This document shows, piece by piece, positions 1-64,000 of a DNA stretch of 64,000 nt. This DNA comes from an uncultured Alphaproteobacteria bacterium (GTDB lineage Bacteria; Pseudomonadota; Alphaproteobacteria; RUG11792): the NCBI GenBank assembly GCA_944390585.1, contig CALXQI010000009.1, positions 1-64,000 of the forward strand. Reading direction: 5' to 3'. Numbering within the stretch: the first letter of the stretch is position 1; each line of letters opens with the position of its first letter. The notes beneath the pieces are model-generated. The model was not told where the DNA came from, ran no database searches, and saw only the letters and a list, made by a program, of their open reading frames with translations. The position numbers and the translations under genes were made by a program.

Positions 1-23
1 AACTATTCCATTTTGCAAAAATG

Positions 24-32
24 TGATATAAT
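24..32 (+). promoter_or_regulatory. Extended -10 promoter element
   Basis: The sequence TGATATAAT is a perfect extended -10 box (TG, one base, TATAAT), with TTGCAA about 10 bases earlier. It lies about 30 bases before the start codon of the secreted-protein gene at 63. The same TGnTATAAT form recurs before other genes in the window, which supports its being a real promoter. Confidence 0.5.
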
Positions 33-62
33 GACGGCATGGTTTTATATAATGAGTTGATC

Positions 63-986
63 ATGATAAATAAGAAAGTATTGCTGGTAAGTATTATGTG
101 CGTAGGAACTCTGATGGCATCAGACGACGGCATAGTCTTAGGCGAAATACAAGAACGTAATGTTGTTACATTGACACAGGATGGTGACAATGATGTTGCC
201 GAAAAAAATATTGCGAATGCAAAAAGCGTGAGTAGTAAACCAGATAGCGAGAATGTGTTACAGAATGATGTTGACGAAATCAATCAGTTTGAGGCATACA
301 TTCAAGCAATATTGCATAATAAAAATCTGGAGTTTGATATTCAAAAATTGATTGATAATAAAAATAAATATAATTCTGATGAATATGCACAATGCATGAT
401 ATGTGTTGGCAATTGTATGCTCAAAACAAAACGTAAAGATGTCATTGACGGAGTCATTGCTGCCAGCAACAAGATTGTTGAACATTACTTTCAAAAAGGT
501 AACAAAAAATTTGAGAATTTTGTGTGCAATGTTCTTGTGATCGATCGCACTGAAAATAGTGATATTTTGTGGGGGTGTATATATGCAAAATTGTTGCGTG
601 TAGTCAATGGCTACATAAATATTACAAAACGAGATATTGTAGAAGATCCTACAATGAGCAGATATTTGCTTCCTGTCTGGATTAGTGATGCATCACTGCA
701 TGGTAACAAAACAAGGTTGAGGAGTGTGAATGATGTTTTGGAGGCGTGTGTTGCAGAAGAAATGTATACAGATTGCATGTTTTTGCATGGTGTATTACTT
801 ATGTTGTGCGATTTCGCAGAAGAACTGTCTGATAAAGTACGTAAAAGTTTTAGTAAAATTGAGAATGCAATTAAAATAGATGACCACACTTCAAATAACA
901 ATTCAGACGAATATGAAATGAAAGATATAATTTTCCATTATTTGAAACAAAATTATGATAGTTCACTTGGGGAGATGGTAATATGA
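63..986 (+). CDS. Secreted protein of unknown function
   Basis: This 307-residue protein is not recognised. The frame is open from an ATG at 39, but the ATG at 63 gives a clean signal peptide: two lysines, a hydrophobic core, then an SMASD-like cleavage site near residue 15-20. That start is therefore preferred. The mature part is hydrophilic, mostly helical in character, and carries several scattered cysteines. No transmembrane segment is visible after the signal peptide. The stop codon overlaps the start of the next, broken gene (ATGA at 983-986), so the two were probably co-transcribed. An extended -10 box lies just upstream. It is likely a lineage-specific exported protein; no function can be assigned. 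Confidence 0.6.
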   Translation: MINKKVLLVSIMCVGTLMASDDGIVLGEIQERNVVTLTQDGDNDVAEKNIANAKSVSSKPDSENVLQNDVDEINQFEAYIQAILHNKNLEFDIQKLIDNKNKYNSDEYAQCMICVGNCMLKTKRKDVIDGVIAASNKIVEHYFQKGNKKFENFVCNVLVIDRTENSDILWGCIYAKLLRVVNGYINITKRDIVEDPTMSRYLLPVWISDASLHGNKTRLRSVNDVLEACVAEEMYTDCMFLHGVLLMLCDFAEELSDKVRKSFSKIENAIKIDDHTSNNNSDEYEMKDIIFHYLKQNYDSSLGEMVI

Positions 987-2682
987 TGTTACATTTAAAT
1001 ATCAAAATGATAACACTGTTCTGTATATTATTTAGTTATGGTATACATGCAGGCGATGATGTTTATAAGGATAATTTTGATAAATATTAGAATCTTTTGA
1101 CGTCGTTACCACTTACTACTAAGAATGAAATGCTAAATTACATTGACAAAGGCGATAACCTGGCTATTATCCATGTAAACGGTATGCTACTTCCAGTGTA
1201 CAGTCAAATTATTAATCTTGAAGTATGCAACTACTTGTCGGATAATGGTAGTGGAGAATATGCGAGTTCATATATCACACCACTCGTTTTGATGTATTTA
1301 GCAAATGTTAGCAATAAACAGGAAGGTGATGGTATTAAGCAAAAAGTTAGTATTAAGCAAGAAGATGTTCAAAATTTGTTTGAATGTTTTAGCATTACAG
1401 GACAAAATACGGACCGTATGACATGCATCCCTGAAGAAAATAGAAAGGGGATGAAAGTTGTGTTATTACTACTTCGATATGTCTTCAAAAGCTATAATAA
1501 ACACAAGCAAGCTGTTAGTAATAATAGTGATAATAGTGATAATACTAAAAATAAAAAGGCACAACTAAATGTCGATAAGTTAGTTGGGCTGCTATGCGAA
1601 GATATAAACCTATGTAACCTGGTAAAAAATTGTAATTCTGGTAATTTTAGCGATATTCTGTCCAGCGTAAATGATTTTATGCAAAGGTTGTGGTGGTATG
1701 TTGATAGTGTTCCTGTTGGTGATAACAATGTGGAGAAATATGATATTCATAATATTAATAACAGAATGAGACTAATTAATAGGATAAATTGGATTATAAA
1801 CAGTATTAAAGATGTAAACATACCAAAAGATTCTACAGGAATAACATATGAAATAGAAGAGAATTTTTTGTAGAAGTTGCTAGAATCATTAGAGGTCCAA
1901 ATTTTGATTTTGGTGATATATGCGATGAACAACGCAAAGATACTTGGCATCGTTATGTAAACGAGTATATGAGTGATATATTACACACTGAACAATGTTG
2001 TACCGTAATAAGGAATATATCTGGAAAAAGTATTGATGTAGTGTTAAGCTCTAAGGGTCCTTGTAGTAAGTGCGCGACTTATATTAGATATGTAGATGTT
2101 GATGTAGTTAATAATATTTCCAATTGGAATAACACATTGATTGTTGCATATAGTATAGAGCCTGAACGTGAATTTTATTTTAAGAATGAGGAGACTAAAG
2201 AACGTTATTTGAAATATAATCTTGAGGCTATGGTTATATCTGCATCTACACAAAACAAAAAAAACAGTGTAGAGAAGTATGTGATCACTTTTGGAGAAGA
2301 AGGTAAAACTAATAAAAATGATGTCACAACAGAAACGGAAACTAATAAAAAATTTACGTGTTTTATTGTGCGGAATGCAATGACATTTAAAAAACTTTAT
2401 GCGATACTTTATTTATCGTGTGAAAATAGTATATGCAAGTGGAATGTTATTGATTATCATCCTCTCATACGCAATCCAAATTCATATGTTACAGAAAATT
2501 TGGGGAAAAGGGATATTGTCCTCGATGATTCACAGAAAGATGATATTGAAACAGAACATGAAAACGGTGCTCGTACTTTAATTGAGAGTATAAAAGCAAA
2601 TAATCAAGTAATTAAATCACAAATTGAAAATAATAACGCAAAAATACAGGCTTGGTTTGATGAACGATGCAACATTGCATAA
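983..2682 (+). pseudogene. Broken secreted-protein gene (nonsense plus frameshift)
   Basis: A single reading frame of about 566 codons can be reconstructed if two lesions are repaired. It starts at ATG 983, overlapping the upstream stop, with a signal peptide (MMLHLNIKMITLFCILF, cleavage after HAG). A TAG at 1088-1090 interrupts it after 35 codons. The same frame reopens and runs to 1873. There a tract of six T (1863-1868) is one base short: adding one T joins the frame smoothly to the next open stretch, which is open upstream of its first ATG at 1969 and ends at 2682. The downstream piece carries charged, helix-like sequence. No family was recognised. Either the gene is dead, or polymerase slippage on the T tract rescues part of it. 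A sequencing error is also possible. Confidence 0.6.
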
Positions 2683-3143
2683 CAATTAAGTTGTATACAA
2701 ATATAAAATAAAGAATAAATTGCACTTTTATATCGCCGTTTCATTATATTAAACATGCAAAAAACACTTGCTACCATCGTGTCTCACTTATGCATGTGTA
2801 AACCAAATATACAATAGTATATATTTGTATTTTTATATAAAGCAATAATATGTCGTGTGAAAATAGTGAATAAAAAGACATTGCTGATACGGATGGTAAC
2901 AATGTTGTGTATTAATGTATATAGCTCTGTTATAGTATAAGTGGTGTGGTTATATAAAAGACTTGGCAGATTGTTTATACTAGCGGGATATGGGATTGTG
3001 TAGTGGTAGTTTGTTTAAATAAGTGCGAATTATAAATTAAAATTAGTATTTGTGTAAGATTGTACTCATAGAAGTGGTGATGTAGTACAATTTATATTGC
3101 ATAAAAAGCACTGAATAATAAATTAAAGATAATGTATTACGTG
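2683..3143. other. Gene-poor gap with a signal-peptide remnant
   Basis: This 460-base AT-rich gap has no convincing gene. At 2866-2940 a GTG opens a 24-codon frame reading VNKKTLLIRMVTMLC and ending at TAA. It resembles the signal peptide of the gene at 63 (MINKKVLLVSIMC) and may be what is left of a related secreted-protein gene. The rest shows no feature I can name. Confidence 0.3.
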
Positions 3144-4391
3144 TTAGAAAAATATAGATTTGAAAATATTATTAATATAATCTACATTATAAAATAGCGT
3201 CACATAAATTAAAAATAATATAAACGATGTAATCCATGCTGACAATACTATCTTTGTCTCACTCCACCCAAGTAATTCAAAATTGTGATGTAGTGGAGCC
3301 ATTTTAAAAACACGTTTCTTATGAAGTTTAAATGACACAACTTGAATAATAACTGATAGAGTTTCAAGTACAAAAATCAATCCAATAAAAGCTAATGCAA
3401 ACTCGCATTTAAGTACAAGCGCTGTATATCCTATAACTCCACCAAGTGCAAGTGACCCAGTATCACCCATAAATATCTTTGCTGGCTTTGTATTTAATGT
3501 TAGAAAACCTAAACATGAGAATATAAGTGGAAGGGTCAGTACTGCGCAATAGGATGGATAACCGTGGCCTGGTAAGAAAGGCGGCACAATAATATTAAAT
3601 AGTATTAGGATTAAGACTATTGGTACTATTACTAGCCCGTTAAATCCATTTGTTAAGTTAACAGCATTTGCAGTACCAGTAATGATAAATACAAACCATG
3701 GGATAAAAAATATGCCAAAGTCAACTTGTCCAATATAAGGTATATTGACAACACTATTTATAACATCTTTTACCTGTAAATAAACAACAATAGATATTAA
3801 ACATTCAAGACAAAATCTCAATTTGCCAGACATGCCATTGCTGCTTTTTCTTTTTAATCTATCATCGATAAATCCTATTAACGCAAATGATACTAGTACA
3901 ACGACGTACATAACAATCATTGTTATGTAATCTTTATCTTTACAAAAAAGTAAATAGATGTAAAACGTTGTTATATAAATAGCAAGACTTGATAAAACAA
4001 ATGCAACTCCACCAAATATTGGTGCGCTATTGGATGTACATTCATTTATTTTTATTGTTTTGCTGTTGTTTTTATAACATGAAATAAATAATCTACACAA
4101 AATTATTGTTAAGAAGAATGGCAATAAAGTATACGCAAATGGTAGTGCTATAATGAACATGCATAACACATCACATTCACAATATGTGTTTAATACACTG
4201 ACAAAAAGCATTAGTATGGCAGCTGTAATAATGCAAGATAATAAAAATCCAATATTCCAACTACTTGGCATATCTTTATATAAAAAATTACTTGTGCATT
4301 GTTTTTTCCATCTTGGCACTATAGAGTATACAGATAAAACAATAGGCAACATATAACATACAATTAAATGCCAAAGCTTGAGTGTTACCAT
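3144..4391 (-). CDS. MraY-like protein, probably catalytically inactive paralog
   Basis: This 415-residue multi-pass membrane protein belongs to the MraY family, which makes lipid I from UDP-MurNAc-pentapeptide and undecaprenyl phosphate. It is a tandem copy of the neighbour at 4455-5873. Residues 182-247 are identical to that copy, and GFIDD and MGDTGS are kept. However, the family motif NLTDGLDGL reads NLTNGFNGL here (residues 245-253), so both aspartates are gone. The MAPLHHHFE motif reads MAPLHHNFE (368-370). The DGPxSH nucleotide-loop motif is lost (NECTSNSAPIFGG around 117-127). These changes make normal transferase activity unlikely. The frame is intact, so it may have been retained for another role or be newly silenced. 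It is last in the yajC-secD-secF-mraY row. Confidence 0.8.
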   Translation of the reverse strand: MVTLKLWHLIVCYMLPIVLSVYSIVPRWKKQCTSNFLYKDMPSSWNIGFLLSCIITAAILMLFVSVLNTYCECDVLCMFIIALPFAYTLLPFFLTIILCRLFISCYKNNSKTIKINECTSNSAPIFGGVAFVLSSLAIYITTFYIYLLFCKDKDYITMIVMYVVVLVSFALIGFIDDRLKRKSSNGMSGKLRFCLECLISIVVYLQVKDVINSVVNIPYIGQVDFGIFFIPWFVFIITGTANAVNLTNGFNGLVIVPIVLILILFNIIVPPFLPGHGYPSYCAVLTLPLIFSCLGFLTLNTKPAKIFMGDTGSLALGGVIGYTALVLKCEFALAFIGLIFVLETLSVIIQVVSFKLHKKRVFKMAPLHHNFELLGWSETKIVLSAWITSFILFLIYVTLFYNVDYINNIFKSIFF

Positions 4392-4454
4392 TAAGTTTTT
4401 ATACAGGATACTACTATTTACAATTGATATTCTTACACAGATTTACTTAAAAAT

Positions 4455-5873
4455 TTACAAATGATTATAGAAGCGAAGAATTACATAAATCAAAAGCAAT
4501 ATAGACGATATAGTCCACGCTGACAATACTATCTTTGTCTCACTCCAGCCAAGTAATTCAAAATGGTGATGTAGTGGGGCCATTTTAAAAACACGTTTCT
4601 TACGAAGTTTAAATGACACAACTTGAATAATAACTGATAGAGTTTCAAGTACAAAAATCAATCCAATAAAAGCTAATGCAAACTCGCATTTAAGCACAAG
4701 AGCTGTATATCCTATAGCCCCACCAAGTGCAAGTGACCCAGTATCACCCATAAATATCTTTGCTGGCTTTGTATTTAGTGTTAGAAAACCTAGACATGAG
4801 AATATAAGAGGAATGGTCATTAGAAGAGCAAAGCCTACATCGCGCACTGAAATAGCATAATTAAGTATCTTAAATGTGTCATAATTAAGTATACCAAATA
4901 TATAAAGTATATCAAATAAGAAGTAAATAGTACCAAATGACATTAAGATTAATACTGCAGGTACTGTTACTAATCCATCCAGTCCATCTGTTAAGTTAAC
5001 AGCATTTGCAGTACCAGTAATGATAAATACAAACCATGGAATGAAAAATATGCCAAAGTCAACTTGTCCAATATAAGGTATATTGACAACACTATTTATA
5101 ACATCTTTTACCTGTAAATAAACAACAATAGATATTAAACATTCAAGGCAAAATCTCAATTTACCAGACATGCCATTGCTGCTTTTTTTTGTGATTTTTA
5201 ATATATCATCAATAAATCCTATTAATGCAAATGATACTAGTACAACGACGCACATAACGTTTAATATCGCACCATCTGTAGTGCTATAGAAGCCGCGATA
5301 CGTTAATGCGTAAGTAATTAGGCACGATAAAACAAATGCAACTCCGCCAAATATTGGAGTATTATATTTTGCCATGTGAGATGCAGGACCATCTGTTCTT
5401 ATTGGTTGAACAAATTTATTTTTACAATATGAAATAGAAAATCTGCATAAAATTATTGTCAAAAAGAATGGTAGCAAAGTTACAGGCAACGGGAATAATA
5501 CACTATGAAACCAATCATATAAATTTTCTCTGTCATAAAAGAAGACACATGCTAAAAATACTAACCAAGAAAATACTACTATACAAAATAATAATACTCC
5601 AAGATTCCAGCTATTTGGCATGTCTTTACAAATACGTACAAACTGAAATCTTGTACATGATTTGTTTCGCCATCTAGATATTATAGAAAATAACGACAAT
5701 GAAATGGCAAGTATAGAAAATATAAAAACAGATATAAAAAATAATGGGAAAAGTGCACTTTCTATTGTGAGATGTTTAATACAAACAAAGAAAAATAAAG
5801 ATATACATATAACAAATACAAATGCTAATATCGCTACTACAATTGGCATGTGTTTGCGGTGTAATATTGACAT
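4455..5873 (-). CDS. mraY: Phospho-N-acetylmuramoyl-pentapeptide transferase
   Basis: MraY transfers phospho-MurNAc-pentapeptide to undecaprenyl phosphate at the inner membrane, the first membrane step of peptidoglycan synthesis. Landmarks are intact: DGPASH (161-166), the catalytic Asp pair in GFIDD (222-223), NLTDGLDGL (293-301), MGDTGS (375-380) and the three histidines of MAPLHHHFE (435-437). At 472 residues it is about 110 longer than the usual 360. The excess is an N-terminal extension with hydrophobic segments and a basic stretch around residues 67-90, which is shared with the inactive neighbour. The start ATG overlaps the secF stop by one base (TAATG), implying translational coupling. 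This is the likely functional copy. Confidence 0.92.
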   Translation of the reverse strand: MSILHRKHMPIVVAILAFVFVICISLFFFVCIKHLTIESALFPLFFISVFIFSILAISLSLFSIISRWRNKSCTRFQFVRICKDMPNSWNLGVLLFCIVVFSWLVFLACVFFYDRENLYDWFHSVLFPLPVTLLPFFLTIILCRFSISYCKNKFVQPIRTDGPASHMAKYNTPIFGGVAFVLSCLITYALTYRGFYSTTDGAILNVMCVVVLVSFALIGFIDDILKITKKSSNGMSGKLRFCLECLISIVVYLQVKDVINSVVNIPYIGQVDFGIFFIPWFVFIITGTANAVNLTDGLDGLVTVPAVLILMSFGTIYFLFDILYIFGILNYDTFKILNYAISVRDVGFALLMTIPLIFSCLGFLTLNTKPAKIFMGDTGSLALGGAIGYTALVLKCEFALAFIGLIFVLETLSVIIQVVSFKLRKKRVFKMAPLHHHFELLGWSETKIVLSAWTISSILLLIYVILRFYNHL

Positions 5874-6805
5874 TATACAACACCGTTTTCGTCAAGTTCT
5901 TTCTTGTTAACATTTACATGTTTTGGTTTTATGTTTAAAAAACTAAGAAGTGGTGAAGCAACAAATATTGATGACAACGTACCTATTACTATACCTATCA
6001 AGATAGGCAAACTAAATGTTGCAATAACCTTACCTCCAAAAATGCATAAAGCAAGCACAGCAAGCACAGTAGTGACTGCAGTTAATGTTGTTCTGGATAA
6101 TGTCTCGTTTAAACTTTTATTAATAAGTTCTTTTATTTCCATATTCTTGTATCGACGTAGATTTTCTCGTATTCTATCAAAAATTACTACTGTATCATTA
6201 ATAGAGTAGCTTGCTGTAAGCAAAATAGCAGTAATTGATGTTTCGCCAAACTCCATAGGAAAAATGGAAAACAATCCAAATATTATACAACAATCATGCA
6301 ACAACGCAGCGATGGCACATAATCCAAATTGCCACTCAAACCTCACTATAATGTACCCAAGCATTGCCAACAATGCCAAAACGACTGCCTTAACGGCATT
6401 AGAGACAAGCTCCTCTCCAACCTTTGGCCCTACAGTTTCTATTTTGTTATATACTACATCTTTACCAAGCGCTGCTTTGACTTTGCTGCTTACTGACTCA
6501 CCTGTGGAATTTTTGTTTGCTTCTAGCCTAATGGATAGTTCATTTGGTGCACCAAATTGTTGTATAGCGACATCACCTAATCCTATGCTATTTAATTTTG
6601 TCCTTACGTCATTTATATTGGTATTATCTGGCATTTTTACTTCAAAAATATATCCACCTTGAAAGTCAATACCATAGTTTAGACCTTTTACAAAAATACT
6701 ACAAACACAAATTAATATCACTATACATGCCAATGGCAAAACATACTTGCTTTTACCAACAATATCGAATTTTGTATTATACGGAATTAAATGTAAACGA
6801 AACAT
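5873..6805 (-). CDS. secF: Protein translocase subunit SecF
   Basis: SecF forms, with SecD and YajC, the membrane complex that uses the proton gradient to help SecYEG complete protein export. The 310-residue protein shows the usual plan: one N-terminal membrane segment, GIDFQGG just after it, a periplasmic domain, then five membrane segments containing the SINDTVVIFDRIREN motif. The frame runs six codons further upstream from a TTG, but ATG 6805 is preferred: it follows the secD stop, with GAGGTG a few bases ahead as ribosome binding site. It overlaps mraY by one base. Confidence 0.93.
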   Translation of the reverse strand: MFRLHLIPYNTKFDIVGKSKYVLPLACIVILICVCSIFVKGLNYGIDFQGGYIFEVKMPDNTNINDVRTKLNSIGLGDVAIQQFGAPNELSIRLEANKNSTGESVSSKVKAALGKDVVYNKIETVGPKVGEELVSNAVKAVVLALLAMLGYIIVRFEWQFGLCAIAALLHDCCIIFGLFSIFPMEFGETSITAILLTASYSINDTVVIFDRIRENLRRYKNMEIKELINKSLNETLSRTTLTAVTTVLAVLALCIFGGKVIATFSLPILIGIVIGTLSSIFVASPLLSFLNIKPKHVNVNKKELDENGVV

Positions 6806-6812
6806 ATGCACC

Positions 6813-8405
6813 TCACACAACTACTTCACTATTTCTTTTTAAACAAATGGCAATTATTGTCTTTGTTAAAAAGAATGTAGTAAACAAAGATATTATAGTT
6901 CCAAAAGCTAGCGTTACTGCAAAACCTCTGATAGGGCCAGAGCCAAATTCATAGAGTACTATAGACCCGACAAGCGTAGTAAAATTTGAATCCAGAATTG
7001 TCATTTTGGCCATTTTATACCCCTGCTCAACAGCTGTAACAGTTTTTAACCCCAATCTTATTTCCTCTCTTATTCTTTCATATATCAAAACGTTAGAATC
7101 AACTGCCATGCCTATAGTCAACGCGATACCAGCAATACCAGGTAATGTTAGTGTAGCGCCTAGTAATGTTAGTACAGCAAAAAGTAAAATAATGTTTACG
7201 GCAAGAGAAATGACAGAAAAAGAACCAAGCTTCCCGTAAGCTAGAATCATAAATACAGATACCAAGATGAATGCTAAAACTGTTGCTGCCTTTCCGCTTG
7301 CAATTGAATCAGCACCAAGACTTGGCCCTATATTTCGTTCTTCTACAACGTGCAATGGAGCAGGCAGCGATCCAGCGCGTAATAACAAAGCCAGCTTACT
7401 AGCTTCTTCAGCTGTAAAATTACCTGTAATTACAGCAGCAGCATTTGTCAAAACAGACTGGAAAACAGGTGCGCTTAACACTTTGCCATCCAACACCATA
7501 GCAAACTGCTTGTATAAATATTCATAGGACAATTCAGCGATTCTCTTGCCACCAGTGCCCTTATCAAATTTAATTTCCACACATGGTGAGCCAGTTTCGT
7601 GTGAGATATTCATTTGTGCATCTATAAGCGATTTTCCAGTTAACATAACTTGCTTTTTAATTGGAACGTATAAAACAACGCCATTACCACGTTCTTCTGG
7701 CAAGTACACAACATCAGGCAATATTGGCAGCTCTGGATTCTCCCCTATATTTGCTGTGATAGTTTGCAAATCTTCTGCGACAGCATGGAAAGTTAACATA
7801 GCCGTTTGCCCCAATAACTCCTTAACTTTAGCTGGATCTTCAACACCAGGTAGCTGTAGTACGATTCTATTCTTGCCTTGTCGTAGTATTGTTGGCTCCT
7901 TTGTTCCACTTTCATCAACGCGGCGTCTAATTACCTCAATCGATTCATTTAAGATTCTGTTGGTAAATTTTCTAACAAAGTCCTGGGATATAACAGCTTT
8001 TATAGTATCGCCATCCTTTATAACATCCAACTCTGATTCCACCTTTTTTACAATCTTCTCAACTGAGTGATAATCTTCACTATTACGCAACTTTATATTT
8101 ATTACACACCCATCTCCATCATAAGCGACGTGCATGCTAGCATACTTAATGTTTTGTTTTCTCAGTTGCTTTCTAACCTCAACCAAAATCTCTTCTTCAT
8201 ACTCCTTAAGCACAGATTTGATATTAACTTCCAACTGCAAATGTGATCCACCTCTAAGCTCAAGACCAAGATTGACTGTGTGTTGCAAAAACTTTGGCAG
8301 TGCATCATACATTTTTTGATTGAGAGCAGACGGTAGTGCAAACAACAAACCAAGTATGCACACCAAACTAACAAAAATTACCTTGCTTTTTGAAACTACT
8401 AACAC
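6813..8405 (-). CDS. secD: Protein translocase subunit SecD
   Basis: SecD is the larger partner of SecF in the Sec accessory complex. The 530 residues show the N-terminal membrane helix, the LGLELRGGSHLQLEV region, the large periplasmic domain, and the C-terminal membrane domain with the conserved AVDSNVLIYERIREE motif. The start is GTG at 8405, directly next to the yajC stop (TAA ends at 8406). A strong GGAGG lies inside the last yajC codons, so the two genes are tightly coupled. The length is normal for the family. Confidence 0.94.
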   Translation of the reverse strand: MLVVSKSKVIFVSLVCILGLLFALPSALNQKMYDALPKFLQHTVNLGLELRGGSHLQLEVNIKSVLKEYEEEILVEVRKQLRKQNIKYASMHVAYDGDGCVINIKLRNSEDYHSVEKIVKKVESELDVIKDGDTIKAVISQDFVRKFTNRILNESIEVIRRRVDESGTKEPTILRQGKNRIVLQLPGVEDPAKVKELLGQTAMLTFHAVAEDLQTITANIGENPELPILPDVVYLPEERGNGVVLYVPIKKQVMLTGKSLIDAQMNISHETGSPCVEIKFDKGTGGKRIAELSYEYLYKQFAMVLDGKVLSAPVFQSVLTNAAAVITGNFTAEEASKLALLLRAGSLPAPLHVVEERNIGPSLGADSIASGKAATVLAFILVSVFMILAYGKLGSFSVISLAVNIILLFAVLTLLGATLTLPGIAGIALTIGMAVDSNVLIYERIREEIRLGLKTVTAVEQGYKMAKMTILDSNFTTLVGSIVLYEFGSGPIRGFAVTLAFGTIISLFTTFFLTKTIIAICLKRNSEVVV

Positions 8406-8825
8406 TTATTCCTCCACATCCTTTTTAGCTTCTTGCTCCTGTTCTTGTTTTTGCACATGTTGTTCTAAAACCGTAGCAATTGTTGCCTTTACAAATTTAA
8501 CAAAAACTTTATCAGCAATCTCTACTACTACTTCATTATCGTTAACAATTTTTGTTATTGTTCCTATAATTCCACTATTTGTAATAACACGATCACCTTT
8601 CTTTAGACTAGCTAACAGATTCTTGTGTTGTTTTGCACGCTTCTGCTGAGGCAGGATCATGAAGAAGTATAACAATCCAAAGACAAAAATAAGCGGCAAT
8701 GCTTGCATCAAGGCAGATGGGGCAGCTGGCTGTTGTGCTGCAGCGTCAGCAAATGCGTTACTAATCAGAAATAACATACGTATAGACAAAGACACTACTA
8801 TATTATATGGTAATCCATTGCGCAT
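8406..8825 (-). CDS. yajC: Sec translocase accessory protein YajC
   Basis: YajC is a small single-span membrane protein of the SecDF complex. The 139 residues contain the family's membrane segment followed by ILPQQKRAKQHK and the GDRVITNSGIIGTITKI core. The frame starts with ATG 8825, but a second start at 8777 (MLFLISNAFADAA) would give the short N-terminus typical of alphaproteobacterial YajC. Neither has a clear ribosome binding site, so the start is uncertain. The C-terminus is a charged EQEQEQE tail. It is first gene of the row continuing through secD, secF and mraY. Confidence 0.88.
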   Translation of the reverse strand: MRNGLPYNIVVSLSIRMLFLISNAFADAAAQQPAAPSALMQALPLIFVFGLLYFFMILPQQKRAKQHKNLLASLKKGDRVITNSGIIGTITKIVNDNEVVVEIADKVFVKFVKATIATVLEQHVQKQEQEQEAKKDVEE

Positions 8826-8966
8826 TTTATGTGAATAGTTTTTGTGATATGTGCAATTTTGAAATCTATAAGTAATTGTATATTGTAATACATATATAAT
8901 TTTTATTTACAAAATAATAAATTATTTGTAATATGAAATAGGGAAGTATTTTATAATTTATAATTT

Positions 8967-10697
8967 ATGAAAATTTTTATGTATATGCTACCATGTTGCG
9001 TTTGTATAGTAACAAATTCGTTTGCAACAGAATTGTTTGGAGGTAAAGAGATTCCTTTTGATACTGAAACACCTACTGCACCTAAAACATCTACTGTACC
9101 TATTAGTAATAAATCTAAAGGGTATGGAAAACAAAATGGAGCTGGTGCAGTGAAACAATATCCAGGTGTGCAGCGTAGATATTTAAGACAAGCGCAGACA
9201 AATAATAAAGAAGGTAATATATCAGAAGAGGATAATAGATTTGGAGAAGAGGAAAGCTATTATTCTGGGTCTGGATCTGGATCTGGATATTCTGAAGACG
9301 AGCATCAAAAAAAGTGTGTGATTTTTGGTAAAAATATTTTACTTGATATGGATAATAAAATTGATATGTCGATTAGTAAACTTAATGAATTAATAGGATT
9401 GTTGAACAAACGAAGAAGTGGCAATACTTTTCCACATGAAATTTCGCACCAGTTTGAGAAATTGTTCGAATTGCATCAAGACATTGTCGATAAAGTTGAT
9501 GGTTATACACAAAATGTTGAAGAAAATCAGACTACGATAAATGAAATACAGCAAGGAACAAAGTGGATAATAGAACATCTTGGACAATTTGAGAATGCGT
9601 ATAATGAGCCAACACCTACTCAAGCAATTCTTGAAGCTATACAAGGATCTATTGAGAATGCATATAAAGAGCAAATACAATCAATTTCCAAACTTATTGG
9701 AGAGCTTGAAGAGAAAAATGGAAATGATGCTAAAAAAGTGATTGGGAATTTGATAAGTAGTATACAAGGCATGAAAGATAGTATTGACGCTGTAAAGAGC
9801 GTAGTTGATGAAATACAACAAAAGACTAATGCTAGTAGTTTTGATAACAGCTTTTCTACTGTATCACGAGAAATAAGTCTAGAACAGAATAGTAACACTT
9901 CCGACAATGCAGATATTAAAGCAATACTAAAAATGGTTAACCATATAAATAAAAAACTTAGGAAACAGGAAGTGCAGAAAATAACACAAAATGCGGTTTC
10001 TGAAGTGATGCGTGGTAATGATTTCTTGAAGAAAATAAAGGACGAAATATATGATCAGGCGGGGTTGCAGAAGTTACGAAGTACTGTTTCTGATGTGCTT
10101 TGTGGTGATGATTTTTTTAAAAGAATGAAAAATGAAATGCTTCGCCGACCAGCTGAAAATTGGAGCAGTGATAAAGACATAAAGAAAAAATTGGGATACT
10201 TGGAAAAGAACAATCAGAATTTGGAAAAGTTACGTAAAGATTTGAGTAAAATGCGGCAAAATCATGATGAGATATCTAATAATGTTGCTGAATTAAACAC
10301 AAGTGTGAATAATATGGAGGAGAGTTTTACAAAGAATGCTGAGGAGTCAAATAATAGTATACGCAGTATCAATGAAAGTATTAATAGTGTATGTGGAGAT
10401 ATGTGTAAAGTAACACAACGTATTGAGAAAATGGAACAAGGTATAACCCAGATGGTGGAGTTATTGAACAAGCAAAGTGAAGCAAGTAAAAGTATTGAAC
10501 AACGTATTGATAAATTAGAACAATGTGTAAATCAGATGGTAGAGTTGTTGAACGGACAAAGTGAAGCAGTAAAAAATTTAGATAGAATTTTTAGTGAGGT
10601 GGAGTTTGAGTTTGTGCATCCTGAGCGTAAAACACGAAGGAAGAAATGTGCTGAAAGTGCTGGAGAGCGTAAAGAAGATGATGTTAGTAATGTGTGA
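8967..10697 (+). CDS. Secreted coiled-coil protein with internal repeats
   Basis: This 576-residue protein starts with a signal peptide (MKIFMYMLPCCVCIV, cleavage near NSFA). A low-complexity, Thr/Pro/Ser-rich stretch follows, then a Gly-Ser run around residues 97-105, and then long predicted coiled coils with many Glu, Lys, Gln and Asn. Two internal repeat pairs are visible. One pair is centred on SEVMRGNDFLKKIKDE and SDVLCGDDFFKRMKNE. The other is centred on EKMEQGITQMVELLNKQSEA and DKLEQCVNQMVELLNGQSEA near the C-terminus. The end is basic. It was not recognised as any family. The architecture suits an exported fibrous or surface protein that could contact the host. Its stop is followed directly by the kdsD repeat array. 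Confidence 0.7.
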   Translation: MKIFMYMLPCCVCIVTNSFATELFGGKEIPFDTETPTAPKTSTVPISNKSKGYGKQNGAGAVKQYPGVQRRYLRQAQTNNKEGNISEEDNRFGEEESYYSGSGSGSGYSEDEHQKKCVIFGKNILLDMDNKIDMSISKLNELIGLLNKRRSGNTFPHEISHQFEKLFELHQDIVDKVDGYTQNVEENQTTINEIQQGTKWIIEHLGQFENAYNEPTPTQAILEAIQGSIENAYKEQIQSISKLIGELEEKNGNDAKKVIGNLISSIQGMKDSIDAVKSVVDEIQQKTNASSFDNSFSTVSREISLEQNSNTSDNADIKAILKMVNHINKKLRKQEVQKITQNAVSEVMRGNDFLKKIKDEIYDQAGLQKLRSTVSDVLCGDDFFKRMKNEMLRRPAENWSSDKDIKKKLGYLEKNNQNLEKLRKDLSKMRQNHDEISNNVAELNTSVNNMEESFTKNAEESNNSIRSINESINSVCGDMCKVTQRIEKMEQGITQMVELLNKQSEASKSIEQRIDKLEQCVNQMVELLNGQSEAVKNLDRIFSEVEFEFVHPERKTRRKKCAESAGERKEDDVSNV

Positions 10698-11350
10698 GTG
10701 CACAATGTTGATGACATAAATGATGTAATGGTCAGTAATAATTTTAAGAATACGTATGTCTGAGATTGGGGAAAGAGTTGTAATGGATGAAGTTAATGCT
10801 TTATTTATATTTGTAAAGAATGTACCAATACATTATTGATGGTACAGATGGTATAATGGCCTGTGATAATAACCTATAAGAATACATATGTCTAAGTTGA
10901 GAGAAGAATTGCAATGAATGAGATTGATACTTTATCTATACTTGCAAAGAATATGCAAATACATAACGCACAATATTGATAGAATGGATAATAACTCTAA
11001 GAATATATCTGTCTGAAATGGGGAAAGAATTTCAATGAATGAGATTGATGCTTTATCTATACTTGCAAAGAATATGCAGATACATAACGCACAATGTTGA
11101 TAGAATGGATAATAACTCTAAGAATATGTATGTCTGAGATTGGAAAAAGAATTGTAATAGACGAGGCTGATACTTTATCTGTACTTGCAAAGAATATGCC
11201 AATACATAAACGCGCAATGTTGATAGCATGGATGATATAATAGTCAGTAATAATAACTTTAAGAATATGTATGTTTGAGATTGGGAAAGGAGTTGTAATG
11301 GATGAAGCTAATGCTTTATCTATACTTGCAAAGAATATGCCAATACATTT
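10698..11350 (+). repeat. Five-unit tandem array of the kdsD start region
   Basis: Five head-to-tail units of about 120-140 bases fill the gap before kdsD. The last unit is the real gene start. Each unit holds the upstream region, a ribosome-binding-site region and the first 15-20 codons. Start-codon positions are 10783, 10914, 11035, 11157 (mutated to ATA) and 11298 (real), so the spacings are 131, 121, 122 and 141. Upstream units encode short versions of the KdsD N-terminus, such as MDEVNALFIFVKNVPIHY, MNEIDTLSILAKNM and MNEIDALSILAKNM, each ending in a nearby stop. Only the last unit has the strong AAGGAG site; the others read AAAGAG, GAAGAA or similar. Units 2 and 5 keep TGnTATAAT, while units 3 and 4 have lost about 20 bases there. 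Confidence 0.85.
11233..11241 (+). promoter_or_regulatory. Probable kdsD promoter (extended -10)
   Basis: TGATATAAT sits 57 bases before the kdsD start codon in the last array unit. A matching TGGTATAAT occurs at 10849-10857 in unit 2. No good -35 box is seen at 16-18 bases, which is usual for extended -10 promoters. Confidence 0.45.
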
Positions 11351-12212
11351 TGATAACGCTATTGATTTAATATTAAAATGCACTGGGCGCGTGATTGTGG
11401 TTGGTATAGGTAAAAGTTGGCATATCTGTAAAAAAATTGCTTCTACTCTTGCCTCAACAGGGCAACCTTCCTTTGCTGTGCATCCTGGAGAAGCGCAGCA
11501 CGGTGATCTTGGCATGATTGTAAAAGATGATGTTGTTATATTGTTATCTTATTCTGGAGCATCAGCAGAATTATTTGCTGTAATTGATTATGCCGAATAT
11601 CTTGGTATAAAAACGATTTGCATTACTGGGAATAGTGAATCCTATATCGCTAAAAATGTTGATATTGCCTTAGTTTTACCTATGTTAAGAGAAGCTGGCT
11701 CCTTAACACACGCTCCAACAGTCTCTTCTACAATGATGTTGGCACTTGGTGACGCAATATCTGTATCTGTTTCTGAAAAACGCGGTTTTGCTGATGAACA
11801 GTTTAAAGTTTTCCATCCAGGCGGGGCTATTGGCAAGGAATTATTGAATGCTAACGACATCATGCGTGTTGGTAGTGATATACCATTAGTGCATACAGGT
11901 TGCGATATTGGTAGTGCTATGATTGCGATGTCGGAGGGGCATGTTGGTGCTGTTGGTGTTGTAACAGAAGATGGTGTACTGTGCGGTATTGTAACTGATG
12001 GAGATTTAAGACGTAACATGCGTAGTGATGTGTTTACGATGGAGGTTAATAAAATCATGAGCAAAAATCCCATCTGGGTTTCTGGTAATATGAGGTTGAA
12101 AGATGTTTTAAACTTGATGAATACTAATAAAATCACTGTTGTATTTGTGTGCGAAAGTGATATACCTGTTGGATGTATCCATATACATGATGTGCTGCGG
12201 GCATTAAAGTAA
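11298..12212 (+). CDS. kdsD: Arabinose-5-phosphate isomerase (KpsF/GutQ family)
   Basis: KdsD converts ribulose 5-phosphate to arabinose 5-phosphate, the first step of Kdo synthesis for lipopolysaccharide. The 304 residues contain an N-terminal SIS domain (GRVIVVGIGKS at 30-40, VHPGEAQHGDLGM at 61-73, FHPGGAIGKE) and two C-terminal CBS domains (from about residue 190; VTDGDLRR is clear). The frame extends nine codons upstream, but ATG 11298 has AAGGAG at ideal spacing and is chosen. One oddity is that the family's GKSGH reads GKSWH (Trp at 41), in the sugar-phosphate-binding loop. Its 5' end has been copied four times upstream. Together with lptC it suggests that some lipid A-Kdo structure is still made. 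Confidence 0.9.
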   Translation: MDEANALSILAKNMPIHFDNAIDLILKCTGRVIVVGIGKSWHICKKIASTLASTGQPSFAVHPGEAQHGDLGMIVKDDVVILLSYSGASAELFAVIDYAEYLGIKTICITGNSESYIAKNVDIALVLPMLREAGSLTHAPTVSSTMMLALGDAISVSVSEKRGFADEQFKVFHPGGAIGKELLNANDIMRVGSDIPLVHTGCDIGSAMIAMSEGHVGAVGVVTEDGVLCGIVTDGDLRRNMRSDVFTMEVNKIMSKNPIWVSGNMRLKDVLNLMNTNKITVVFVCESDIPVGCIHIHDVLRALK

Positions 12213-12236
12213 TTTTAAGTAATTAATATGAGAACT

Positions 12237-13151
12237 TTAAGTATGCGATTTTTTTATTATATCTAATTCTGTTAATTTAATTGAATTTTTCAAAACATCA
12301 GCTATTTTACTATACGTAACATGTGTATAAATTTGTGTTGTAGAAATATTGCGATGCCCAAGCAGTTTTTGAATACTTAGTAAATCTGCTCCGTGTTCTA
12401 ATAAATGTGTTGCAAATGCATGTCTAATAACATGTGGAGAAATTCTGTTGGGATCTATATTAGCGCATATAGCTATGTGTTTTAATGTTTTTGCAAATCC
12501 CTGCCTTGTAATATGTCCAGTTTTAGAATAGCTTGGAAACAGAAAACCATTATTATTTTTTATTGTTTTTATGTATTCCATAATTGTATTTGCAGCAGTT
12601 TGGTAAAGTGGAACTATACGTTCTGTATTTCCTTTTCCAAGGACTAGTAATGATGTTGTGTTTGTTGTGCTATCGTGCAAAATTGAACTAAGTTTTAGCG
12701 TAATTAGTTCTGATACACGCACGCCAGTTGCGTATAGGATATGTAGCATGCACGCGGTCTTTAGTGACTTTTTTTTATCATCAAAAAACTGCAGAATTCT
12801 TACCATTTCTTCTTCTGTTAAGATTTTTGGTAATTTAATATCTTTTGCTTTAATGTGTATTTTTTCTGTTGGGTTGTTGGTAATAATTTTTTCATCCACT
12901 AAAAATTGAAAAAATTGTTTTATTGCTGAAATTTTTCTCATTATTGTTGCGGATGAGTAATTTGTTTTTATATGTGTAATATAGTTTGTAATATCATTTA
13001 AATCATTATTGTATTGTAAAAATTGTTTTATATCTTGCGTATATGCATCAAGGGAGTTTTTAGACAAATTGCGGTCAGCAATAAGCATCTCACGAAAGCG
13101 TTCTAAAATGTCCTGTGATGTTGTATCTAAAAATCTCACGATAACACACAT
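12237..13151 (-). CDS. xerD: Tyrosine recombinase XerD (XerC/D family)
   Basis: Xer recombinases resolve chromosome dimers at dif with FtsK. The 304 residues have the N-terminal SAM-like DNA-binding domain (residues 11-95) and the catalytic domain, with all active-site residues: R145 (GVRVSEL), K173 (LGKGN), H240 and R243 ([10 protein letters not shown]), H266 (LLGHRNI) and nucleophile Y275 (QIYTHV). The N-terminus ([18 protein letters not shown]) reads more like XerD than XerC, but the two cannot be firmly told apart by eye. It is a housekeeping gene, convergent with kdsD 24 bases away. No integrase-style attachment site is seen nearby. Confidence 0.85.
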
Positions 13152-13229
13152 ATATGATATTTTATTCTACACTTACATCACAAAAATGCTATGATATTAA
13201 CTTGTAGATTGGCGTAATGGGGGAATTTT

Positions 13230-14759
13230 ATGTCTTTCATCAAGGGGGTTTTCACAGTCAGCTCTTTAACTATTGTTAGTAGGGTAGTTGGTGTTTTTAG
13301 AGAGTCTCTTTTGTCATATTTTCTTGGCGCATGTGCAGAAATGGATGCATTTTTAGTTGCGTTTAAATTCCCACGTTTTTTTAGAGTATGTTTTGAAGAA
13401 TCAGGCTTTCAATCTGTATTTGTGCCATATTTTGTTGAGTATACTGAAAAAGGAAAAATAAAAGCAGCATCTATATTTGCATCTCGCGCTATTAATCTTA
13501 TGTTTTGGTGTACACTTCTATTAGTTATTATTGTTTTATTATTCACTGACAAGTTTATTCTTGCTTTTGCTCCTGGTTTTGCTAGTGATGCGGAAAAATT
13601 TAAATTTGCGCTTGATTTTACAAGAATTACATTCCCAAGTGTAATAATGTTAGCTCTTTCATCAGTTTGTATTGCTGTATTAGTTTCTTATAAAAAGTTT
13701 TTCCAGTATGCTATTATACCAATTCTGATAAATATTGTTTTGATTTGTTCAATTGTCACGTTTAGAGATGTTTGTAGCACTGGATACAGAATAGCATACG
13801 GAGTTCTTGTTGCATCCACGGTGCAATTTGCCGTAGTGTTTTATTTTGTTGTAACAAAGACAAAGATTAGATTGTTCCCCATTCTCAGGATGAGGATTGG
13901 TAGCAGGTTTAAGAAGGTTTTAAAAAAGATGATGCCAATTGTTTTGAGTGCTAGTTTAGCGCAGTTAAATGTATTTATTGATACATGTTTTGGTTCTTAT
14001 TTACCATCTGGTGCAATTACTTTTATTTATTTTGCGGATAGATTTAATCAATTGCCATTGGCTATTTTTGGCGCATCGATGGCTGCTGTTTTATTGCCTG
14101 AGATTTCTATAGCGATTGTGAGGAAGGACAATAAATATATTGCAGAAATGAATAAAACTTTAATTGTTAATGTAATGAGGCTTGTATTACCTGTAGTTGT
14201 ATTGTTGTCAATGCATGCTTATTTGCTTGTTGGTATGTTATACGGGCATGGAAAATTTTCCAGTAATTGTATTGAGAAAACTGCATTAGTTTTGCAGTTA
14301 TTTGCAACTGGATTGCCAGCATATATTATGGGCAAGATTTTCTTTGCCATTCTGTTTGCTAGAAAAGATGTTAAGACGCCTGTTATTGCTGGTATTGTAT
14401 CAGTTACATGTAATGCTATTTTGAACTTTTTATTAATAAGGAAATATGGTGTAAATGGTATTGCATTGAGTACTTCCATAGCTGGTTTTGTTTCTGCATG
14501 TATATTGTATAGAAAGAGTGGATTATGCATTAATAAAACATCAATGTTTGGTTTGGTAAAAATAATTATTGCATGTGTTGGTTTGTATTTTACTATTAAA
14601 ATGTGCAACATTTACTTCTGTAATTGGAGTGATTTTGTCAGATTATGTTGCAATTGTATTATTGGATGTATAGTTTATTTTTGCATATTATTAGCACTAT
14701 TTGAGAAAGGCGCTATAAATACAATAAAATTAATTGGCAAGCATATAAAATTAGCATGA
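13230..14759 (+). CDS. murJ: Lipid II flippase MurJ
   Basis: MurJ (MviN) flips lipid II across the inner membrane. The 509-residue protein has about 14 hydrophobic segments. Its N-terminus is typical of the family (SRVVGVFRESLLSYFLGA, then DAFLVAFKFPRFFRVCFEE and GFQSVFVPYF). A GGGG run before ATG 13230 serves as ribosome binding site. It is consistent with mraY, murF and murG also being in the window: the organism makes peptidoglycan precursors. Confidence 0.93.
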   Translation: MSFIKGVFTVSSLTIVSRVVGVFRESLLSYFLGACAEMDAFLVAFKFPRFFRVCFEESGFQSVFVPYFVEYTEKGKIKAASIFASRAINLMFWCTLLLVIIVLLFTDKFILAFAPGFASDAEKFKFALDFTRITFPSVIMLALSSVCIAVLVSYKKFFQYAIIPILINIVLICSIVTFRDVCSTGYRIAYGVLVASTVQFAVVFYFVVTKTKIRLFPILRMRIGSRFKKVLKKMMPIVLSASLAQLNVFIDTCFGSYLPSGAITFIYFADRFNQLPLAIFGASMAAVLLPEISIAIVRKDNKYIAEMNKTLIVNVMRLVLPVVVLLSMHAYLLVGMLYGHGKFSSNCIEKTALVLQLFATGLPAYIMGKIFFAILFARKDVKTPVIAGIVSVTCNAILNFLLIRKYGVNGIALSTSIAGFVSACILYRKSGLCINKTSMFGLVKIIIACVGLYFTIKMCNIYFCNWSDFVRLCCNCIIGCIVYFCILLALFEKGAINTIKLIGKHIKLA

Positions 14760-14905
14760 TTTATTTGCAAGTGTTTTTTGCATTTGCATGTTGTTATTTT
14801 ATTAATATAATACAAATTGTATTGTGATCTTTTATAATAATGTTACATATAAACAATAAATATGGTAAAGTTTAAGTATAAAGTAGTATTTATTTGCATA
14901 AAATA

Positions 14906-15661
14906 ATGAAAAGTATTGTAAAAGCGACAAATTTAAAGAAAATTTTTGGAAAACATCAAGTATTGGATGGAGTAAGCTTAGATATACAACAGGGTGAGTC
15001 ATATGTTGTTATAGGCCCTTCCGGTATAGGAAAGTCCGTATTGATCAAAAGTATTCTTGGTTTGATTAAAGTTGACAGTGGTTCTATTAAAATTAATGAT
15101 GTAGAAGTTACTCACTTGTCACAAAAAAATTTGATGAATATTATGTTAACGTGTGGAGTATTGTTTCAAGGAGCTGCTTTATTTGATAGTATGAGTGTTA
15201 TTGATAATGTTGCTTTTGGGTTAATTTATGGAAAAAATCAAAATAAAAAGACTGCTTATACTGTAGCTGGAGAAAAACTTGATGCAGTTTGTATTGAAAA
15301 AGATGTGTGGAAACGATTTCCATCAGAAATTTCTGGTGGTATGCAAAAACGCGTAGCTTTAGCGCGTGCACTAGCCACTGAACCAAAAATCATATTTTTT
15401 GATGAACCGACAACTGGGTTGGATCCTGTCACAAGCGCTTCAATTGATGGACTAATAGCAAAATGTGTGAGAGAGTATGGAATATCCGCATTAACAATTA
15501 CACATGATTTACGCAGTTTAAATAGAATTTGCGATAGAGTAGGTATGTTACTTGATGGGAAAATAATATGGGAAGGCAGCAAAGACGAGCTGTACACAAC
15601 AGATAATTCTTATGTGAGGCGCTTTGTTGATGGCGTAGAATATGAGGCTGTTGTTGCTTGA
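14906..15661 (+). CDS. mlaF: Phospholipid transport ABC ATPase MlaF
   Basis: This is the ATP-binding subunit of the Mla-type phospholipid transporter between inner and outer membranes. The 251 residues show Walker A GPSGIGKS (37-44), the signature SGGMQKRVALARAL (143-156), Walker B with DEP (166-168) and TGLDPVTS, all in the MlaF style. A TTG four codons upstream could open the frame, but ATG 14906 fits the family start. The permease (mlaE) and the MCE protein (mlaD) are not adjacent, so the transporter genes are split up here. Confidence 0.85.
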   Translation: MKSIVKATNLKKIFGKHQVLDGVSLDIQQGESYVVIGPSGIGKSVLIKSILGLIKVDSGSIKINDVEVTHLSQKNLMNIMLTCGVLFQGAALFDSMSVIDNVAFGLIYGKNQNKKTAYTVAGEKLDAVCIEKDVWKRFPSEISGGMQKRVALARALATEPKIIFFDEPTTGLDPVTSASIDGLIAKCVREYGISALTITHDLRSLNRICDRVGMLLDGKIIWEGSKDELYTTDNSYVRRFVDGVEYEAVVA

Positions 15662-15721
15662 TTGTCAATTATATGTAGCTAATGGTACAATGAAACGCGA
15701 TTATTAAAATTTTTGAGATTA

Positions 15722-16522
15722 ATGTGTCGTAAATTTTTTATAATTGATACGTTTGGAGAACAAGCATTTTGTGGAGAGCCTGTCGCTGTCTCTTTTGTTG
15801 ATACATTCGAGCATTTAGATTTATTTGCCAATATAGCAAATGAGTTAAATACTAGAGAAACGGCATTTGTCAAGCACAATGGAGATGGTAGTTATGAGAT
15901 TATGGTTTTTTGTGCAGGACAGCAAAGTATGCCGTTTGGTGTATCTCCATTTGCTGTGGCATTTGCTATTAGTATTTTAGAAGATAATAGTGTCTCTGAT
16001 ATTAATATTGTACACGGATGTAATGTGTATAAAGCAAATGTAAATAAGAATAATGTTTCTGTACGATTCCCTCTATATGACGTTAATAGATTGGCTGTAC
16101 CTCGTGTTGTGCAGCAGGCATTTAATGAGATCGTTGTATCAATAGTTGAATGTAAAAATATGTTGCTTGTTGAGTTAAGGTCACAAGGTAAGATTTCTGC
16201 TTTTGTGCCAGATGTTGGTTTATTAACGCAGATTGAGCATGACATTATCGCTATTACATCTGATTCGCATTACGATGATGGTGCTGACTATGATTATTGT
16301 ACGCGTGTTTTTGCTCCAAAATTAAATATTGGAGAAGTTATTGTCTCACCTTTTGCTCATTGTGCACTTTATGAATATTGGAATGCTAGATTGAATAAAA
16401 GTATAATGCGTGGACAGCAGTTTGCCAGTAGGCCGGTTGTTGTTGATATTTGTTCTGACAATGGTGGTGTAAGAGTGGATGGAAGGTGTTGGATATCAGC
16501 ACAAGGCACTTTAATGGTCTGA
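15722..16522 (+). CDS. PhzF-family protein, degenerate paralog
   Basis: The 266-residue protein has the PhzF/DapF-like two-domain isomerase fold pattern: an FIIDTFGEQAFCGEPVAV start, RETAFV around the catalytic-type Glu46, and RVFAPKLNIGE in the second half. Compared with the canonical copy at 59638, the CGHATLA motif has become FGVSPFAVA and the EDPVCGSAH motif has become EVIVSPFAH. The substrate-binding loops are therefore altered while the frame stays intact. It may have a changed substrate or be inactive. ATG 15722 is chosen over a TTG three codons upstream. Confidence 0.72.
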   Translation: MCRKFFIIDTFGEQAFCGEPVAVSFVDTFEHLDLFANIANELNTRETAFVKHNGDGSYEIMVFCAGQQSMPFGVSPFAVAFAISILEDNSVSDINIVHGCNVYKANVNKNNVSVRFPLYDVNRLAVPRVVQQAFNEIVVSIVECKNMLLVELRSQGKISAFVPDVGLLTQIEHDIIAITSDSHYDDGADYDYCTRVFAPKLNIGEVIVSPFAHCALYEYWNARLNKSIMRGQQFASRPVVVDICSDNGGVRVDGRCWISAQGTLMV

Positions 16523-16629
16523 TGTGGTTTTGTATATCTTGCATCTATCGAAGCGGGACATAATAGTTGTTAATGGGTAGTAGCCTGTTTGTGTTAGAAT
16601 ATATGTATATGGTATTGCAGTTTTGAGAT

Positions 16630-17283
16630 ATGAAAAGCGTTGTTGTTTTTATGGGGCCTCCTGGATGCGGAAAAGGCACGCAGGCAGCCATAATGCAGAA
16701 AAATGGTGCTTACGTTATTTGTGCTGGCGATATTTTAAGAAAAAATCGTGAAAAAGAGATAAATGGGACAACAATTGGAGCGATTATTGATGGGGGAAAA
16801 TTATTACCAGATGGTGTTATAGGAAATTTAATCAAGGAAGAATTATCACACCACGATGCGGGATGTATTGTTTTGGACGGATTCCCACGTACTGTTGGGC
16901 AGGCGAAAATGTTAGACAATATGTTACAGGAATGCAAAATGCATGTTGATTTTGTTATTAATTTCAGGATTGACGATGCTGTGCTTATTGATAGGATTGT
17001 TGAGAGATTTGCATGCAAACAGTGTGGTGCGATCTACAATGCAAAGTTTAATAAGCCAAAGACTGAAGGTGTATGTGATGTGTGTGGATGCACGGAGTTT
17101 GTAAAAAGAAACGACGACAGCGCTGACACACTGAAGATGCGACTGAGGGAATATCATGACAAAACTAGTGCTCTATTAGAGTATTATGCTGATCACGATG
17201 CAATGCATGAAATAGATGCAAACTTGCCTGTAACACAAATACAACATACTATTGAGTCGATTGTACGTAAAACGTGCGTATAA
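16630..17283 (+). CDS. adk: Adenylate kinase
   Basis: Adk interconverts AMP, ADP and ATP. The 217 residues show the P-loop GPPGCGKGT (9-17), the NMP-binding domain with DGFPRT (83-88), and a long zinc-binding LID with four cysteines at 129, 132, 149 and 152. In most alphaproteobacteria adk directly precedes rpsM and rpsK on the same strand. Here rpsM-rpsK face it from the other strand 800 bases away, so the operon has been broken by an inversion or move. Confidence 0.95.
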   Translation: MKSVVVFMGPPGCGKGTQAAIMQKNGAYVICAGDILRKNREKEINGTTIGAIIDGGKLLPDGVIGNLIKEELSHHDAGCIVLDGFPRTVGQAKMLDNMLQECKMHVDFVINFRIDDAVLIDRIVERFACKQCGAIYNAKFNKPKTEGVCDVCGCTEFVKRNDDSADTLKMRLREYHDKTSALLEYYADHDAMHEIDANLPVTQIQHTIESIVRKTCV

Positions 17284-17372
17284 CGATTGTAGCGCTGTGT
17301 GGTTTTTGTAGAGAATTCTTGAATGTGTGTAAGATGTATGTAGCTGAACTTAGGTATAAAATAATGGAGTAG

Positions 17373-17644
17373 GGATTGTTGTATGGTCTTTTCTCGTTTC
17401 CTAAGTTCAGAGGAGAGACCGCCAGTTTTGAACTTGAGGAGTTTGCTGAAATCAAAAAAGTAATAACAGTATAAAGTCAATAGCTGCAGGTGTTGGTGGC
17501 GTGGCTGCTGATACATTTGGCGGATTATTTGACAAATCACAGGCTTGCATTAAACGAATGCAGAAACTTGTGAAGGTATGTGAAAAGCGTCAGATGTACA
17601 ATAACATCGCGTTGTGTATTAATGAAGCGAAGAGCACATCGTAA
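17373..17644 (+). pseudogene. Broken reading frame of unknown family
   Basis: Two coding-like stretches join if one A is added to the six-A run near 17453-17458. The first reads GLFSRFPKFRGETASFELEE, and the second (from 17471) reads IKSIAAGVGGVAADTFGGLF and continues through charged sequence to a TAA at 17642. About 90 codons remain, with no start codon. The family was not recognised. It lies in the disturbed region between adk and the rpsK copies and is probably the remnant of a once larger gene. Confidence 0.35.
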
Positions 17645-17715
17645 CATAATGTACAGAATAACAGACACAAATACGAACAAAACATCATACACAAGCAATA
17701 TAGTAAGTGGAAATT

Positions 17716-18079
17716 GACGTTTTAGCTACAACTTTCTGTGTGTAACATCAGCTGTATGGAAGAGGAGCTACATCCCTCATTGATGAGCATTAACCCAACT
17801 AACAATCGTCTTACTTTCAGCACCTAATACATTAAACATAAGACACCACAACCTCAACAGCTGTAACACGGCAGTAAAACAATATTGATTGTTATTTCTA
17901 GTTTCTTCTTGCTTCTGGTGCGCGACATCCATCGTGCAGCATGGGAGTCACATCTCTTATCGATATAAATCAAACCAGCTAACAACTGTCTCTTTTTCAG
18001 AACACAATCCACTAGACGCAAAACACCACAGTTTCAACAGCTGTGGCACTGTAGCAAAACAATGTTGATTGTATTATTT
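17716..18079 (-). repeat. Two decayed tandem copies of the rpsK 3' end
   Basis: Downstream of the real rpsK stop (18080) lie two more copies of its last roughly 35 codons plus about 100 bases of trailing DNA. The unit is 182 bases. The first copy ends at 17898 and still reads ISIRDVTPMLHDGCRAPEAR then RN and a TAG, against [20 protein letters not shown] in the gene. The second, ending near 17716, is more decayed (SSMRDVAPLPYS then a stop). Divergence increases with distance from the gene, which suggests successive outward-ageing duplications. Confidence 0.75.
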
Positions 18080-18469
18080 CTAATTTCTTCTTGCTTTTGG
18101 TGCGCGGCATCCATTGTGTGGCAGTGGAGTCACATCCCTTATTGATGTAACATTAAACCCAACTGTCTGCAAAGACCTAATAGCTGTCTCTCTTCCAGCG
18201 CCAGGGCCTTTGACAACCACACTAATGTTCTTCACACCGTGCTCTGCAGCCTTCCTGGCAGCATCCTCTGCAGCTAGTTGTGCAGCATACGGAGTGGACT
18301 TTCTAGACCCCTTAAATCCAACACACCCAGCTGAGCCACAAGAAATGGTATTGCCACGCTCGTCAGTTATCGTAACTATAGTGTTATTAAAGCTGGCGCT
18401 AATGTGCGCCACTGCATTAACGACATTCTTTCGCTCACGACGCTTGACTCTTTCTACACCTTTTTGCAT
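18080..18469 (-). CDS. rpsK: 30S ribosomal protein S11
   Basis: The 129-residue S11 of the small-subunit platform is easily recognised ([34 protein letters not shown], and [17 protein letters not shown] near the end). It follows rpsM by 66 bases. The usual next genes, rpoA and rplQ, are absent; instead there are degraded copies of its own 3' end. Start ATG 18469 is the conventional one. Confidence 0.97.
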
Positions 18470-18535
18470 ATATCTCCTTACGTAAAACTAAATGCACTAC
18501 AACTCATATGTACTAAATATATTGTACACAAAATG

Positions 18536-18913
18536 TTATCTTGTAGCAATCTTCTTACCAGCAATAGGGATTGCCTTGCCTTTACGTGTTCTTGCATTTG
18601 TGTGTGTACGTTGTCCACGTACAGGCAAGCCTTTTCTGTGCCGTAGCCCTCGATAACAACCAAGATCAGTGACACGCTTGATATTCATTGTAACAATACG
18701 TCGCAATTCACCCTCTACTTTGTAATCTGCGTCAATTACCTCTCTAATTTTTGCCACCTCTTGTTCTGTTAAGTCTACACAACGCTTTGCAGCATCTATA
18801 CCAGTTTTGTCAAGTATACATTTGGCTATATAACGACCAATTCCGTATACGTAAGTCAAGCCTATGTCAACACGCTTGTTATTTGGCAAGTTTACACCAG
18901 CTATACGTGCCAT
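18536..18913 (-). CDS. rpsM: 30S ribosomal protein S13
   Basis: S13 sits in the head of the small subunit and contacts the P-site tRNA. The 125-residue protein starts [15 protein letters not shown] and ends in the basic [14 protein letters not shown] tail, full length. It is paired with rpsK as in most bacteria, but is separated from adk by strand inversion. Confidence 0.97.
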
Positions 18914-18989
18914 AAAACACCACTATCATTCTACAATATAGTATGCTACACCAAGTTGCCTGTAAAAACAATACAGGAATATAAATGTG

Positions 18990-19124
18990 TTACTCATTAT
19001 TTATTATTTCTGTTTCAACGCTTTCGTAAAAGACATCATCTATCTGGAATCCAATAGCGGCATAGAATATAAAACCAACAATTATTAAAAATATGATAGA
19101 AAGCCACAGAATTTTAATAATCAC
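18990..19124 (-). CDS. Small single-span membrane protein (possible)
   Basis: A GTG-initiated frame of 44 codons encodes one strong hydrophobic segment (LSIIFLIIVGFIFYAAI) followed by an acidic tail ending in TAA. There is no clear ribosome binding site and the family is unknown. It lies between lptC and rpsM on the same strand. The hydrophobic-then-acidic pattern looks coding, but a chance frame in AT-rich DNA cannot be excluded. Confidence 0.35.
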   Translation of the reverse strand: MIIKILWLSIIFLIIVGFIFYAAIGFQIDDVFYESVETEIINNE

Positions 19125-19164
19125 GTTTTGTGATAGAACATTACAACAATACCATTATAACAGT

Positions 19165-19656
19165 CTATTTATTGCTTGAAGCGACTATATTATAAAATTT
19201 AATTTCTCCATCTTGATTCATACAGAATCCATGTCCAGAAAATGTAAATTTCTTATTTTTATATGTGAAATTTGTTTCATTTATAATTTCTTTTTTTTTA
19301 ACATCTATTTTTGCGCTTTTTGTAGTAATTTCAATATCATTTATTTTAATATTTACATTTTCTGATAATAAAATTTGATTTGTTTTTATATTATATTCAC
19401 ATTTCTTTGCCATAATTAATATATTTTTTTTATGATAAACAGCATTAACGTTTTCAAGAATTATATTTTTTGTTGTAGTAAAAATGCATTTATCCGCTTG
19501 TATATTTAGTATTCCATGTTTTAGTTTTATAGAATAATTAATTTTATCAATTTCATTTGTTTTGCGTATATCGCATTTTAGTTCTTCTTTTTTACTATGG
19601 TGCAAAATGTACACAGTACAAAAAATACATAACAGAGCAATGATAATTTTAAACAT
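19165..19656 (-). CDS. lptC: Lipopolysaccharide export protein LptC-like
   Basis: The 163-residue protein has one N-terminal membrane anchor (FKIIIALLCIFCTVYIL) and a beta-rich periplasmic part. Alternating hydrophobic strands and the late pattern SGHGFCMNQDGEIKFYNI fit the LptC/OstA-like fold. LptC is the periplasmic link of the LptBFG-C transporter. The start overlaps the end of ileS by eight bases. The assignment rests on size, topology and pattern rather than catalytic motifs. Confidence 0.65.
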   Translation of the reverse strand: MFKIIIALLCIFCTVYILHHSKKEELKCDIRKTNEIDKINYSIKLKHGILNIQADKCIFTTTKNIILENVNAVYHKKNILIMAKKCEYNIKTNQILLSENVNIKINDIEITTKSAKIDVKKKEIINETNFTYKNKKFTFSGHGFCMNQDGEIKFYNIVASSNK

Positions 19657-22405
19657 CTATTACTTGTTTACAGCGAGAGCATAAGTTTACATTCCCGTAT
19701 GCACAGTTTGTCTCTGTCACGCTATTAAGTACTCTCCAACATCTATCGCATTTTTTGTACTGCGATTTTCTCACAATAACACCAACATCTTGTAAATTGT
19801 TGTCAATATGGGCATTTGATGGAATTTGTGCGTGTACACATGTTGTGCTTGCAACTATAGCTATCTCATCCAACTGAACAGTTTGCAGCATTTTTGTAAT
19901 TTCAAGGTTTGTAGTGTATATGTATACATCCGCTTCTAAACTTGTACCTATTGATTTTGTCATACGTTCAATTTCTAATGCACTTGTGATAACTTTTCTG
20001 ATAGAGCGGATAGTATTCCATTTACTATTTACATCGCAATTTTGCCATTCCTTATTTATTTCTGGAAAATCATTTAAATATATACTTGCATTGTTTGCAT
20101 TATAACATAACCATGCTTCATCCGCTGTAAAGCTTAAGATTGGTGCTAACCAATGGCATAAGCATTCAAAAATTTTTGACATGACATAAATACATGCCAT
20201 ACGTTTTTGCGATTTGTTGTCGTCACAATAAACACAATCCTTTCTAATATCAAAATAAAACGATGATAAGTCGTTTGTACAAAAATTATGCAATGTTGTG
20301 CAAAAGTGTTGGATTTCGTATTTTGATATATCCTCACGCATAACTTGATCCAATTCATACAATTTATGCAGCATTAGACGTTCTAATTCTGGAAGATCAC
20401 TATACTCTACATAATCATGATGCGAGTTAGACAAAACACCAAGTAAATATCGCAAACAATTTCTAAATTTTCTATATACATCCATCTGTCTACTTAAAAT
20501 TTCATCGCCTATTCTCATATCTTCTGAATAATCAGAATTTAAACACCACAACCTTAATACGTCAGTTCCATATTTTGCGACAACATCTTTTGGATGGATC
20601 ACATTTCCAAGTGATTTTGACATTTTTTTGCCGTTTTGATCCAGGACAAAGCCATGCGTAACAACATTTTTGTATGGAGCCTTGCCATTTGTACATACAG
20701 ATTCTACTAATGATGACTGAAACCATCCTCTGTGCTGATCTGATCCCTCAAAATACAAATCAGCTGGCCACGATAAAGAGTTACGTGCCTCAAGCACATA
20801 ATGATGGGAACAAGCGCTATCAAACCACACTTCTAGTGTGTCTTTTACTTTTTCATATTGTTCCGCACGTTCAGCGCCTATAAAATAAGAAACATCGTGG
20901 TTATGCCAGCCCTCTATACCTTCATCTTTAATACATTGTAAGACTCTGTTAAATACAGAATCATTATCTAATACTGTGCCATCATTCTTATTTATAAATA
21001 AAGCAATTGGAACTCCCCACAATCGTTGGCGTGAGATACACCAATCTCCTCTATTTTGTATCATGCTGCGTATACGATTTATATATTCAGATGGGTACCA
21101 TGTTGCTTTATTAACTTCTTCAAGCAATTTTTCGCGAATTTTATCAATAGCAATGAACCACTGACTGGTTGTCCTAAAAATCAATGGCGCTTTAGAACGC
21201 CAAGAATGTGGATAGCTATGAGTAATTTTTTGATGTGTAATGATATTGTTAGCTTTTTTCAGTTCGTCAATAACGTGATCATTTACTTTAAATACATGTT
21301 CTCCAGCAAAAACTGGTATATCCGAACAAACAATACCATCAGAATCGATTACATTTTTTATCTCCAAGTTGTACTGTTTTCCTAGCTGAAAGTCTTCAAG
21401 ACCGTGTGCTGGGGCTGTATGAACAAGTCCTGTCCCAGCATCTGTTGTAACATGCTTTGCTGGCAAAAATGGAACATCAAAACTATATCCAAGTGACAAC
21501 AAAGGATGTGAGCATTTCATATCTGCTAATATAATATTCCCTTTTACAGTATATGTCTCAATTTTTGCATCACGAACAAAATGTTCAACTAATTCACTAG
21601 CAATGATATATTGCTCATCATTCGCCTCAACAAGAACGTAATCAACGTCTGCCGAATACGCAATTGCCCTGTTTCCAGGTATAGTCCATGGTGTTGTTGT
21701 CCAAATTACGGCAAACAGCTTTTCCTTGTTTTGAACAGGAAACTTAACATAGATAGCATCACTTACCTTATCATGGTATTCCAGTTCAGCTTCTGCAAGC
21801 GCTGTTTTTTCAACAACAGACCACATAACAGGCTTTTCGCCACGGTAAACCAGTCCATTTTTATATATTTCATAAAATTTCTGGCAAATTGTAGCTTCTG
21901 ACTCTTTACTCATAGTGCAGTAGTAGTTTTCAAAATCAGAAACTATGCCAAGCGACTCAAATTCAGCTCTTTGTGTATTTACCCAGTCATTTGCGAATGA
22001 TCTACATTTTTTTAAAAATTCTGTTGGTTTAACGTTCTCACGCTTAACACCGCTGCGTAGATACTCTTCTTCAACCTTCCACTCTATGGGCAACCCATGG
22101 CAATCCCACCCTATAACAAGCGGAGCATCATAACCTAGCATCTGATAGAATTTATTGACAGCATCCTTCAATACTCCTGTCAAAACATGCCCCATGTGTA
22201 TATGCCCATTTGCGTACGGAGGCCCCCAGTGTAGTATGTACTGCTGTCTACCTGTAGCTTTGTCACGTAATTTTTTATATATTCCACATTTTTTCCACTC
22301 TTCTACTACAGTATTACCACGTTGTGCTAAATTAGCTTTCATGGGGAAAGTTGTTTTTGGTAAAAATACTGTGTCCTTTAATTGTTTATATGATTGTTCT
22401 GACAT
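19649..22405 (-). CDS. ileS: Isoleucine-tRNA ligase
   Basis: IleRS charges tRNA-Ile. The 918-residue enzyme has the HIGH-type motif PPYANGHIHMGH (62-73), an editing domain with GTGLVHTAPAHG, KMSKSLGN at about 594-601, and a C-terminal zinc-binding element (CDRCW and CSRCK). It is full length. It sits in an operon-like row after fabH and the HIT gene, seven bases from the latter. Confidence 0.96.
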   Translation of the reverse strand: MSEQSYKQLKDTVFLPKTTFPMKANLAQRGNTVVEEWKKCGIYKKLRDKATGRQQYILHWGPPYANGHIHMGHVLTGVLKDAVNKFYQMLGYDAPLVIGWDCHGLPIEWKVEEEYLRSGVKRENVKPTEFLKKCRSFANDWVNTQRAEFESLGIVSDFENYYCTMSKESEATICQKFYEIYKNGLVYRGEKPVMWSVVEKTALAEAELEYHDKVSDAIYVKFPVQNKEKLFAVIWTTTPWTIPGNRAIAYSADVDYVLVEANDEQYIIASELVEHFVRDAKIETYTVKGNIILADMKCSHPLLSLGYSFDVPFLPAKHVTTDAGTGLVHTAPAHGLEDFQLGKQYNLEIKNVIDSDGIVCSDIPVFAGEHVFKVNDHVIDELKKANNIITHQKITHSYPHSWRSKAPLIFRTTSQWFIAIDKIREKLLEEVNKATWYPSEYINRIRSMIQNRGDWCISRQRLWGVPIALFINKNDGTVLDNDSVFNRVLQCIKDEGIEGWHNHDVSYFIGAERAEQYEKVKDTLEVWFDSACSHHYVLEARNSLSWPADLYFEGSDQHRGWFQSSLVESVCTNGKAPYKNVVTHGFVLDQNGKKMSKSLGNVIHPKDVVAKYGTDVLRLWCLNSDYSEDMRIGDEILSRQMDVYRKFRNCLRYLLGVLSNSHHDYVEYSDLPELERLMLHKLYELDQVMREDISKYEIQHFCTTLHNFCTNDLSSFYFDIRKDCVYCDDNKSQKRMACIYVMSKIFECLCHWLAPILSFTADEAWLCYNANNASIYLNDFPEINKEWQNCDVNSKWNTIRSIRKVITSALEIERMTKSIGTSLEADVYIYTTNLEITKMLQTVQLDEIAIVASTTCVHAQIPSNAHIDNNLQDVGVIVRKSQYKKCDRCWRVLNSVTETNCAYGNVNLCSRCKQVIDV

Positions 22406-22412
22406 AAAACCC

Positions 22413-22748
22413 TCAATAATTTAATTTGCCCATAACATGGATATGTAAGTGCCGAATCTCAGCATACGTTCCAGAATTTATAACGATTTGGTATCCATTA
22501 TCTCGTAAATTACTCATTTCTATAACTTTTTTAATACCATCGTTAATATCAGCGATTTCTTCACTACTAGCATTGCTGACAAAGTCATACCAGTCTGTAT
22601 ACGATCCCTTTGATATGACTAAGACATGTATTGGTTCTTTTGGTGAAATATCATTAATCGCGATGTAATGCTTTCCTTCAAGAACTGGTTTTGATTGGAT
22701 TTCTCCATGTATTATTTTATAAAATACATTGTCATTATCGTATGACAT
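22413..22748 (-). CDS. HIT-family nucleotide hydrolase (HinT-like)
   Basis: This 111-residue protein of the histidine triad family hydrolyses or binds nucleotide phosphoramidates. The start (NVFYKIIHGEI) and the triad HLHIHVMG (100-107) are diagnostic of the HinT group. The genes on either side are 12 and 7 bases away, so it belongs to the fabH-ileS transcription unit. Confidence 0.88.
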   Translation of the reverse strand: MSYDNDNVFYKIIHGEIQSKPVLEGKHYIAINDISPKEPIHVLVISKGSYTDWYDFVSNASSEEIADINDGIKKVIEMSNLRDNGYQIVINSGTYAEIRHLHIHVMGKLNY

Positions 22749-22760
22749 AGTTATTACCTC

Positions 22761-23723
22761 CTATAATTTTACAATCGCAGCAGACCATACTATACCAGCT
22801 CCCAAGGCAGTTAGCATAACAGTATCGCCTTGTCTTACTTTACCACTATTTATCGCTTCATCAAGTGCAAGTGGTATTGATGCAGATGAAGTATTAGCGT
22901 GATGATCTATCGTTAATATTACTTTTTCAATAGGAATTCCTTTGATTTTATGCATAGAATCAAATATTCGTTTATTTGCTTGATGCGGGACAATCCAATC
23001 TATATCATCAAATGTCATATTTGTTTGCTCTAGCACATCAACCATTGCTTGGTACATATTTTCGATTCCGCATTTAAACACTGCTTGCCCGCGCATTGTC
23101 ATATACCCACGAAAACAGTTTTTCTCACTATTTTCTATTGTTATTAAATCATGTTTACTGCCATCAGAGTACAATTTTGTTGTAACAATACCTCTATCAT
23201 CACCTTCTGTAGGTGCGCGGACAATACAAGATCCAGCTCCATCACCAAAAAGTATACACGTTGATCTATCTGTCCAATCTGTAAATAATGTTAATGTATC
23301 GGCTCCAATAAGTAATATGTTTTTACATGTTTCTGATTTAATAAAACTATCAGCGATTGCTAATCCGTAAATAAATCCGGAGCATGCTGCTTGTATATCA
23401 AAGGCAAATGCGTTTTTAGCACCAATCATGTCTTGAACACGCGCAGCGCTGGATGGACAGCGTTTTTCTGATGTTGTTGTAGCAACCAATACACAATCTA
23501 TCATCTCTGGTGTTATTTGAGCTCTTTCCAGCGTAGTTTGCGCTGATTTTACCGAGATATCATGTACATACTGGCTATCTCCAACAACATGCCGTGTTTT
23601 AATACCTGTACGTGTTGTTATCCATTCATCGCTTGTATCAACGATTTTCTCTAAATCAAAATTTGTTAATGTATTTTCTGGTAAAAACGAAGAAATACCG
23701 CAAACAACACTTCTTTTTTTCAT
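22761..23723 (-). CDS. fabH: 3-oxoacyl-ACP synthase III
   Basis: FabH starts fatty-acid chains by condensing acetyl-CoA with malonyl-ACP. The 320-residue enzyme has the full triad: C114 in QAACSGF, H247 in VPHQANKR and N277 in HHANTSS. It follows plsX at 16 bases in the classic rpmF-plsX-fabH order. Confidence 0.95.
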   Translation of the reverse strand: MKKRSVVCGISSFLPENTLTNFDLEKIVDTSDEWITTRTGIKTRHVVGDSQYVHDISVKSAQTTLERAQITPEMIDCVLVATTTSEKRCPSSAARVQDMIGAKNAFAFDIQAACSGFIYGLAIADSFIKSETCKNILLIGADTLTLFTDWTDRSTCILFGDGAGSCIVRAPTEGDDRGIVTTKLYSDGSKHDLITIENSEKNCFRGYMTMRGQAVFKCGIENMYQAMVDVLEQTNMTFDDIDWIVPHQANKRIFDSMHKIKGIPIEKVILTIDHHANTSSASIPLALDEAINSGKVRQGDTVMLTALGAGIVWSAAIVKL

Positions 23724-23739
23724 GATACATACCTCAACA

Positions 23740-24747
23740 TTATTTGTGTAAGTTTATACATTCTTTAACGGTTTTTACAAACCCTGACCTAACAAGCTTA
23801 ACAGCTGAGCCAATAGCGCTTGCAATGCCTGTGCTGTCCGCTGAGCCGTGGCTTTTAACAGCAATCCCATTTAACCCCACAAGAGCAGCTCCATTGTGTG
23901 TTTGTGGGTCTATCTTTGCCTTTACTGCCTCAATTGCCTGTTTACCAAGTAAATACGCCAACTTGCCACGTGCGCAATTTGCATTACTTTTACAAACATT
24001 TGCAATAAATTTTACAGTACCTTCCGTTGCTTTTAACGCAATATTACCAGAAAATCCATCAGTTACTATAACATCCGCTTTATCACCTGTAAGATCAAAC
24101 CCCTCGACAAAGCCTATAAAATTCACACAAGAAAATTTTTTCAACCGATTGTACGTTTCTTTCAGCACACTCGTTCCCTTTGCAACCTCTGTACCTATAT
24201 TTAATAGGCCTATTTTAGGCGATTCAATGTTAAACCATGCCTTAGCAACGGCATTACCCATAACAGCAAATTGAAATAGCATATCGGCGGAGCATTCTGT
24301 ATTTGCACCCAGATCAAGTACGACGTTACCATGCGAGTCGCATCTAGGGAAGGAGCTAACAAGCGCAGGTCTCTCTATATCATCTATCATGTGCAATAGC
24401 GTTTTAGAAAACGCCATATACGCACCAGTATTGCCAGCAGATACAACTGCATCATTCTTGCTGTCAGCTACGCTCTTTATAGCCTGGCACATGCTTGAAT
24501 CCGTACAAAAGCGCAACGCATGAGCAGGTGCCATAGCAGAATCAATACACTTTTCGCAATGTGTAACAGAAACTATAGAACGGATTGCACTCTTTGATAA
24601 CTCTGCCTCTATTAACGAGCAATCACCATATAGGTCAAACTCAACATCCTGCGCATTGTACACTTCTACAAACCTTTGCACCCCACCAATTACAGCATCA
24701 ACACCAAAATCTCCTCCCATTGCATCTATTGCCACACGGACAGTCAT
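23740..24747 (-). CDS. plsX: Phosphate acyltransferase PlsX
   Basis: PlsX makes acyl-phosphate from acyl-ACP for phospholipid synthesis. The 335 residues include the typical start (VRVAIDAMGGDFG), the SAGNTGAYMA loop and TDGFSGNIALK. Its ATG overlaps the rpmF stop by one base (TAATG). With fabH it links membrane lipid synthesis to ribosomal protein L32 expression. Confidence 0.95.
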   Translation of the reverse strand: MTVRVAIDAMGGDFGVDAVIGGVQRFVEVYNAQDVEFDLYGDCSLIEAELSKSAIRSIVSVTHCEKCIDSAMAPAHALRFCTDSSMCQAIKSVADSKNDAVVSAGNTGAYMAFSKTLLHMIDDIERPALVSSFPRCDSHGNVVLDLGANTECSADMLFQFAVMGNAVAKAWFNIESPKIGLLNIGTEVAKGTSVLKETYNRLKKFSCVNFIGFVEGFDLTGDKADVIVTDGFSGNIALKATEGTVKFIANVCKSNANCARGKLAYLLGKQAIEAVKAKIDPQTHNGAALVGLNGIAVKSHGSADSTGIASAIGSAVKLVRSGFVKTVKECINLHK

Positions 24748-24932
24748 TATCCGACCTTCTGCCCTGTTTTTATATTACGTCCATTATAATAATTGCACTT
24801 TGTGCAAACACAGTGTGAGAGAACAAATGCACCGCAATTAGGACATTTGCTGTAATTTGCTGGTGATATAAAATCGTGAGATCTTCGCATATTACGCCTT
24901 GATTTTGATGTCTTTTTCTTAGGAACTGCCAT
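24747..24932 (-). CDS. rpmF: 50S ribosomal protein L32
   Basis: This 61-residue L32 starts MAVPKKKTSKSRRNMRRSHD and has zinc-type cysteine pairs at 30/33 and 43/46. It is first gene of the row running through plsX, fabH, HIT, ileS and lptC. Confidence 0.95.
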   Translation of the reverse strand: MAVPKKKTSKSRRNMRRSHDFISPANYSKCPNCGAFVLSHCVCTKCNYYNGRNIKTGQKVG

Positions 24933-25311
24933 CTTTAGCTTCTAATTATTACAACATGTTTCAATTGTACTACTTATTCTTGTCGCAAGCAAGATGCTAA
25001 GCACAATGCGCTTTAATTAAATTTTGCAAAGTATCCATCAAATCTTTTATTGCTATTAATTGTAGTAATATTGTAAATGCTTAAAGATGAATTAGTAATC
25101 AATATGATCAGCCAATAATGAATACGTACCATACGTGCTGCGAAAGCTAAGTAGTTCTCGGGAATTTGGTTGTTAAATTTTACCAGTTAAGGGTAGCACA
25201 TGTTTTTAACTGTTACAACGAATTTATCCTTTCTACTGTACACTGGATGAATTAAAAATCAGTATCTTTTCTGGAACTAATTAGCTAATATGTCTTTGAA
25301 ATAAATTAAGG
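24933..25311. other. Intergenic region before rpmF
   Basis: This gap of 379 bases lies between the tRNA-Arg 3' end and rpmF. It should contain the promoter of the rpmF-plsX operon and the terminator of the proS-tRNA unit. I see no clear open frame, hairpin with a T run, or RNA gene. Confidence 0.4.
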
Positions 25312-25387
25312 TGGCGCACCGGACAGGATTTGAACCTACGACCTTTGCCTCCGGAGGGCAACGCTCTATCCGCTGAGCTACCGGTGC
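25312..25387 (-). tRNA. tRNA-Arg (anticodon CCG)
   Basis: The minus strand folds as a full cloverleaf. The acceptor stem is GCACCGG paired with CCGGTGC, followed by discriminator G and an encoded CCA. The D arm is AGCTCAGCGGATAGAGC, the anticodon stem TTGCC/GGCAA has loop CTCCGGA (anticodon CCG), and the T loop is TTCAAAT. The 5' end directly abuts the proS stop codon, so it is probably processed from the proS transcript. Confidence 0.93.
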
Positions 25388-26854
25388 CTAGTACGCTTTT
25401 GCAAGAATGTACAAGTTCTCAGCCTTTTTGCCGCATGCAATGCATGCACATTCATGCATATCACAATTATCGCACGTTTGGCACCTGACTGTAACAGATA
25501 TTTTTTCCAATTCACTCAACAACCCAGTACAGCCGCACCACCTTACTACAACAAATCCTGTATTATGAGCAAAGTATTCTTGTACGTCTGCTAACGACGT
25601 CATGTGCATTGTGTTTTGTTCTGTCACCTGTTTGTGTTTTTCACGCAATGTAGCATCGTGTTTATTCAACAAATCGCTAATACTACTAACAAACTCATGC
25701 ATACTACAAAACTGTTTTACTATTTCTGGTTGTCTTAATGTATAACAAACTGTATTTTGTTTTACTTCCATAAGCCCAATTTCGCAAATAATCGGCACAC
25801 CTTTCCTAATATAATTCCATTTTTTGTCTGCAACAGAATAATCAGCACTATCTATTAGAACATCTATACCATCCAGCATTTTCTGCAGTTTTTCACAATA
25901 TTCTAGAACAGAACTTTTTTCCTCACCGCGTATGATAGGTAGTATCACTACGTGATATGGTGCTACACAGGTTGGCAAATTTAGACCGTCATCGTCACCA
26001 TGTGCCATAATTATACTTCCTATCAACCTTGTGGTAGCGCCAAATGATGTTGTATATACGTATTCTAATTTTTCTTCTGCACTTTGAAATTTAATGTTCA
26101 TTGCCTTTGCAAAGTTTTTCCCAAGATAATGGCTTGTACACATTTGCAAGGCACGCCCATCCTGCATCATACATTCAACAGTATATGTATCAACTGCACC
26201 TGGAAATTTCTCATGCTCTGGCTTTTTTCCTGCAAAACATGTAAGCAACAAACTGCTTTTCACAATATCAATGTATGCATTGTGCATACCATTTGCCATT
26301 TCAATGGCTTCTTTAGCTGTTGCATGCGCAGTGTGTCCTTCTTGCCACAAAAATTCCATAGTTCTCAAAAACATTCTAGGTCGCATTTCCCAGCGTACAA
26401 CATTACACCATTGATTTACTTTTAGAGGAAGGTCGCGGTAAGAATTTATCCATTTTGCAAATGATGCACCTATAATCATCTCAGAAGTAGGCCTTATAGC
26501 TAATGCATGTTCCAGAGGGGAAGTTGGAATGAAGTTGCCATCAGCGTCCTGCTCTATGCGTGAATGCGTAACGACAGCAACCTCCTTTGCAAAACCAGAT
26601 ACATGCTCAGCTTCTTTAGCAAATACATCAATCGGCACAAATAGCGGGAAATAGCAATTTTGAACACCATACGTTTTCAACTTACTGTTAATAATGCCTT
26701 GTACCTTTTCCCATATTGCATAGCCGTATGGCTTGATAATCATACAGCCCCTAACATCTGATCTTTCAGCAAGATCAGCGCCCGCTATAACAGCGTGATA
26801 CCAATCAGAGAAGTTTTCTGATCGTAAAACGTGTATAGCATGCCGCTTTTTCAT
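25388..26854 (-). CDS. proS: Proline-tRNA ligase, archaeal/eukaryotic type
   Basis: ProRS charges tRNA-Pro. The 488-residue protein belongs to the type otherwise found in archaea, eukaryotes and some bacteria (ProS type 3), not the usual bacterial form with an inserted editing domain. The signs are the start (NFSDWYHAVIAGADLA, VRGCMIIKPYGYAIWE), the motif-2 region RPRMFLRTMEFLWQEGHTAHA, a cysteine-rich zinc-like C-terminal domain (CQTCDNCDMHECACIACG), and a C-terminus ending in AKAY. Most alphaproteobacteria use the bacterial type, so lateral transfer is likely. The start overlaps the preceding gene by four bases. Confidence 0.93.
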   Translation of the reverse strand: MKKRHAIHVLRSENFSDWYHAVIAGADLAERSDVRGCMIIKPYGYAIWEKVQGIINSKLKTYGVQNCYFPLFVPIDVFAKEAEHVSGFAKEVAVVTHSRIEQDADGNFIPTSPLEHALAIRPTSEMIIGASFAKWINSYRDLPLKVNQWCNVVRWEMRPRMFLRTMEFLWQEGHTAHATAKEAIEMANGMHNAYIDIVKSSLLLTCFAGKKPEHEKFPGAVDTYTVECMMQDGRALQMCTSHYLGKNFAKAMNIKFQSAEEKLEYVYTTSFGATTRLIGSIIMAHGDDDGLNLPTCVAPYHVVILPIIRGEEKSSVLEYCEKLQKMLDGIDVLIDSADYSVADKKWNYIRKGVPIICEIGLMEVKQNTVCYTLRQPEIVKQFCSMHEFVSSISDLLNKHDATLREKHKQVTEQNTMHMTSLADVQEYFAHNTGFVVVRWCGCTGLLSELEKISVTVRCQTCDNCDMHECACIACGKKAENLYILAKAY

Positions 26855-27540
26855 TTTCTGTTACCAAATAAGCGTAGCATATGCAAAAAGATATTCAAAA
26901 AATCCAAATATAAACTTAAAGCGCCGTAAACACTGAATTTTTCAACACTTCCTGCATCACTACCCAGATAATAATATTTCTTTATCATTTGTATATCAAA
27001 AGCTGTTAATCCAATAAAAATACATAATCCAACAAAATCTAATGCTACCTGGAAGACTCCATTTTTTAAGAAAAGAATATTTATAAAAGAACTTACAACC
27101 AAACAAATCAACCCAACGTATAATATAGAGCCAATATTGCTTAAATCACGCTGCGTTGTATAACCATAAAGACACATAACACCAAAAAAACAAGCAGCAG
27201 TAACAAAACACTCAACAATACTGGCCCCCGTATACACTAACGTTAATGGTGCTAAAGAGCATCCGATGAGTACAGCGTACACGTACAGCAAAAGAGAAGC
27301 TGTCTCTGTCTTTATCTTATTAACTCCAGCACTAAGCGTTACAACGATGCCAAAACAACACAACATAAAAAATATTGCCAATCCACCTGTCATAGCTTTT
27401 AACAACACGGCAGACTTTGTAACAAAATATCCAGATAGGGCGCTACAACTTATTGCGGCAAACATTCTCTTAAAAACACATAGCATATACTTACGTTGAG
27501 CATCATCAACCACAACAGGATTTTTTACAAACATACACAA
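26851..27540 (-). CDS. Bax inhibitor-1/YccA-family membrane protein
   Basis: This 229-residue protein has seven hydrophobic segments and the family's late signature (GLTAFDIQMIKKYYYLG, then LYLDFLNIFLHMLRLFG). Bacterial members such as YccA and YbhL are thought to be channel-like; some bind FtsH. It overlaps proS by four bases (ATGA) and is probably the first gene of that unit. Confidence 0.9.
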   Translation of the reverse strand: MCMFVKNPVVVDDAQRKYMLCVFKRMFAAISCSALSGYFVTKSAVLLKAMTGGLAIFFMLCCFGIVVTLSAGVNKIKTETASLLLYVYAVLIGCSLAPLTLVYTGASIVECFVTAACFFGVMCLYGYTTQRDLSNIGSILYVGLICLVVSSFINILFLKNGVFQVALDFVGLCIFIGLTAFDIQMIKKYYYLGSDAGSVEKFSVYGALSLYLDFLNIFLHMLRLFGNRK

Positions 27541-27685
27541 CCTCCAACAACCTTTTTATAATTGTATCACAATCTCTGATGAGCGCGTATCATAAAACAA
27601 TGGAAAAAACAACCAAATTAGAAATCAAAAATGTCTTGTACATATGCGCATTAACATGACTCTCTGGCATAAACGCCAGGGATCC

Positions 27686-27781
27686 TTACTTCCTCATTGC
27701 ACGTTTCGCGCTTAGCGCTTGTTTGTGCATAGTATCTGTTTTATGTTTCAGAAGTCTTAAGTCGATTTGTTCTCTCAACAT
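27686..27781 (-). other. Short reading frame, unrecognised
   Basis: A 31-codon frame starting MLREQIDLRLLKHK and ending ALSAKRAMRK lies between the outer-membrane protein gene and the Bax-inhibitor gene. The composition is basic and helix-like, but there is no recognised family and the only support is its look. It may be a gene tail left over from rearrangement. A short hairpin (CTGGC, six bases, GCCAG) follows at 27664-27679 without a T run. Confidence 0.2.
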
Positions 27782-27806
27782 AGCAATAGAGTTTAGAACA
27801 TCTCAA

Positions 27807-28454
27807 CTATAGCAATACACTCAACTTCAAACCTCCGCATATTCCATGTTCTATCTTGGCAAGCCCTCCTTCTATTTTATTACCAGTGTTAATCATACAG
27901 CCAAGATAAAACCCAATATTCACTTTTTTATTATCATACCCAACTTCCACAGCCGGCATAAAGTGTATAACAGCCTTTGTTTTCCATTTATCCTTTTTTT
28001 CATTACCATCATTATACTTGCACCCTTCATATCCAGTGTAACATAACACACCTACATACCAATTGCTTGGCTTGTATCCCACCCCAACAACACCACCAAG
28101 ATTCATCCCACGCTTCAATATATTTCTAAGATCTTGCCTTCTGCACTTTTCACCAAGTTTATTTACATACTTCTCATCTTTGGCCCACGTGTTAATTGTG
28201 CCCCAACAACCAACACCTCCCCTAATCTCACCATACAAACGCACTTTCCCTATGTACCACACGTATCCTACACTCAAACCGATACAACCACTTCCGTTGG
28301 ATATTTTGTCCTTTCTAATTGCTTTTTTGACTGCTTTATCCTTTGCTAAAAACCCAAACCTACAAATATCCAGGTATATGCCAGTACTTATACGCCCTTC
28401 GCTATGTACACTGCATGCACTTAAACACAACACCGTGTATAAAACTCTTTTCAT
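27807..28454 (-). CDS. Outer-membrane beta-barrel protein, paralog A
   Basis: The 215-residue protein has signal peptide MKRVLYTVLCLSACSVHSEG and then amphipathic alternating strands (GCIGLSVGYVWYIGKVRLYG, GVVGVGYKPSNWYVG, and a C-terminal strand ending GGLKLSVLL). The final aromatic/hydrophobic strand, Gly richness and size fit a small barrel of eight to ten strands. It is unusually rich in cysteine. It is clearly paralogous to 48859-49563. The frame is open 29 codons upstream, but ATG 28454 gives the signal peptide shared with the paralog. A likely surface antigen. Confidence 0.75.
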   Translation of the reverse strand: MKRVLYTVLCLSACSVHSEGRISTGIYLDICRFGFLAKDKAVKKAIRKDKISNGSGCIGLSVGYVWYIGKVRLYGEIRGGVGCWGTINTWAKDEKYVNKLGEKCRRQDLRNILKRGMNLGGVVGVGYKPSNWYVGVLCYTGYEGCKYNDGNEKKDKWKTKAVIHFMPAVEVGYDNKKVNIGFYLGCMINTGNKIEGGLAKIEHGICGGLKLSVLL

Positions 28455-28504
28455 ATTTAAAAAATAATATAACAACTTTAAGTTTATTTTTTTATAATGT
28501 TTTT

Positions 28505-28562
28505 TAGCTATTTGTATAAATATTTTTGTAATGTGATGCAAATATACAACAATTAATGCAGC
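28505..28562 (-). promoter_or_regulatory. Conserved upstream block shared by the two barrel genes
   Basis: About 55 bases here match 49625-49682 upstream of the paralog, including the shared run AATATTTTTGTAATGTGATG and several CAACA-type bases. Both lie at about the same distance before their start codons. The block is either a common regulatory element or a recent duplication footprint that includes the promoter. Confidence 0.5.
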
Positions 28563-28582
28563 AACATAGTACGATACCGTAA

Positions 28583-29821
28583 TTAAAGTTTTGAAATTTT
28601 TAACATCGTTACTTGGTTACGTTGCCGTTTCATAATCTCAAATTTATAGCCAAATAGCATAAATACCTGCCCAGAATTAGGAATAATGCCAACTGAATTT
28701 ATTACCATACCTGCCATTGTTGCAGCAATATTGCACGGGAAATTTGTACCAACTTGCCTATTAAAATCTCGTACGCTGACAGTTCCATCTACTATATAGT
28801 CCCCATTTGCCTGCAGTCTTATGCATTCTACAGATGTTACATCATGCTCATCAGATATATCTCCAACAATCTCTTCCAGTATATCTTCAAGCGTTACTAT
28901 GCCCAAAAAACTGCCATACTCATCAACAACAACAGCAAAATGCTCACGTTTCTTTCTAAACTCTTGTAGCTGAGATAATAAATCAGTATTTTCTGTAATA
29001 AACCATGGTGCAACAGCTATATCTATTATATTTAAATTATCAAAACCGCTAATTTTAGCAGATTTTAACAAATCTTTAACATGCAATACACCAACAATAT
29101 TATCAATATTTTCTTTCCATAATGGAATGCGGGTAAATGGGCAACTTGTGATTTGTTCAACTATAGTTTTTGGGTCATCATCTGCACATAACATTGTAAC
29201 GTTCTTTCTATGTACCATAATTTTGCCAACTTGCACAGAACCAAGATCTAAAATACTACTAAGCATCGCTTTTTCTTGCATAGAGTCATTATCAGTGCCT
29301 TTATGTAGCGCTATTGCTCCTTTTAATTCATCAAGATCAGAATCTTCTGATTTCTGGTTTTTTGGAAGAATAAATGCCGATATTTTAGCAACAATAATAT
29401 TAAACGGCAATAAAATAGTAAGTATAAATTTTAAAAACTTTGCGGATGGAAGCAAAATTTTCTCAGGGGTTTTGATAGTAAACATTTTTGGCAAAACTTC
29501 CACAAATAATACCATAAATATACTTAAAATTATGGGAAAATAAATAATGGCCGTTTCACCAACGTATCTTACACTTATAATTGTTGTAATAGTTGCTGCT
29601 AAGTTATTTAACAAGGTATTACAGAGCAAAATAGAACTTATAACAAATTCTGCATTTTCTTGTAATTTGCAAACAGTAATGGCATTTTTATTACCGTCAG
29701 TAGCTAATTTATACATTTTTGGCTTGGAGTATGCAGTCATTGCTGTTTCACAAGCTGCAAAATACGCAGATAACAACAAAATAGAGGCTAAACATATTGC
29801 TAATACAACATTAGAAATCAT
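28583..29821 (-). CDS. CNNM/CorC-type membrane protein with CBS pair
   Basis: The 412-residue protein has the CNNM (DUF21) membrane domain (residues 1-160, with FAACETAMTAYSK and VEVLPKMFT), a CBS pair (about 200-320, with VDEYGSFLGIVTLEDILEEI) and the CorC/HlyC C-terminal domain. Relatives (CorB, YfjD, YtfL) are linked to magnesium/cobalt export. It is a longer relative of the soluble gene at 52173. The start overlaps the stop of the upstream repeat protein by one base. Confidence 0.88.
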   Translation of the reverse strand: MISNVVLAICLASILLLSAYFAACETAMTAYSKPKMYKLATDGNKNAITVCKLQENAEFVISSILLCNTLLNNLAATITTIISVRYVGETAIIYFPIILSIFMVLFVEVLPKMFTIKTPEKILLPSAKFLKFILTILLPFNIIVAKISAFILPKNQKSEDSDLDELKGAIALHKGTDNDSMQEKAMLSSILDLGSVQVGKIMVHRKNVTMLCADDDPKTIVEQITSCPFTRIPLWKENIDNIVGVLHVKDLLKSAKISGFDNLNIIDIAVAPWFITENTDLLSQLQEFRKKREHFAVVVDEYGSFLGIVTLEDILEEIVGDISDEHDVTSVECIRLQANGDYIVDGTVSVRDFNRQVGTNFPCNIAATMAGMVINSVGIIPNSGQVFMLFGYKFEIMKRQRNQVTMLKISKL

Positions 29822-30456
29822 TATCTACTCCTATCAGTTGCAAAATCATCTATTGCCCCATCCCCATTTTTACCTATTTTCCAGGTATTACACTGCGGTG
29901 TAACATCTGTTTTACTTCTAACATTTACATCATTGTCGCGTGGTAATACTTGTATAACATCTGGTTTTTTTGCATGTGTATTTTTGATCCTCTTTTTAAT
30001 TTCTTTGCGTAAACGTTTAAATTCTTCGCTTGTAGTGTCAGTAGTTCTTAGTTTTTCTATCATTTGCTGAATCTCTTCAAAATCATCTTGCGTGATTTCT
30101 GCCGTTTCAACTTTGTCTTCTAACATAGTTTCTAATTGTTTTATAACAGAATTAATCTTATTTACTTCATTATTACATTGCAATACAGGGGCTATGTTAG
30201 TCTTTTTTGCATTTGCATTATCTATTCTTTTTTGAATTTCTTTGTATAAATGTTTAAATGCCTCGCTTGTAGCATCAGTAGTTTTTAGTTTTTCTATCAT
30301 TTTCTGAATCTCTTCAAAGTCGTCCTGCGTAATTTCTGCCGTTTCAACTTTGTTTTTCAACATAGTTTCCAATTGTTCAATATCAAGATCAGCATTTTTT
30401 GCAAAACTTGTAGAGCACGCGCAAAAGCTACATAACAAAATCTTTAAATAGCACAT
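29821..30456 (-). CDS. Secreted protein with a 79-residue tandem repeat
   Basis: The 211-residue protein has a signal peptide (MCYLKILLCSFCACSTSFA) and two near-identical helical repeats of 79 codons each (237 bases). Both contain QLETML, VETAEITQDDFEEIQ, MIEKL and KEIKKRI-like segments. The repeats are similar at the DNA level too, so the duplication is recent. The C-terminal 35 residues are not repeated. No family was recognised. It shares the coding unit with the CNNM/CorC-type gene (one-base overlap). Confidence 0.65.
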   Translation of the reverse strand: MCYLKILLCSFCACSTSFAKNADLDIEQLETMLKNKVETAEITQDDFEEIQKMIEKLKTTDATSEAFKHLYKEIQKRIDNANAKKTNIAPVLQCNNEVNKINSVIKQLETMLEDKVETAEITQDDFEEIQQMIEKLRTTDTTSEEFKRLRKEIKKRIKNTHAKKPDVIQVLPRDNDVNVRSKTDVTPQCNTWKIGKNGDGAIDDFATDRSR

Positions 30457-30572
30457 AGTTCTTGTTAATGATCACACATCATCGATTTTATCATATTAGA
30501 ACACATGCTGGCGATTTTGTGTAATTGAGATTATTTTGCTAGTATTACGCAAGCATAGTTTACGGGGTTTGT

Positions 30573-31793
30573 GTGAATTTTTTTAACAAAATATCTGGTC
30601 ATAGTGCTGCGCTTGATACAAGAATAATGAACCCAGGAGATGTATTTTTTGCAATTGGGAATGGGCATAATTTTGTACAAAATGCGCTACAACAAAAGGC
30701 TAAATGTGCAGTAATTTCTGATAATAAATACGCATGCGATAAAACAATTTTAGTAAATGATACTGTTAAAACTATGCTTGATTATGGTTTATTCTGTAAA
30801 TACAAAGCAAAGGCAAAAATTGTAGCTATTACAGGAAGCGTTGGAAAAACAAGTACAAAAATGTGGTTAGCTGAGATACTAGCTAAAAAGTACCACGTTA
30901 TGCCAGGGGTAGGAAATTACAATACGATATATGGAATACCAATTTGTTTATCAATGTTACGTCCTGTACATGATTATGGAATTTATGAAATGGGCACAAA
31001 TAAATGTGGCGAGATGTCAGCAATATCAAATTATTTAAAGCCACATGTGCTAGTAATAACAAATATTACTGACGCACACATAGGCAATTTTGGGTCTTAT
31101 CAAACTTTACTTGATGAAAAATTATCTGCATTATCTGGTCTACCAGATGATGGTGTGTTGGTAATCAATGGTGATGAACCATATTCAAAAAATATAACAC
31201 ATAAGAATATCATAACATTTGGAGAAAAAAAACATAATGATGTAGTAATTAGCGATTTTGCAAAATACTTTAACAATGAATTAAAAAGTTGCGAATACTA
31301 TAACTGCGCAGCAATTATAGCTGTGATGATCGCTTTAGGAATTAATTATAAGGATTTTTTACAGTACTTCGCTAGTTTAAACCCATTACGTGGCAGGGGA
31401 AATATAATTAAATGTAAATACAATGAAAATAACTTTACATTAATAGATGATGCGTACAACGCGTGTCCTACGTCCATGAAAGCTGCACTACATAATCTTG
31501 CCACGTTTCATGGAACAAAAATTGCGATTATAGGCGAAATGCTAGAGCTTGGCCATATGTCATACTACTATCATGAACAAATTGCTAAACTGCTTGTCTC
31601 TTTAAAAATTGATAAAGTATATTTTGTTGGATCAGAGCCGTTGTGTGAATTATTTAGAGAGTTTGGATTTAAAACATTTAATAATATTACAAAAGATATA
31701 CTAGATGATATTTGCGAAGGTGATATTGTATTAATTAAAGGATCACACAGTACAAATCTTTGGCGTCTTGTTGATTTTATAACTACTCAGTAA
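30573..31793 (+). CDS. murF: UDP-MurNAc-tripeptide:D-Ala-D-Ala ligase
   Basis: MurF adds D-Ala-D-Ala to complete the peptidoglycan pentapeptide. The 406 residues show the N-terminal recognition domain, ATP-loop GSVGKTS (88-94), LRGRGN, DDAYNACPTSM and the late KGSHSTNLW. The start is GTG at 30573 with a GGGG run upstream. It is slightly short for the family (about 450), but all three domains are recognisable. Confidence 0.92.
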   Translation: MNFFNKISGHSAALDTRIMNPGDVFFAIGNGHNFVQNALQQKAKCAVISDNKYACDKTILVNDTVKTMLDYGLFCKYKAKAKIVAITGSVGKTSTKMWLAEILAKKYHVMPGVGNYNTIYGIPICLSMLRPVHDYGIYEMGTNKCGEMSAISNYLKPHVLVITNITDAHIGNFGSYQTLLDEKLSALSGLPDDGVLVINGDEPYSKNITHKNIITFGEKKHNDVVISDFAKYFNNELKSCEYYNCAAIIAVMIALGINYKDFLQYFASLNPLRGRGNIIKCKYNENNFTLIDDAYNACPTSMKAALHNLATFHGTKIAIIGEMLELGHMSYYYHEQIAKLLVSLKIDKVYFVGSEPLCELFREFGFKTFNNITKDILDDICEGDIVLIKGSHSTNLWRLVDFITTQ

Positions 31794-31813
31794 TAATGTA
31801 GAATAGAAATAAA

Positions 31814-31963
31814 TTATTCTTTTGTATCATCATCATTTAATGTACTTTTAAATGCCTTTATGCCCTTTGCAAGATCTCTCATTACTGTTGGTAATTTCCC
31901 AGCACCAAATAATACAAGTACAACTAACATCACTATTAATAAATGGCCAAAACTTATCCCCAT
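31814..31963 (-). CDS. tatA: Twin-arginine translocase subunit TatA
   Basis: This 49-residue protein fits TatA: a short N-terminus, one membrane helix ([12 protein letters not shown]), then [20 protein letters not shown] and an acidic tail. TatA oligomerises to form the pore for folded proteins. ATG 31963 (MGISFGH) matches the usual start; an ATG six codons upstream is possible (31981). TatB and TatC are not seen in the window. Confidence 0.85.
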
Positions 31964-32091
31964 TCTATTTTTGCGTAACATAACACTGCTGTATACTATA
32001 CCAAAAATTAAATTGCTAACACTAAAAAATTTTTCTTGAAATTAGTTGTAATTTCATACTAAATGTACTTATACATTTATCAGATATAATA

Positions 32092-33666
32092 ATGCGTAAA
32101 ATTGCACTACTTTCCGTACTTTGTTTATCATCTGCATGTCATCACATATACGACAAAGGATCACTTTCCAATAATGTCAATGAAGACCAAATAAGGGAAT
32201 TGTCAACAGCACCAGAAGATACAGTGACTCATCCAGTACGACATTCAAAAATCAATAAAGTATCTGACACAATACCAAATGTATTTAAGCAAAAAATTTC
32301 TTTGTCTGTAAATGAAAATATAAATATAAAAGATGTATTGTATGAAACTGCATTAAAACTTGGCATCAACATACAGTTAGACCCTAATCTAGATGTTTCT
32401 GTTATTTATTCTGCAAATGATAGGCCATTTATAGAAATTCTAGACGATATATGTGATATGACAAATATGAGATATACAATTAATCACAACACATTGTCTG
32501 TTGTGCAAGATACACCTTTTACAGTTATATACCAAACGCAGTTTTTAAACCTAACAAGAAACAGCACAAACACAATATCAACAAATAGTGATATTTCTTC
32601 TGAAGTCGCGATACAATCAAATAATAAAAAAACACCAAAAACAAGTAATATAAAAAATGTACAAAATACAGGAAATACAATTACAACAACAGCCTCAGGA
32701 TGCTTTCTTGAAGATCTACAAGATGGGCTTGCAGTCATTATAGGCAAAGATGGTACATATTCAATCAACAAGCAGAGTGGAACAATTGCCGTATGTGCAA
32801 ATGCCAAAACGCACGCTTATGTTAGAGAATATTTAAATGCAATTAAGGCAGCAACAGAATCCCAAGTATTAATTGAAACAAAAATTATCGAAGTCTCGTT
32901 AAAGAAAGAATACCAACATGGAATAAGGTGGGAAGAGTTGGCTCAAGGAAACTCAATGGATCATAAAATTCGCGTACTATCAGATGGTGGTGGAGCGTTT
33001 AATGTAAAATATGCTGCAAATAACATACATTATTTAACAAATTTTCTAGAACAATTTGGTGTAACAAGAACAGTTTCTAATCCACGTGTAACAGTTATGA
33101 ATAATCAACCAGCAATTCTAAAAGTTGCGAAAAATCATGTATATTTTAAAATTAATCATGATCGTTCATCATTTTTGAGAGATACAGAGCGAGTATGGTC
33201 ATCAACATCAAGTGATATTAAAACAATTCCAATAGGGTTGATATTATTTGTGCAACCATCAATAGATACTACAAATGGAACTGTTACTTTATTTTTGCGA
33301 CCTACAATTTCTAAATTGCAAGAAAATGTTGCAGACCCAGCTGTAGATATAGCACTTAGCGGTTCGCAACATAATGACCAACGCTCTCTTGTTCCAGTAA
33401 CAAGCGTTAGAGAGATTTCTTCCATTTTAAAACTTAATGACGGAGAAGTTGCTGTGCTTGGAGGTTTTATGGAAATAAATACTGAGAAAAAAAGTGCTGG
33501 ACTACCAATTTTTAGGAGAGCATTTGATAATCAACATATAAATGAAGATAATATTGTAGAATTAGTAATTTTGATCAAAGTTAATATTATAGATACAGAT
33601 ATACAAACAAACAAAACTGATATTAGATTAGCAAGATTTGTTCCAGATCCACGTCCATTTTTTTAA
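32092..33666 (+). CDS. Secretin (type II/IV pilus family, MshL/PilQ-like)
   Basis: The 524-residue protein begins with a lipoprotein-like signal peptide (LSVLCLSSAC, Cys near residue 16). It then has secretin N-domains (about 50-280) and the C-terminal secretin domain (TRTVSNPRVTVMNNQPAILK, then VPVTSVREISSILKLNDGEV, then AVLGGFMEI). It would form a ring in the outer membrane for a pilus or type II-like exporter. No other secretion ATPase or pilin gene is near, so its partner genes are elsewhere or lost. Confidence 0.82.
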   Translation: MRKIALLSVLCLSSACHHIYDKGSLSNNVNEDQIRELSTAPEDTVTHPVRHSKINKVSDTIPNVFKQKISLSVNENINIKDVLYETALKLGINIQLDPNLDVSVIYSANDRPFIEILDDICDMTNMRYTINHNTLSVVQDTPFTVIYQTQFLNLTRNSTNTISTNSDISSEVAIQSNNKKTPKTSNIKNVQNTGNTITTTASGCFLEDLQDGLAVIIGKDGTYSINKQSGTIAVCANAKTHAYVREYLNAIKAATESQVLIETKIIEVSLKKEYQHGIRWEELAQGNSMDHKIRVLSDGGGAFNVKYAANNIHYLTNFLEQFGVTRTVSNPRVTVMNNQPAILKVAKNHVYFKINHDRSSFLRDTERVWSSTSSDIKTIPIGLILFVQPSIDTTNGTVTLFLRPTISKLQENVADPAVDIALSGSQHNDQRSLVPVTSVREISSILKLNDGEVAVLGGFMEINTEKKSAGLPIFRRAFDNQHINEDNIVELVILIKVNIIDTDIQTNKTDIRLARFVPDPRPFF

Positions 33667-33773
33667 ATATGGTGTAAAATTAAAACAAAATATTCATAAG
33701 TTATTAAAATAATAAGCACAAATATTATTAATATGAAGACTGTTAATTTTTTCTTTTATATTGCATTGTAGTA

Positions 33774-33782
33774 TGGTATAAT
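33774..33782 (+). promoter_or_regulatory. Extended -10 promoter element
   Basis: TGGTATAAT lies 30 bases before the start codon at 33813, with TTGCAT at 33761-33766 upstream. It has the same form as the box at 24-32. Confidence 0.45.
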
Positions 33783-33812
33783 ACGTATACGTGTTATTTT
33801 AGTATAAATACA

Positions 33813-35432
33813 ATGAATACAATAAAATATCTACTATTACCAATGTTGTTATTGTGTAATGTTCAAAGTGCTGAGGGTGAGGGTGGTCTTGAATACGGCC
33901 CCATCCGGAGTATGAACGAATTTTTTCTATTAGCAGACGCAGGAAATGGTGGCGTTAAGGTTGAATGTTCCTTAGAAAAGAAGCATTTTGTAAATGAGTT
34001 AGCGGCACTAGTGATTAAAGGTGACACTATCGGGTGGCAGGTTGATCATGTGTTAGCAAATCACAAAGTTATGAATGTAATGGATGGAGTATTCCATACC
34101 AATTGCTTTCCTGTTAGCACGGATGGTTATAACAACACACATTATTCATGTCTAGCTGTGTTGAAAGATTGGTGTAAGAAGAATGGCATTAATATGAGTG
34201 ATTTTTTAAATGGCAAGATTAGGTGTACGTTGGACGCTGCGTTTGAATTTGCAAGAAGAATTGCTGATATTAGTTATTCGTATTGTAACGGGCGAACAAA
34301 AGAGACTGCGGTTAAAGTGATGCAGTGTATGATGTTTTGCTATACTCTTATAGACGACCTTTGTAAAGTGGGATACAAGACTAAAAATGATCGTGTGAAA
34401 TCTTTCTTGCAGGTGTTTAATTCTTCTGGTGCATATGGGAAAAAAAGGGGTGAGACGCTCAACCAAGCGTACGCGAGAAACAGTTTTGAAATAGTTAAAC
34501 AATGCTGTATGGATATACATACCACAAGTCAGAAGATAGATAGTTTGGAAGAGAAAGATAATTTTGGAGAAAGAGAATACGCTTATTCACCGACTGGATA
34601 TGATATGACAGACATACAACAACTAAAGGCGGCACACAAAAGGCGTGAGGAGAGTCTACGTTTGATGGAGGAGGAATACAAAGAAGTATGTAGGATTGAT
34701 AAAATTGTGAGAGCAAATGTTCTGGGTAGGGAAGTGATACAGCAAGCTATTTATGCTCTAGGTAAAAACAAAGCTTGTTTGAAGTACGGAGTTGATGTGT
34801 TGCACAAAACAAGTAGAAAATTGGTTAGGAGGCAGGGTAGAATTGCTGCTATGGTGAATGAACGAAGTGGCGGCAATGTTAATGAGGCTGATATTGAAAG
34901 GTTAAAACTTATTGATGGTGACATTGAGAGATTAAACAGTGCCGATAGTAAAATGACTGCACGTTTGAACGATGATAAAATAGCTGCACATTTAAAGAGG
35001 GTGTACGACGAAGCGATGAGTATCTGGAGCTACGATTCTTCTTTTAAATTGATGGATGAAGGAACGTATAAAAATATTGTTGCTACTGATGTGAAAATGT
35101 ATTACGAATCGTTGTTCAATGCCGTGTTGAATGGCGATGAGTGGGAGATACATATTGAAAAAGGTAAACAAAATAGATATGTGATAGAGATGAGTATAGA
35201 GTGCATGTTTTACACTAGTATTATCAAGGGGTGGTGTGCAACACGTATGGGTAAACTTGATGATGAAAAAAAGATAGACATCTTTTTGAATAAGGAGATG
35301 GTAGGGATTAGGTTTGTCGTTGGGTGTGATAGTGTGGATAGGACAAAGCGTTTTCTGTGCACGTCATACATTGCAGGCACAGATTGGAAAGATTTAGACT
35401 ATAGCGTAAGAACGCAAAATCAAGATGATTGA
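33813..35432 (+). CDS. Large secreted protein of unknown function
   Basis: This 539-residue protein has a signal peptide (MNTIKYLLLPMLLLCNVQSA). The mature part is mostly helical and charged, with many cysteines and a stretch of predicted coiled coil between about residues 260 and 400 (EADIERLKLIDGDIERLNSA). No catalytic motif or family was recognised. It is followed by 540 bases without a firm gene. A likely lineage-specific exported protein; host contact is possible but not shown. Confidence 0.65.
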   Translation: MNTIKYLLLPMLLLCNVQSAEGEGGLEYGPIRSMNEFFLLADAGNGGVKVECSLEKKHFVNELAALVIKGDTIGWQVDHVLANHKVMNVMDGVFHTNCFPVSTDGYNNTHYSCLAVLKDWCKKNGINMSDFLNGKIRCTLDAAFEFARRIADISYSYCNGRTKETAVKVMQCMMFCYTLIDDLCKVGYKTKNDRVKSFLQVFNSSGAYGKKRGETLNQAYARNSFEIVKQCCMDIHTTSQKIDSLEEKDNFGEREYAYSPTGYDMTDIQQLKAAHKRREESLRLMEEEYKEVCRIDKIVRANVLGREVIQQAIYALGKNKACLKYGVDVLHKTSRKLVRRQGRIAAMVNERSGGNVNEADIERLKLIDGDIERLNSADSKMTARLNDDKIAAHLKRVYDEAMSIWSYDSSFKLMDEGTYKNIVATDVKMYYESLFNAVLNGDEWEIHIEKGKQNRYVIEMSIECMFYTSIIKGWCATRMGKLDDEKKIDIFLNKEMVGIRFVVGCDSVDRTKRFLCTSYIAGTDWKDLDYSVRTQNQDD

Positions 35433-35974
35433 ACCTTTAACTATTTGAATATGATACCATTGATAATCTGTATAAACTGGATTCTGATTATGTATACTAT
35501 GCGTTTTATATGTCATTGACTTATTTGTATAGAATTTCAAATCTTTGCATAAGCAGTACAATAAGTATGTGTTTTCGCTCTGAATGCATCTGCTGGTACT
35601 GGTACAAAAAAATAGTTGGAAGATAGTACAAAATATCAAGTCCTTCGTTCAGGTATAATATCAATAAATATCTAGCTGTACAAATTCTTACATCTTGCAT
35701 GTAATATTTATACTCTGAATGTATGGTTTTTTTCTTATGATGTTATAGTACTGGCAAGATAAAAAAATCATCTAGTATTTTACTAACACAGGTAATTCAC
35801 TAAATACTACTGCAATTTTAAAATCTAATATATTATGGATATTTATACAAAGTGCTAAACAAGCCTGCTAAGTTATGCAACTAATGTAATATTTTTTTAA
35901 AACACAATATTTATTAGATATGCAAAAAAGCAAGAAGAGAAAAACAATTACACAATATATTATGTAAAAAATAG
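35433..35974. other. Gene-poor region with a possible reading-frame remnant
   Basis: A frame on the plus strand between about 35445 and 35624 reads like protein (FEYDTIDNLYKLDSDYVYYA and on to a TAG) but has no start before an internal ATG. It may be a piece of a decayed gene. The rest is AT-rich with no recognisable feature. Confidence 0.25.
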
Positions 35975-37354
35975 TCATGCATCATTATTTTTTACATCGT
36001 ATATATGTAAAACATTGGTCATTCCAGACTCTCTAAATGGCATGCCGGCAACGATCGCAACGCGTATATTTTTCTGTTTTTCAAACATGCCGGATATCTT
36101 GGTATCAACTATTTGCAACATTTGAGAAAAGCTGTATATATCTTCCACAACAACGGAATACACCCCCCATACCAAACACATACGTCTAGCGGTACGCATA
36201 CAAGGTGTCATAGCAACAATATTACCTAATCTACTATTAGAAGCGTTGATTGCTGTTCTGCCAGATTCTGTGAAAGCGACTACAGCGCTAACGTCATCAA
36301 TAACAGCCTTAATCAAACGTCCTTCAGTCGTTGCGCCAACACTCGTTCGCACATCGTTATCTTGCTCTGTTGCCTCAATAACATTCCTCATCGTATTAAC
36401 AGCTTCTATTGGGTATGCACCGTTTGCTGTTTCTGCTGATAACATTACGGCATCAGCACCCTGATAAACAGCTGTTGCTATATCAGACACCTCTGCCCTT
36501 GTTGGCATAGGAGAAGCGATCATTGTTTCAAGCATTTGCGTTGCTACGATAACTGGTTTTTGATATCTCTGACATATGTTAACGATCTGTTTTTGCACAA
36601 CTGGTACGCGCTCAATCTGCATTTCAACGCCAAGATCGCCTCTAGCAATCATAACAGCGTCAGCAGAATTTACAATAGCATCCAGATTCTCTATCGCCTT
36701 TGGTTTTTCAATTTTTGCAACAATCTTGACGTGCTCCGGCACCAATTTTCTAACAGCTGTTATATCTCGAGCAGTTTGCACAAATGACACAGCAACATAA
36801 TCTGCACCAATTTCTTCAACATGTTGCAAATCATCCATATCCTTTTTAGTAATGGCAGAAACATTAATGAATGCATTTGGTACATTTACACCTTTTTTAT
36901 TCATTAAAATTCCACCAGTAATAACTTCTGTTTCAATTTTCTCGCCATTATTACTTTTTACTTTTAGCTTTATTTTTCCATCATCCAAAAAGACATCATC
37001 CCCATCTGAAAGTGATTTAAAGAGTTCTGGATGTGGCAGGTACACTCGTCTCTCGTTACCAAATGTATTTTCTGTATCAAAAACAAATTTACCGCCCTGT
37101 ATTAATGTAATGCTTCCATCTTCAAAAAGTCCTATACGGAATTTTGGCCCCTGTAAATCCATTAAAATGGCAACTGGACGATCTCCAGCACTTTCTATAC
37201 TTCTAATAGTAGCTGCATTTTGTTTATGGAAATCAATATCATTATGAGAAAAATTTAGTCTAAAAACATTAACTCCTGCATCAAATAATGCTTGTATTGT
37301 TTCAGCATTTCCGCTGGATGGCCCTATTGTAGCAACTATTTTTGTTTTGCGCAT
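35975..37354 (-). CDS. pyk: Pyruvate kinase
   Basis: Pyk makes ATP and pyruvate from PEP. The 459 residues have the barrel start (RKTKIVATIGPSS), FRLNFSHN, catalytic Lys in KIEKPKAIEN, metal site MIARGDLGVE and MLETMI. The C-terminal regulatory domain is present. A complete pyk suggests at least lower glycolysis is used, unlike many obligate intracellular Rickettsiales. Confidence 0.95.
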   Translation of the reverse strand: MRKTKIVATIGPSSGNAETIQALFDAGVNVFRLNFSHNDIDFHKQNAATIRSIESAGDRPVAILMDLQGPKFRIGLFEDGSITLIQGGKFVFDTENTFGNERRVYLPHPELFKSLSDGDDVFLDDGKIKLKVKSNNGEKIETEVITGGILMNKKGVNVPNAFINVSAITKKDMDDLQHVEEIGADYVAVSFVQTARDITAVRKLVPEHVKIVAKIEKPKAIENLDAIVNSADAVMIARGDLGVEMQIERVPVVQKQIVNICQRYQKPVIVATQMLETMIASPMPTRAEVSDIATAVYQGADAVMLSAETANGAYPIEAVNTMRNVIEATEQDNDVRTSVGATTEGRLIKAVIDDVSAVVAFTESGRTAINASNSRLGNIVAMTPCMRTARRMCLVWGVYSVVVEDIYSFSQMLQIVDTKISGMFEKQKNIRVAIVAGMPFRESGMTNVLHIYDVKNNDA

Positions 37355-37561
37355 AAATAAATTAAAAAAAGGACACTTTGATTATCTTGCTAAATAAATA
37401 AAAATGCAAGTTATGAATTATTTAATTATTTGTATCAAATATTAAATATAAAATTTACAATAAACAATATTATAACATTGCCTTTGCGCTGACTTTACTA
37501 CGCAGTACTACCTTTACTACTGCAATTTGAAACACATCTTTAACAACATATTCAACTACTG

Positions 37562-38212
37562 CTATAACAATACAATTCCAGAAAATTGTACTCCAAGCCT
37601 ACCGTCACGCCTATAACTAAAATAATTTGTATCGGTATATGTATCAATATTTAATATAGAAACATCTTTTACTCTTAATATATTTAGTTTATCAAATATA
37701 TACATCAAAATATCGAGATGTCCATGAGTTACATACTTCTTTTCTACGAGCGAAGCAACATCATTACCAACTGGATAGCTTTCTTTATGTATACACGGGC
37801 CAATTTTGCAGTAAATTTTATTACACCCAAGCTGCTGCATTTTTTCTATTGTATTTTCAATAATACCAAATACAGCACCTCTCCAACCAGCATGTATTGC
37901 TGCTATATACTTTTTTTCTACATCACACACCAAAATTGGCACACAATCAGCTGTGTGTACACCAATCAGTAATCCTTTTTTATTTGTAATTAACGCATCT
38001 CCTTTTACATCAGTTTTTCTGTCAATAAACACACTGTTATTGCTATGTACTTGATTTGGGATGACCATATTATCATATTCTACATCAAAATATTTTGCTA
38101 TTGATTTTCTATGCTGGATTACAACTTCATTTGTATCAAGCCTATCAAAACCTACATTAAACTTATTATCAAAAAATTTATATTTTATAAAATCTATATC
38201 TTCAAATTTCAT
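37562..38212 (-). CDS. pgeF: Purine nucleoside phosphorylase/laccase-domain protein PgeF
   Basis: This 216-residue protein has the laccase-domain (YfiH/PgeF) hallmarks: NQVHS, TADCVPIL, HAGWRG and GPCI around the zinc/copper site. E. coli PgeF edits cell-wall precursors by removing misplaced L-Ser; homologs act on purine nucleosides. It is slightly short but complete. It lies 207 bases upstream of pyk on the same strand. Confidence 0.9.
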   Translation of the reverse strand: MKFEDIDFIKYKFFDNKFNVGFDRLDTNEVVIQHRKSIAKYFDVEYDNMVIPNQVHSNNSVFIDRKTDVKGDALITNKKGLLIGVHTADCVPILVCDVEKKYIAAIHAGWRGAVFGIIENTIEKMQQLGCNKIYCKIGPCIHKESYPVGNDVASLVEKKYVTHGHLDILMYIFDKLNILRVKDVSILNIDTYTDTNYFSYRRDGRLGVQFSGIVLL

Positions 38213-38362
38213 AAGTAGTACGTACCTTGCAACGTGTTTTTATTTTATAATTTTTTATGCTTAAATGATATTTTCAAAATAACAAATGGTTATAATAAAA
38301 TAAAAAATATATATAGACTAATCAAAAATCTTAATAATATATTAAATAACAAATAAAAAATA

Positions 38363-38420
38363 TTTGCACTCTAGCGCTTAGTGTGCTAGCATATTAGCAG
38401 ACAGGGGCACAGAGTGCTAA
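38363..38420 (+). promoter_or_regulatory. dnaK promoter with two CIRCE-like operators
   Basis: Two inverted repeats match the HrcA operator (TTAGCACTC, nine bases, GAGTGCTAA). The first is TTTGCACTC at 38363-38371, then nine bases, then GTGTGCTAG at 38381-38389. The second is TTAGCAGAC at 38394-38402, then nine bases, then a perfect GAGTGCTAA at 38412-38420. A promoter overlaps the first: TTGCAC (38364-38369), 17 bases, then TAGCAT (38387-38392) with TG one base upstream. The second operator would lie in the leader RNA. Confidence 0.7.
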
Positions 38421-38434
38421 AAGGGAGTTTAAAA

Positions 38435-40327
38435 ATGGCAAAAGTTATTGGTATTGATCTTGGAACAACAAATTCGTGCGTTGCTATCATGGAAGGGCAA
38501 AATGGCAAAGTTATTGAAAATTTAGAAGGTGCGCGTACTACGCCGTCTATTGTTGCTATTTTGGAAAATGGAGAGCGTTTGGTTGGGCAGCCAGCAAAAA
38601 GACAGGCTGTAACAAATTGTGAGAATACTATTTATGCTGTCAAGAGGTTGATTGGTAGAAAATTTGATGATCCAATGACACAAAAAGATGCAAAGACAGT
38701 GCCTTATCAGGTTGTTGCATCAAGTACTGGTGATGCGTGGGTTAGAGCAAGAGGAACGGATTACAGCCCAAGTCAGATTAGTGCGTTTGTTTTGATGAAA
38801 ATGAAAGAAATAGCTGAGGCGTATCTTGGTGAAAAGGTGACGGAAGCTGTTGTTACAGTGCCTGCATATTTTAATGATGCACAAAGGCAAGCTACAAAAG
38901 ATGCTGGTAAAATAGCTGGCCTTGATGTTTTAAGGATCATTAACGAGCCAACGGCAGCTGCATTAGCATATGGTATGGACAAAAAAGATGCTACAACCGT
39001 TGCTGTGTATGATCTTGGTGGTGGAACATTTGATGTGTCAATTCTAGAAATAGGCGATGGTGTGTGTGAAGTTAAGGCGACAAATGGTGATACGTTCCTG
39101 GGTGGTGAGGATTTTGATAAGCGTATTATTGAATATATAGCTGATGAATTTAAGCGAGAACAAGGTATTGATTTGCGTAACGATAATATGGCGTTGCAAC
39201 GACTGAAAGAAGCAGCAGAGAAGGCAAAAATTGAACTATCGTCGTCAACGCAAACAGACATTAATCTGCCATTTATCACTGCGGATTCTAGTGGACCAAA
39301 GCACTTAAATATGACATTGACGCGTGCTAAATTTGAGAATCTTGTTGATGATTTGATCCAAAGAACCATTGAACCTTGCAAAATTGCACTTAAAGATGCA
39401 GGAATAGCAGCCAGTGATGTAGGGGATGTTATACTAGTTGGAGGTATGAGCCGTATGCCAAAAGTTATTGAAACTGTTGAAAAGTTCTTTGGCAAAGCTC
39501 CAAAACGCAGTGTAAATCCTGATGAAATCGTAGCAATGGGGGCTGCTGTGCAAGGTGCTGTGCTAAAGGGAGATGTTAAAGATGTACTATTACTTGACGT
39601 TACACCGCTTTCTCTTGGTATTGAGACGTTGGGTGGGATTTTTACTAGGCTGATTGAGAAAAATACAACTATCCCTACAAAAAAGAGTCAAGTGTTTTCA
39701 ACAGCAGAGGATAACCAATCCGCAGTTACTATTAGAGTATTTCAAGGAGAGAGAGAAATTGCTGCACAAAACAAGTTATTGGGGCAATTTAATCTTGAGA
39801 ATATTCCACCTGCTCCGCGTGGTGTCCCGCAAATTGAAGTCACTTTTGACATTGATGCAAATGGCATAGTCAATGTTAGTGCTAAGGACAAAGCTACAGG
39901 GAAAGAACAAAAAATACAAATACAATCATCTGGAGGATTGTCAAAGGAAGAAATAGACAAAATGATGAAAGACGCAGAAGCAAATGCAGGAGAAGATAGA
40001 AAACGTAAGGAGCTAATTGAATTGCGTAACCGGGGTGAATCTGTGATTAACACAGCAGAAAAAGGGTTGAAAGAGCACGGAGAGAAATTGTCAGCAGAAG
40101 AAAAGAGCAAGATAGAAAGTGATATTTCTGCACTGAAGACTGCAATTAAAGATGATAACGTTGGTATTGATGAGTTAAAGAATAAGGTTGATGCTTTGCT
40201 TCAATCATCGCAAAAAATTGGAGAAATTTTGTATAAACAGCAACAAGAGCAGCAAAATACAAATTCTCAACAGAATACTGCAAATGATGGGAACACAGTT
40301 GAAGGCGAATTTAAAGAAAAAGAGTAA
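38435..40327 (+). CDS. dnaK: Chaperone DnaK (Hsp70)
   Basis: DnaK binds unfolded segments in an ATP cycle with DnaJ and GrpE. The 630 residues show [12 protein letters not shown] (start), [11 protein letters not shown], the phosphate loop [19 protein letters not shown], the substrate-binding domain, and a Gln/Asn-rich tail ending EGEFKEKE. The frame extends upstream from GTG 38414, but ATG 38435 with GGGAG ahead is the family start. dnaJ is not adjacent. HrcA-type control is suggested by the upstream operators. Confidence 0.97.
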
Positions 40328-40328
40328 T

Positions 40329-40751
40329 CTATATTAAATCTTTTAAGTTGAATATTGGTTGTTTGTTTTCTATACGTTTTCTATTTGCAATTAAAAGCAG
40401 AGTTAATTGTGTGACAATTTTATTGTCAAAATAGAATATACCATATTCTGGGGATTGTGTAATCTTGTGCCCAAATTCCTTTAGATATTCTACGACAGTT
40501 GTTAGCGTTACATAATTTTTAATTGGTCGCATGGATTTTATTGTAACATTATGTTTAGCAATTTTTACTATTGGATACATTTGGCAACTATTATTTACTT
40601 TTCTACCTCTTTTGTCTACATGCCTACTAATAGCTTTATTTACAGATTCATTAGTTCGACCAAGTTCTGCTGCAATTTGTTTGATCTTAATTCCTTCTCC
40701 ATACATTTTGCGCAACCTGTCTATCTCTGCCATTGTCCATCCCACTTGCAT
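40329..40751 (-). CDS. GcrA-like/Myb-type HTH DNA-binding protein
   Basis: The N-terminal 50 residues form a helix-turn-helix (GWTMAEIDRLRKMYGEGIK, then QIAAELGRTNESVNKAIS). This resembles the start of GcrA, the alphaproteobacterial cell-cycle regulator that binds methylated DNA. The remaining 90 residues are not recognised. It could also be a different small Myb-like regulator. It is convergent with dnaK, one base apart. I am moderately sure it binds DNA, less sure that it is GcrA. Confidence 0.55.
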   Translation of the reverse strand: MQVGWTMAEIDRLRKMYGEGIKIKQIAAELGRTNESVNKAISRHVDKRGRKVNNSCQMYPIVKIAKHNVTIKSMRPIKNYVTLTTVVEYLKEFGHKITQSPEYGIFYFDNKIVTQLTLLLIANRKRIENKQPIFNLKDLI

Positions 40752-40960
40752 TTTACTTCTATCAACATATGACTATAAAAATAATGTATCGAAACAATTA
40801 TCAATTTTGCAAAAATAAAAATGTCCCGCTTTCATTAAAGAATAAATTTTTATAAAATAAAATACATTTTTATATAAAATATATATCATTATATATGCAC
40901 CTTAGATATTTGTAGCTCGTGCACCAATTAATTAGTATGATATAAGTAATCACGTTGGTT

Positions 40961-42415
40961 ATGTTTGATATGGCTGATTTACAGAATGGATGGGAAATTG
41001 TTATCGGGCTTGAAGTTCACGCTCAAATCTCATCTAACACAAAATTATTTAGTACAAGCTCAACAGAGCCCGGGGCAGATCCAAATACTCACGTGTCTCT
41101 CTTTGATGCAGCATTTCCGGGTACATTGCCTGTACTGAATAAATATTGCATTGATCAAGCAATAAGAACTGGTATTGCCATTAACGGTACAGTACACGAA
41201 ATCTCTGTATTTGATAGGAAGAATTATTTTTATCCTGATTTGCCGTCTGGTTACCAAATTACGCAATTTTACCATCCTATTGTAACGGATGGGGAAATTA
41301 GTATTGTGGATGATGGCGTGCAAAAAACAATCAGAATAGAACGCATACACATAGAACAGGATGCAGGAAAAAGTGTACACGATTTATCTCAAACAGAAAC
41401 GTATATTGATCTAAATAGAGCTGGTGTGCCGTTGATGGAAATTGTGTCAAAACCGGATATTAGATCTGCAAATGAAGCAATGTTGTATGTCAAAAAACTA
41501 AGAACTATCCTGCGATACATAGGAACATGTGACTGCAATATGGAAAATGGAAATTTGCGCGTTGATGCAAACGTGTCTGTTCATAAACCTGGCACTGAAT
41601 TTGGTACTAGAGCAGAAATTAAAAATATAAATTCCATAAAATTCTTGGGACAGGCAGTAACGTATGAGGCAAATAGGCAAATCGATATAATAGAGAGTGG
41701 TGGAACATTAGTGCAAGAAACCAGACTATTTGATGCAAGTACTGGAGAAACGCGTTCTATGCGTACAAAAGAGAATGCTGCGGATTACAGGTATTTTCCA
41801 GAGCCAGACTTAAATCCAGTTGTTGTCACAAGTAATAGAATAGCAGAAATAAAGAATTCCATGCCAGAATTACCTGATGTTAAAAAGCAAAGATTTATTA
41901 AACAGTATTCTGTTAGTGAATCTGATGCGGATATTCTGACAGAGGATATTGCTATTGCAGATACATTTGAACAAGTTGTTGCAAAACTTAAAAATCAAGA
42001 TTCTGCAAAGCTTGTAGCTAATTGGATAATTGTTGAAGTTTTTGGTTTTATGAACCAGTATTCATTTTCTATAGATAAACTGCCATTTGACATAAAATAT
42101 ATTGCTGAACTTGTTGATTTGATTACTGATAACACTATTTCTGGTAAAATTGCAAAAACAGTATTTGCAGAGATGTGCAAAAGTGGAGATTCTCCATCAA
42201 GCATTGTTGAAAAAATGGGACTGCGCCAAATTTCTGATGAAAATACAATCCGTTCATCAATTGCAGCTGTATTGGAACAAAATGCTGATAAGGTCGCTGA
42301 GTACAAATCCGGAAAGGATAAATTATTTGGTTTTTTTGTTGGGCTTGTAATGAAAGAGTTGCATGGTAAGGGAAATCCTGAAATAATTAACAAAATTTTA
42401 AAAGAATTGTTATGA
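40961..42415 (+). CDS. gatB: Asp/Glu-tRNA amidotransferase subunit B
   Basis: GatB works with GatA and GatC to convert Glu-tRNA-Gln (and Asp-tRNA-Asn) to the amide. The roughly 484-residue protein has VIGLEVHAQ, FDRKNYFYPDLPSGYQITQF, EQDAGKS, DLNRAGVPLMEIVSKPD, and the C-terminal YqeY/tail domain. The usable starts are ATG 40961 or 40970 (MADLQNG); a TTG at 40955 is less likely. gatA and gatC are not in the window. Confidence 0.95.
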   Translation: MFDMADLQNGWEIVIGLEVHAQISSNTKLFSTSSTEPGADPNTHVSLFDAAFPGTLPVLNKYCIDQAIRTGIAINGTVHEISVFDRKNYFYPDLPSGYQITQFYHPIVTDGEISIVDDGVQKTIRIERIHIEQDAGKSVHDLSQTETYIDLNRAGVPLMEIVSKPDIRSANEAMLYVKKLRTILRYIGTCDCNMENGNLRVDANVSVHKPGTEFGTRAEIKNINSIKFLGQAVTYEANRQIDIIESGGTLVQETRLFDASTGETRSMRTKENAADYRYFPEPDLNPVVVTSNRIAEIKNSMPELPDVKKQRFIKQYSVSESDADILTEDIAIADTFEQVVAKLKNQDSAKLVANWIIVEVFGFMNQYSFSIDKLPFDIKYIAELVDLITDNTISGKIAKTVFAEMCKSGDSPSSIVEKMGLRQISDENTIRSSIAAVLEQNADKVAEYKSGKDKLFGFFVGLVMKELHGKGNPEIINKILKELL

Positions 42416-42927
42416 AAAAACTTTTTCTCTTTGTATTCACATTTTGCAATGGTGTATTTGCGACGTCGGCAACAGTAAACGTGCATTTATCAAATTATGT
42501 ATACCACCATATAGAAAAGCATCCGCAAGTGGTGATGCGCTTTTTGTTAAAAAATGCCGCATACAATGTTGAAGCAGCATACATGCTTGGTATTTTTTTG
42601 CTTGATATACGCGCGTATGAATTTGCGGAACATTTTTTACAAATTGCTGCTGAAAAAAAGTTTGCGCCAGCAATAAATGCGCTGGCTGATTTTTATTATG
42701 CCTCTGCAAAAGATAAAGCGTTGTCAATGTACAAACAAGCAGCAGAACTTGGGTTTGCACCTTCGCAATTCAATGCAGGCGTTATTTGCATGGAGCAGTG
42801 TAACTACAAGGAGGCTGTAAAGTATTTTCAACAAGCTGCTGAAAACAAAGACTTTGACCCAGAATTAAAAAAAATTGCAAAACTTCATGCAAAAAAAGCC
42901 ATAAAAAAATGCAAAAAGAAAAATTAA
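42412..42927 (+). CDS. Secreted Sel1-repeat protein
   Basis: This 171-residue protein has a signal peptide (MKKLFLFVFTFCNGVFA) and about three Sel1/TPR-like helix pairs (AYMLGIFLLDIRAYEFAEHF, ALSMYKQAAELGFAPSQFNA, and EAVKYFQQAAENKD). It ends in a lysine-rich tail. Sel1 repeats mediate protein contacts. It overlaps gatB by four bases and murG by 19, so it is translated within that unit. Confidence 0.75.
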   Translation: MKKLFLFVFTFCNGVFATSATVNVHLSNYVYHHIEKHPQVVMRFLLKNAAYNVEAAYMLGIFLLDIRAYEFAEHFLQIAAEKKFAPAINALADFYYASAKDKALSMYKQAAELGFAPSQFNAGVICMEQCNYKEAVKYFQQAAENKDFDPELKKIAKLHAKKAIKKCKKKN

Positions 42928-43937
42928 TTATATTGTCAGCAGGTGGAACTGGTGGACACGTTTTCCCAGCAATAACAGTTGCAAAAGAACTGCAGGTGCG
43001 TGGTTATAAAGTTATGTTTGCTACAGATACAAGATGCAAAAAATATTTTGGAAATAAAGATTGTATTGTGCAAAATATAAACTGTAAAACAAAAATAAAA
43101 ATGTATATTTCTGTTATGTTGCATACTTTAACAGCTGTTTTGTATTTGATAAAACATCGTCCGTTATGCGTTGTTGGTTTTGGCGGATATCCATCAGTCC
43201 CATTTGTTATGGCAGCACAAATACTTGGTATTAAAACTATTATTCATGAACAAAACGCAACAGTTGGAAAAGCAAATAAGTTGTTGAAATTTTTATGCAA
43301 AAAAATGTTATTGTCGTTTGATATTAAAGACAATTTAGGCACAGTAGTCGGCATGCCAACACGTTATGAAGACATGTATAACAATTTTCAATACTCGGCT
43401 ACACGTCCTTTTTCTATACTTGTATTAGGTGGTAGCCAAGGATCTGCAATCTTGTCAGATGCAGCTGTTAAAGCAATTACGCAATTAAAGGCAGATGTTT
43501 TTGTTTACCACCAGGCAAGGGAAAATGAAGTTGCATCTATCCAAGAACAGTATCGTAACGCAGGTATTAAATGTGTTGTATCAAATTTTTTTGAAGATAT
43601 GTCCGAGATATACAAATCTACAACTATTGCTATAGCCAGATCTGGGTCATCAACAGTTTGCGAATTAATTGGATTTGGTGTACCAGCAATTTTTGTGCCA
43701 TATGAGGCGTCTATTAATGGTGATCAGATAAAAAATGCACAGTATGTTGAAAAGAGTGGTGGATGCTTGATAGTACGAGAAAATCAAATACAAAATCTAG
43801 GTAGTATTATTCAAAATTTGGAACAAGATCGTGAAAAATTGATGAGTATGTCAAATAATTTAAAAACCTTACGCAGGCAAGGAGTAATAAATAAGATTGC
43901 AGATGAAATAGAAAATGTGATAAATAGTATACATTAG
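42909..43937 (+). CDS. murG: UDP-GlcNAc:lipid I transferase MurG
   Basis: MurG makes lipid II from lipid I. The 342 residues show the AGGTGGHVFPA loop, GFGGYPSVP, HEQNATVGKAN, LVLGGSQGS and the C-terminal donor site IARSGSSTVCELIGFGVPAI. The start lies inside the end of the Sel1 gene (19-base overlap). It is the third step in the mraY-murF-murG-murJ set seen here. Confidence 0.94.
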   Translation: MQKEKLIILSAGGTGGHVFPAITVAKELQVRGYKVMFATDTRCKKYFGNKDCIVQNINCKTKIKMYISVMLHTLTAVLYLIKHRPLCVVGFGGYPSVPFVMAAQILGIKTIIHEQNATVGKANKLLKFLCKKMLLSFDIKDNLGTVVGMPTRYEDMYNNFQYSATRPFSILVLGGSQGSAILSDAAVKAITQLKADVFVYHQARENEVASIQEQYRNAGIKCVVSNFFEDMSEIYKSTTIAIARSGSSTVCELIGFGVPAIFVPYEASINGDQIKNAQYVEKSGGCLIVRENQIQNLGSIIQNLEQDREKLMSMSNNLKTLRRQGVINKIADEIENVINSIH

Positions 43938-43954
43938 ATGTATAGTTGCGTAGT

Positions 43955-44356
43955 ATGAAGAAAATTAAAAAACGTGGACCAGTATTGATCAATGTTGCTC
44001 CGCTTGTTGATGTGATGCTAGTGCTGATGGTAATTTTTATGATGACATCACAAATTTCTACAGTAGGTGTTAACGTTAATCTGCCAAAGACACAAGGGAA
44101 GGTAAAAACAGATAGTAGCACTGACAATATTGTAATAAGTGTTACAAAAGAAGGGAAAATTTACATTGCAGAAGCTCAACTTACACTAGATGAATTAATA
44201 CAAAAATTACCAATTGTTTTAAAACAAAATAAAACAGATGTTGTATACATTAAAGGAGACAAAGACATACAGTACGGCCTTTTAATAAAGATTATGGGGG
44301 TAATTGCCCATACTGGTATTTGCAAGGTATCATTAATAGCTGAAGCTATAAAGTGA
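43955..44356 (+). CDS. Biopolymer transport protein TolR/ExbD
   Basis: The 133-residue protein has a basic start, one membrane helix with the conserved Asp (VAPLVDVMLVLMVIFMMTS) and a periplasmic domain with IYIAEAQLTLDEL and VYIKGDKDIQYG. TolR/ExbD couples proton flow to outer-membrane functions through TolQ/ExbB, which is not adjacent. ATG 43955 is chosen over 43946. TolR is more likely than ExbD given the Pal/Tol role in Gram-negatives. Confidence 0.82.
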   Translation: MKKIKKRGPVLINVAPLVDVMLVLMVIFMMTSQISTVGVNVNLPKTQGKVKTDSSTDNIVISVTKEGKIYIAEAQLTLDELIQKLPIVLKQNKTDVVYIKGDKDIQYGLLIKIMGVIAHTGICKVSLIAEAIK

Positions 44357-44415
44357 TATACTGTGCGTTAAATATTTTTAATTTTGTTTTATTATGTATC
44401 ATTATGTATCATTTT

Positions 44416-44438
44416 ATTGCAAAACTGTATTTTGCAAT
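44416..44438 (+). promoter_or_regulatory. Perfect inverted repeat before ftsH
   Basis: ATTGCAAAA, five bases, TTTTGCAAT forms a nine-pair stem in the 128-base gap between tolR and ftsH. A direct repeat ATTATGTATC lies just upstream. There is no T run after the stem, so it may be an operator rather than a terminator. Confidence 0.35.
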
Positions 44439-44484
44439 ATACTGGCATGTGTTACAATATTGTATTAATTGATATGGAATTTGT

Positions 44485-46353
44485 GTGAACAAATTTAGAA
44501 ATGTAATTATTTTAGTTACCTTTTTTGTTACGCTAGCTCTTGTTTCAACATATCTTGGCAATGGCATACAACAAAAGGTAATTGAGTTGCCTTATTCTGA
44601 CCTTGTTAAAAATGTTAAACAGGGACGTATCACCAATGTTGTACTATCAAACTCTCACGATAGAATTAGAGGCAAAATAGTTGATGGCAGGCGATTTATA
44701 ACTGTTGCCCCGTTTGGCGATAGGCAGTTTATAACAACATTGCTTGAGAATAACGTTGATGTTCATGTTGAATCAGGTGAATCAACTTTTGGTGTAATTC
44801 TGCATCACATTTTGTCATGGTTGCCGTTTTTATTTATTGTTGCTATTGCTATTCTTTTTTCAAGGAAAATGCCAGGTGGGAAGGGCAGCATAGGTAGCGG
44901 CCCTCTTGCTTTTAACAGAGCAAGCTCCAGGATGATGCAAGAAAAAAAGGTTAATATCACTTTTGATGATGTTGCTGGGATCGATGAAGCAAAAGCAGAG
45001 CTTGAGGAAATTGTTGAATTTCTGAAAAAACCAGAGAAATTTAGACGCCTAGGAGGCAAAATACCACGTGGAGTTTTGTTGGTTGGTGCGCCAGGAAATG
45101 GCAAAACGTTGCTAGCAAAGGCTATTGCAGGCGAAGCAGGAGTGCCATTTTACAGTATATCTGGATCTGAGTTTATAGAAGTATTTGCTGGTGTTGGTGC
45201 TAGTCGCGTACGAGAAATGTTTAATCATTCCAAGAAAAATGCACCTTGTATTGTCTTTATTGATGAAATTGACGCTGTTGGTAGGCAGAGAGATTCTGTG
45301 CTGCGTGGAGGAAATGATGAGAGAGAACAAACACTAAACCAATTATTAGTGGAGATGGATGGTTTTGAGCCAAGTAGCGGAGTGATCGTTCTGGCAGCAA
45401 CAAATAGGCCAGATATACTGGACCACGCACTATTACGTCCAGGCCGTTTTGATAGAAAAATCATGGTGCAATATCCTGATATGTCGGGCAGAGAGAAGAT
45501 CTTACGCGTGCATTCAAAAAATGTGCCTTTGGCTGATGATGTGGATTTGTTGACGGTTGCGCGTGGTACACCTGGGTTTTCTGGCGCAGAGTTGGCAAAT
45601 TTGGTTAATGAGGCTGCACTTATAGCAGCAAAAAATAATAAATTAGCTGTATCTATGCAAGATCTAGAAATGGCAAAAGATAAGGTACTGATGGGTAGTG
45701 AACGTAAATCCATGATTATGACAGATGAAGATAAAAAGTTCACTGCGTATCACGAAGCTGGGCATGCTCTCATTGCAATTTTAACGCCATCATCCGACCC
45801 TGTGCACAAAGTGACAATCATTCCAAGAGGAGCTGCACTTGGTATGGTTATGAGATTACCAGAGAAGGATAAAGTCTCTGTATCAAAGGAAGAATTGTTA
45901 GGTGATATCAAGGTTGCTATGGGTGGAAGAGCTGCTGAGGCGCTAGTTTTTGGAGAAGATAAAGTTACAACTGGTGCATCTCAAGATATAAAAAACGCAA
46001 CCGCAATTGCAAGGAATATGGTTACAAAATGGGGTATGAGTTATAAAGTTGGCGTTAGAACGTTTGATTTTGATAGCGGATACTTTGATCGCATGGATAA
46101 CGTGTCTGATAAGACGTCACAAATTATTGATGCTGAGATTAAAGCAATTATGGATTCATGTTATACTGTTGTGGAAGAAATGCTTGTAAAGAATAGGGAT
46201 AAATTGGATAGAATAGTTGAATTATTGGTGAAGTATGAAACCTTGACTGGTGATGAAGTCAGAAAAATCTGTAATGGAGAAGATATTGTTAAAAACGAAA
46301 AAACACGACCACCATTAAACTATACGATAGGTGGTTTACCGGAATCAGAGTAG
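44485..46353 (+). CDS. ftsH: ATP-dependent zinc metalloprotease FtsH
   Basis: FtsH degrades membrane and regulatory proteins. The 622 residues have two N-terminal membrane segments, Walker A GAPGNGKTL (201-209), Walker B VFIDEID, the AAA region of homology (RPDILDHALLRPGRFDR), and the zinc motif HEAGH (423-427). The start is GTG at 44485. It is complete. Confidence 0.96.
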   Translation: MNKFRNVIILVTFFVTLALVSTYLGNGIQQKVIELPYSDLVKNVKQGRITNVVLSNSHDRIRGKIVDGRRFITVAPFGDRQFITTLLENNVDVHVESGESTFGVILHHILSWLPFLFIVAIAILFSRKMPGGKGSIGSGPLAFNRASSRMMQEKKVNITFDDVAGIDEAKAELEEIVEFLKKPEKFRRLGGKIPRGVLLVGAPGNGKTLLAKAIAGEAGVPFYSISGSEFIEVFAGVGASRVREMFNHSKKNAPCIVFIDEIDAVGRQRDSVLRGGNDEREQTLNQLLVEMDGFEPSSGVIVLAATNRPDILDHALLRPGRFDRKIMVQYPDMSGREKILRVHSKNVPLADDVDLLTVARGTPGFSGAELANLVNEAALIAAKNNKLAVSMQDLEMAKDKVLMGSERKSMIMTDEDKKFTAYHEAGHALIAILTPSSDPVHKVTIIPRGAALGMVMRLPEKDKVSVSKEELLGDIKVAMGGRAAEALVFGEDKVTTGASQDIKNATAIARNMVTKWGMSYKVGVRTFDFDSGYFDRMDNVSDKTSQIIDAEIKAIMDSCYTVVEEMLVKNRDKLDRIVELLVKYETLTGDEVRKICNGEDIVKNEKTRPPLNYTIGGLPESE

Positions 46354-46396
46354 TTGTACTTATTTGTACAAAGTATGGTAAAATAGTATTGCAAGT

Positions 46397-47395
46397 ATGG
46401 ACAAGGTTTTACAAGATTTAGCTTTCCGCCCATATAAGTTATCGTTTATTAAAGCTATTGATACTACTTTGCAATACTGTAATATTGACATTACAAACAT
46501 CACATTACAAAGTATTTCAGTTATTAAGTTCAAGTGTAGAATTGCATTTAGACAGCAGTGGACAGATGTACATAGCATAGATGGAATTATTGAAAAAGTC
46601 CCAGAAATAACGCTCAATTTGCCAGGTATCGCTGGTATTAATGGATTGCTCCCATCTGCATACACAGAATGCTATATCTTACATAATAAAATAAATAAAA
46701 CAGCAGTAGAAGAGTTCTTAAATGTATTTAATGCTCATTTTATATCTTTAAAATACGTGTATTGTAAAAATTATGTCTTGCAATATACATCTTGTCCTGC
46801 ATATAAAACTAGTTTCTGTCAACTAGCAGATGCTTTGTCTGGACTTTGGCAATACGATGAATTAATGGAAAAAGCTATGATACATTTAGATTTTAAAATA
46901 GCTGCTTTTGGGTTATTTTGGCAAAAGACAAGATCTGCTTTTGGATTAAAAAGTTTGCTTGATAGCTATTTTGGATTGGACGTTTTTGTAGAACAGTTTG
47001 CTGGTTCTTTTACGCAGTCAGTTGCTGAATCGGATAGGACAAAAATTGGAACATTTAAAGGTAAATACAACAATTTGGGTGTAGAAACTCTTTTAGGAGA
47101 AAAAGCATGGGATGAATCCGCTGGCATTAATATTCATGTCAAAAATCTTACTATGAAAGAATATACAAAGTTTTTGCCGAAAATTTCTAAATTGGATCAA
47201 CGTATATCACCATTACAAAAAATGAAAACACTAATTAAAATGTATCTACCAAAACATATTAAAATTAAGATTATATTTAGCATGAATCAAAGATATACTG
47301 TACAAACAAATTTAACGCGCTCTAAACGGTTGAATAACGATGCATTTCTTGGAAAAAAATCCATGCCAACAACATTCACAGAAATCGTGAGATAG
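46397..47395 (+). CDS. tssG: TssG-like type VI secretion baseplate subunit
   Basis: The 332-residue protein follows the TssG (VasB/ImpH) pattern. An N-terminal FRPYKLSFIKAIDTTLQYC-like segment comes first, followed by GIAGINGLLPSAYTECYI, then EEFLNVFNAHFISLKYVYCK, then QKTRSAFGLKSLLDSYFGLD with VFVEQFAGSF, then LGVETLLGEKAWDESAGINI, and a C-terminal LG near 320. TssG joins TssE, TssF and TssK in the T6SS baseplate. No other T6SS gene is near: it stands between ftsH and tRNA-Asn. An extended -10-like box TGGTAAAAT lies at 46376-46384. The match is by eye, so it is probable, not proven. Confidence 0.7.
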   Translation: MDKVLQDLAFRPYKLSFIKAIDTTLQYCNIDITNITLQSISVIKFKCRIAFRQQWTDVHSIDGIIEKVPEITLNLPGIAGINGLLPSAYTECYILHNKINKTAVEEFLNVFNAHFISLKYVYCKNYVLQYTSCPAYKTSFCQLADALSGLWQYDELMEKAMIHLDFKIAAFGLFWQKTRSAFGLKSLLDSYFGLDVFVEQFAGSFTQSVAESDRTKIGTFKGKYNNLGVETLLGEKAWDESAGINIHVKNLTMKEYTKFLPKISKLDQRISPLQKMKTLIKMYLPKHIKIKIIFSMNQRYTVQTNLTRSKRLNNDAFLGKKSMPTTFTEIVR

Positions 47396-47407
47396 AAAAA
47401 AAAGATT

Positions 47408-47435
47408 TTGTCGATAAACATTTTCATGGTATAAA
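47408..47435 (+). promoter_or_regulatory. tRNA-Asn promoter
   Basis: TTGTCG (47408-47413), 16 bases, then TGGTATAAA ending at 47435 (-10 box TATAAA at 47430-47435). The tRNA begins 11 bases later. Confidence 0.5.
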
Positions 47436-47445
47436 TATATTATGG

Positions 47446-47521
47446 TCCTCGGTAGCTCAGTCGGTAGAGCAAGTGGCTGTTAACCACTGGGTCGGCGGTT
47501 CGAGTCCGTCCCGAGGAGCCA
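47446..47521 (+). tRNA. tRNA-Asn (anticodon GTT)
   Basis: Full cloverleaf: acceptor TCCTCGG paired with CCGAGGA, D arm AGCTCAGTCGGTAGAGC, anticodon loop CTGTTAA (anticodon GTT), T loop TTCGAGT, discriminator G, encoded CCA. Confidence 0.95.
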
Positions 47522-47609
47522 CTGGTTTGTGATAGCATACCCAGGATTTTTTTGTTGTAACACTTTCGTTTCCAGCGATGTTAATCTATGTATATGGTTG
47601 TTCACGTTT

Positions 47610-47936
47610 ATGGTGATGCGTAATTTTAATTACCACAGTATTTTTGATGCAATTTTGGTTGGAATAAAACACGTCTTTAAAAGACCTGTGACAACCAGAG
47701 TATACAAAAAAGAAATAGAAAGAGCGCCATATGTTAGACGGTCTTTTCACTTGGACCACAACAAATGCATCGACTGCAAAACATGTATGCACGCATGCCC
47801 ATGTAATGCTATTAGAATTATTTCTAAGGATAAATGTGAATATGATAAAGACAAATGTGCATTTTGTAACCTGTGTGAAAAATCATGCCCAAAGTTAGCA
47901 ATTAAATTTACAAATGATGAGAACGACGACTACTGA
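47610..47936 (+). CDS. Two-cluster ferredoxin (NuoI/EchF-like)
   Basis: The 108-residue protein has an amphipathic N-terminus (IFDAILVGIKHVFKRPVTTR) like NuoI and group-4 hydrogenase ferredoxin subunits. Two 4Fe-4S motifs follow (Cys 53, 56, 59, 63 and 83, 86, 89, 93). The frame reaches back to the tRNA end, but ATG 47610 or 47616 is the more likely start. It is not next to other nuo or hydrogenase genes. It could be an electron carrier for complex I, a hydrogenase, or another redox enzyme. Confidence 0.7.
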   Translation: MVMRNFNYHSIFDAILVGIKHVFKRPVTTRVYKKEIERAPYVRRSFHLDHNKCIDCKTCMHACPCNAIRIISKDKCEYDKDKCAFCNLCEKSCPKLAIKFTNDENDDY

Positions 47937-47993
47937 CCTCAACACTAAAATTGCACTATAACATGAAGCACAACAGCCAGAAACATAATAAAT

Positions 47994-48698
47994 CTATAAA
48001 GATACAATAGCATTGCGTTGTTTTATAGAGTCTATAAACATTTGTCTAAAAAAGTTATCGTGTTCCTTGATATGCCTATTCAGAAGAATTCCTGTGATAT
48101 GTAATGATTGCATAATATCTCTATCATTCCATTTGTCATCATACCAAGCATTAGGAATATAAAATGTAGAATATTCTTTTATATTACTATTACTGCACTC
48201 TGTGCAAATTGTAGCACCTGTTTCTGATATAAAATCTGGTTTATTATTACAACATAAACAACATGTTTCAAGATCTACTCCAAACCCCAAAACATTTAAC
48301 AAAAAAATCTCAAATTTCGCATATTTCCTCCATGTTTCATAGTTAATATTTTGTTCTCCAAAATTATGTACAAGAAAATTAAATAAATTACTAAATTTTA
48401 CGTTATATGGTAGAACATTGCATAATGTATTACATATCCCCTGCATTGCTAGTAAGGCATAATGTTCTGCATATACATTAAATGATGTATAAACTTGTTT
48501 AAATTTCCAACATCCTGGAAACTCAGATCTCTTTGTATATTCAACTGCTGCGAGTGCAAACTGGTCTAATCCCTTCACGGCATTATTGTGACAATATCCA
48601 ATGACGCGACCGTGCTCTTTTGTAAAAATATTAACTGTTTTACTACGCTCTCCACGCGGTTTTATTGAAATAATAATTCCTAAATCTGACCAAAACAT
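47994..48698 (-). CDS. recO: DNA repair protein RecO
   Basis: RecO loads RecA with RecR at gaps. The 234 residues show the N-terminal OB-fold start (GIIISIKPRGERSKTVNIFT), LGFGVDLETC, and a zinc-type cysteine set (CCLCCNN and CTECSN). It is complete and convergent with the ferredoxin gene, 57 bases apart. Confidence 0.87.
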   Translation of the reverse strand: MFWSDLGIIISIKPRGERSKTVNIFTKEHGRVIGYCHNNAVKGLDQFALAAVEYTKRSEFPGCWKFKQVYTSFNVYAEHYALLAMQGICNTLCNVLPYNVKFSNLFNFLVHNFGEQNINYETWRKYAKFEIFLLNVLGFGVDLETCCLCCNNKPDFISETGATICTECSNSNIKEYSTFYIPNAWYDDKWNDRDIMQSLHITGILLNRHIKEHDNFFRQMFIDSIKQRNAIVSL

Positions 48699-48858
48699 GC
48701 TACTTAAAATTTATGCATTATACTAATTTATTCAGCACAATACCGTATACAGCAAAGCTTAACAAAGTGCAAGAAAATAGTAAACACTAATAAATGTTAT
48801 CGAGCACGCAGGCAACTTGTTGTACGTAATATTGTTTTGCAGAGTGCAATATTACAAC

Positions 48859-49563
48859 TTAAATCAACACGCTAAGCTTAATACCTCCACAAAATCCGTG
48901 ATTAATCCTAAACCATTTCTCACCGTTTTCATTTTTTACCTTATTTCCAACGTTAATATTGTACCCAAAATATAATCCAAAGTTCACGTTTCTGTTATCA
49001 TATCCAATTTCTAGACAAGGCATAAGATGTATAACACCTTTTGTTCTCCACCTTTTTCTTTCTTTCCTATCTTGGGTATCTATGTATTGATACTTACATA
49101 TCTCATATCCAATATAGCACGCCCCACCAACATACCAATTGCTGTTGTTTGGTATATAACTACAACCAATAGAACATCCAAAATTTACTCCACGTTTTAC
49201 GCTACCCTCTTCATCTTTACCATCGTCGCTTAATTCTATATTTTTAACTCTTCCATTCATTCCCATACCACATCTGACTTCACCATACATACGCATCTTT
49301 CCAGTATAGTATACATATCCAATACATAATCCGCCACTACCGCCAAATGCATGTTTTTTCTTTGTTTTGTTAGTTTCAACACATACTGCTTCATTATATT
49401 CATCATACTTAAATACTCCTCCAAACTGCCCAAATTCTACGTATCCACCAATACTTATACGGCCATCGCTGCTGCGTACGTTCTTGCTACTATGTGTGTC
49501 TTCGCTGTATACGTTACATATGCAAGTACTCAAGCACAACATTGTGTATAAAACTCTTTTCAT
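48859..49563 (-). CDS. Outer-membrane beta-barrel protein, paralog B
   Basis: The 234-residue paralog of 27807-28454 has signal peptide MKRVLYTMLCLSTCICNVYS, then alternating strands (GGLCIGYVYYTGKMRMYGEV, GCSYIPNNSNWYVGG, and the last strand GFCGGIKLSVLI). Conserved blocks between the paralogs (YDN.VN.G.Y, NWYVG, KG/KA VIH.MP) mark the barrel core; loops differ, as expected for surface-exposed variation. ATG 49563 gives the signal peptide. Upstream DNA is shared with paralog A. Confidence 0.75.
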   Translation of the reverse strand: MKRVLYTMLCLSTCICNVYSEDTHSSKNVRSSDGRISIGGYVEFGQFGGVFKYDEYNEAVCVETNKTKKKHAFGGSGGLCIGYVYYTGKMRMYGEVRCGMGMNGRVKNIELSDDGKDEEGSVKRGVNFGCSIGCSYIPNNSNWYVGGACYIGYEICKYQYIDTQDRKERKRWRTKGVIHLMPCLEIGYDNRNVNFGLYFGYNINVGNKVKNENGEKWFRINHGFCGGIKLSVLI

Positions 49564-49878
49564 ATCAAAAAGAAACAAGTAACAACTTGGATTCTATTTT
49601 TTTTTTTTTGTGTGTGTATATTTTTCGCGCATTTAGAAAAATATTTTTGTAATGTGATGTAAATATGCAACAGTTAGTGAATCAAATATTAGTACACGTA
49701 TATAACAGCAAGAATTTGTATTTCTAATTGTTCTACAATTCTAGTAGCAAGACAATATATTATTTTTACAATATAAATGTTCCATCTTCGCAAAGGATTG
49801 TTGATTTACGTTAAGATTTTTTTAACATTTTTTTTATATACATGTTATGTAACATGTTCTGTTGCGTTTTGAGGAGTT
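49564..49878. other. Divergent intergenic region
   Basis: The gap of 315 bases contains a run of about 13 T (49599-49611), the block at 49625-49682 shared with the other barrel gene, and probably the promoters for paralog B and the proline-rich gene. No RNA gene or open frame stands out. Confidence 0.4.
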
Positions 49879-50277
49879 ATGATAATTAATGGTGTAAAAA
49901 TTACGTTGGTTGTATGTTTTACTGTTATGCTGGCATTTATTTTACATATTGCATACCTGGAATATGTAGATAGATATACGATTATATATACGCCAGATAA
50001 TGCTGTCTTTATCTTTGATAAAAAAACAACAATAATGAGCAGGTATGCAAACGGTGCATGCCAGTTGATAGATACAAAACTACCAAACACAGGTGCTGGA
50101 ATGATTATGCATAAAGCACCACCTGTATTTCCAGAAATACAGCAACAACAAATGATACATCCAGCGCCAATTCCACTTCCACCGGCAGAACAATTTGTTC
50201 CACAACAAATCAATCAACCTAGAATGATGCCATACAAACAGCAACCACCACAGCAACTTACACAACCTATGAGATAA
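49879..50277 (+). CDS. Single-span membrane protein with proline/glutamine-rich tail
   Basis: This 132-residue protein has one N-terminal membrane helix (VKITLVVCFTVMLAFILHIA), a short region that may be folded (RYTIIYTPDNAVFIFDKK), and a tail rich in Pro, Gln and Met. A GGAG two bases before the ATG marks the start. The tail suggests a disordered, protein-binding segment in the periplasm. No family was recognised. Confidence 0.6.
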   Translation: MIINGVKITLVVCFTVMLAFILHIAYLEYVDRYTIIYTPDNAVFIFDKKTTIMSRYANGACQLIDTKLPNTGAGMIMHKAPPVFPEIQQQQMIHPAPIPLPPAEQFVPQQINQPRMMPYKQQPPQQLTQPMR

Positions 50278-50311
50278 AACAGACGCTCGACAGAAGCTTG
50301 GGGAGGATGTT

Positions 50312-50371
50312 ATGTACACAATGTGCACAAAAAAGCCGAACATCTGGGAGCACGCTCCACTTAAATTCTAA
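50312..50371 (+). other. Possible 19-codon small ORF
   Basis: GGAGG five bases before ATG 50312 precedes a frame reading MYTMCTKKPNIWEHAPLKF and a stop. The strong ribosome binding site is notable for AT-rich DNA, but a 19-codon frame can arise by chance. Unrecognised. Confidence 0.25.
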
Positions 50372-50515
50372 CACACATAATTTCCATTTTCCATTATTTT
50401 TTTAAACATGCTGTAAATATAGCAACAAATAGTAATATATTTTTGTATTACAATAAATTACATGCAAGCAAACTAAAACAATGTAATTATAATTTTTATG
50501 CTTAATATAATCTAA

Positions 50516-51364
50516 TTAACTTAATTCTTGTATTGCATTTTTTACAATATTGCAATATTTTTGCATATATTCATATAATACTGTTTTTGTTTTTTGCGAT
50601 AATATGCTGCTTCGTACATGATCATATTCTTCTTGCGAAGTATGGTTTACAAAGTTCTTAACACAAAAATTTGATGCAAGCAATGGCAACGTAATATTCT
50701 TGTTAACATAATCCTCAGATTTTACATATTCCATTGGGTTATATGCGTCAAGATCATTTTGTATTTGATATATAATACCAAAACACTTGCCAAATATTGC
50801 AGCTTTTTTATTTGCCGAAAAATTATCTGTAGCAAGTTGTGTCCCAATAAATGATGCGCATTTAAATAATGCTCCAGTCTTGTACGCAGCAATCTTTATG
50901 CAATCATCTTTAGTTGGTGCTATAACAGTTTGCTCTAAAATTGCTCCATATACCGTTGTATGACATTCTCTAAACAATATTTTTGTAAAATGCTCTAGTT
51001 CATTAATATACTTAGCACATTTAACAAATAACATATCACCAAAAAGTACTCCAAGTTTAGCGCCTTTAGTTTTAAGAAAAGAATCTGTATTTCTTCTTAC
51101 AAAGTTTTGATCAAGAATATCATCGTGTATTAAGGATGCAGCATGTAGTAGCTCAATGATTGCGGCAGCAATATAATGCTGTCTTGTAATATTGCGTCTA
51201 CTGCACAAAAACAGTATAATTGAACGTATTCTTTTGCCTGATAACAAAAACTCTAATAAATCCTCTTGTACTACTATTTCTTGTATATAATCATCAACTA
51301 TAGATAAATGCTTAGTATATAACTCTTTTAATGATATAACTTCATCAATTATACTTGAAAACAT
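50516..51364 (-). CDS. Polyprenyl diphosphate synthase family protein
   Basis: This trans-isoprenyl synthase (282 residues) would make the quinone side chain or another long prenyl diphosphate. The first Asp motif DDILD (81-85) is intact. The second, usually DDxxD, reads NDLDA (203-207), so its first Asp is Asn. The frame extends to 51439, but ATG 51364 (MFSSIIDEV) is the family start and overlaps the exonuclease gene by 16 bases. Its length and motifs suit an IspB-type enzyme, but the product length cannot be told. Confidence 0.8.
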   Translation of the reverse strand: MFSSIIDEVISLKELYTKHLSIVDDYIQEIVVQEDLLEFLLSGKRIRSIILFLCSRRNITRQHYIAAAIIELLHAASLIHDDILDQNFVRRNTDSFLKTKGAKLGVLFGDMLFVKCAKYINELEHFTKILFRECHTTVYGAILEQTVIAPTKDDCIKIAAYKTGALFKCASFIGTQLATDNFSANKKAAIFGKCFGIIYQIQNDLDAYNPMEYVKSEDYVNKNITLPLLASNFCVKNFVNHTSQEEYDHVRSSILSQKTKTVLYEYMQKYCNIVKNAIQELS

Positions 51365-52176
51365 TTTTGTATTCGTGTAACTAAAGAGTGAAACCCCATT
51401 TTTGTTAAAAATTCTACAGCATTTTTTGGTTTTACGCACTCTCTAGGCACTTTAATTTCTATACCATCATACAGAGTTGCTAATTGTTTTGATAAAATAG
51501 CAATTTCCGGATTACATCGTATTCCGTCGTAACGTTTATGTGCAGGCAACCTTGATGTATTATTCAAAATGTTTTCCAAAGAATTAAACTCATTTAATAG
51601 CTCAACAGAGCTTTTTGGCCCAATTCCTGGAACCCCAGGTATGTTGTCAGCAGCATCACCAACCAAGGCAAGATAATCTAAAAATTGTTCAGGTTTTATC
51701 CCAAATTTTGCGATAACACTTTTTTCAGTATAAGGAGTGCTAGTACTTGCATTATAAACATTAACATTGTTTTGCTTAATTAATTGTATTAAATCTTTGT
51801 CAAAAGACATAATATTTACTATTGCTTCTTCATAACGTAGTGTTTTAACAATGCTTGCCACAATATCATCTGCTTCATATCCATTACACCCAATACGATG
51901 TATACAAAATGCGTCAAGTGCTTGATTTATTATCGGCAACTGTTCTACAAGTTTTTTGTCCATAGATGGACGATTTGCTTTGTATTCTTTGTAAATATTG
52001 TTGCGAAATGTACTTTTTCCACTATCACAAGCTGCTATAAATATTGCATCAGGAAACTTTTTAATCAAATTTATCATATCGCTACAAACGCCATAGACAG
52101 CACCAAGCTCAATATTTTTAACAGCAAAAAATGCTCTATATATGTATCCAGAAATATCAATTAAGTTAAAAATCAC
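51349..52176 (-). CDS. Stand-alone 5'-3' exonuclease (PolA N-domain type)
   Basis: The 275-residue protein corresponds to the 5' nuclease domain of DNA polymerase I without the polymerase. It shows the N-terminal LIDISGYIYRAFFA, the metal-site region EADDIVAS, SFDKDLIQL, and the GVPGIGPKSSVELL helix-hairpin-helix. Such separate nucleases (like Xni) remove flaps or RNA primers. Whether polA is also present elsewhere is unknown. The start is GTG at 52176, overlapping the corC stop (GTGA). Confidence 0.85.
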   Translation of the reverse strand: MIFNLIDISGYIYRAFFAVKNIELGAVYGVCSDMINLIKKFPDAIFIAACDSGKSTFRNNIYKEYKANRPSMDKKLVEQLPIINQALDAFCIHRIGCNGYEADDIVASIVKTLRYEEAIVNIMSFDKDLIQLIKQNNVNVYNASTSTPYTEKSVIAKFGIKPEQFLDYLALVGDAADNIPGVPGIGPKSSVELLNEFNSLENILNNTSRLPAHKRYDGIRCNPEIAILSKQLATLYDGIEIKVPRECVKPKNAVEFLTKMGFHSLVTRIQKCFQV

Positions 52177-52997
52177 ACAACCTCACGAATCTTCACACTT
52201 TTTACATGCCTTGGATCAGAATCTAAAATTTCAAAGTCAAATTTACTGTCATTTACAAGTTCTCCACGCACAGGCACCTTGCCGGCAACCATAGAAACAT
52301 AGCCTCCTATCGTATCTACCGTGTTATCGTTTGTGGAAATATTTATCCCCAGGATTTTATTTAACTCAACCAAAGTAATTCTTGCATCTACAGTAAAACT
52401 ACCATCTTGGTTTTTTATAACACGTTGTTTTATTTGTTTTCTCTCATCAGCATCTTGTATATCACCAATTATTTCTTCAATTAAATCAGCAAAAGCACAA
52501 AAACCATCTACCCCACCATACTCATCAACAACAACAGCAACCTTTATGCCAGTAGCCTTCATCTGTAATAACAAATCAAGTGTGCGCATAGTTGGTGGTA
52601 CAAACAAAACGTCCTTAACAAAAACATTTAGATCAAATTTCCTGTGCATTTTTAAATAATTAACGACATCTTTTAAATAAACAACTCCAAATATATTATC
52701 AACACCACCTTTATACACAAGAACAGAACTTATCTGATATGCAGTAAACTCGTGTATCAACTCATTAACACCGGCAGTAACAGGCACTGCTCTTATCTCA
52801 ATGCGAGGTATCATAATGTCCTGCACCTGTGTATTACGCAAATCAAGTACATTCCCAAGCATCTCCATCTCGCTACCAGCGCTGGTATCATTGACTGCCT
52901 CATCATTCTCCTCTATTAACTCTTCAATGGCATCGCGGACAGTAACTTCATGACCTTTTCTTAGCCACAATCTACAAATATTTTTCCATAAATTCAT
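52173..52997 (-). CDS. corC: CorC/HlyC-family CBS-domain protein
   Basis: The 274-residue soluble protein has a CBS pair (about 60-190, with VDEYGGVDGFCAFADLIEEI) and the CorC/HlyC C-terminal domain. CorC-type proteins affect magnesium and cobalt efflux. As in other proteobacteria it follows ybeY. ATG 52997 (MNLWKNICR) avoids overlap with ybeY; an earlier start at 53042 is possible. Confidence 0.87.
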   Translation of the reverse strand: MNLWKNICRLWLRKGHEVTVRDAIEELIEENDEAVNDTSAGSEMEMLGNVLDLRNTQVQDIMIPRIEIRAVPVTAGVNELIHEFTAYQISSVLVYKGGVDNIFGVVYLKDVVNYLKMHRKFDLNVFVKDVLFVPPTMRTLDLLLQMKATGIKVAVVVDEYGGVDGFCAFADLIEEIIGDIQDADERKQIKQRVIKNQDGSFTVDARITLVELNKILGINISTNDNTVDTIGGYVSMVAGKVPVRGELVNDSKFDFEILDSDPRHVKSVKIREVV

Positions 52998-53013
52998 AAA
53001 ATAATCATCATTC

Positions 53014-53529
53014 CTAAATAACGTACGGATCAGATATACCAAGCTTACGCAAAATCATAACTTCAGTATCTTCCATCTCTTTACGATCTTTTTCTGTATC
53101 GTGGTCAAATCCTAGCATATGTAGGACACCATGTACAAAAATATGTGCAAGTCTTTCCTCAAATGTTTTATTGTATATTTTAGCTTCTATACTTATTTTA
53201 TCATACGAAATAGCAATATCACCAAGAAAAATAACATTTTCTATTTCTTTTACATCATTTTTTATATCATGTTGCAAAAATTGCATATTACGCACTATAT
53301 GCTCTTTAAGTTCATGCATATCATCATATTGTGGAAATGACAAAACATTTGTTGGTTTGTTTATATTGCGAAATTTATTATTTAGCTCACACAATGTATT
53401 ATCATCAGCCAAAAGTAAACTAATACAAAATTGTAATTCTGTGATATTATTAATGATACTCTCAAAAAACAATATAGGATCAGTAATTTTTGATTGCCAC
53501 CTATTATCTTTAATTACAACATCAACCAT
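53014..53529 (-). CDS. ybeY: Endoribonuclease YbeY
   Basis: YbeY is a single-strand RNase for 16S 3' processing. The 171 residues contain the zinc motif HGVLHMLGFDH and LGDIAIS. The start overlaps the spoT stop by one base. The order spoT-ybeY-corC-exonuclease-prenyl synthase is tightly packed. Confidence 0.93.
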   Translation of the reverse strand: MVDVVIKDNRWQSKITDPILFFESIINNITELQFCISLLLADDNTLCELNNKFRNINKPTNVLSFPQYDDMHELKEHIVRNMQFLQHDIKNDVKEIENVIFLGDIAISYDKISIEAKIYNKTFEERLAHIFVHGVLHMLGFDHDTEKDRKEMEDTEVMILRKLGISDPYVI

Positions 53530-55625
53530 TATCGATCAACAAATGCAGTATTACACTCATTTTTTATTTCGGCAATAATACGATTAACCTGTCCAGCATC
53601 ATAAACATATAATTCATATACCGCAAGTATTTTGTTACTATGCCTATGTTCAATTTGTAAAAATTCTGGTTTTGCATGATTTCGTGCAATAATTTGTACA
53701 ATTTTGTTAACCATGCCAGGTTCATAATCAATTAGCACTGATATTTTTGTTAAATACTTTGTGTCCGTTCCAAATGCATCATCAGCCCACTGTAAATCAA
53801 TAATTCTTGATGTCTTCATATTTGCAGCGGCATTTGCACAATAATCAGCATGTATCTCTATGTATCCATCTTCAACAACAAAACCAGCAACGATATCACC
53901 AGGCACAGGCATACAGCATTGCGTTGCAATAACAGCTGTATTTTCAGGAATTCCAATAACTGGCAATATTTTTGTTACAATTTTAACCCGTGCAAGCCTG
54001 TCATCTTGTATCCCATTGTAAGCGCTAAATGCATCGTCCAAAGACACAGCAAAATCAGCTATAGCACGAAACAGTCCATTTATAGATCCTCTATTAAAAT
54101 GACTTGCTAACATTGCTAGCTCTTTATCGCTTATCTTTGCTCCACGCTTAGAAAAGTAATCGTGTAACATCGTTCTACCTACTTTAGTATTTTGCATAAC
54201 ATAATCATGATTTAAAGCCTTTTGTAATCCAGTACGCGCCTTTGCTGTAAAGATTATTTTTGCATCCTCTGGATTTGGCTCTTTTTTAGAATCAGTAATA
54301 ATATTAACCACCATTCCACTTTCTAAACGCGTTCCTAAAGGTTTTACAACATCATCAATTTTTGCAGCAATTGCATGTGCGCCAACATCAGAGTGTATTG
54401 CATATGCAAAATCCAGTGCAGTTGCTCCTTCTGTAAGCTGTACAATCTTGCCGTTTGGAGTTATGCAAAATACGTAGTTTGCAATTGAAGCATTGTTTGC
54501 AAACGATGACATATCCTGCATATCATTACTATTTACTGTGTCAGCCAAATTAAACAACCATTGCCTATCATTGTTACTTTCTCCACCTGATTTATAATTC
54601 CAATGTGCAGCAAGACCATATTCTGCCGCTCTGTGCATATCATGAGTTCTAATTTGAATTTCTATACGATTATTAAATGGCCCCATAATACTTGTATGTA
54701 TTGACTGATAATTGTTTTTTTTGGGGTCACTAATATAATCTTTAAATCTTCCATGTATAATACAATATTCTCTATGTATTACACCTAACATTTGATAACA
54801 TTGTTGCACATTATCAACAATAACGCGTAACGCAATGACATCGGCGATTTGGTCAAAAAGCATACCTCTGTGATTGATTTTATGCCATACAGAGTACGGA
54901 GTCTTAACTCTGCCAATAATATCAGCAACTATTCCATTATTTATTGCAAGCATTTTTAAATCATTTGTCAAAACATCAATAATTTGTGATGCGTTGTTGT
55001 ATACTTCAGCTAATCTACTGACAATTACATTATAGGAATCTGGATATAATTCTTTAAAAGCATAATTTTGTAGCCTCGATTTTACAATACCAAGCCCCAT
55101 TCTTTCTGCTAGTGGTGCATATATATAGAGTGTTTCACGAGCAATCCTTGCTCTCTTTTTTACAGCTTTATATTGTAAAGTCATAATGTTGTGTAATCTA
55201 TCAGCAAGTTTAATAATTAACACTCGTGCGTCTTGCGCAGATGATAAAAGCAATTTTTTATAGTTTTCTATTTGATTATCAACAACACTTATACTTTCAA
55301 AGCCAGATATTTTAGTAACTCCGTTTACTATTCTAGCAACACTTTCTCCAAATTCTTCAGCTACTCGTTCGTATGTAACATCTGTATCTTCAACAATATC
55401 ATGTAAAAGAGCAGCAATTATACTATCTGGATCCATCTTTAAATCAGTTAAAATATTTGCAACAGCAAGTGGATGGGTAAAAAACAGCTCGCCGGAATCG
55501 CGAAGTGCGCCTCCGTGGTTATCAAGAGAAAAAATATATGCTTTCTTAATCTCTTCTGCATTAACGTTAAAATAGTACTGTTTTATCTTTGAAGCAAGTT
55601 CATCAGGTTTTATCAAAGCAATCAC
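53529..55625 (-). CDS. spoT: Bifunctional (p)ppGpp synthase/hydrolase
   Basis: The 698-residue RelA/SpoT-type enzyme is full length. It has an HD hydrolase domain (HPLAVANILTDL, LLHDIVEDT), a synthase domain (GRVKTPYSVWHKI, NNYQSIHTSIMG), a TGS domain (CITPNGKIVQLTEGATALDF) and a C-terminal ACT domain. Both activities look possible by motif. Many obligate intracellular relatives keep only fragments, so a whole enzyme suggests an active stringent response. Confidence 0.93.
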   Translation of the reverse strand: MIALIKPDELASKIKQYYFNVNAEEIKKAYIFSLDNHGGALRDSGELFFTHPLAVANILTDLKMDPDSIIAALLHDIVEDTDVTYERVAEEFGESVARIVNGVTKISGFESISVVDNQIENYKKLLLSSAQDARVLIIKLADRLHNIMTLQYKAVKKRARIARETLYIYAPLAERMGLGIVKSRLQNYAFKELYPDSYNVIVSRLAEVYNNASQIIDVLTNDLKMLAINNGIVADIIGRVKTPYSVWHKINHRGMLFDQIADVIALRVIVDNVQQCYQMLGVIHREYCIIHGRFKDYISDPKKNNYQSIHTSIMGPFNNRIEIQIRTHDMHRAAEYGLAAHWNYKSGGESNNDRQWLFNLADTVNSNDMQDMSSFANNASIANYVFCITPNGKIVQLTEGATALDFAYAIHSDVGAHAIAAKIDDVVKPLGTRLESGMVVNIITDSKKEPNPEDAKIIFTAKARTGLQKALNHDYVMQNTKVGRTMLHDYFSKRGAKISDKELAMLASHFNRGSINGLFRAIADFAVSLDDAFSAYNGIQDDRLARVKIVTKILPVIGIPENTAVIATQCCMPVPGDIVAGFVVEDGYIEIHADYCANAAANMKTSRIIDLQWADDAFGTDTKYLTKISVLIDYEPGMVNKIVQIIARNHAKPEFLQIEHRHSNKILAVYELYVYDAGQVNRIIAEIKNECNTAFVDR

Positions 55626-55938
55626 TCAATAACCACCCTATTTCATTGTACATATACTCAAAATTTCTGCAATATAGAAAAAATTTTAAAATATACAATC
55701 AAAATAAAATAAAAAATGCTTTTAACGTGTCTTGTCTAAAATCATGTTTTATTTAATTTTACTTGTGCATTAAATAATTAATTTTTGTTTTTAATTAATA
55801 AATAGTAATTATATGTATTATATAATATGATGTAAAAAGTAAATATAGTTTAAATCAAAAAATAAATAATATTTATATTTTAAAATTTTTATCCCACTAC
55901 TTATAAAGCGCAAATATACACAACAAAACACACCACAT
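55626..55938. other. AT-rich intergenic region
   Basis: The gap of 313 bases is between nrdG and spoT, both on the minus strand. It is very AT-rich with no open frame or clear hairpin, and should contain the spoT promoter. Confidence 0.4.
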
Positions 55939-56601
55939 CTAACCTAGTCTAATATCCACATTCACGCGCTTTTCAAGTTTTGCTAAAAGCTCATCACAAG
56001 GTAATGGTATGTGCACAGGTTCTGCACAATCACGCAGTATACACTCTTGTATGTGCCATATCTTTATTTCATTTCTTTGCAATAAATCAGCAATAGCAAT
56101 CATATCATCATCTGTGATTAGCTGTGCATCATACGTAGTACGTACCTCAAACTCTTTTCCAGATTGCACCAACACATTAAAACACTCGTTTGCGTAATCA
56201 CCAGAATTAGCATAGTGTGTAACATTTTCATAGTGTGAAAAATCTGTTTTCACATCCAGCCCAACCCAATCAACCAGTGGCAAAACTGCTTTAAACATAT
56301 CTGGGGCAACACCTGCTGTGTGTAAGCCTATTAAAAACTGAAAATTATTCTTTATCTCTAACATTACATCGTATAAATCGTGTTGCAATAGAGGTTCTCC
56401 TCCGCTAAAAACAACCGCTTCAAGTAATCCAACCCGCTTCTCCAAAAATGCAAAAATATCCTCAAAGCTCTGTACAAATGGTTGTAACTGTTTGTTATGG
56501 CAGTAACTACATCGCATACAACATCCCTGACAAAAAACAACACATGACATTTTCCCAGGATAATCAACTAATGAAAAAGGCTGAATACCACCAATTTGCA
56601 T
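55939..56601 (-). CDS. Radical SAM activase (NrdG-like)
   Basis: The 220-residue protein matches the family of anaerobic ribonucleotide reductase activators: start MQIGGIQPFSLVDYPGKM, the cluster motif C-x3-C-x2-C (Cys 27, 31, 34), VVFSGGEPLLQ, and GLDVKTDFSHY. It would generate a glycyl radical on a partner. The frame extends to 56760, but ATG 56601 is the natural start. The partner nrdD is not in the window. Anaerobic-type enzymes are unusual in this group. Confidence 0.75.
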   Translation of the reverse strand: MQIGGIQPFSLVDYPGKMSCVVFCQGCCMRCSYCHNKQLQPFVQSFEDIFAFLEKRVGLLEAVVFSGGEPLLQHDLYDVMLEIKNNFQFLIGLHTAGVAPDMFKAVLPLVDWVGLDVKTDFSHYENVTHYANSGDYANECFNVLVQSGKEFEVRTTYDAQLITDDDMIAIADLLQRNEIKIWHIQECILRDCAEPVHIPLPCDELLAKLEKRVNVDIRLG

Positions 56602-56797
56602 AATATAAATAAGATTATAGTATAAGATAATTTTAACATATTTGGCATGTGTAACACACTTGGTAGTGGATTGGTGAAGATAATTGATAGAGCTATATAT
56701 TAATTGCAAGAGGTATTTTAAAGAAGTTCTAATAAAACAGTATTGCCTGAAAAATTGCATTCTTGTAGAATTCGTGTATACGTGTTATGGGTTTAGA

Positions 56798-57550
56798 ATG
56801 TTTTCTCGCATTTTATTGTCAGCGGCAATGGCTGTTGTATTGCAAGGGTGTGCAAAAGTATACGATGTAAAACAACTTGAAGGCAAAACATCTGCAGAAA
56901 TGTACCAGTGTGCACTCAAGGCAATTGAAGAAAAGAAGTACAAAGACGCCATTGCTATATTTAATGAGTTGGAAAAGCAATATCCTTATTCAGAAAATAT
57001 AGATGATGTAATTGTAAAGCGAGCGGATTGCAAATATGATAGCAAGCAAGTAAACGAGGCGATCGTTGACTATGAAACATTTATTAAAACAAACATAAGT
57101 AGTAAGCTTATGCCATATGTGTTATATAGATTGACTGTAATTTATTTTAATATGATACCTATAATAGAACGAGACCAAACAGATGCTATAAAAGCTCAGC
57201 AATATGGTCATGCTTTGCTTGAGAATTATCCAGGCACTGAGTTTGAAGAGGAAGTTAAGCAGATACTAGTCAGCGTTGATGACTTCTGTGCAGCTAAAGA
57301 ATTGTATATTGCCAAGAGCTACCAAAAACGCAAAAATTACGTTGCTGCTTTGCGACGATTGGAAGTAGTAGTGCGTGCTTTTGAAAAAACTGTAGTTATG
57401 CCAGAAGTGCTATACAGAATGATTGAGTGTAATATTGCACTTAATGCAAAAGAAGATGCTAAAAATGTTAATAGAGTTCTACAAGATAAGTACAAGGACA
57501 GTGATTGGGCAAAGTATGCGGAAGCTTTATTGCAAAAATACAAAATATGA
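56798..57550 (+). CDS. bamD: Outer-membrane assembly lipoprotein BamD
   Basis: BamD is the essential partner of BamA. The 250 residues have a lipobox LQGC (Cys 18), five TPR-like helix pairs (EEKKYKDAIAIFNELEKQYP, ALLENYPGTEFEEEV), and the C-terminal RMIECNIALNAKEDAKN. ATG 56798 starts the signal peptide; the frame opens earlier. It couples to rlmB by ATGA overlap. Confidence 0.87.
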   Translation: MFSRILLSAAMAVVLQGCAKVYDVKQLEGKTSAEMYQCALKAIEEKKYKDAIAIFNELEKQYPYSENIDDVIVKRADCKYDSKQVNEAIVDYETFIKTNISSKLMPYVLYRLTVIYFNMIPIIERDQTDAIKAQQYGHALLENYPGTEFEEEVKQILVSVDDFCAAKELYIAKSYQKRKNYVAALRRLEVVVRAFEKTVVMPEVLYRMIECNIALNAKEDAKNVNRVLQDKYKDSDWAKYAEALLQKYKI

Positions 57551-58284
57551 TAATTTTTGGAATACATGCATGTAAAAGTGCAATAAAATATAAACGTGAT
57601 GCGATTAAAAATGTTTTTTTACTTGATAATAATAAAGGTTGTAGATTTTTACAAAACACAGGCGTGCAGTATCGATATTGTACAAAATCAGAGATAAATA
57701 GTATGGTTCCTAAAAACGCTGTACATCAGGGCATAGCTATTGATATTGATGATGATGTATATTATTCAAATATTGATATATTCAAAAATTGCTGCGATAA
57801 TTGCGTTATTATTATCCTTGATGGAGTTAATGACCCACATAATCTTGGAGCAATTATAAGAAGTGCTGCAGCATTTGGCGCATATGGCATTATAGTTCCA
57901 GAACATGATTCTTGTAAATTAAACGGCACTGTCATAAAAGCAGCAAGCGGTGGGATTGATCATATTAAATTTTGTGTTGTAAAAAATCTTGCATCAGCAA
58001 TTAAAAAATTAAAAGAGTATGGATTTTGGATTTTTGCTACATGTGAAACAGCAACAGAGAATATTAATAATACCCGTTTACGTGGGAAAACATGTTTTAT
58101 ATTTGGTGCAGAAGAAACAGGTGTAAGACGTTTGCAAAAAGAAAATGCTGATTTTTTAGTCAAAATTAATACAAACTCCTCATTTCAAACACTAAACGTT
58201 TCAAATGCTGTAGCTATAGCTTTGTACGAGGTATCAAGACAAAATTCACAAGCGGATAGTAAACCACTCTTTTCTATACATTAA
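57547..58284 (+). CDS. rlmB: 23S rRNA 2'-O-methyltransferase RlmB-type
   Basis: The 245-residue SPOUT (TrmH) family enzyme methylates the 2'-OH of a guanosine (position 2251 in E. coli 23S rRNA). It has the N-terminal substrate-binding domain (IIFGIHACKSAI), then LDGVNDPHNLGAIIRSAAAF, FIFGAEETGVRRL and LNVSNAVAIALYE. RlmB is more likely than TrmH by the FGIHA start. ATG 57547 overlaps bamD. It is convergent with ychF (11-base overlap). Confidence 0.87.
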   Translation: MIIFGIHACKSAIKYKRDAIKNVFLLDNNKGCRFLQNTGVQYRYCTKSEINSMVPKNAVHQGIAIDIDDDVYYSNIDIFKNCCDNCVIIILDGVNDPHNLGAIIRSAAAFGAYGIIVPEHDSCKLNGTVIKAASGGIDHIKFCVVKNLASAIKKLKEYGFWIFATCETATENINNTRLRGKTCFIFGAEETGVRRLQKENADFLVKINTNSSFQTLNVSNAVAIALYEVSRQNSQADSKPLFSIH

Positions 58285-59359
58285 ACCTAAAATGCATTAC
58301 ATCGCCATCTTGCACAACATAATCCTTACCTTCTAAGCGCATTTTCCCTGCAGCCTTAACAGCACTTTCTCCTCCCATGCTTATAAAATCATCGCATGAT
58401 ACAGTTTCCGCACATATAAAGCCACGCTCAAAGTCAGTGTGTATAACCCCAGCTGCTTGTGGTGCTTTTATTCCTTTTTTTATAGACCAAGCACGGGATT
58501 CTTTTGCTCCAGATGTAAAAAATGTAATCAGCCCTAACAACTTGTATCCACACGTTACAACTTTGTCAAGGCCAGATTTATCACAACCAATACTATTTAA
58601 AAACATTACTTTTTCTTCTTCAGACTCTAGTGCGGCAATCTCTGCCTCAATGCGTGCGGAAATCAGCACAACTGGAGAATCGCAAACACTTGCCTTAACA
58701 GCCTCAGTGTAATCATTACCATCCAATATCTCATCTTCTCCAACGTTGCAAACATACATAACTGGTTTTGAACTAAGCAACTGTAAACGTTTTAAATTAT
58801 CATAATCTATGCTGGATGCTGAAGCAGGTTTGCCGGATTGTAGAACAGCATCTACATCACGCAGCATTTCAAGTACCTCTTTTGCGCCCTCTTCCTTAGC
58901 TTTTGCTTTTTTCTCCAACGTTGGAATCCGCTTTTCTATGCTCTCCATATCAGCCAAAATCAATTCTGCCTCAACCGTCCTAATATCAGAAACAGGATCA
59001 ATCTTCCCATTAACATGCGTGATATCATCATTTTCAAAGCACCGCACCACATGCACAATCGCATCAGTGTCCCTAATGTTTGCTAAAAATTTATTACCAA
59101 GACCTGCTCCATCACTGGCACCTTGAACAATACCAGCAATATCAACAAACTCAAGCTGAGTATGTACAATCTTTTCTGAATTGGAAATCTGCCCAAGCTT
59201 TTTCAAACGATCATCTGCAACACAAACACAACCCACGTTTGGCTCTATCGTACAGAACGGGTAATTTGCTGCTTCAGCGCTTGCTGTTGCTGTTAACGCA
59301 TTAAACAACGTAGACTTGCCAACATTAGGCAATCCAACAATACCGCAATTCAATCCCAT
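58274..59359 (-). CDS. ychF: Redox-regulated ATPase YchF
   Basis: YchF is an Obg-family P-loop ATPase. The 361 residues show [15 protein letters not shown] (8-22), [12 protein letters not shown], the coiled-coil insert and C-terminal TGS region (ADLTEV-type [15 protein letters not shown]). It is complete. It overlaps rpmG by one base (TAATG). Confidence 0.94.
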
Positions 59360-59526
59360 TATTTAATCTTTGTTTCCTTGAAAATTACGTGTTTTCTAAT
59401 TTTTGGATCATACTTTTTTTTCTCCAACTTCTCAGGCTTTAAACGTGGATTCTTTTTTGTTACATAGAAAGTTCCCGTTCCAGCAGTACTCAACATTTTA
59501 ATTACAACAACCGGTCCTTTAGCCAT
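59359..59526 (-). CDS. rpmG: 50S ribosomal protein L33
   Basis: This 55-residue L33 begins [20 protein letters not shown] and continues [20 protein letters not shown]. Its zinc cysteines are absent, as in the cysteine-free form. A GAGG sits before the ATG. It is translationally coupled to ychF. Confidence 0.95.
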
Positions 59527-59637
59527 CTTTAACAAACCTCATACAGAACATAAACATTTTACAGTATTTTGCATAATTATGAAACATGTGCCACTTTTAT
59601 GTTTAAAATATATAAAGTTTATTTCCGCTTTGTTAGC

Positions 59638-60435
59638 ATGTTCTTTTTGATTGACGCGTTTACTGCACATCCATTTCACGGTAACCCTGCTGGCGTTGTT
59701 ATACTTGATTACAAAGATGTTTTAAACAAGAAATTGGCGCAAAAAATTGCCTCTTACTTTAATTGGTCAGAAATTTCTTTTGTTCAACGGATTAACAATT
59801 CAACTTTTAAAATAAATTGGTTCTCACCAAAAGATGAAGCCCCACTATGTGGGCATGCAACATTGGCTGCGGCACATGTTATATTTCAACATATCGATAA
59901 AAATGCCACATCATTTGATTTTATATACAATGATGGAACTTTGCATATTACAAGAGATCAAGATAGTATATCTATGCTGTTTCCAATTAAGCCAGTTATT
60001 GAAGTAAATAATCCAAATTTTGATGTATTACATGTGTTGAATGTTGATTCGTATATTGAAATTATGCGTGATGATTTAGTATATATGGTTATTTTGGATA
60101 GCTATAATACTGTTGCAAATTTGTCACCAAATTTTGAAGCAATATCAAAACTAGATGCTAGATCTATCATAGTAACTGCAAGAACGCAAACTAAATTTGA
60201 TTTTTGCTCAAGATATTTTGCGCCAAAAGTTGGCATACCAGAAGATCCTGTGTGTGGATCTGCGCACTGCAGACTTGGTTACTATTGGAGCAAAAAACTA
60301 GAAAAAAATGATCTAAAAGCCTTTCAATGCTCAAAAAGAGCAGGCATATTAAATCTGCACGTTATCCCAAATAGCGTTAAAATTACAGGCACAGCAATAA
60401 CAGTAGCCCAATTTGCAAATGTACAGTTTGTGTAA
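59638..60435 (+). CDS. PhzF-family isomerase-like protein (canonical)
   Basis: The 265 residues retain the full PhzF signature: MFFLIDAFTAHPFHGNPAGV, Glu45 in the WSEISFV motif (the catalytic position in PhzF), CGHATLA (71-77) and EDPVCGSAH (202-210). PhzF and relatives are DapF-fold isomerases of varied substrate. The frame opens at 59569, but ATG 59638 matches the family start. It is the intact counterpart of 15722-16522. Confidence 0.85.
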   Translation: MFFLIDAFTAHPFHGNPAGVVILDYKDVLNKKLAQKIASYFNWSEISFVQRINNSTFKINWFSPKDEAPLCGHATLAAAHVIFQHIDKNATSFDFIYNDGTLHITRDQDSISMLFPIKPVIEVNNPNFDVLHVLNVDSYIEIMRDDLVYMVILDSYNTVANLSPNFEAISKLDARSIIVTARTQTKFDFCSRYFAPKVGIPEDPVCGSAHCRLGYYWSKKLEKNDLKAFQCSKRAGILNLHVIPNSVKITGTAITVAQFANVQFV

Positions 60436-60556
60436 TTAGCTTGTTGATATTTAAACAGTGTACTGTTTGTAAAATATACTAATTTTCAATGCTATTACTG
60501 ATTAGTGCGCTATAACAAGGTTAAGGTGGATTCTGAAATGGAATTGTAGACTGTGT

Positions 60557-60853
60557 TTGTTTTTAAGCTTAGTACTGCTAGCAGAAAGGGGATTGTATCC
60601 CTTTTGTGTTGTAGCACCGTTTGCAAACGGCAGTGACAAGATGCTAGGAGCTAGGCATTGTGCACACGGGAGACCTAGGGTTAGATCTGCTCTGTTTATG
60701 GCAGCACTGTATGCTGTTAGATACAACGAAGCGATCAAGGCTAGTACGAGATGTTGGTCAAAAGAGGGAAGCGCAGGAAAGTTGCTTTGTAGCATGTACT
60801 CCATAATAGTTAGACTAAACGCGTTGGTTAGAAAGGAGTTGAACAATGGATGA
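60557..60853 (+). pseudogene. IS110-family transposase C-terminal remnant
   Basis: A 98-codon frame matches the end of IS110/IS116/IS902-type transposases: VVAPFANGSDKMLGARHCAH, then GRPRVRSALFMAALYAVRYN and a final helix ending RLNALVRKE. The catalytic N-terminal DEDD domain and most of the gene are missing. No terminal repeats are seen (IS110 elements usually lack them). It is a dead fragment. The surrounding gap (60436-60962) holds nothing else recognisable. Confidence 0.75.
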
Positions 60854-60962
60854 TATCGTGAAAAATTCTATTCCGAAACAGAAGAACATTTTATGTATCT
60901 AATTAGTGTTTTGAACAAAAAGCCTTTTATAACGTCAAATCATTAAATTAATTTTTGTACAA

Positions 60963-61631
60963 TTAGCAATTACTGCAACTTGCCAAGTACTCCCTCATTG
61001 AATAAAGGCCTGGGGGCTGTGTTGATATCCATTCTGCAATTTTTACAGCATTTTGAGCAAACACGTCCTTTCTGTACGTCTCGTGCTTAATTGTTAGGCG
61101 ATCGTTATCGCTAGTAAAAGAAATTTCGTGAATACCGACAATATTGCCGCACCGTTGCGATTCAAAGTGCACATTGCTTCCGTGTGCTCGTATCGTATCT
61201 CCCAACATTAGTGCAGTGCCAGACGGCGCATCCTTTTTACGCTTGTGATGTACATCCAAAATATCAACATCGTAATCACATAATGTATCTACAAATTTCT
61301 CAAGCATCATATTTATAACAGCAATGCTTACACTCATATTTGCAGAGTAGAAAACAGCAGTAGTTTCTGCAGCCTTATTCATTAATTTGATATGAGTATC
61401 TCTCAGTCCTGTTGTACCAATAACAAGCGGCACATGAAACTTGTGTTGCAGCAAACTTTCTGTCACTTCAGGTAATGAAAAATCTATTACCACATCAGAG
61501 TTTGCGCACAAACCGTCAATATCACCAGATTTTGAAGATACACCGTAAGCGAACTCATGCCCACGTTGTTTTATGTACTCAACGACAAGTGCACCAGTTT
61601 TACCAGTGCATCCATACACACCAATGCGCAC
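60963..61631 (-). CDS. dapB: 4-hydroxy-tetrahydrodipicolinate reductase
   Basis: DapB is in the lysine/diaminopimelate pathway, needed for peptidoglycan. The 222 residues have GVYGCTGKTG, SANMSVSI and the active-site VHHKRKKDAPSGTA. The start is GTG at 61631, two bases after the ssb stop. It is slightly short (usual 240-270) but the motifs are intact. Confidence 0.92.
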   Translation of the reverse strand: MRIGVYGCTGKTGALVVEYIKQRGHEFAYGVSSKSGDIDGLCANSDVVIDFSLPEVTESLLQHKFHVPLVIGTTGLRDTHIKLMNKAAETTAVFYSANMSVSIAVINMMLEKFVDTLCDYDVDILDVHHKRKKDAPSGTALMLGDTIRAHGSNVHFESQRCGNIVGIHEISFTSDNDRLTIKHETYRKDVFAQNAVKIAEWISTQPPGLYSMREYLASCSNC

Positions 61632-61633
61632 GA

Positions 61634-62038
61634 CTACTCCATAGGGATGTAATCGTCATCACGCACCATATCAACTCCGCCATGCTCACGTTTATCAAGC
61701 ATAATCAACACACCTTTAAAACGCGGAACGACTATCTCTGTACTAAATCTTTTTTGTCCAGTCTGGTCCTGCCACTCACGCGTTTGCAATTGCCCCTCTA
61801 TGAATAACTTAGCGCCCTTTCTAACATATTTTTCACAAACCTCAGCAATTTTTTCATCATATACAACAATTCTATGCCACTCTGTTTTTTCTTTCTTTTC
61901 TCCTGTATTTTTATCTTTCCACGCGTCACTTGTTGCCAAACTGAAATTTGCAACTTTTAATCCATCATTGAGAACTCTCACTTCTGGATCTTTTCCTACA
62001 TTACCAATTAATGTTACCTTGTTCACCGATGCAGACAT
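61634..62038 (-). CDS. ssb: Single-stranded DNA-binding protein
   Basis: The 134-residue SSB has the OB-fold pattern (NKVTLIGNVGKDPEVR, FSLATSDAWKD, EWHRIVVYDE, GQLQTREWQDQTGQKRF). The linker is very short. The conserved C-terminal tip, normally DDDIPF, reads DDDYIPME and then stops: one Tyr inserted and Phe replaced. That tip binds partner proteins, so the change is notable. Confidence 0.93.
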   Translation of the reverse strand: MSASVNKVTLIGNVGKDPEVRVLNDGLKVANFSLATSDAWKDKNTGEKKEKTEWHRIVVYDEKIAEVCEKYVRKGAKLFIEGQLQTREWQDQTGQKRFSTEIVVPRFKGVLIMLDKREHGGVDMVRDDDYIPME

Positions 62039-62204
62039 TTACTCATCTTTAAAACTCTAATCCCTAACTTCATACTATCACATAGTGAAAAAAACATCCA
62101 TTCTTTCAACTACACACAGACAAATTTTTGTTTGCAAAAAATTATTTACAATAATAATTGAAAAATATTTTGCAAAATTTAACAAATTAATATATACCTT
62201 ATTC

Positions 62205-63314
62205 TTATAATTCAGCATAATATTCATATTTTATTTCTCCGTGTCTTTTTAACATCACAAGAGCTTGTTCAACCTGCTTTATGTTATTGCACCTAATGAA
62301 TACAAACATCCTATCATTTTCATCAAATGTAACATATATATATTCTCCAATTTTTTCATTATATTTATAATATAGTTCGTTTGGTAAATAATTATATGCC
62401 TCATTTATAATAATTACAGGAGTTTTTACTTCATCCCCTGATATGATTTTGGTTTGATATACATTGTGCAATATTTTTACAACTCTCTTCATTAATCTTG
62501 TATTTGCATGAACACTAACTTTATAGGACAACAAAACTGTTGGATTATGCCAAATATCTGGATATCTTTGTTCAATATCATGCTCACACTTTTCTAACAA
62601 TTCTTTATCAAACTGCTTGCTATGTTTTATATATTCAATTATGTGAGTTGCGCATATTTTAGCAATTGTATGCTCAGTCTTACTGTAATTATTCTTGATA
62701 TAAGTTACATCTTTTATAGTAGCGTATGCAATTGCTAACGGCATAATGTCTAATATAACTGATTTTACTGCGTTATTAAACATGCATTTATAAACTTCAA
62801 CGTATTCATTTGTTATTGATAGTACAATTTGCTGCAAATAATACTCTGTTGGCATATTTGACATGGGAAGCATAATATAATTATCAATTATTAATGTTGT
62901 TTTATTGTTTTCATTATATGGTGGTACAAGATATATTTTAATGTCATGTACTCTTCTAAAAAAACAGTTAACTTTTTCTAATGTATCGGCAAAGTTTATT
63001 TGTTTACATTTTTCATTAATTTTGTCACAAGTTTCCTGCAATCTATCAAAAATGCGCTCATAAAATTTTTCATGTTCTAACATTGCGCTCTCAACTATCT
63101 TCATATTATTTTCTGTACAAAGATGATGATTTTTTTCATTATTGATTATTTTGACTATAAATTTATTGCTATTTATTTTAGAGAATAAGGAATGTAATGC
63201 TTGCGATTTGCATTCTACAAGCACATTGTATACAAGTGATGCACGAGTATTTATGGCAACACAAGATATTGCGTTTGACGTTACACACAACAGAATAAAA
63301 AATACGCAACGCAT
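62205..63314 (-). CDS. Secreted protein of unknown function
   Basis: The 369-residue protein has a signal peptide (MRCVFFILLCVTSNAISCVA). The rest is charged, mostly helical with some beta-rich C-terminal sequence (GEYIYVTFDENDRMFVFIRC). No catalytic motif is recognised. It is separated from ssb by 166 bases and from pnp by 35. Another candidate exported lineage-specific protein. Confidence 0.65.
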   Translation of the reverse strand: MRCVFFILLCVTSNAISCVAINTRASLVYNVLVECKSQALHSLFSKINSNKFIVKIINNEKNHHLCTENNMKIVESAMLEHEKFYERIFDRLQETCDKINEKCKQINFADTLEKVNCFFRRVHDIKIYLVPPYNENNKTTLIIDNYIMLPMSNMPTEYYLQQIVLSITNEYVEVYKCMFNNAVKSVILDIMPLAIAYATIKDVTYIKNNYSKTEHTIAKICATHIIEYIKHSKQFDKELLEKCEHDIEQRYPDIWHNPTVLLSYKVSVHANTRLMKRVVKILHNVYQTKIISGDEVKTPVIIINEAYNYLPNELYYKYNEKIGEYIYVTFDENDRMFVFIRCNNIKQVEQALVMLKRHGEIKYEYYAEL

Positions 63315-63349
63315 AACTACATCTCCAAAATAACAAATTTACTGCACTT

Positions 63350-64000
63350 TTAGTTTGTTTTGTTACTACTCATTGCAACTTTGACTTTTCCTTTATCATC
63401 TATCCCAGTAATTGTAACTTTTATGCTATTTCCAACGTTTATACATTCTTCAGCGTTTTTGCATCTTTTTGTAATATTACTTATATGCAGCAACCCATCT
63501 CTACCACACGGCAATGATACAAAAGCTCCAAAATCTGTAACCTTTACAATCTCTCCTGTTACTGTTGTTCCAACTTCAAATATATCGCAATGTTTTTTTA
63601 TCATCTTAAGAGCTTTTTTAATTGCAGCCTTGTCTGGTGCAAGAATTGTTATTATACCGTTTTCAGAAACATCAATTTTACCTTTTATTTTTTCGCATAT
63701 TTCTTTAATTGTTTTGCCACCATGTCCGATTAGTGATCTAATGTTTTCTTTATCTATTATTACAACTTCTGTCTTTGGAGCGTCAGCACTATTTTTTGTT
63801 TTGCTTATTGTTTCCTTCATTATTGCTAAAATTTGCATCCTCCCTTCATGCGCCTGTTTTAATGCCGTGGATATTACTCTCTTTCCCAAGCTTGTAGTTT
63901 TTATATCCATTTGCAATGCGGTTATACCTTTTTCTGTCCCAGCGACTTTAAAATCCATATCTCCAAGATGATCTTCATCACCACTTATATCGGAAAGTAC
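63350..64000 (-). CDS. pnp: Polyribonucleotide nucleotidyltransferase, C-terminal part
   Basis: This is the C-terminal 216 codons of PNPase, running off the window at 64000. They include the end of the second RNase PH domain (SDISGDEDHLGDMDFK), the KH domain (IRSLIGHGGKTIKEI) and S1 domain (TGEIVKVTDFGAFVSLPCG, DGLLHISNI). PNPase degrades RNA with phosphate. The frame is intact to the window edge. Confidence 0.95.
   Translation of the reverse strand, partial: VLSDISGDEDHLGDMDFKVAGTEKGITALQMDIKTTSLGKRVISTALKQAHEGRMQILAIMKETISKTKNSADAPKTEVVIIDKENIRSLIGHGGKTIKEICEKIKGKIDVSENGIITILAPDKAAIKKALKMIKKHCDIFEVGTTVTGEIVKVTDFGAFVSLPCGRDGLLHISNITKRCKNAEECINVGNSIKVTITGIDDKGKVKVAMSSNKTN

Follow-up and report, generated by a model that had tools for sequence, protein, structure and literature searches.

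A five-unit tandem array of the kdsD start region in an alphaproteobacterial genome with many non-coding tandem arrays

Intergenic tandem repeats of Ehrlichia ruminantium were reportedly the subject of work by Collins et al. in 2005 and by Frutos et al. in 2006.

Active expansion and contraction at tandem repeats of the non-coding regions of this species is described in one account (PMC10710844), slipped-strand mispairing is invoked for its repeats in another (PMC3287509), and its intergenic tandem repeats are also treated in a third (PMC7343930). The intergenic VNTR loci of Wolbachia, which were picked for their size variation among strains, consist of tandem units that expand and contract and that carry indels within the units (PMC3287509).

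Here we describe a tandem array at the start of kdsD in a window of 64,000 nucleotides (positions 1 to 64,000 of contig CALXQI010000009.1) from an uncultured alphaproteobacterium. As in E. ruminantium, the genome is small, AT-rich and alphaproteobacterial, and it contains many non-coding tandem arrays. In contrast to those of E. ruminantium, however, the units described here have diverged, and the likeness is one of anatomy, known here from sequence, rather than of proven activity. The array also resembles the Wolbachia VNTRs in having intergenic tandem units with indels inside them, but its unit carries part of a gene and it is known from one strain. The genome probably lies outside the Rickettsiales, because VirB4, a marker of the Rickettsiales-type T4SS, found no match in it and a TssM-like gene is present. 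Our analysis indicates that the kdsD array is real, correctly located and of an already known kind.

Anatomy of the array

The array consists of five head-to-tail units (131, 131, 121, 122 and 141 bp) that together span positions 10698-11343. The features of the locus are as follows.

8967 to 10697, plus strand: gene for a secreted-looking coiled-coil protein; its stop is followed immediately by the array
10698 to 10828, plus strand: unit 1, which adjoins the stop codon of the coiled-coil gene
10829 to 10959, plus strand: unit 2, a KdsD 5' fragment whose frame is shifted by the loss of 1 nt from the leader
10960 to 11080, plus strand: unit 3, with the 1-nt deletion of unit 2 and without an 18-bp segment
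11081 to 11202, plus strand: unit 4, without the 18-bp segment
11203 to 11343, plus strand: unit 5, the live copy, continuing into the complete kdsD
11271 to 12212, plus strand: kdsD, for an arabinose-5-phosphate isomerase of the KpsF/GutQ family (one SIS domain, two CBS domains); translation probably starts at ATG 11271, with ATG 11298 as the other candidate

A reading made from the sequence only had proposed a five-unit array in which the 5' region of kdsD was locally duplicated several times, to be given up if the units proved no more alike than random AT-rich DNA. Both proposals are supported: in a pairwise alignment of the five units, identities range from 76.0 to 89.3%, and the pair scores of 101-171 all lie far above those of 300 dinucleotide shuffles (means 9-19, maxima 30-52). 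The head-to-tail copies are thus more alike than chance, and the unit runs across a gene boundary with one copy (unit 5) joined to an intact gene, as in gene-edge tandem duplication. The letters reported at the ATG/ATA positions of the units (10783, 10914, 11035, 11157 and 11298) and the restriction of AAGGAG to the last unit are also correct, and the reported loss of a TATAAT region from units 3 and 4 corresponds to an 18-bp ATGATATAATAGTCAGTA-type segment missing there.

All five units contain a leader block, TAATAA..AAGAATATGTATGTCTGAGATTGGG. From ATG 10756, unit 1 encodes part of the KdsD N-terminus in frame (MSEIGERVVMDEVNALFIFVKNVPIHY), with a stop just beyond the unit, and unit 4 retains an intact short KdsD-like frame from ATG 11130 (MSEIGKRIVIDEADTLSVLAKNMPIHKRAMLIAWMI). 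Unit 3 comes close to being a direct copy of unit 2 once the register is shifted (10874-10994 versus 10995-11115, 89% identity, spacing 121). The unit junctions (ATACAT-AACGC-ACAATG) are similar in units 3, 4 and 5 and, read from the sequence, can be converted into one another by small deletions.

An assembly artefact, for which the draft state of the genome (16 contigs) might speak, is extremely unlikely because the copies show 11-24% divergence as well as indels; stutter would give neither these differences nor the unequal lengths and junctions. The other arrays of the genome, moreover, have different sequences and units. A search of the same genome found no second place for the array DNA. 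An open frame of 152 aa runs antisense across units 3-5 and the kdsD start (window 11057-11515, minus strand); it is probably due to chance, since in-register repeats prolong open frames.

The kdsD locus of many relatives has an RNase D-like upstream neighbour, identified by visual inspection of its C-terminal sequence, whereas the coiled-coil gene and the array occupy this place here. The coiled-coil gene itself contains an in-frame 84-bp repeat in two copies (10415-10574), and in-frame repeats are also seen in other secreted-looking proteins of this genome (L024:1-961, L031:5468-6148).

The start of kdsD and the state of the upstream copies

The window gene scores 254 bits with TIGR00393 (cut-off 203.7), and its SIS domain and two CBS domains were found, which identifies it as a KpsF/GutQ (KdsD) isomerase. 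That a single copy of the start is functional, as the sequence-only reading had suggested, agrees with the fit of the encoded peptides to the family (PSSM), which is highest in unit 5 (35.5 bits) and lower in unit 4 (29.0), unit 1 (21.1), unit 3 (15.6) and unit 2 (12.8). The same reading had placed the start at ATG 11298, with AAGGAG as its ribosome-binding site. Another ATG, at 11271, lies in frame nine codons upstream, and the KdsD proteins of relatives from the same family, as in EAKRVIxEEAxALxxLAxxLP, align without gaps with the window frame from this position (MFEIGKGVVMDEANALSILAKNMP). With the nine codons included, the protein scores 280.5 instead of 276.1 against the KdsD model (+4.4 bits) and 238.0 instead of 235.9 for GutQ. 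The fit of the nine-residue extension to the family profile is beaten in the live copy by 41 of 20,000 same-base shuffles (p ~0.002), and in units 1 and 4, which are mutually non-independent, by 35 and 40 of 20,000.

Because this region is coding in relatives, the roles of AAGGAG as a ribosome-binding site and of the ATG/ATA as a start codon are doubtful. In the extended frame, the AAGGAG of the live copy falls within K-G-V codons belonging to the N-terminal helix. The ATG to ATA change of unit 4, previously taken for the loss of a start codon, is a substitution at a variable internal residue. The missing SD motif at 11271 decides little, as in this genome an SD-like motif is present ahead of only 17% of clear starts, versus 6% of internal ATGs. 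From the sequence evidence we lean towards 11271, rather than 11298, as the position at which translation of the live copy would begin.

A near-invariant basic residue of the family has changed from R to G in the live copy only, while units 1-4 still encode it in the matching frame. This change (AGA to GGA) is the same one that made AAGGAG, five bases before ATG 11298. It is conceivable, although we hold it to be rather doubtful, that the substitution created AAGGAG, that the KdsD start moved nine codons downstream and that the dead upstream copies preserve the ancestral N-terminus. If this were true, the array would document, as a fossil, how the start site shifted in a genome with continuing tandem duplications, and the possible shift in the live copy may be the most interesting point of the array.

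In the upstream copies, the extended frame is open from the ATG in units 1 and 4 and is broken between leader and ORF in units 2 and 3 by the shared 1-nt deletion. Over the 16 codons after ATG 11298, differences per site range from 0.03 to 0.25 (N) and from 0.05 to 0.27 (S) among the non-independent pairs, a comparison that gives no hint of the mini-ORFs being under purifying selection. Divergence is broadly similar among the intergenic, leader and ORF parts of the units. The frameshifted state of units 2 and 3, the lower family fit of units 1-4 and the similarity of S and N differences point to relaxed constraint on detached copies, in a small sample. In this small sample, the upstream units look like partial gene copies decaying without constraint.

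The upstream units had also been proposed to act as decoy or attenuating starts, and they could be viewed more broadly as an extended regulatory leader tuning kdsD. The open frames from the ATG in units 1 and 4 and the similar leader kept by all units would fit such a role. However, two of the four upstream units are frameshifted, and nonsynonymous changes show no deficit. Folding of the unit alignment gave 19 pairs, none with compensatory change, and an unfavourable covariation term; an Rfam search matched two tRNAs only and no family in the array. Neither the selected short frames nor the RNA structures expected of a translational decoy or attenuator were thus found, and similar arrays occur at the 3' ends of six genes, where no start exists. 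We consider this role very unlikely. The recurrence of the block TAATAA..AAGAATATGTATGTCTGAGATTGGG in each unit might alternatively suggest that several promoters or operators have been retained as tandem binding sites for regulation. This, too, is improbable: the block partly overlaps KdsD coding DNA, its identity among units (77-90%) is no higher than that of the adjoining ORF part, and the promoter scan remained near chance, without an excess of sigma-70-like matches (8 versus 5.3 +/- 2.6 in shuffles), a result that also bears against the decoy or leader role. A regulatory reading of the array is without support, and the array exemplifies a general process and is no special switch.

Origin and history of the array

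The homology of the units, the decay of the copies relative to the family and the presence of other arrays in the genome, all observed directly, are best explained by recurrent local tandem duplication that was tolerated at gene edges and followed by neutral decay, an explanation that we regard as very probable. The duplication mechanism, the neutrality and the order of events are what we infer. The founding step would have been a tandem duplication of the intergenic region together with some 26-33 codons from the beginning of kdsD, and such a duplication across a gene start can be tolerated because the downstream copy stays complete. Unequal exchange or slippage between copies would then have raised the number to five units, the clearest later event being the 121-bp step that relates 10874-10994 to 10995-11115. 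The likeness of the junctions in units 3-5 suggests one founding duplication with later exchange between copies. The upstream copies would subsequently have decayed by substitutions, by the frameshift and by the 18-bp deletion, each of the latter two being common to neighbouring units (2 and 3, and 3 and 4, respectively).

Some observations stand against parts of this explanation. Despite their divergence, units 1 and 4 have retained KdsD-like frames that are open from an ATG; the codons are few, so that weak selection is possible, and the dN/dS comparison covers 16 codons in non-independent pairs. Moreover, kdsD has the sole array found to carry a gene start.

No repeats were found upstream of kdsD in the loci of 19 relatives, two of which have little upstream DNA, and the array therefore appears to have arisen in its own lineage. 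A kdsD search of genome contigs returned one distant Clostridia match only, which is uninformative on copy number.

Local tandem duplications thus seem to be tolerated at the gene edges of a compact, host-dependent-looking (symbiont-like) genome, where the arrays preserve, as a kind of sequence fossil, older gene starts and ends. Calls of start codons and ribosome-binding sites from repeats need to be checked against relatives.

Other tandem arrays in the genome

We surveyed 421 kb (48%) of the 0.88-Mb genome, which is in 16 contigs, at a threshold of E 1e-5 or better. This sample contains 14 non-coding tandem arrays, the kind of multiplicity known from E. ruminantium, with best-pair identities of 62-93% that would reflect a spread of array ages. 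Six arrays carry gene 3' ends (rpsK, rluD, ntrX, murB, prfA and the tssM-like gene), and kdsD is the only gene start found in an array. The rpsK array lies within the window.

17734 to 18168, minus strand: rpsK 3'-end array, three units of about 180 bp that hold the 3' end of the gene and downstream DNA; rpsK (ribosomal protein S11) at 18080-18469

The other 3'-end arrays are located in sampled stretches at L030:1078-1513 (rluD), L032:491-863 (ntrX), L027:10384-10762 (murB, with E 1.3e-8 in a regional search), L059:16016-16607 (prfA) and L057:14351-14798 (tssM-like gene). Three intergenic-looking arrays have units that are 90-93% identical (L063:19489-19982, L056:4715-5159 and L058:15175-15569); judged by this identity, they would be the youngest and are candidates for copy-number variation between strains.

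The relatives yielded 2 non-coding arrays in 343 kb versus 14 in 421 kb here (exact rate test, p = 0.010), a contrast that is conservative but rough, given that the sample of relatives mixes many draft genomes and that thresholds of 1e-4 (relatives) and 1e-5 (own genome) were used. Tandem duplications of 100-250 bp are frequent in this lineage and are more often kept at gene 3' ends. The number of arrays suggests that the lineage could serve, besides E. ruminantium, as a second system in which to study how arrays arise and decay. Loss of RecA or MutS was considered as the cause of the many arrays and rejected, both genes being present in the genome; their presence makes recombination between copies possible.

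Duplications inside genes would survive mainly in frame, and those across a start or end would survive because they leave one copy joined to the intact gene. The purely coding repeats of the sample have periods mostly divisible by three, as expected if out-of-frame duplications within genes are removed. An in-frame internal duplication is also seen in the window at 29923-30400, within an ORF on the minus strand (29821-30456), with a spacing of 237 (79 codons) and 78% identity.
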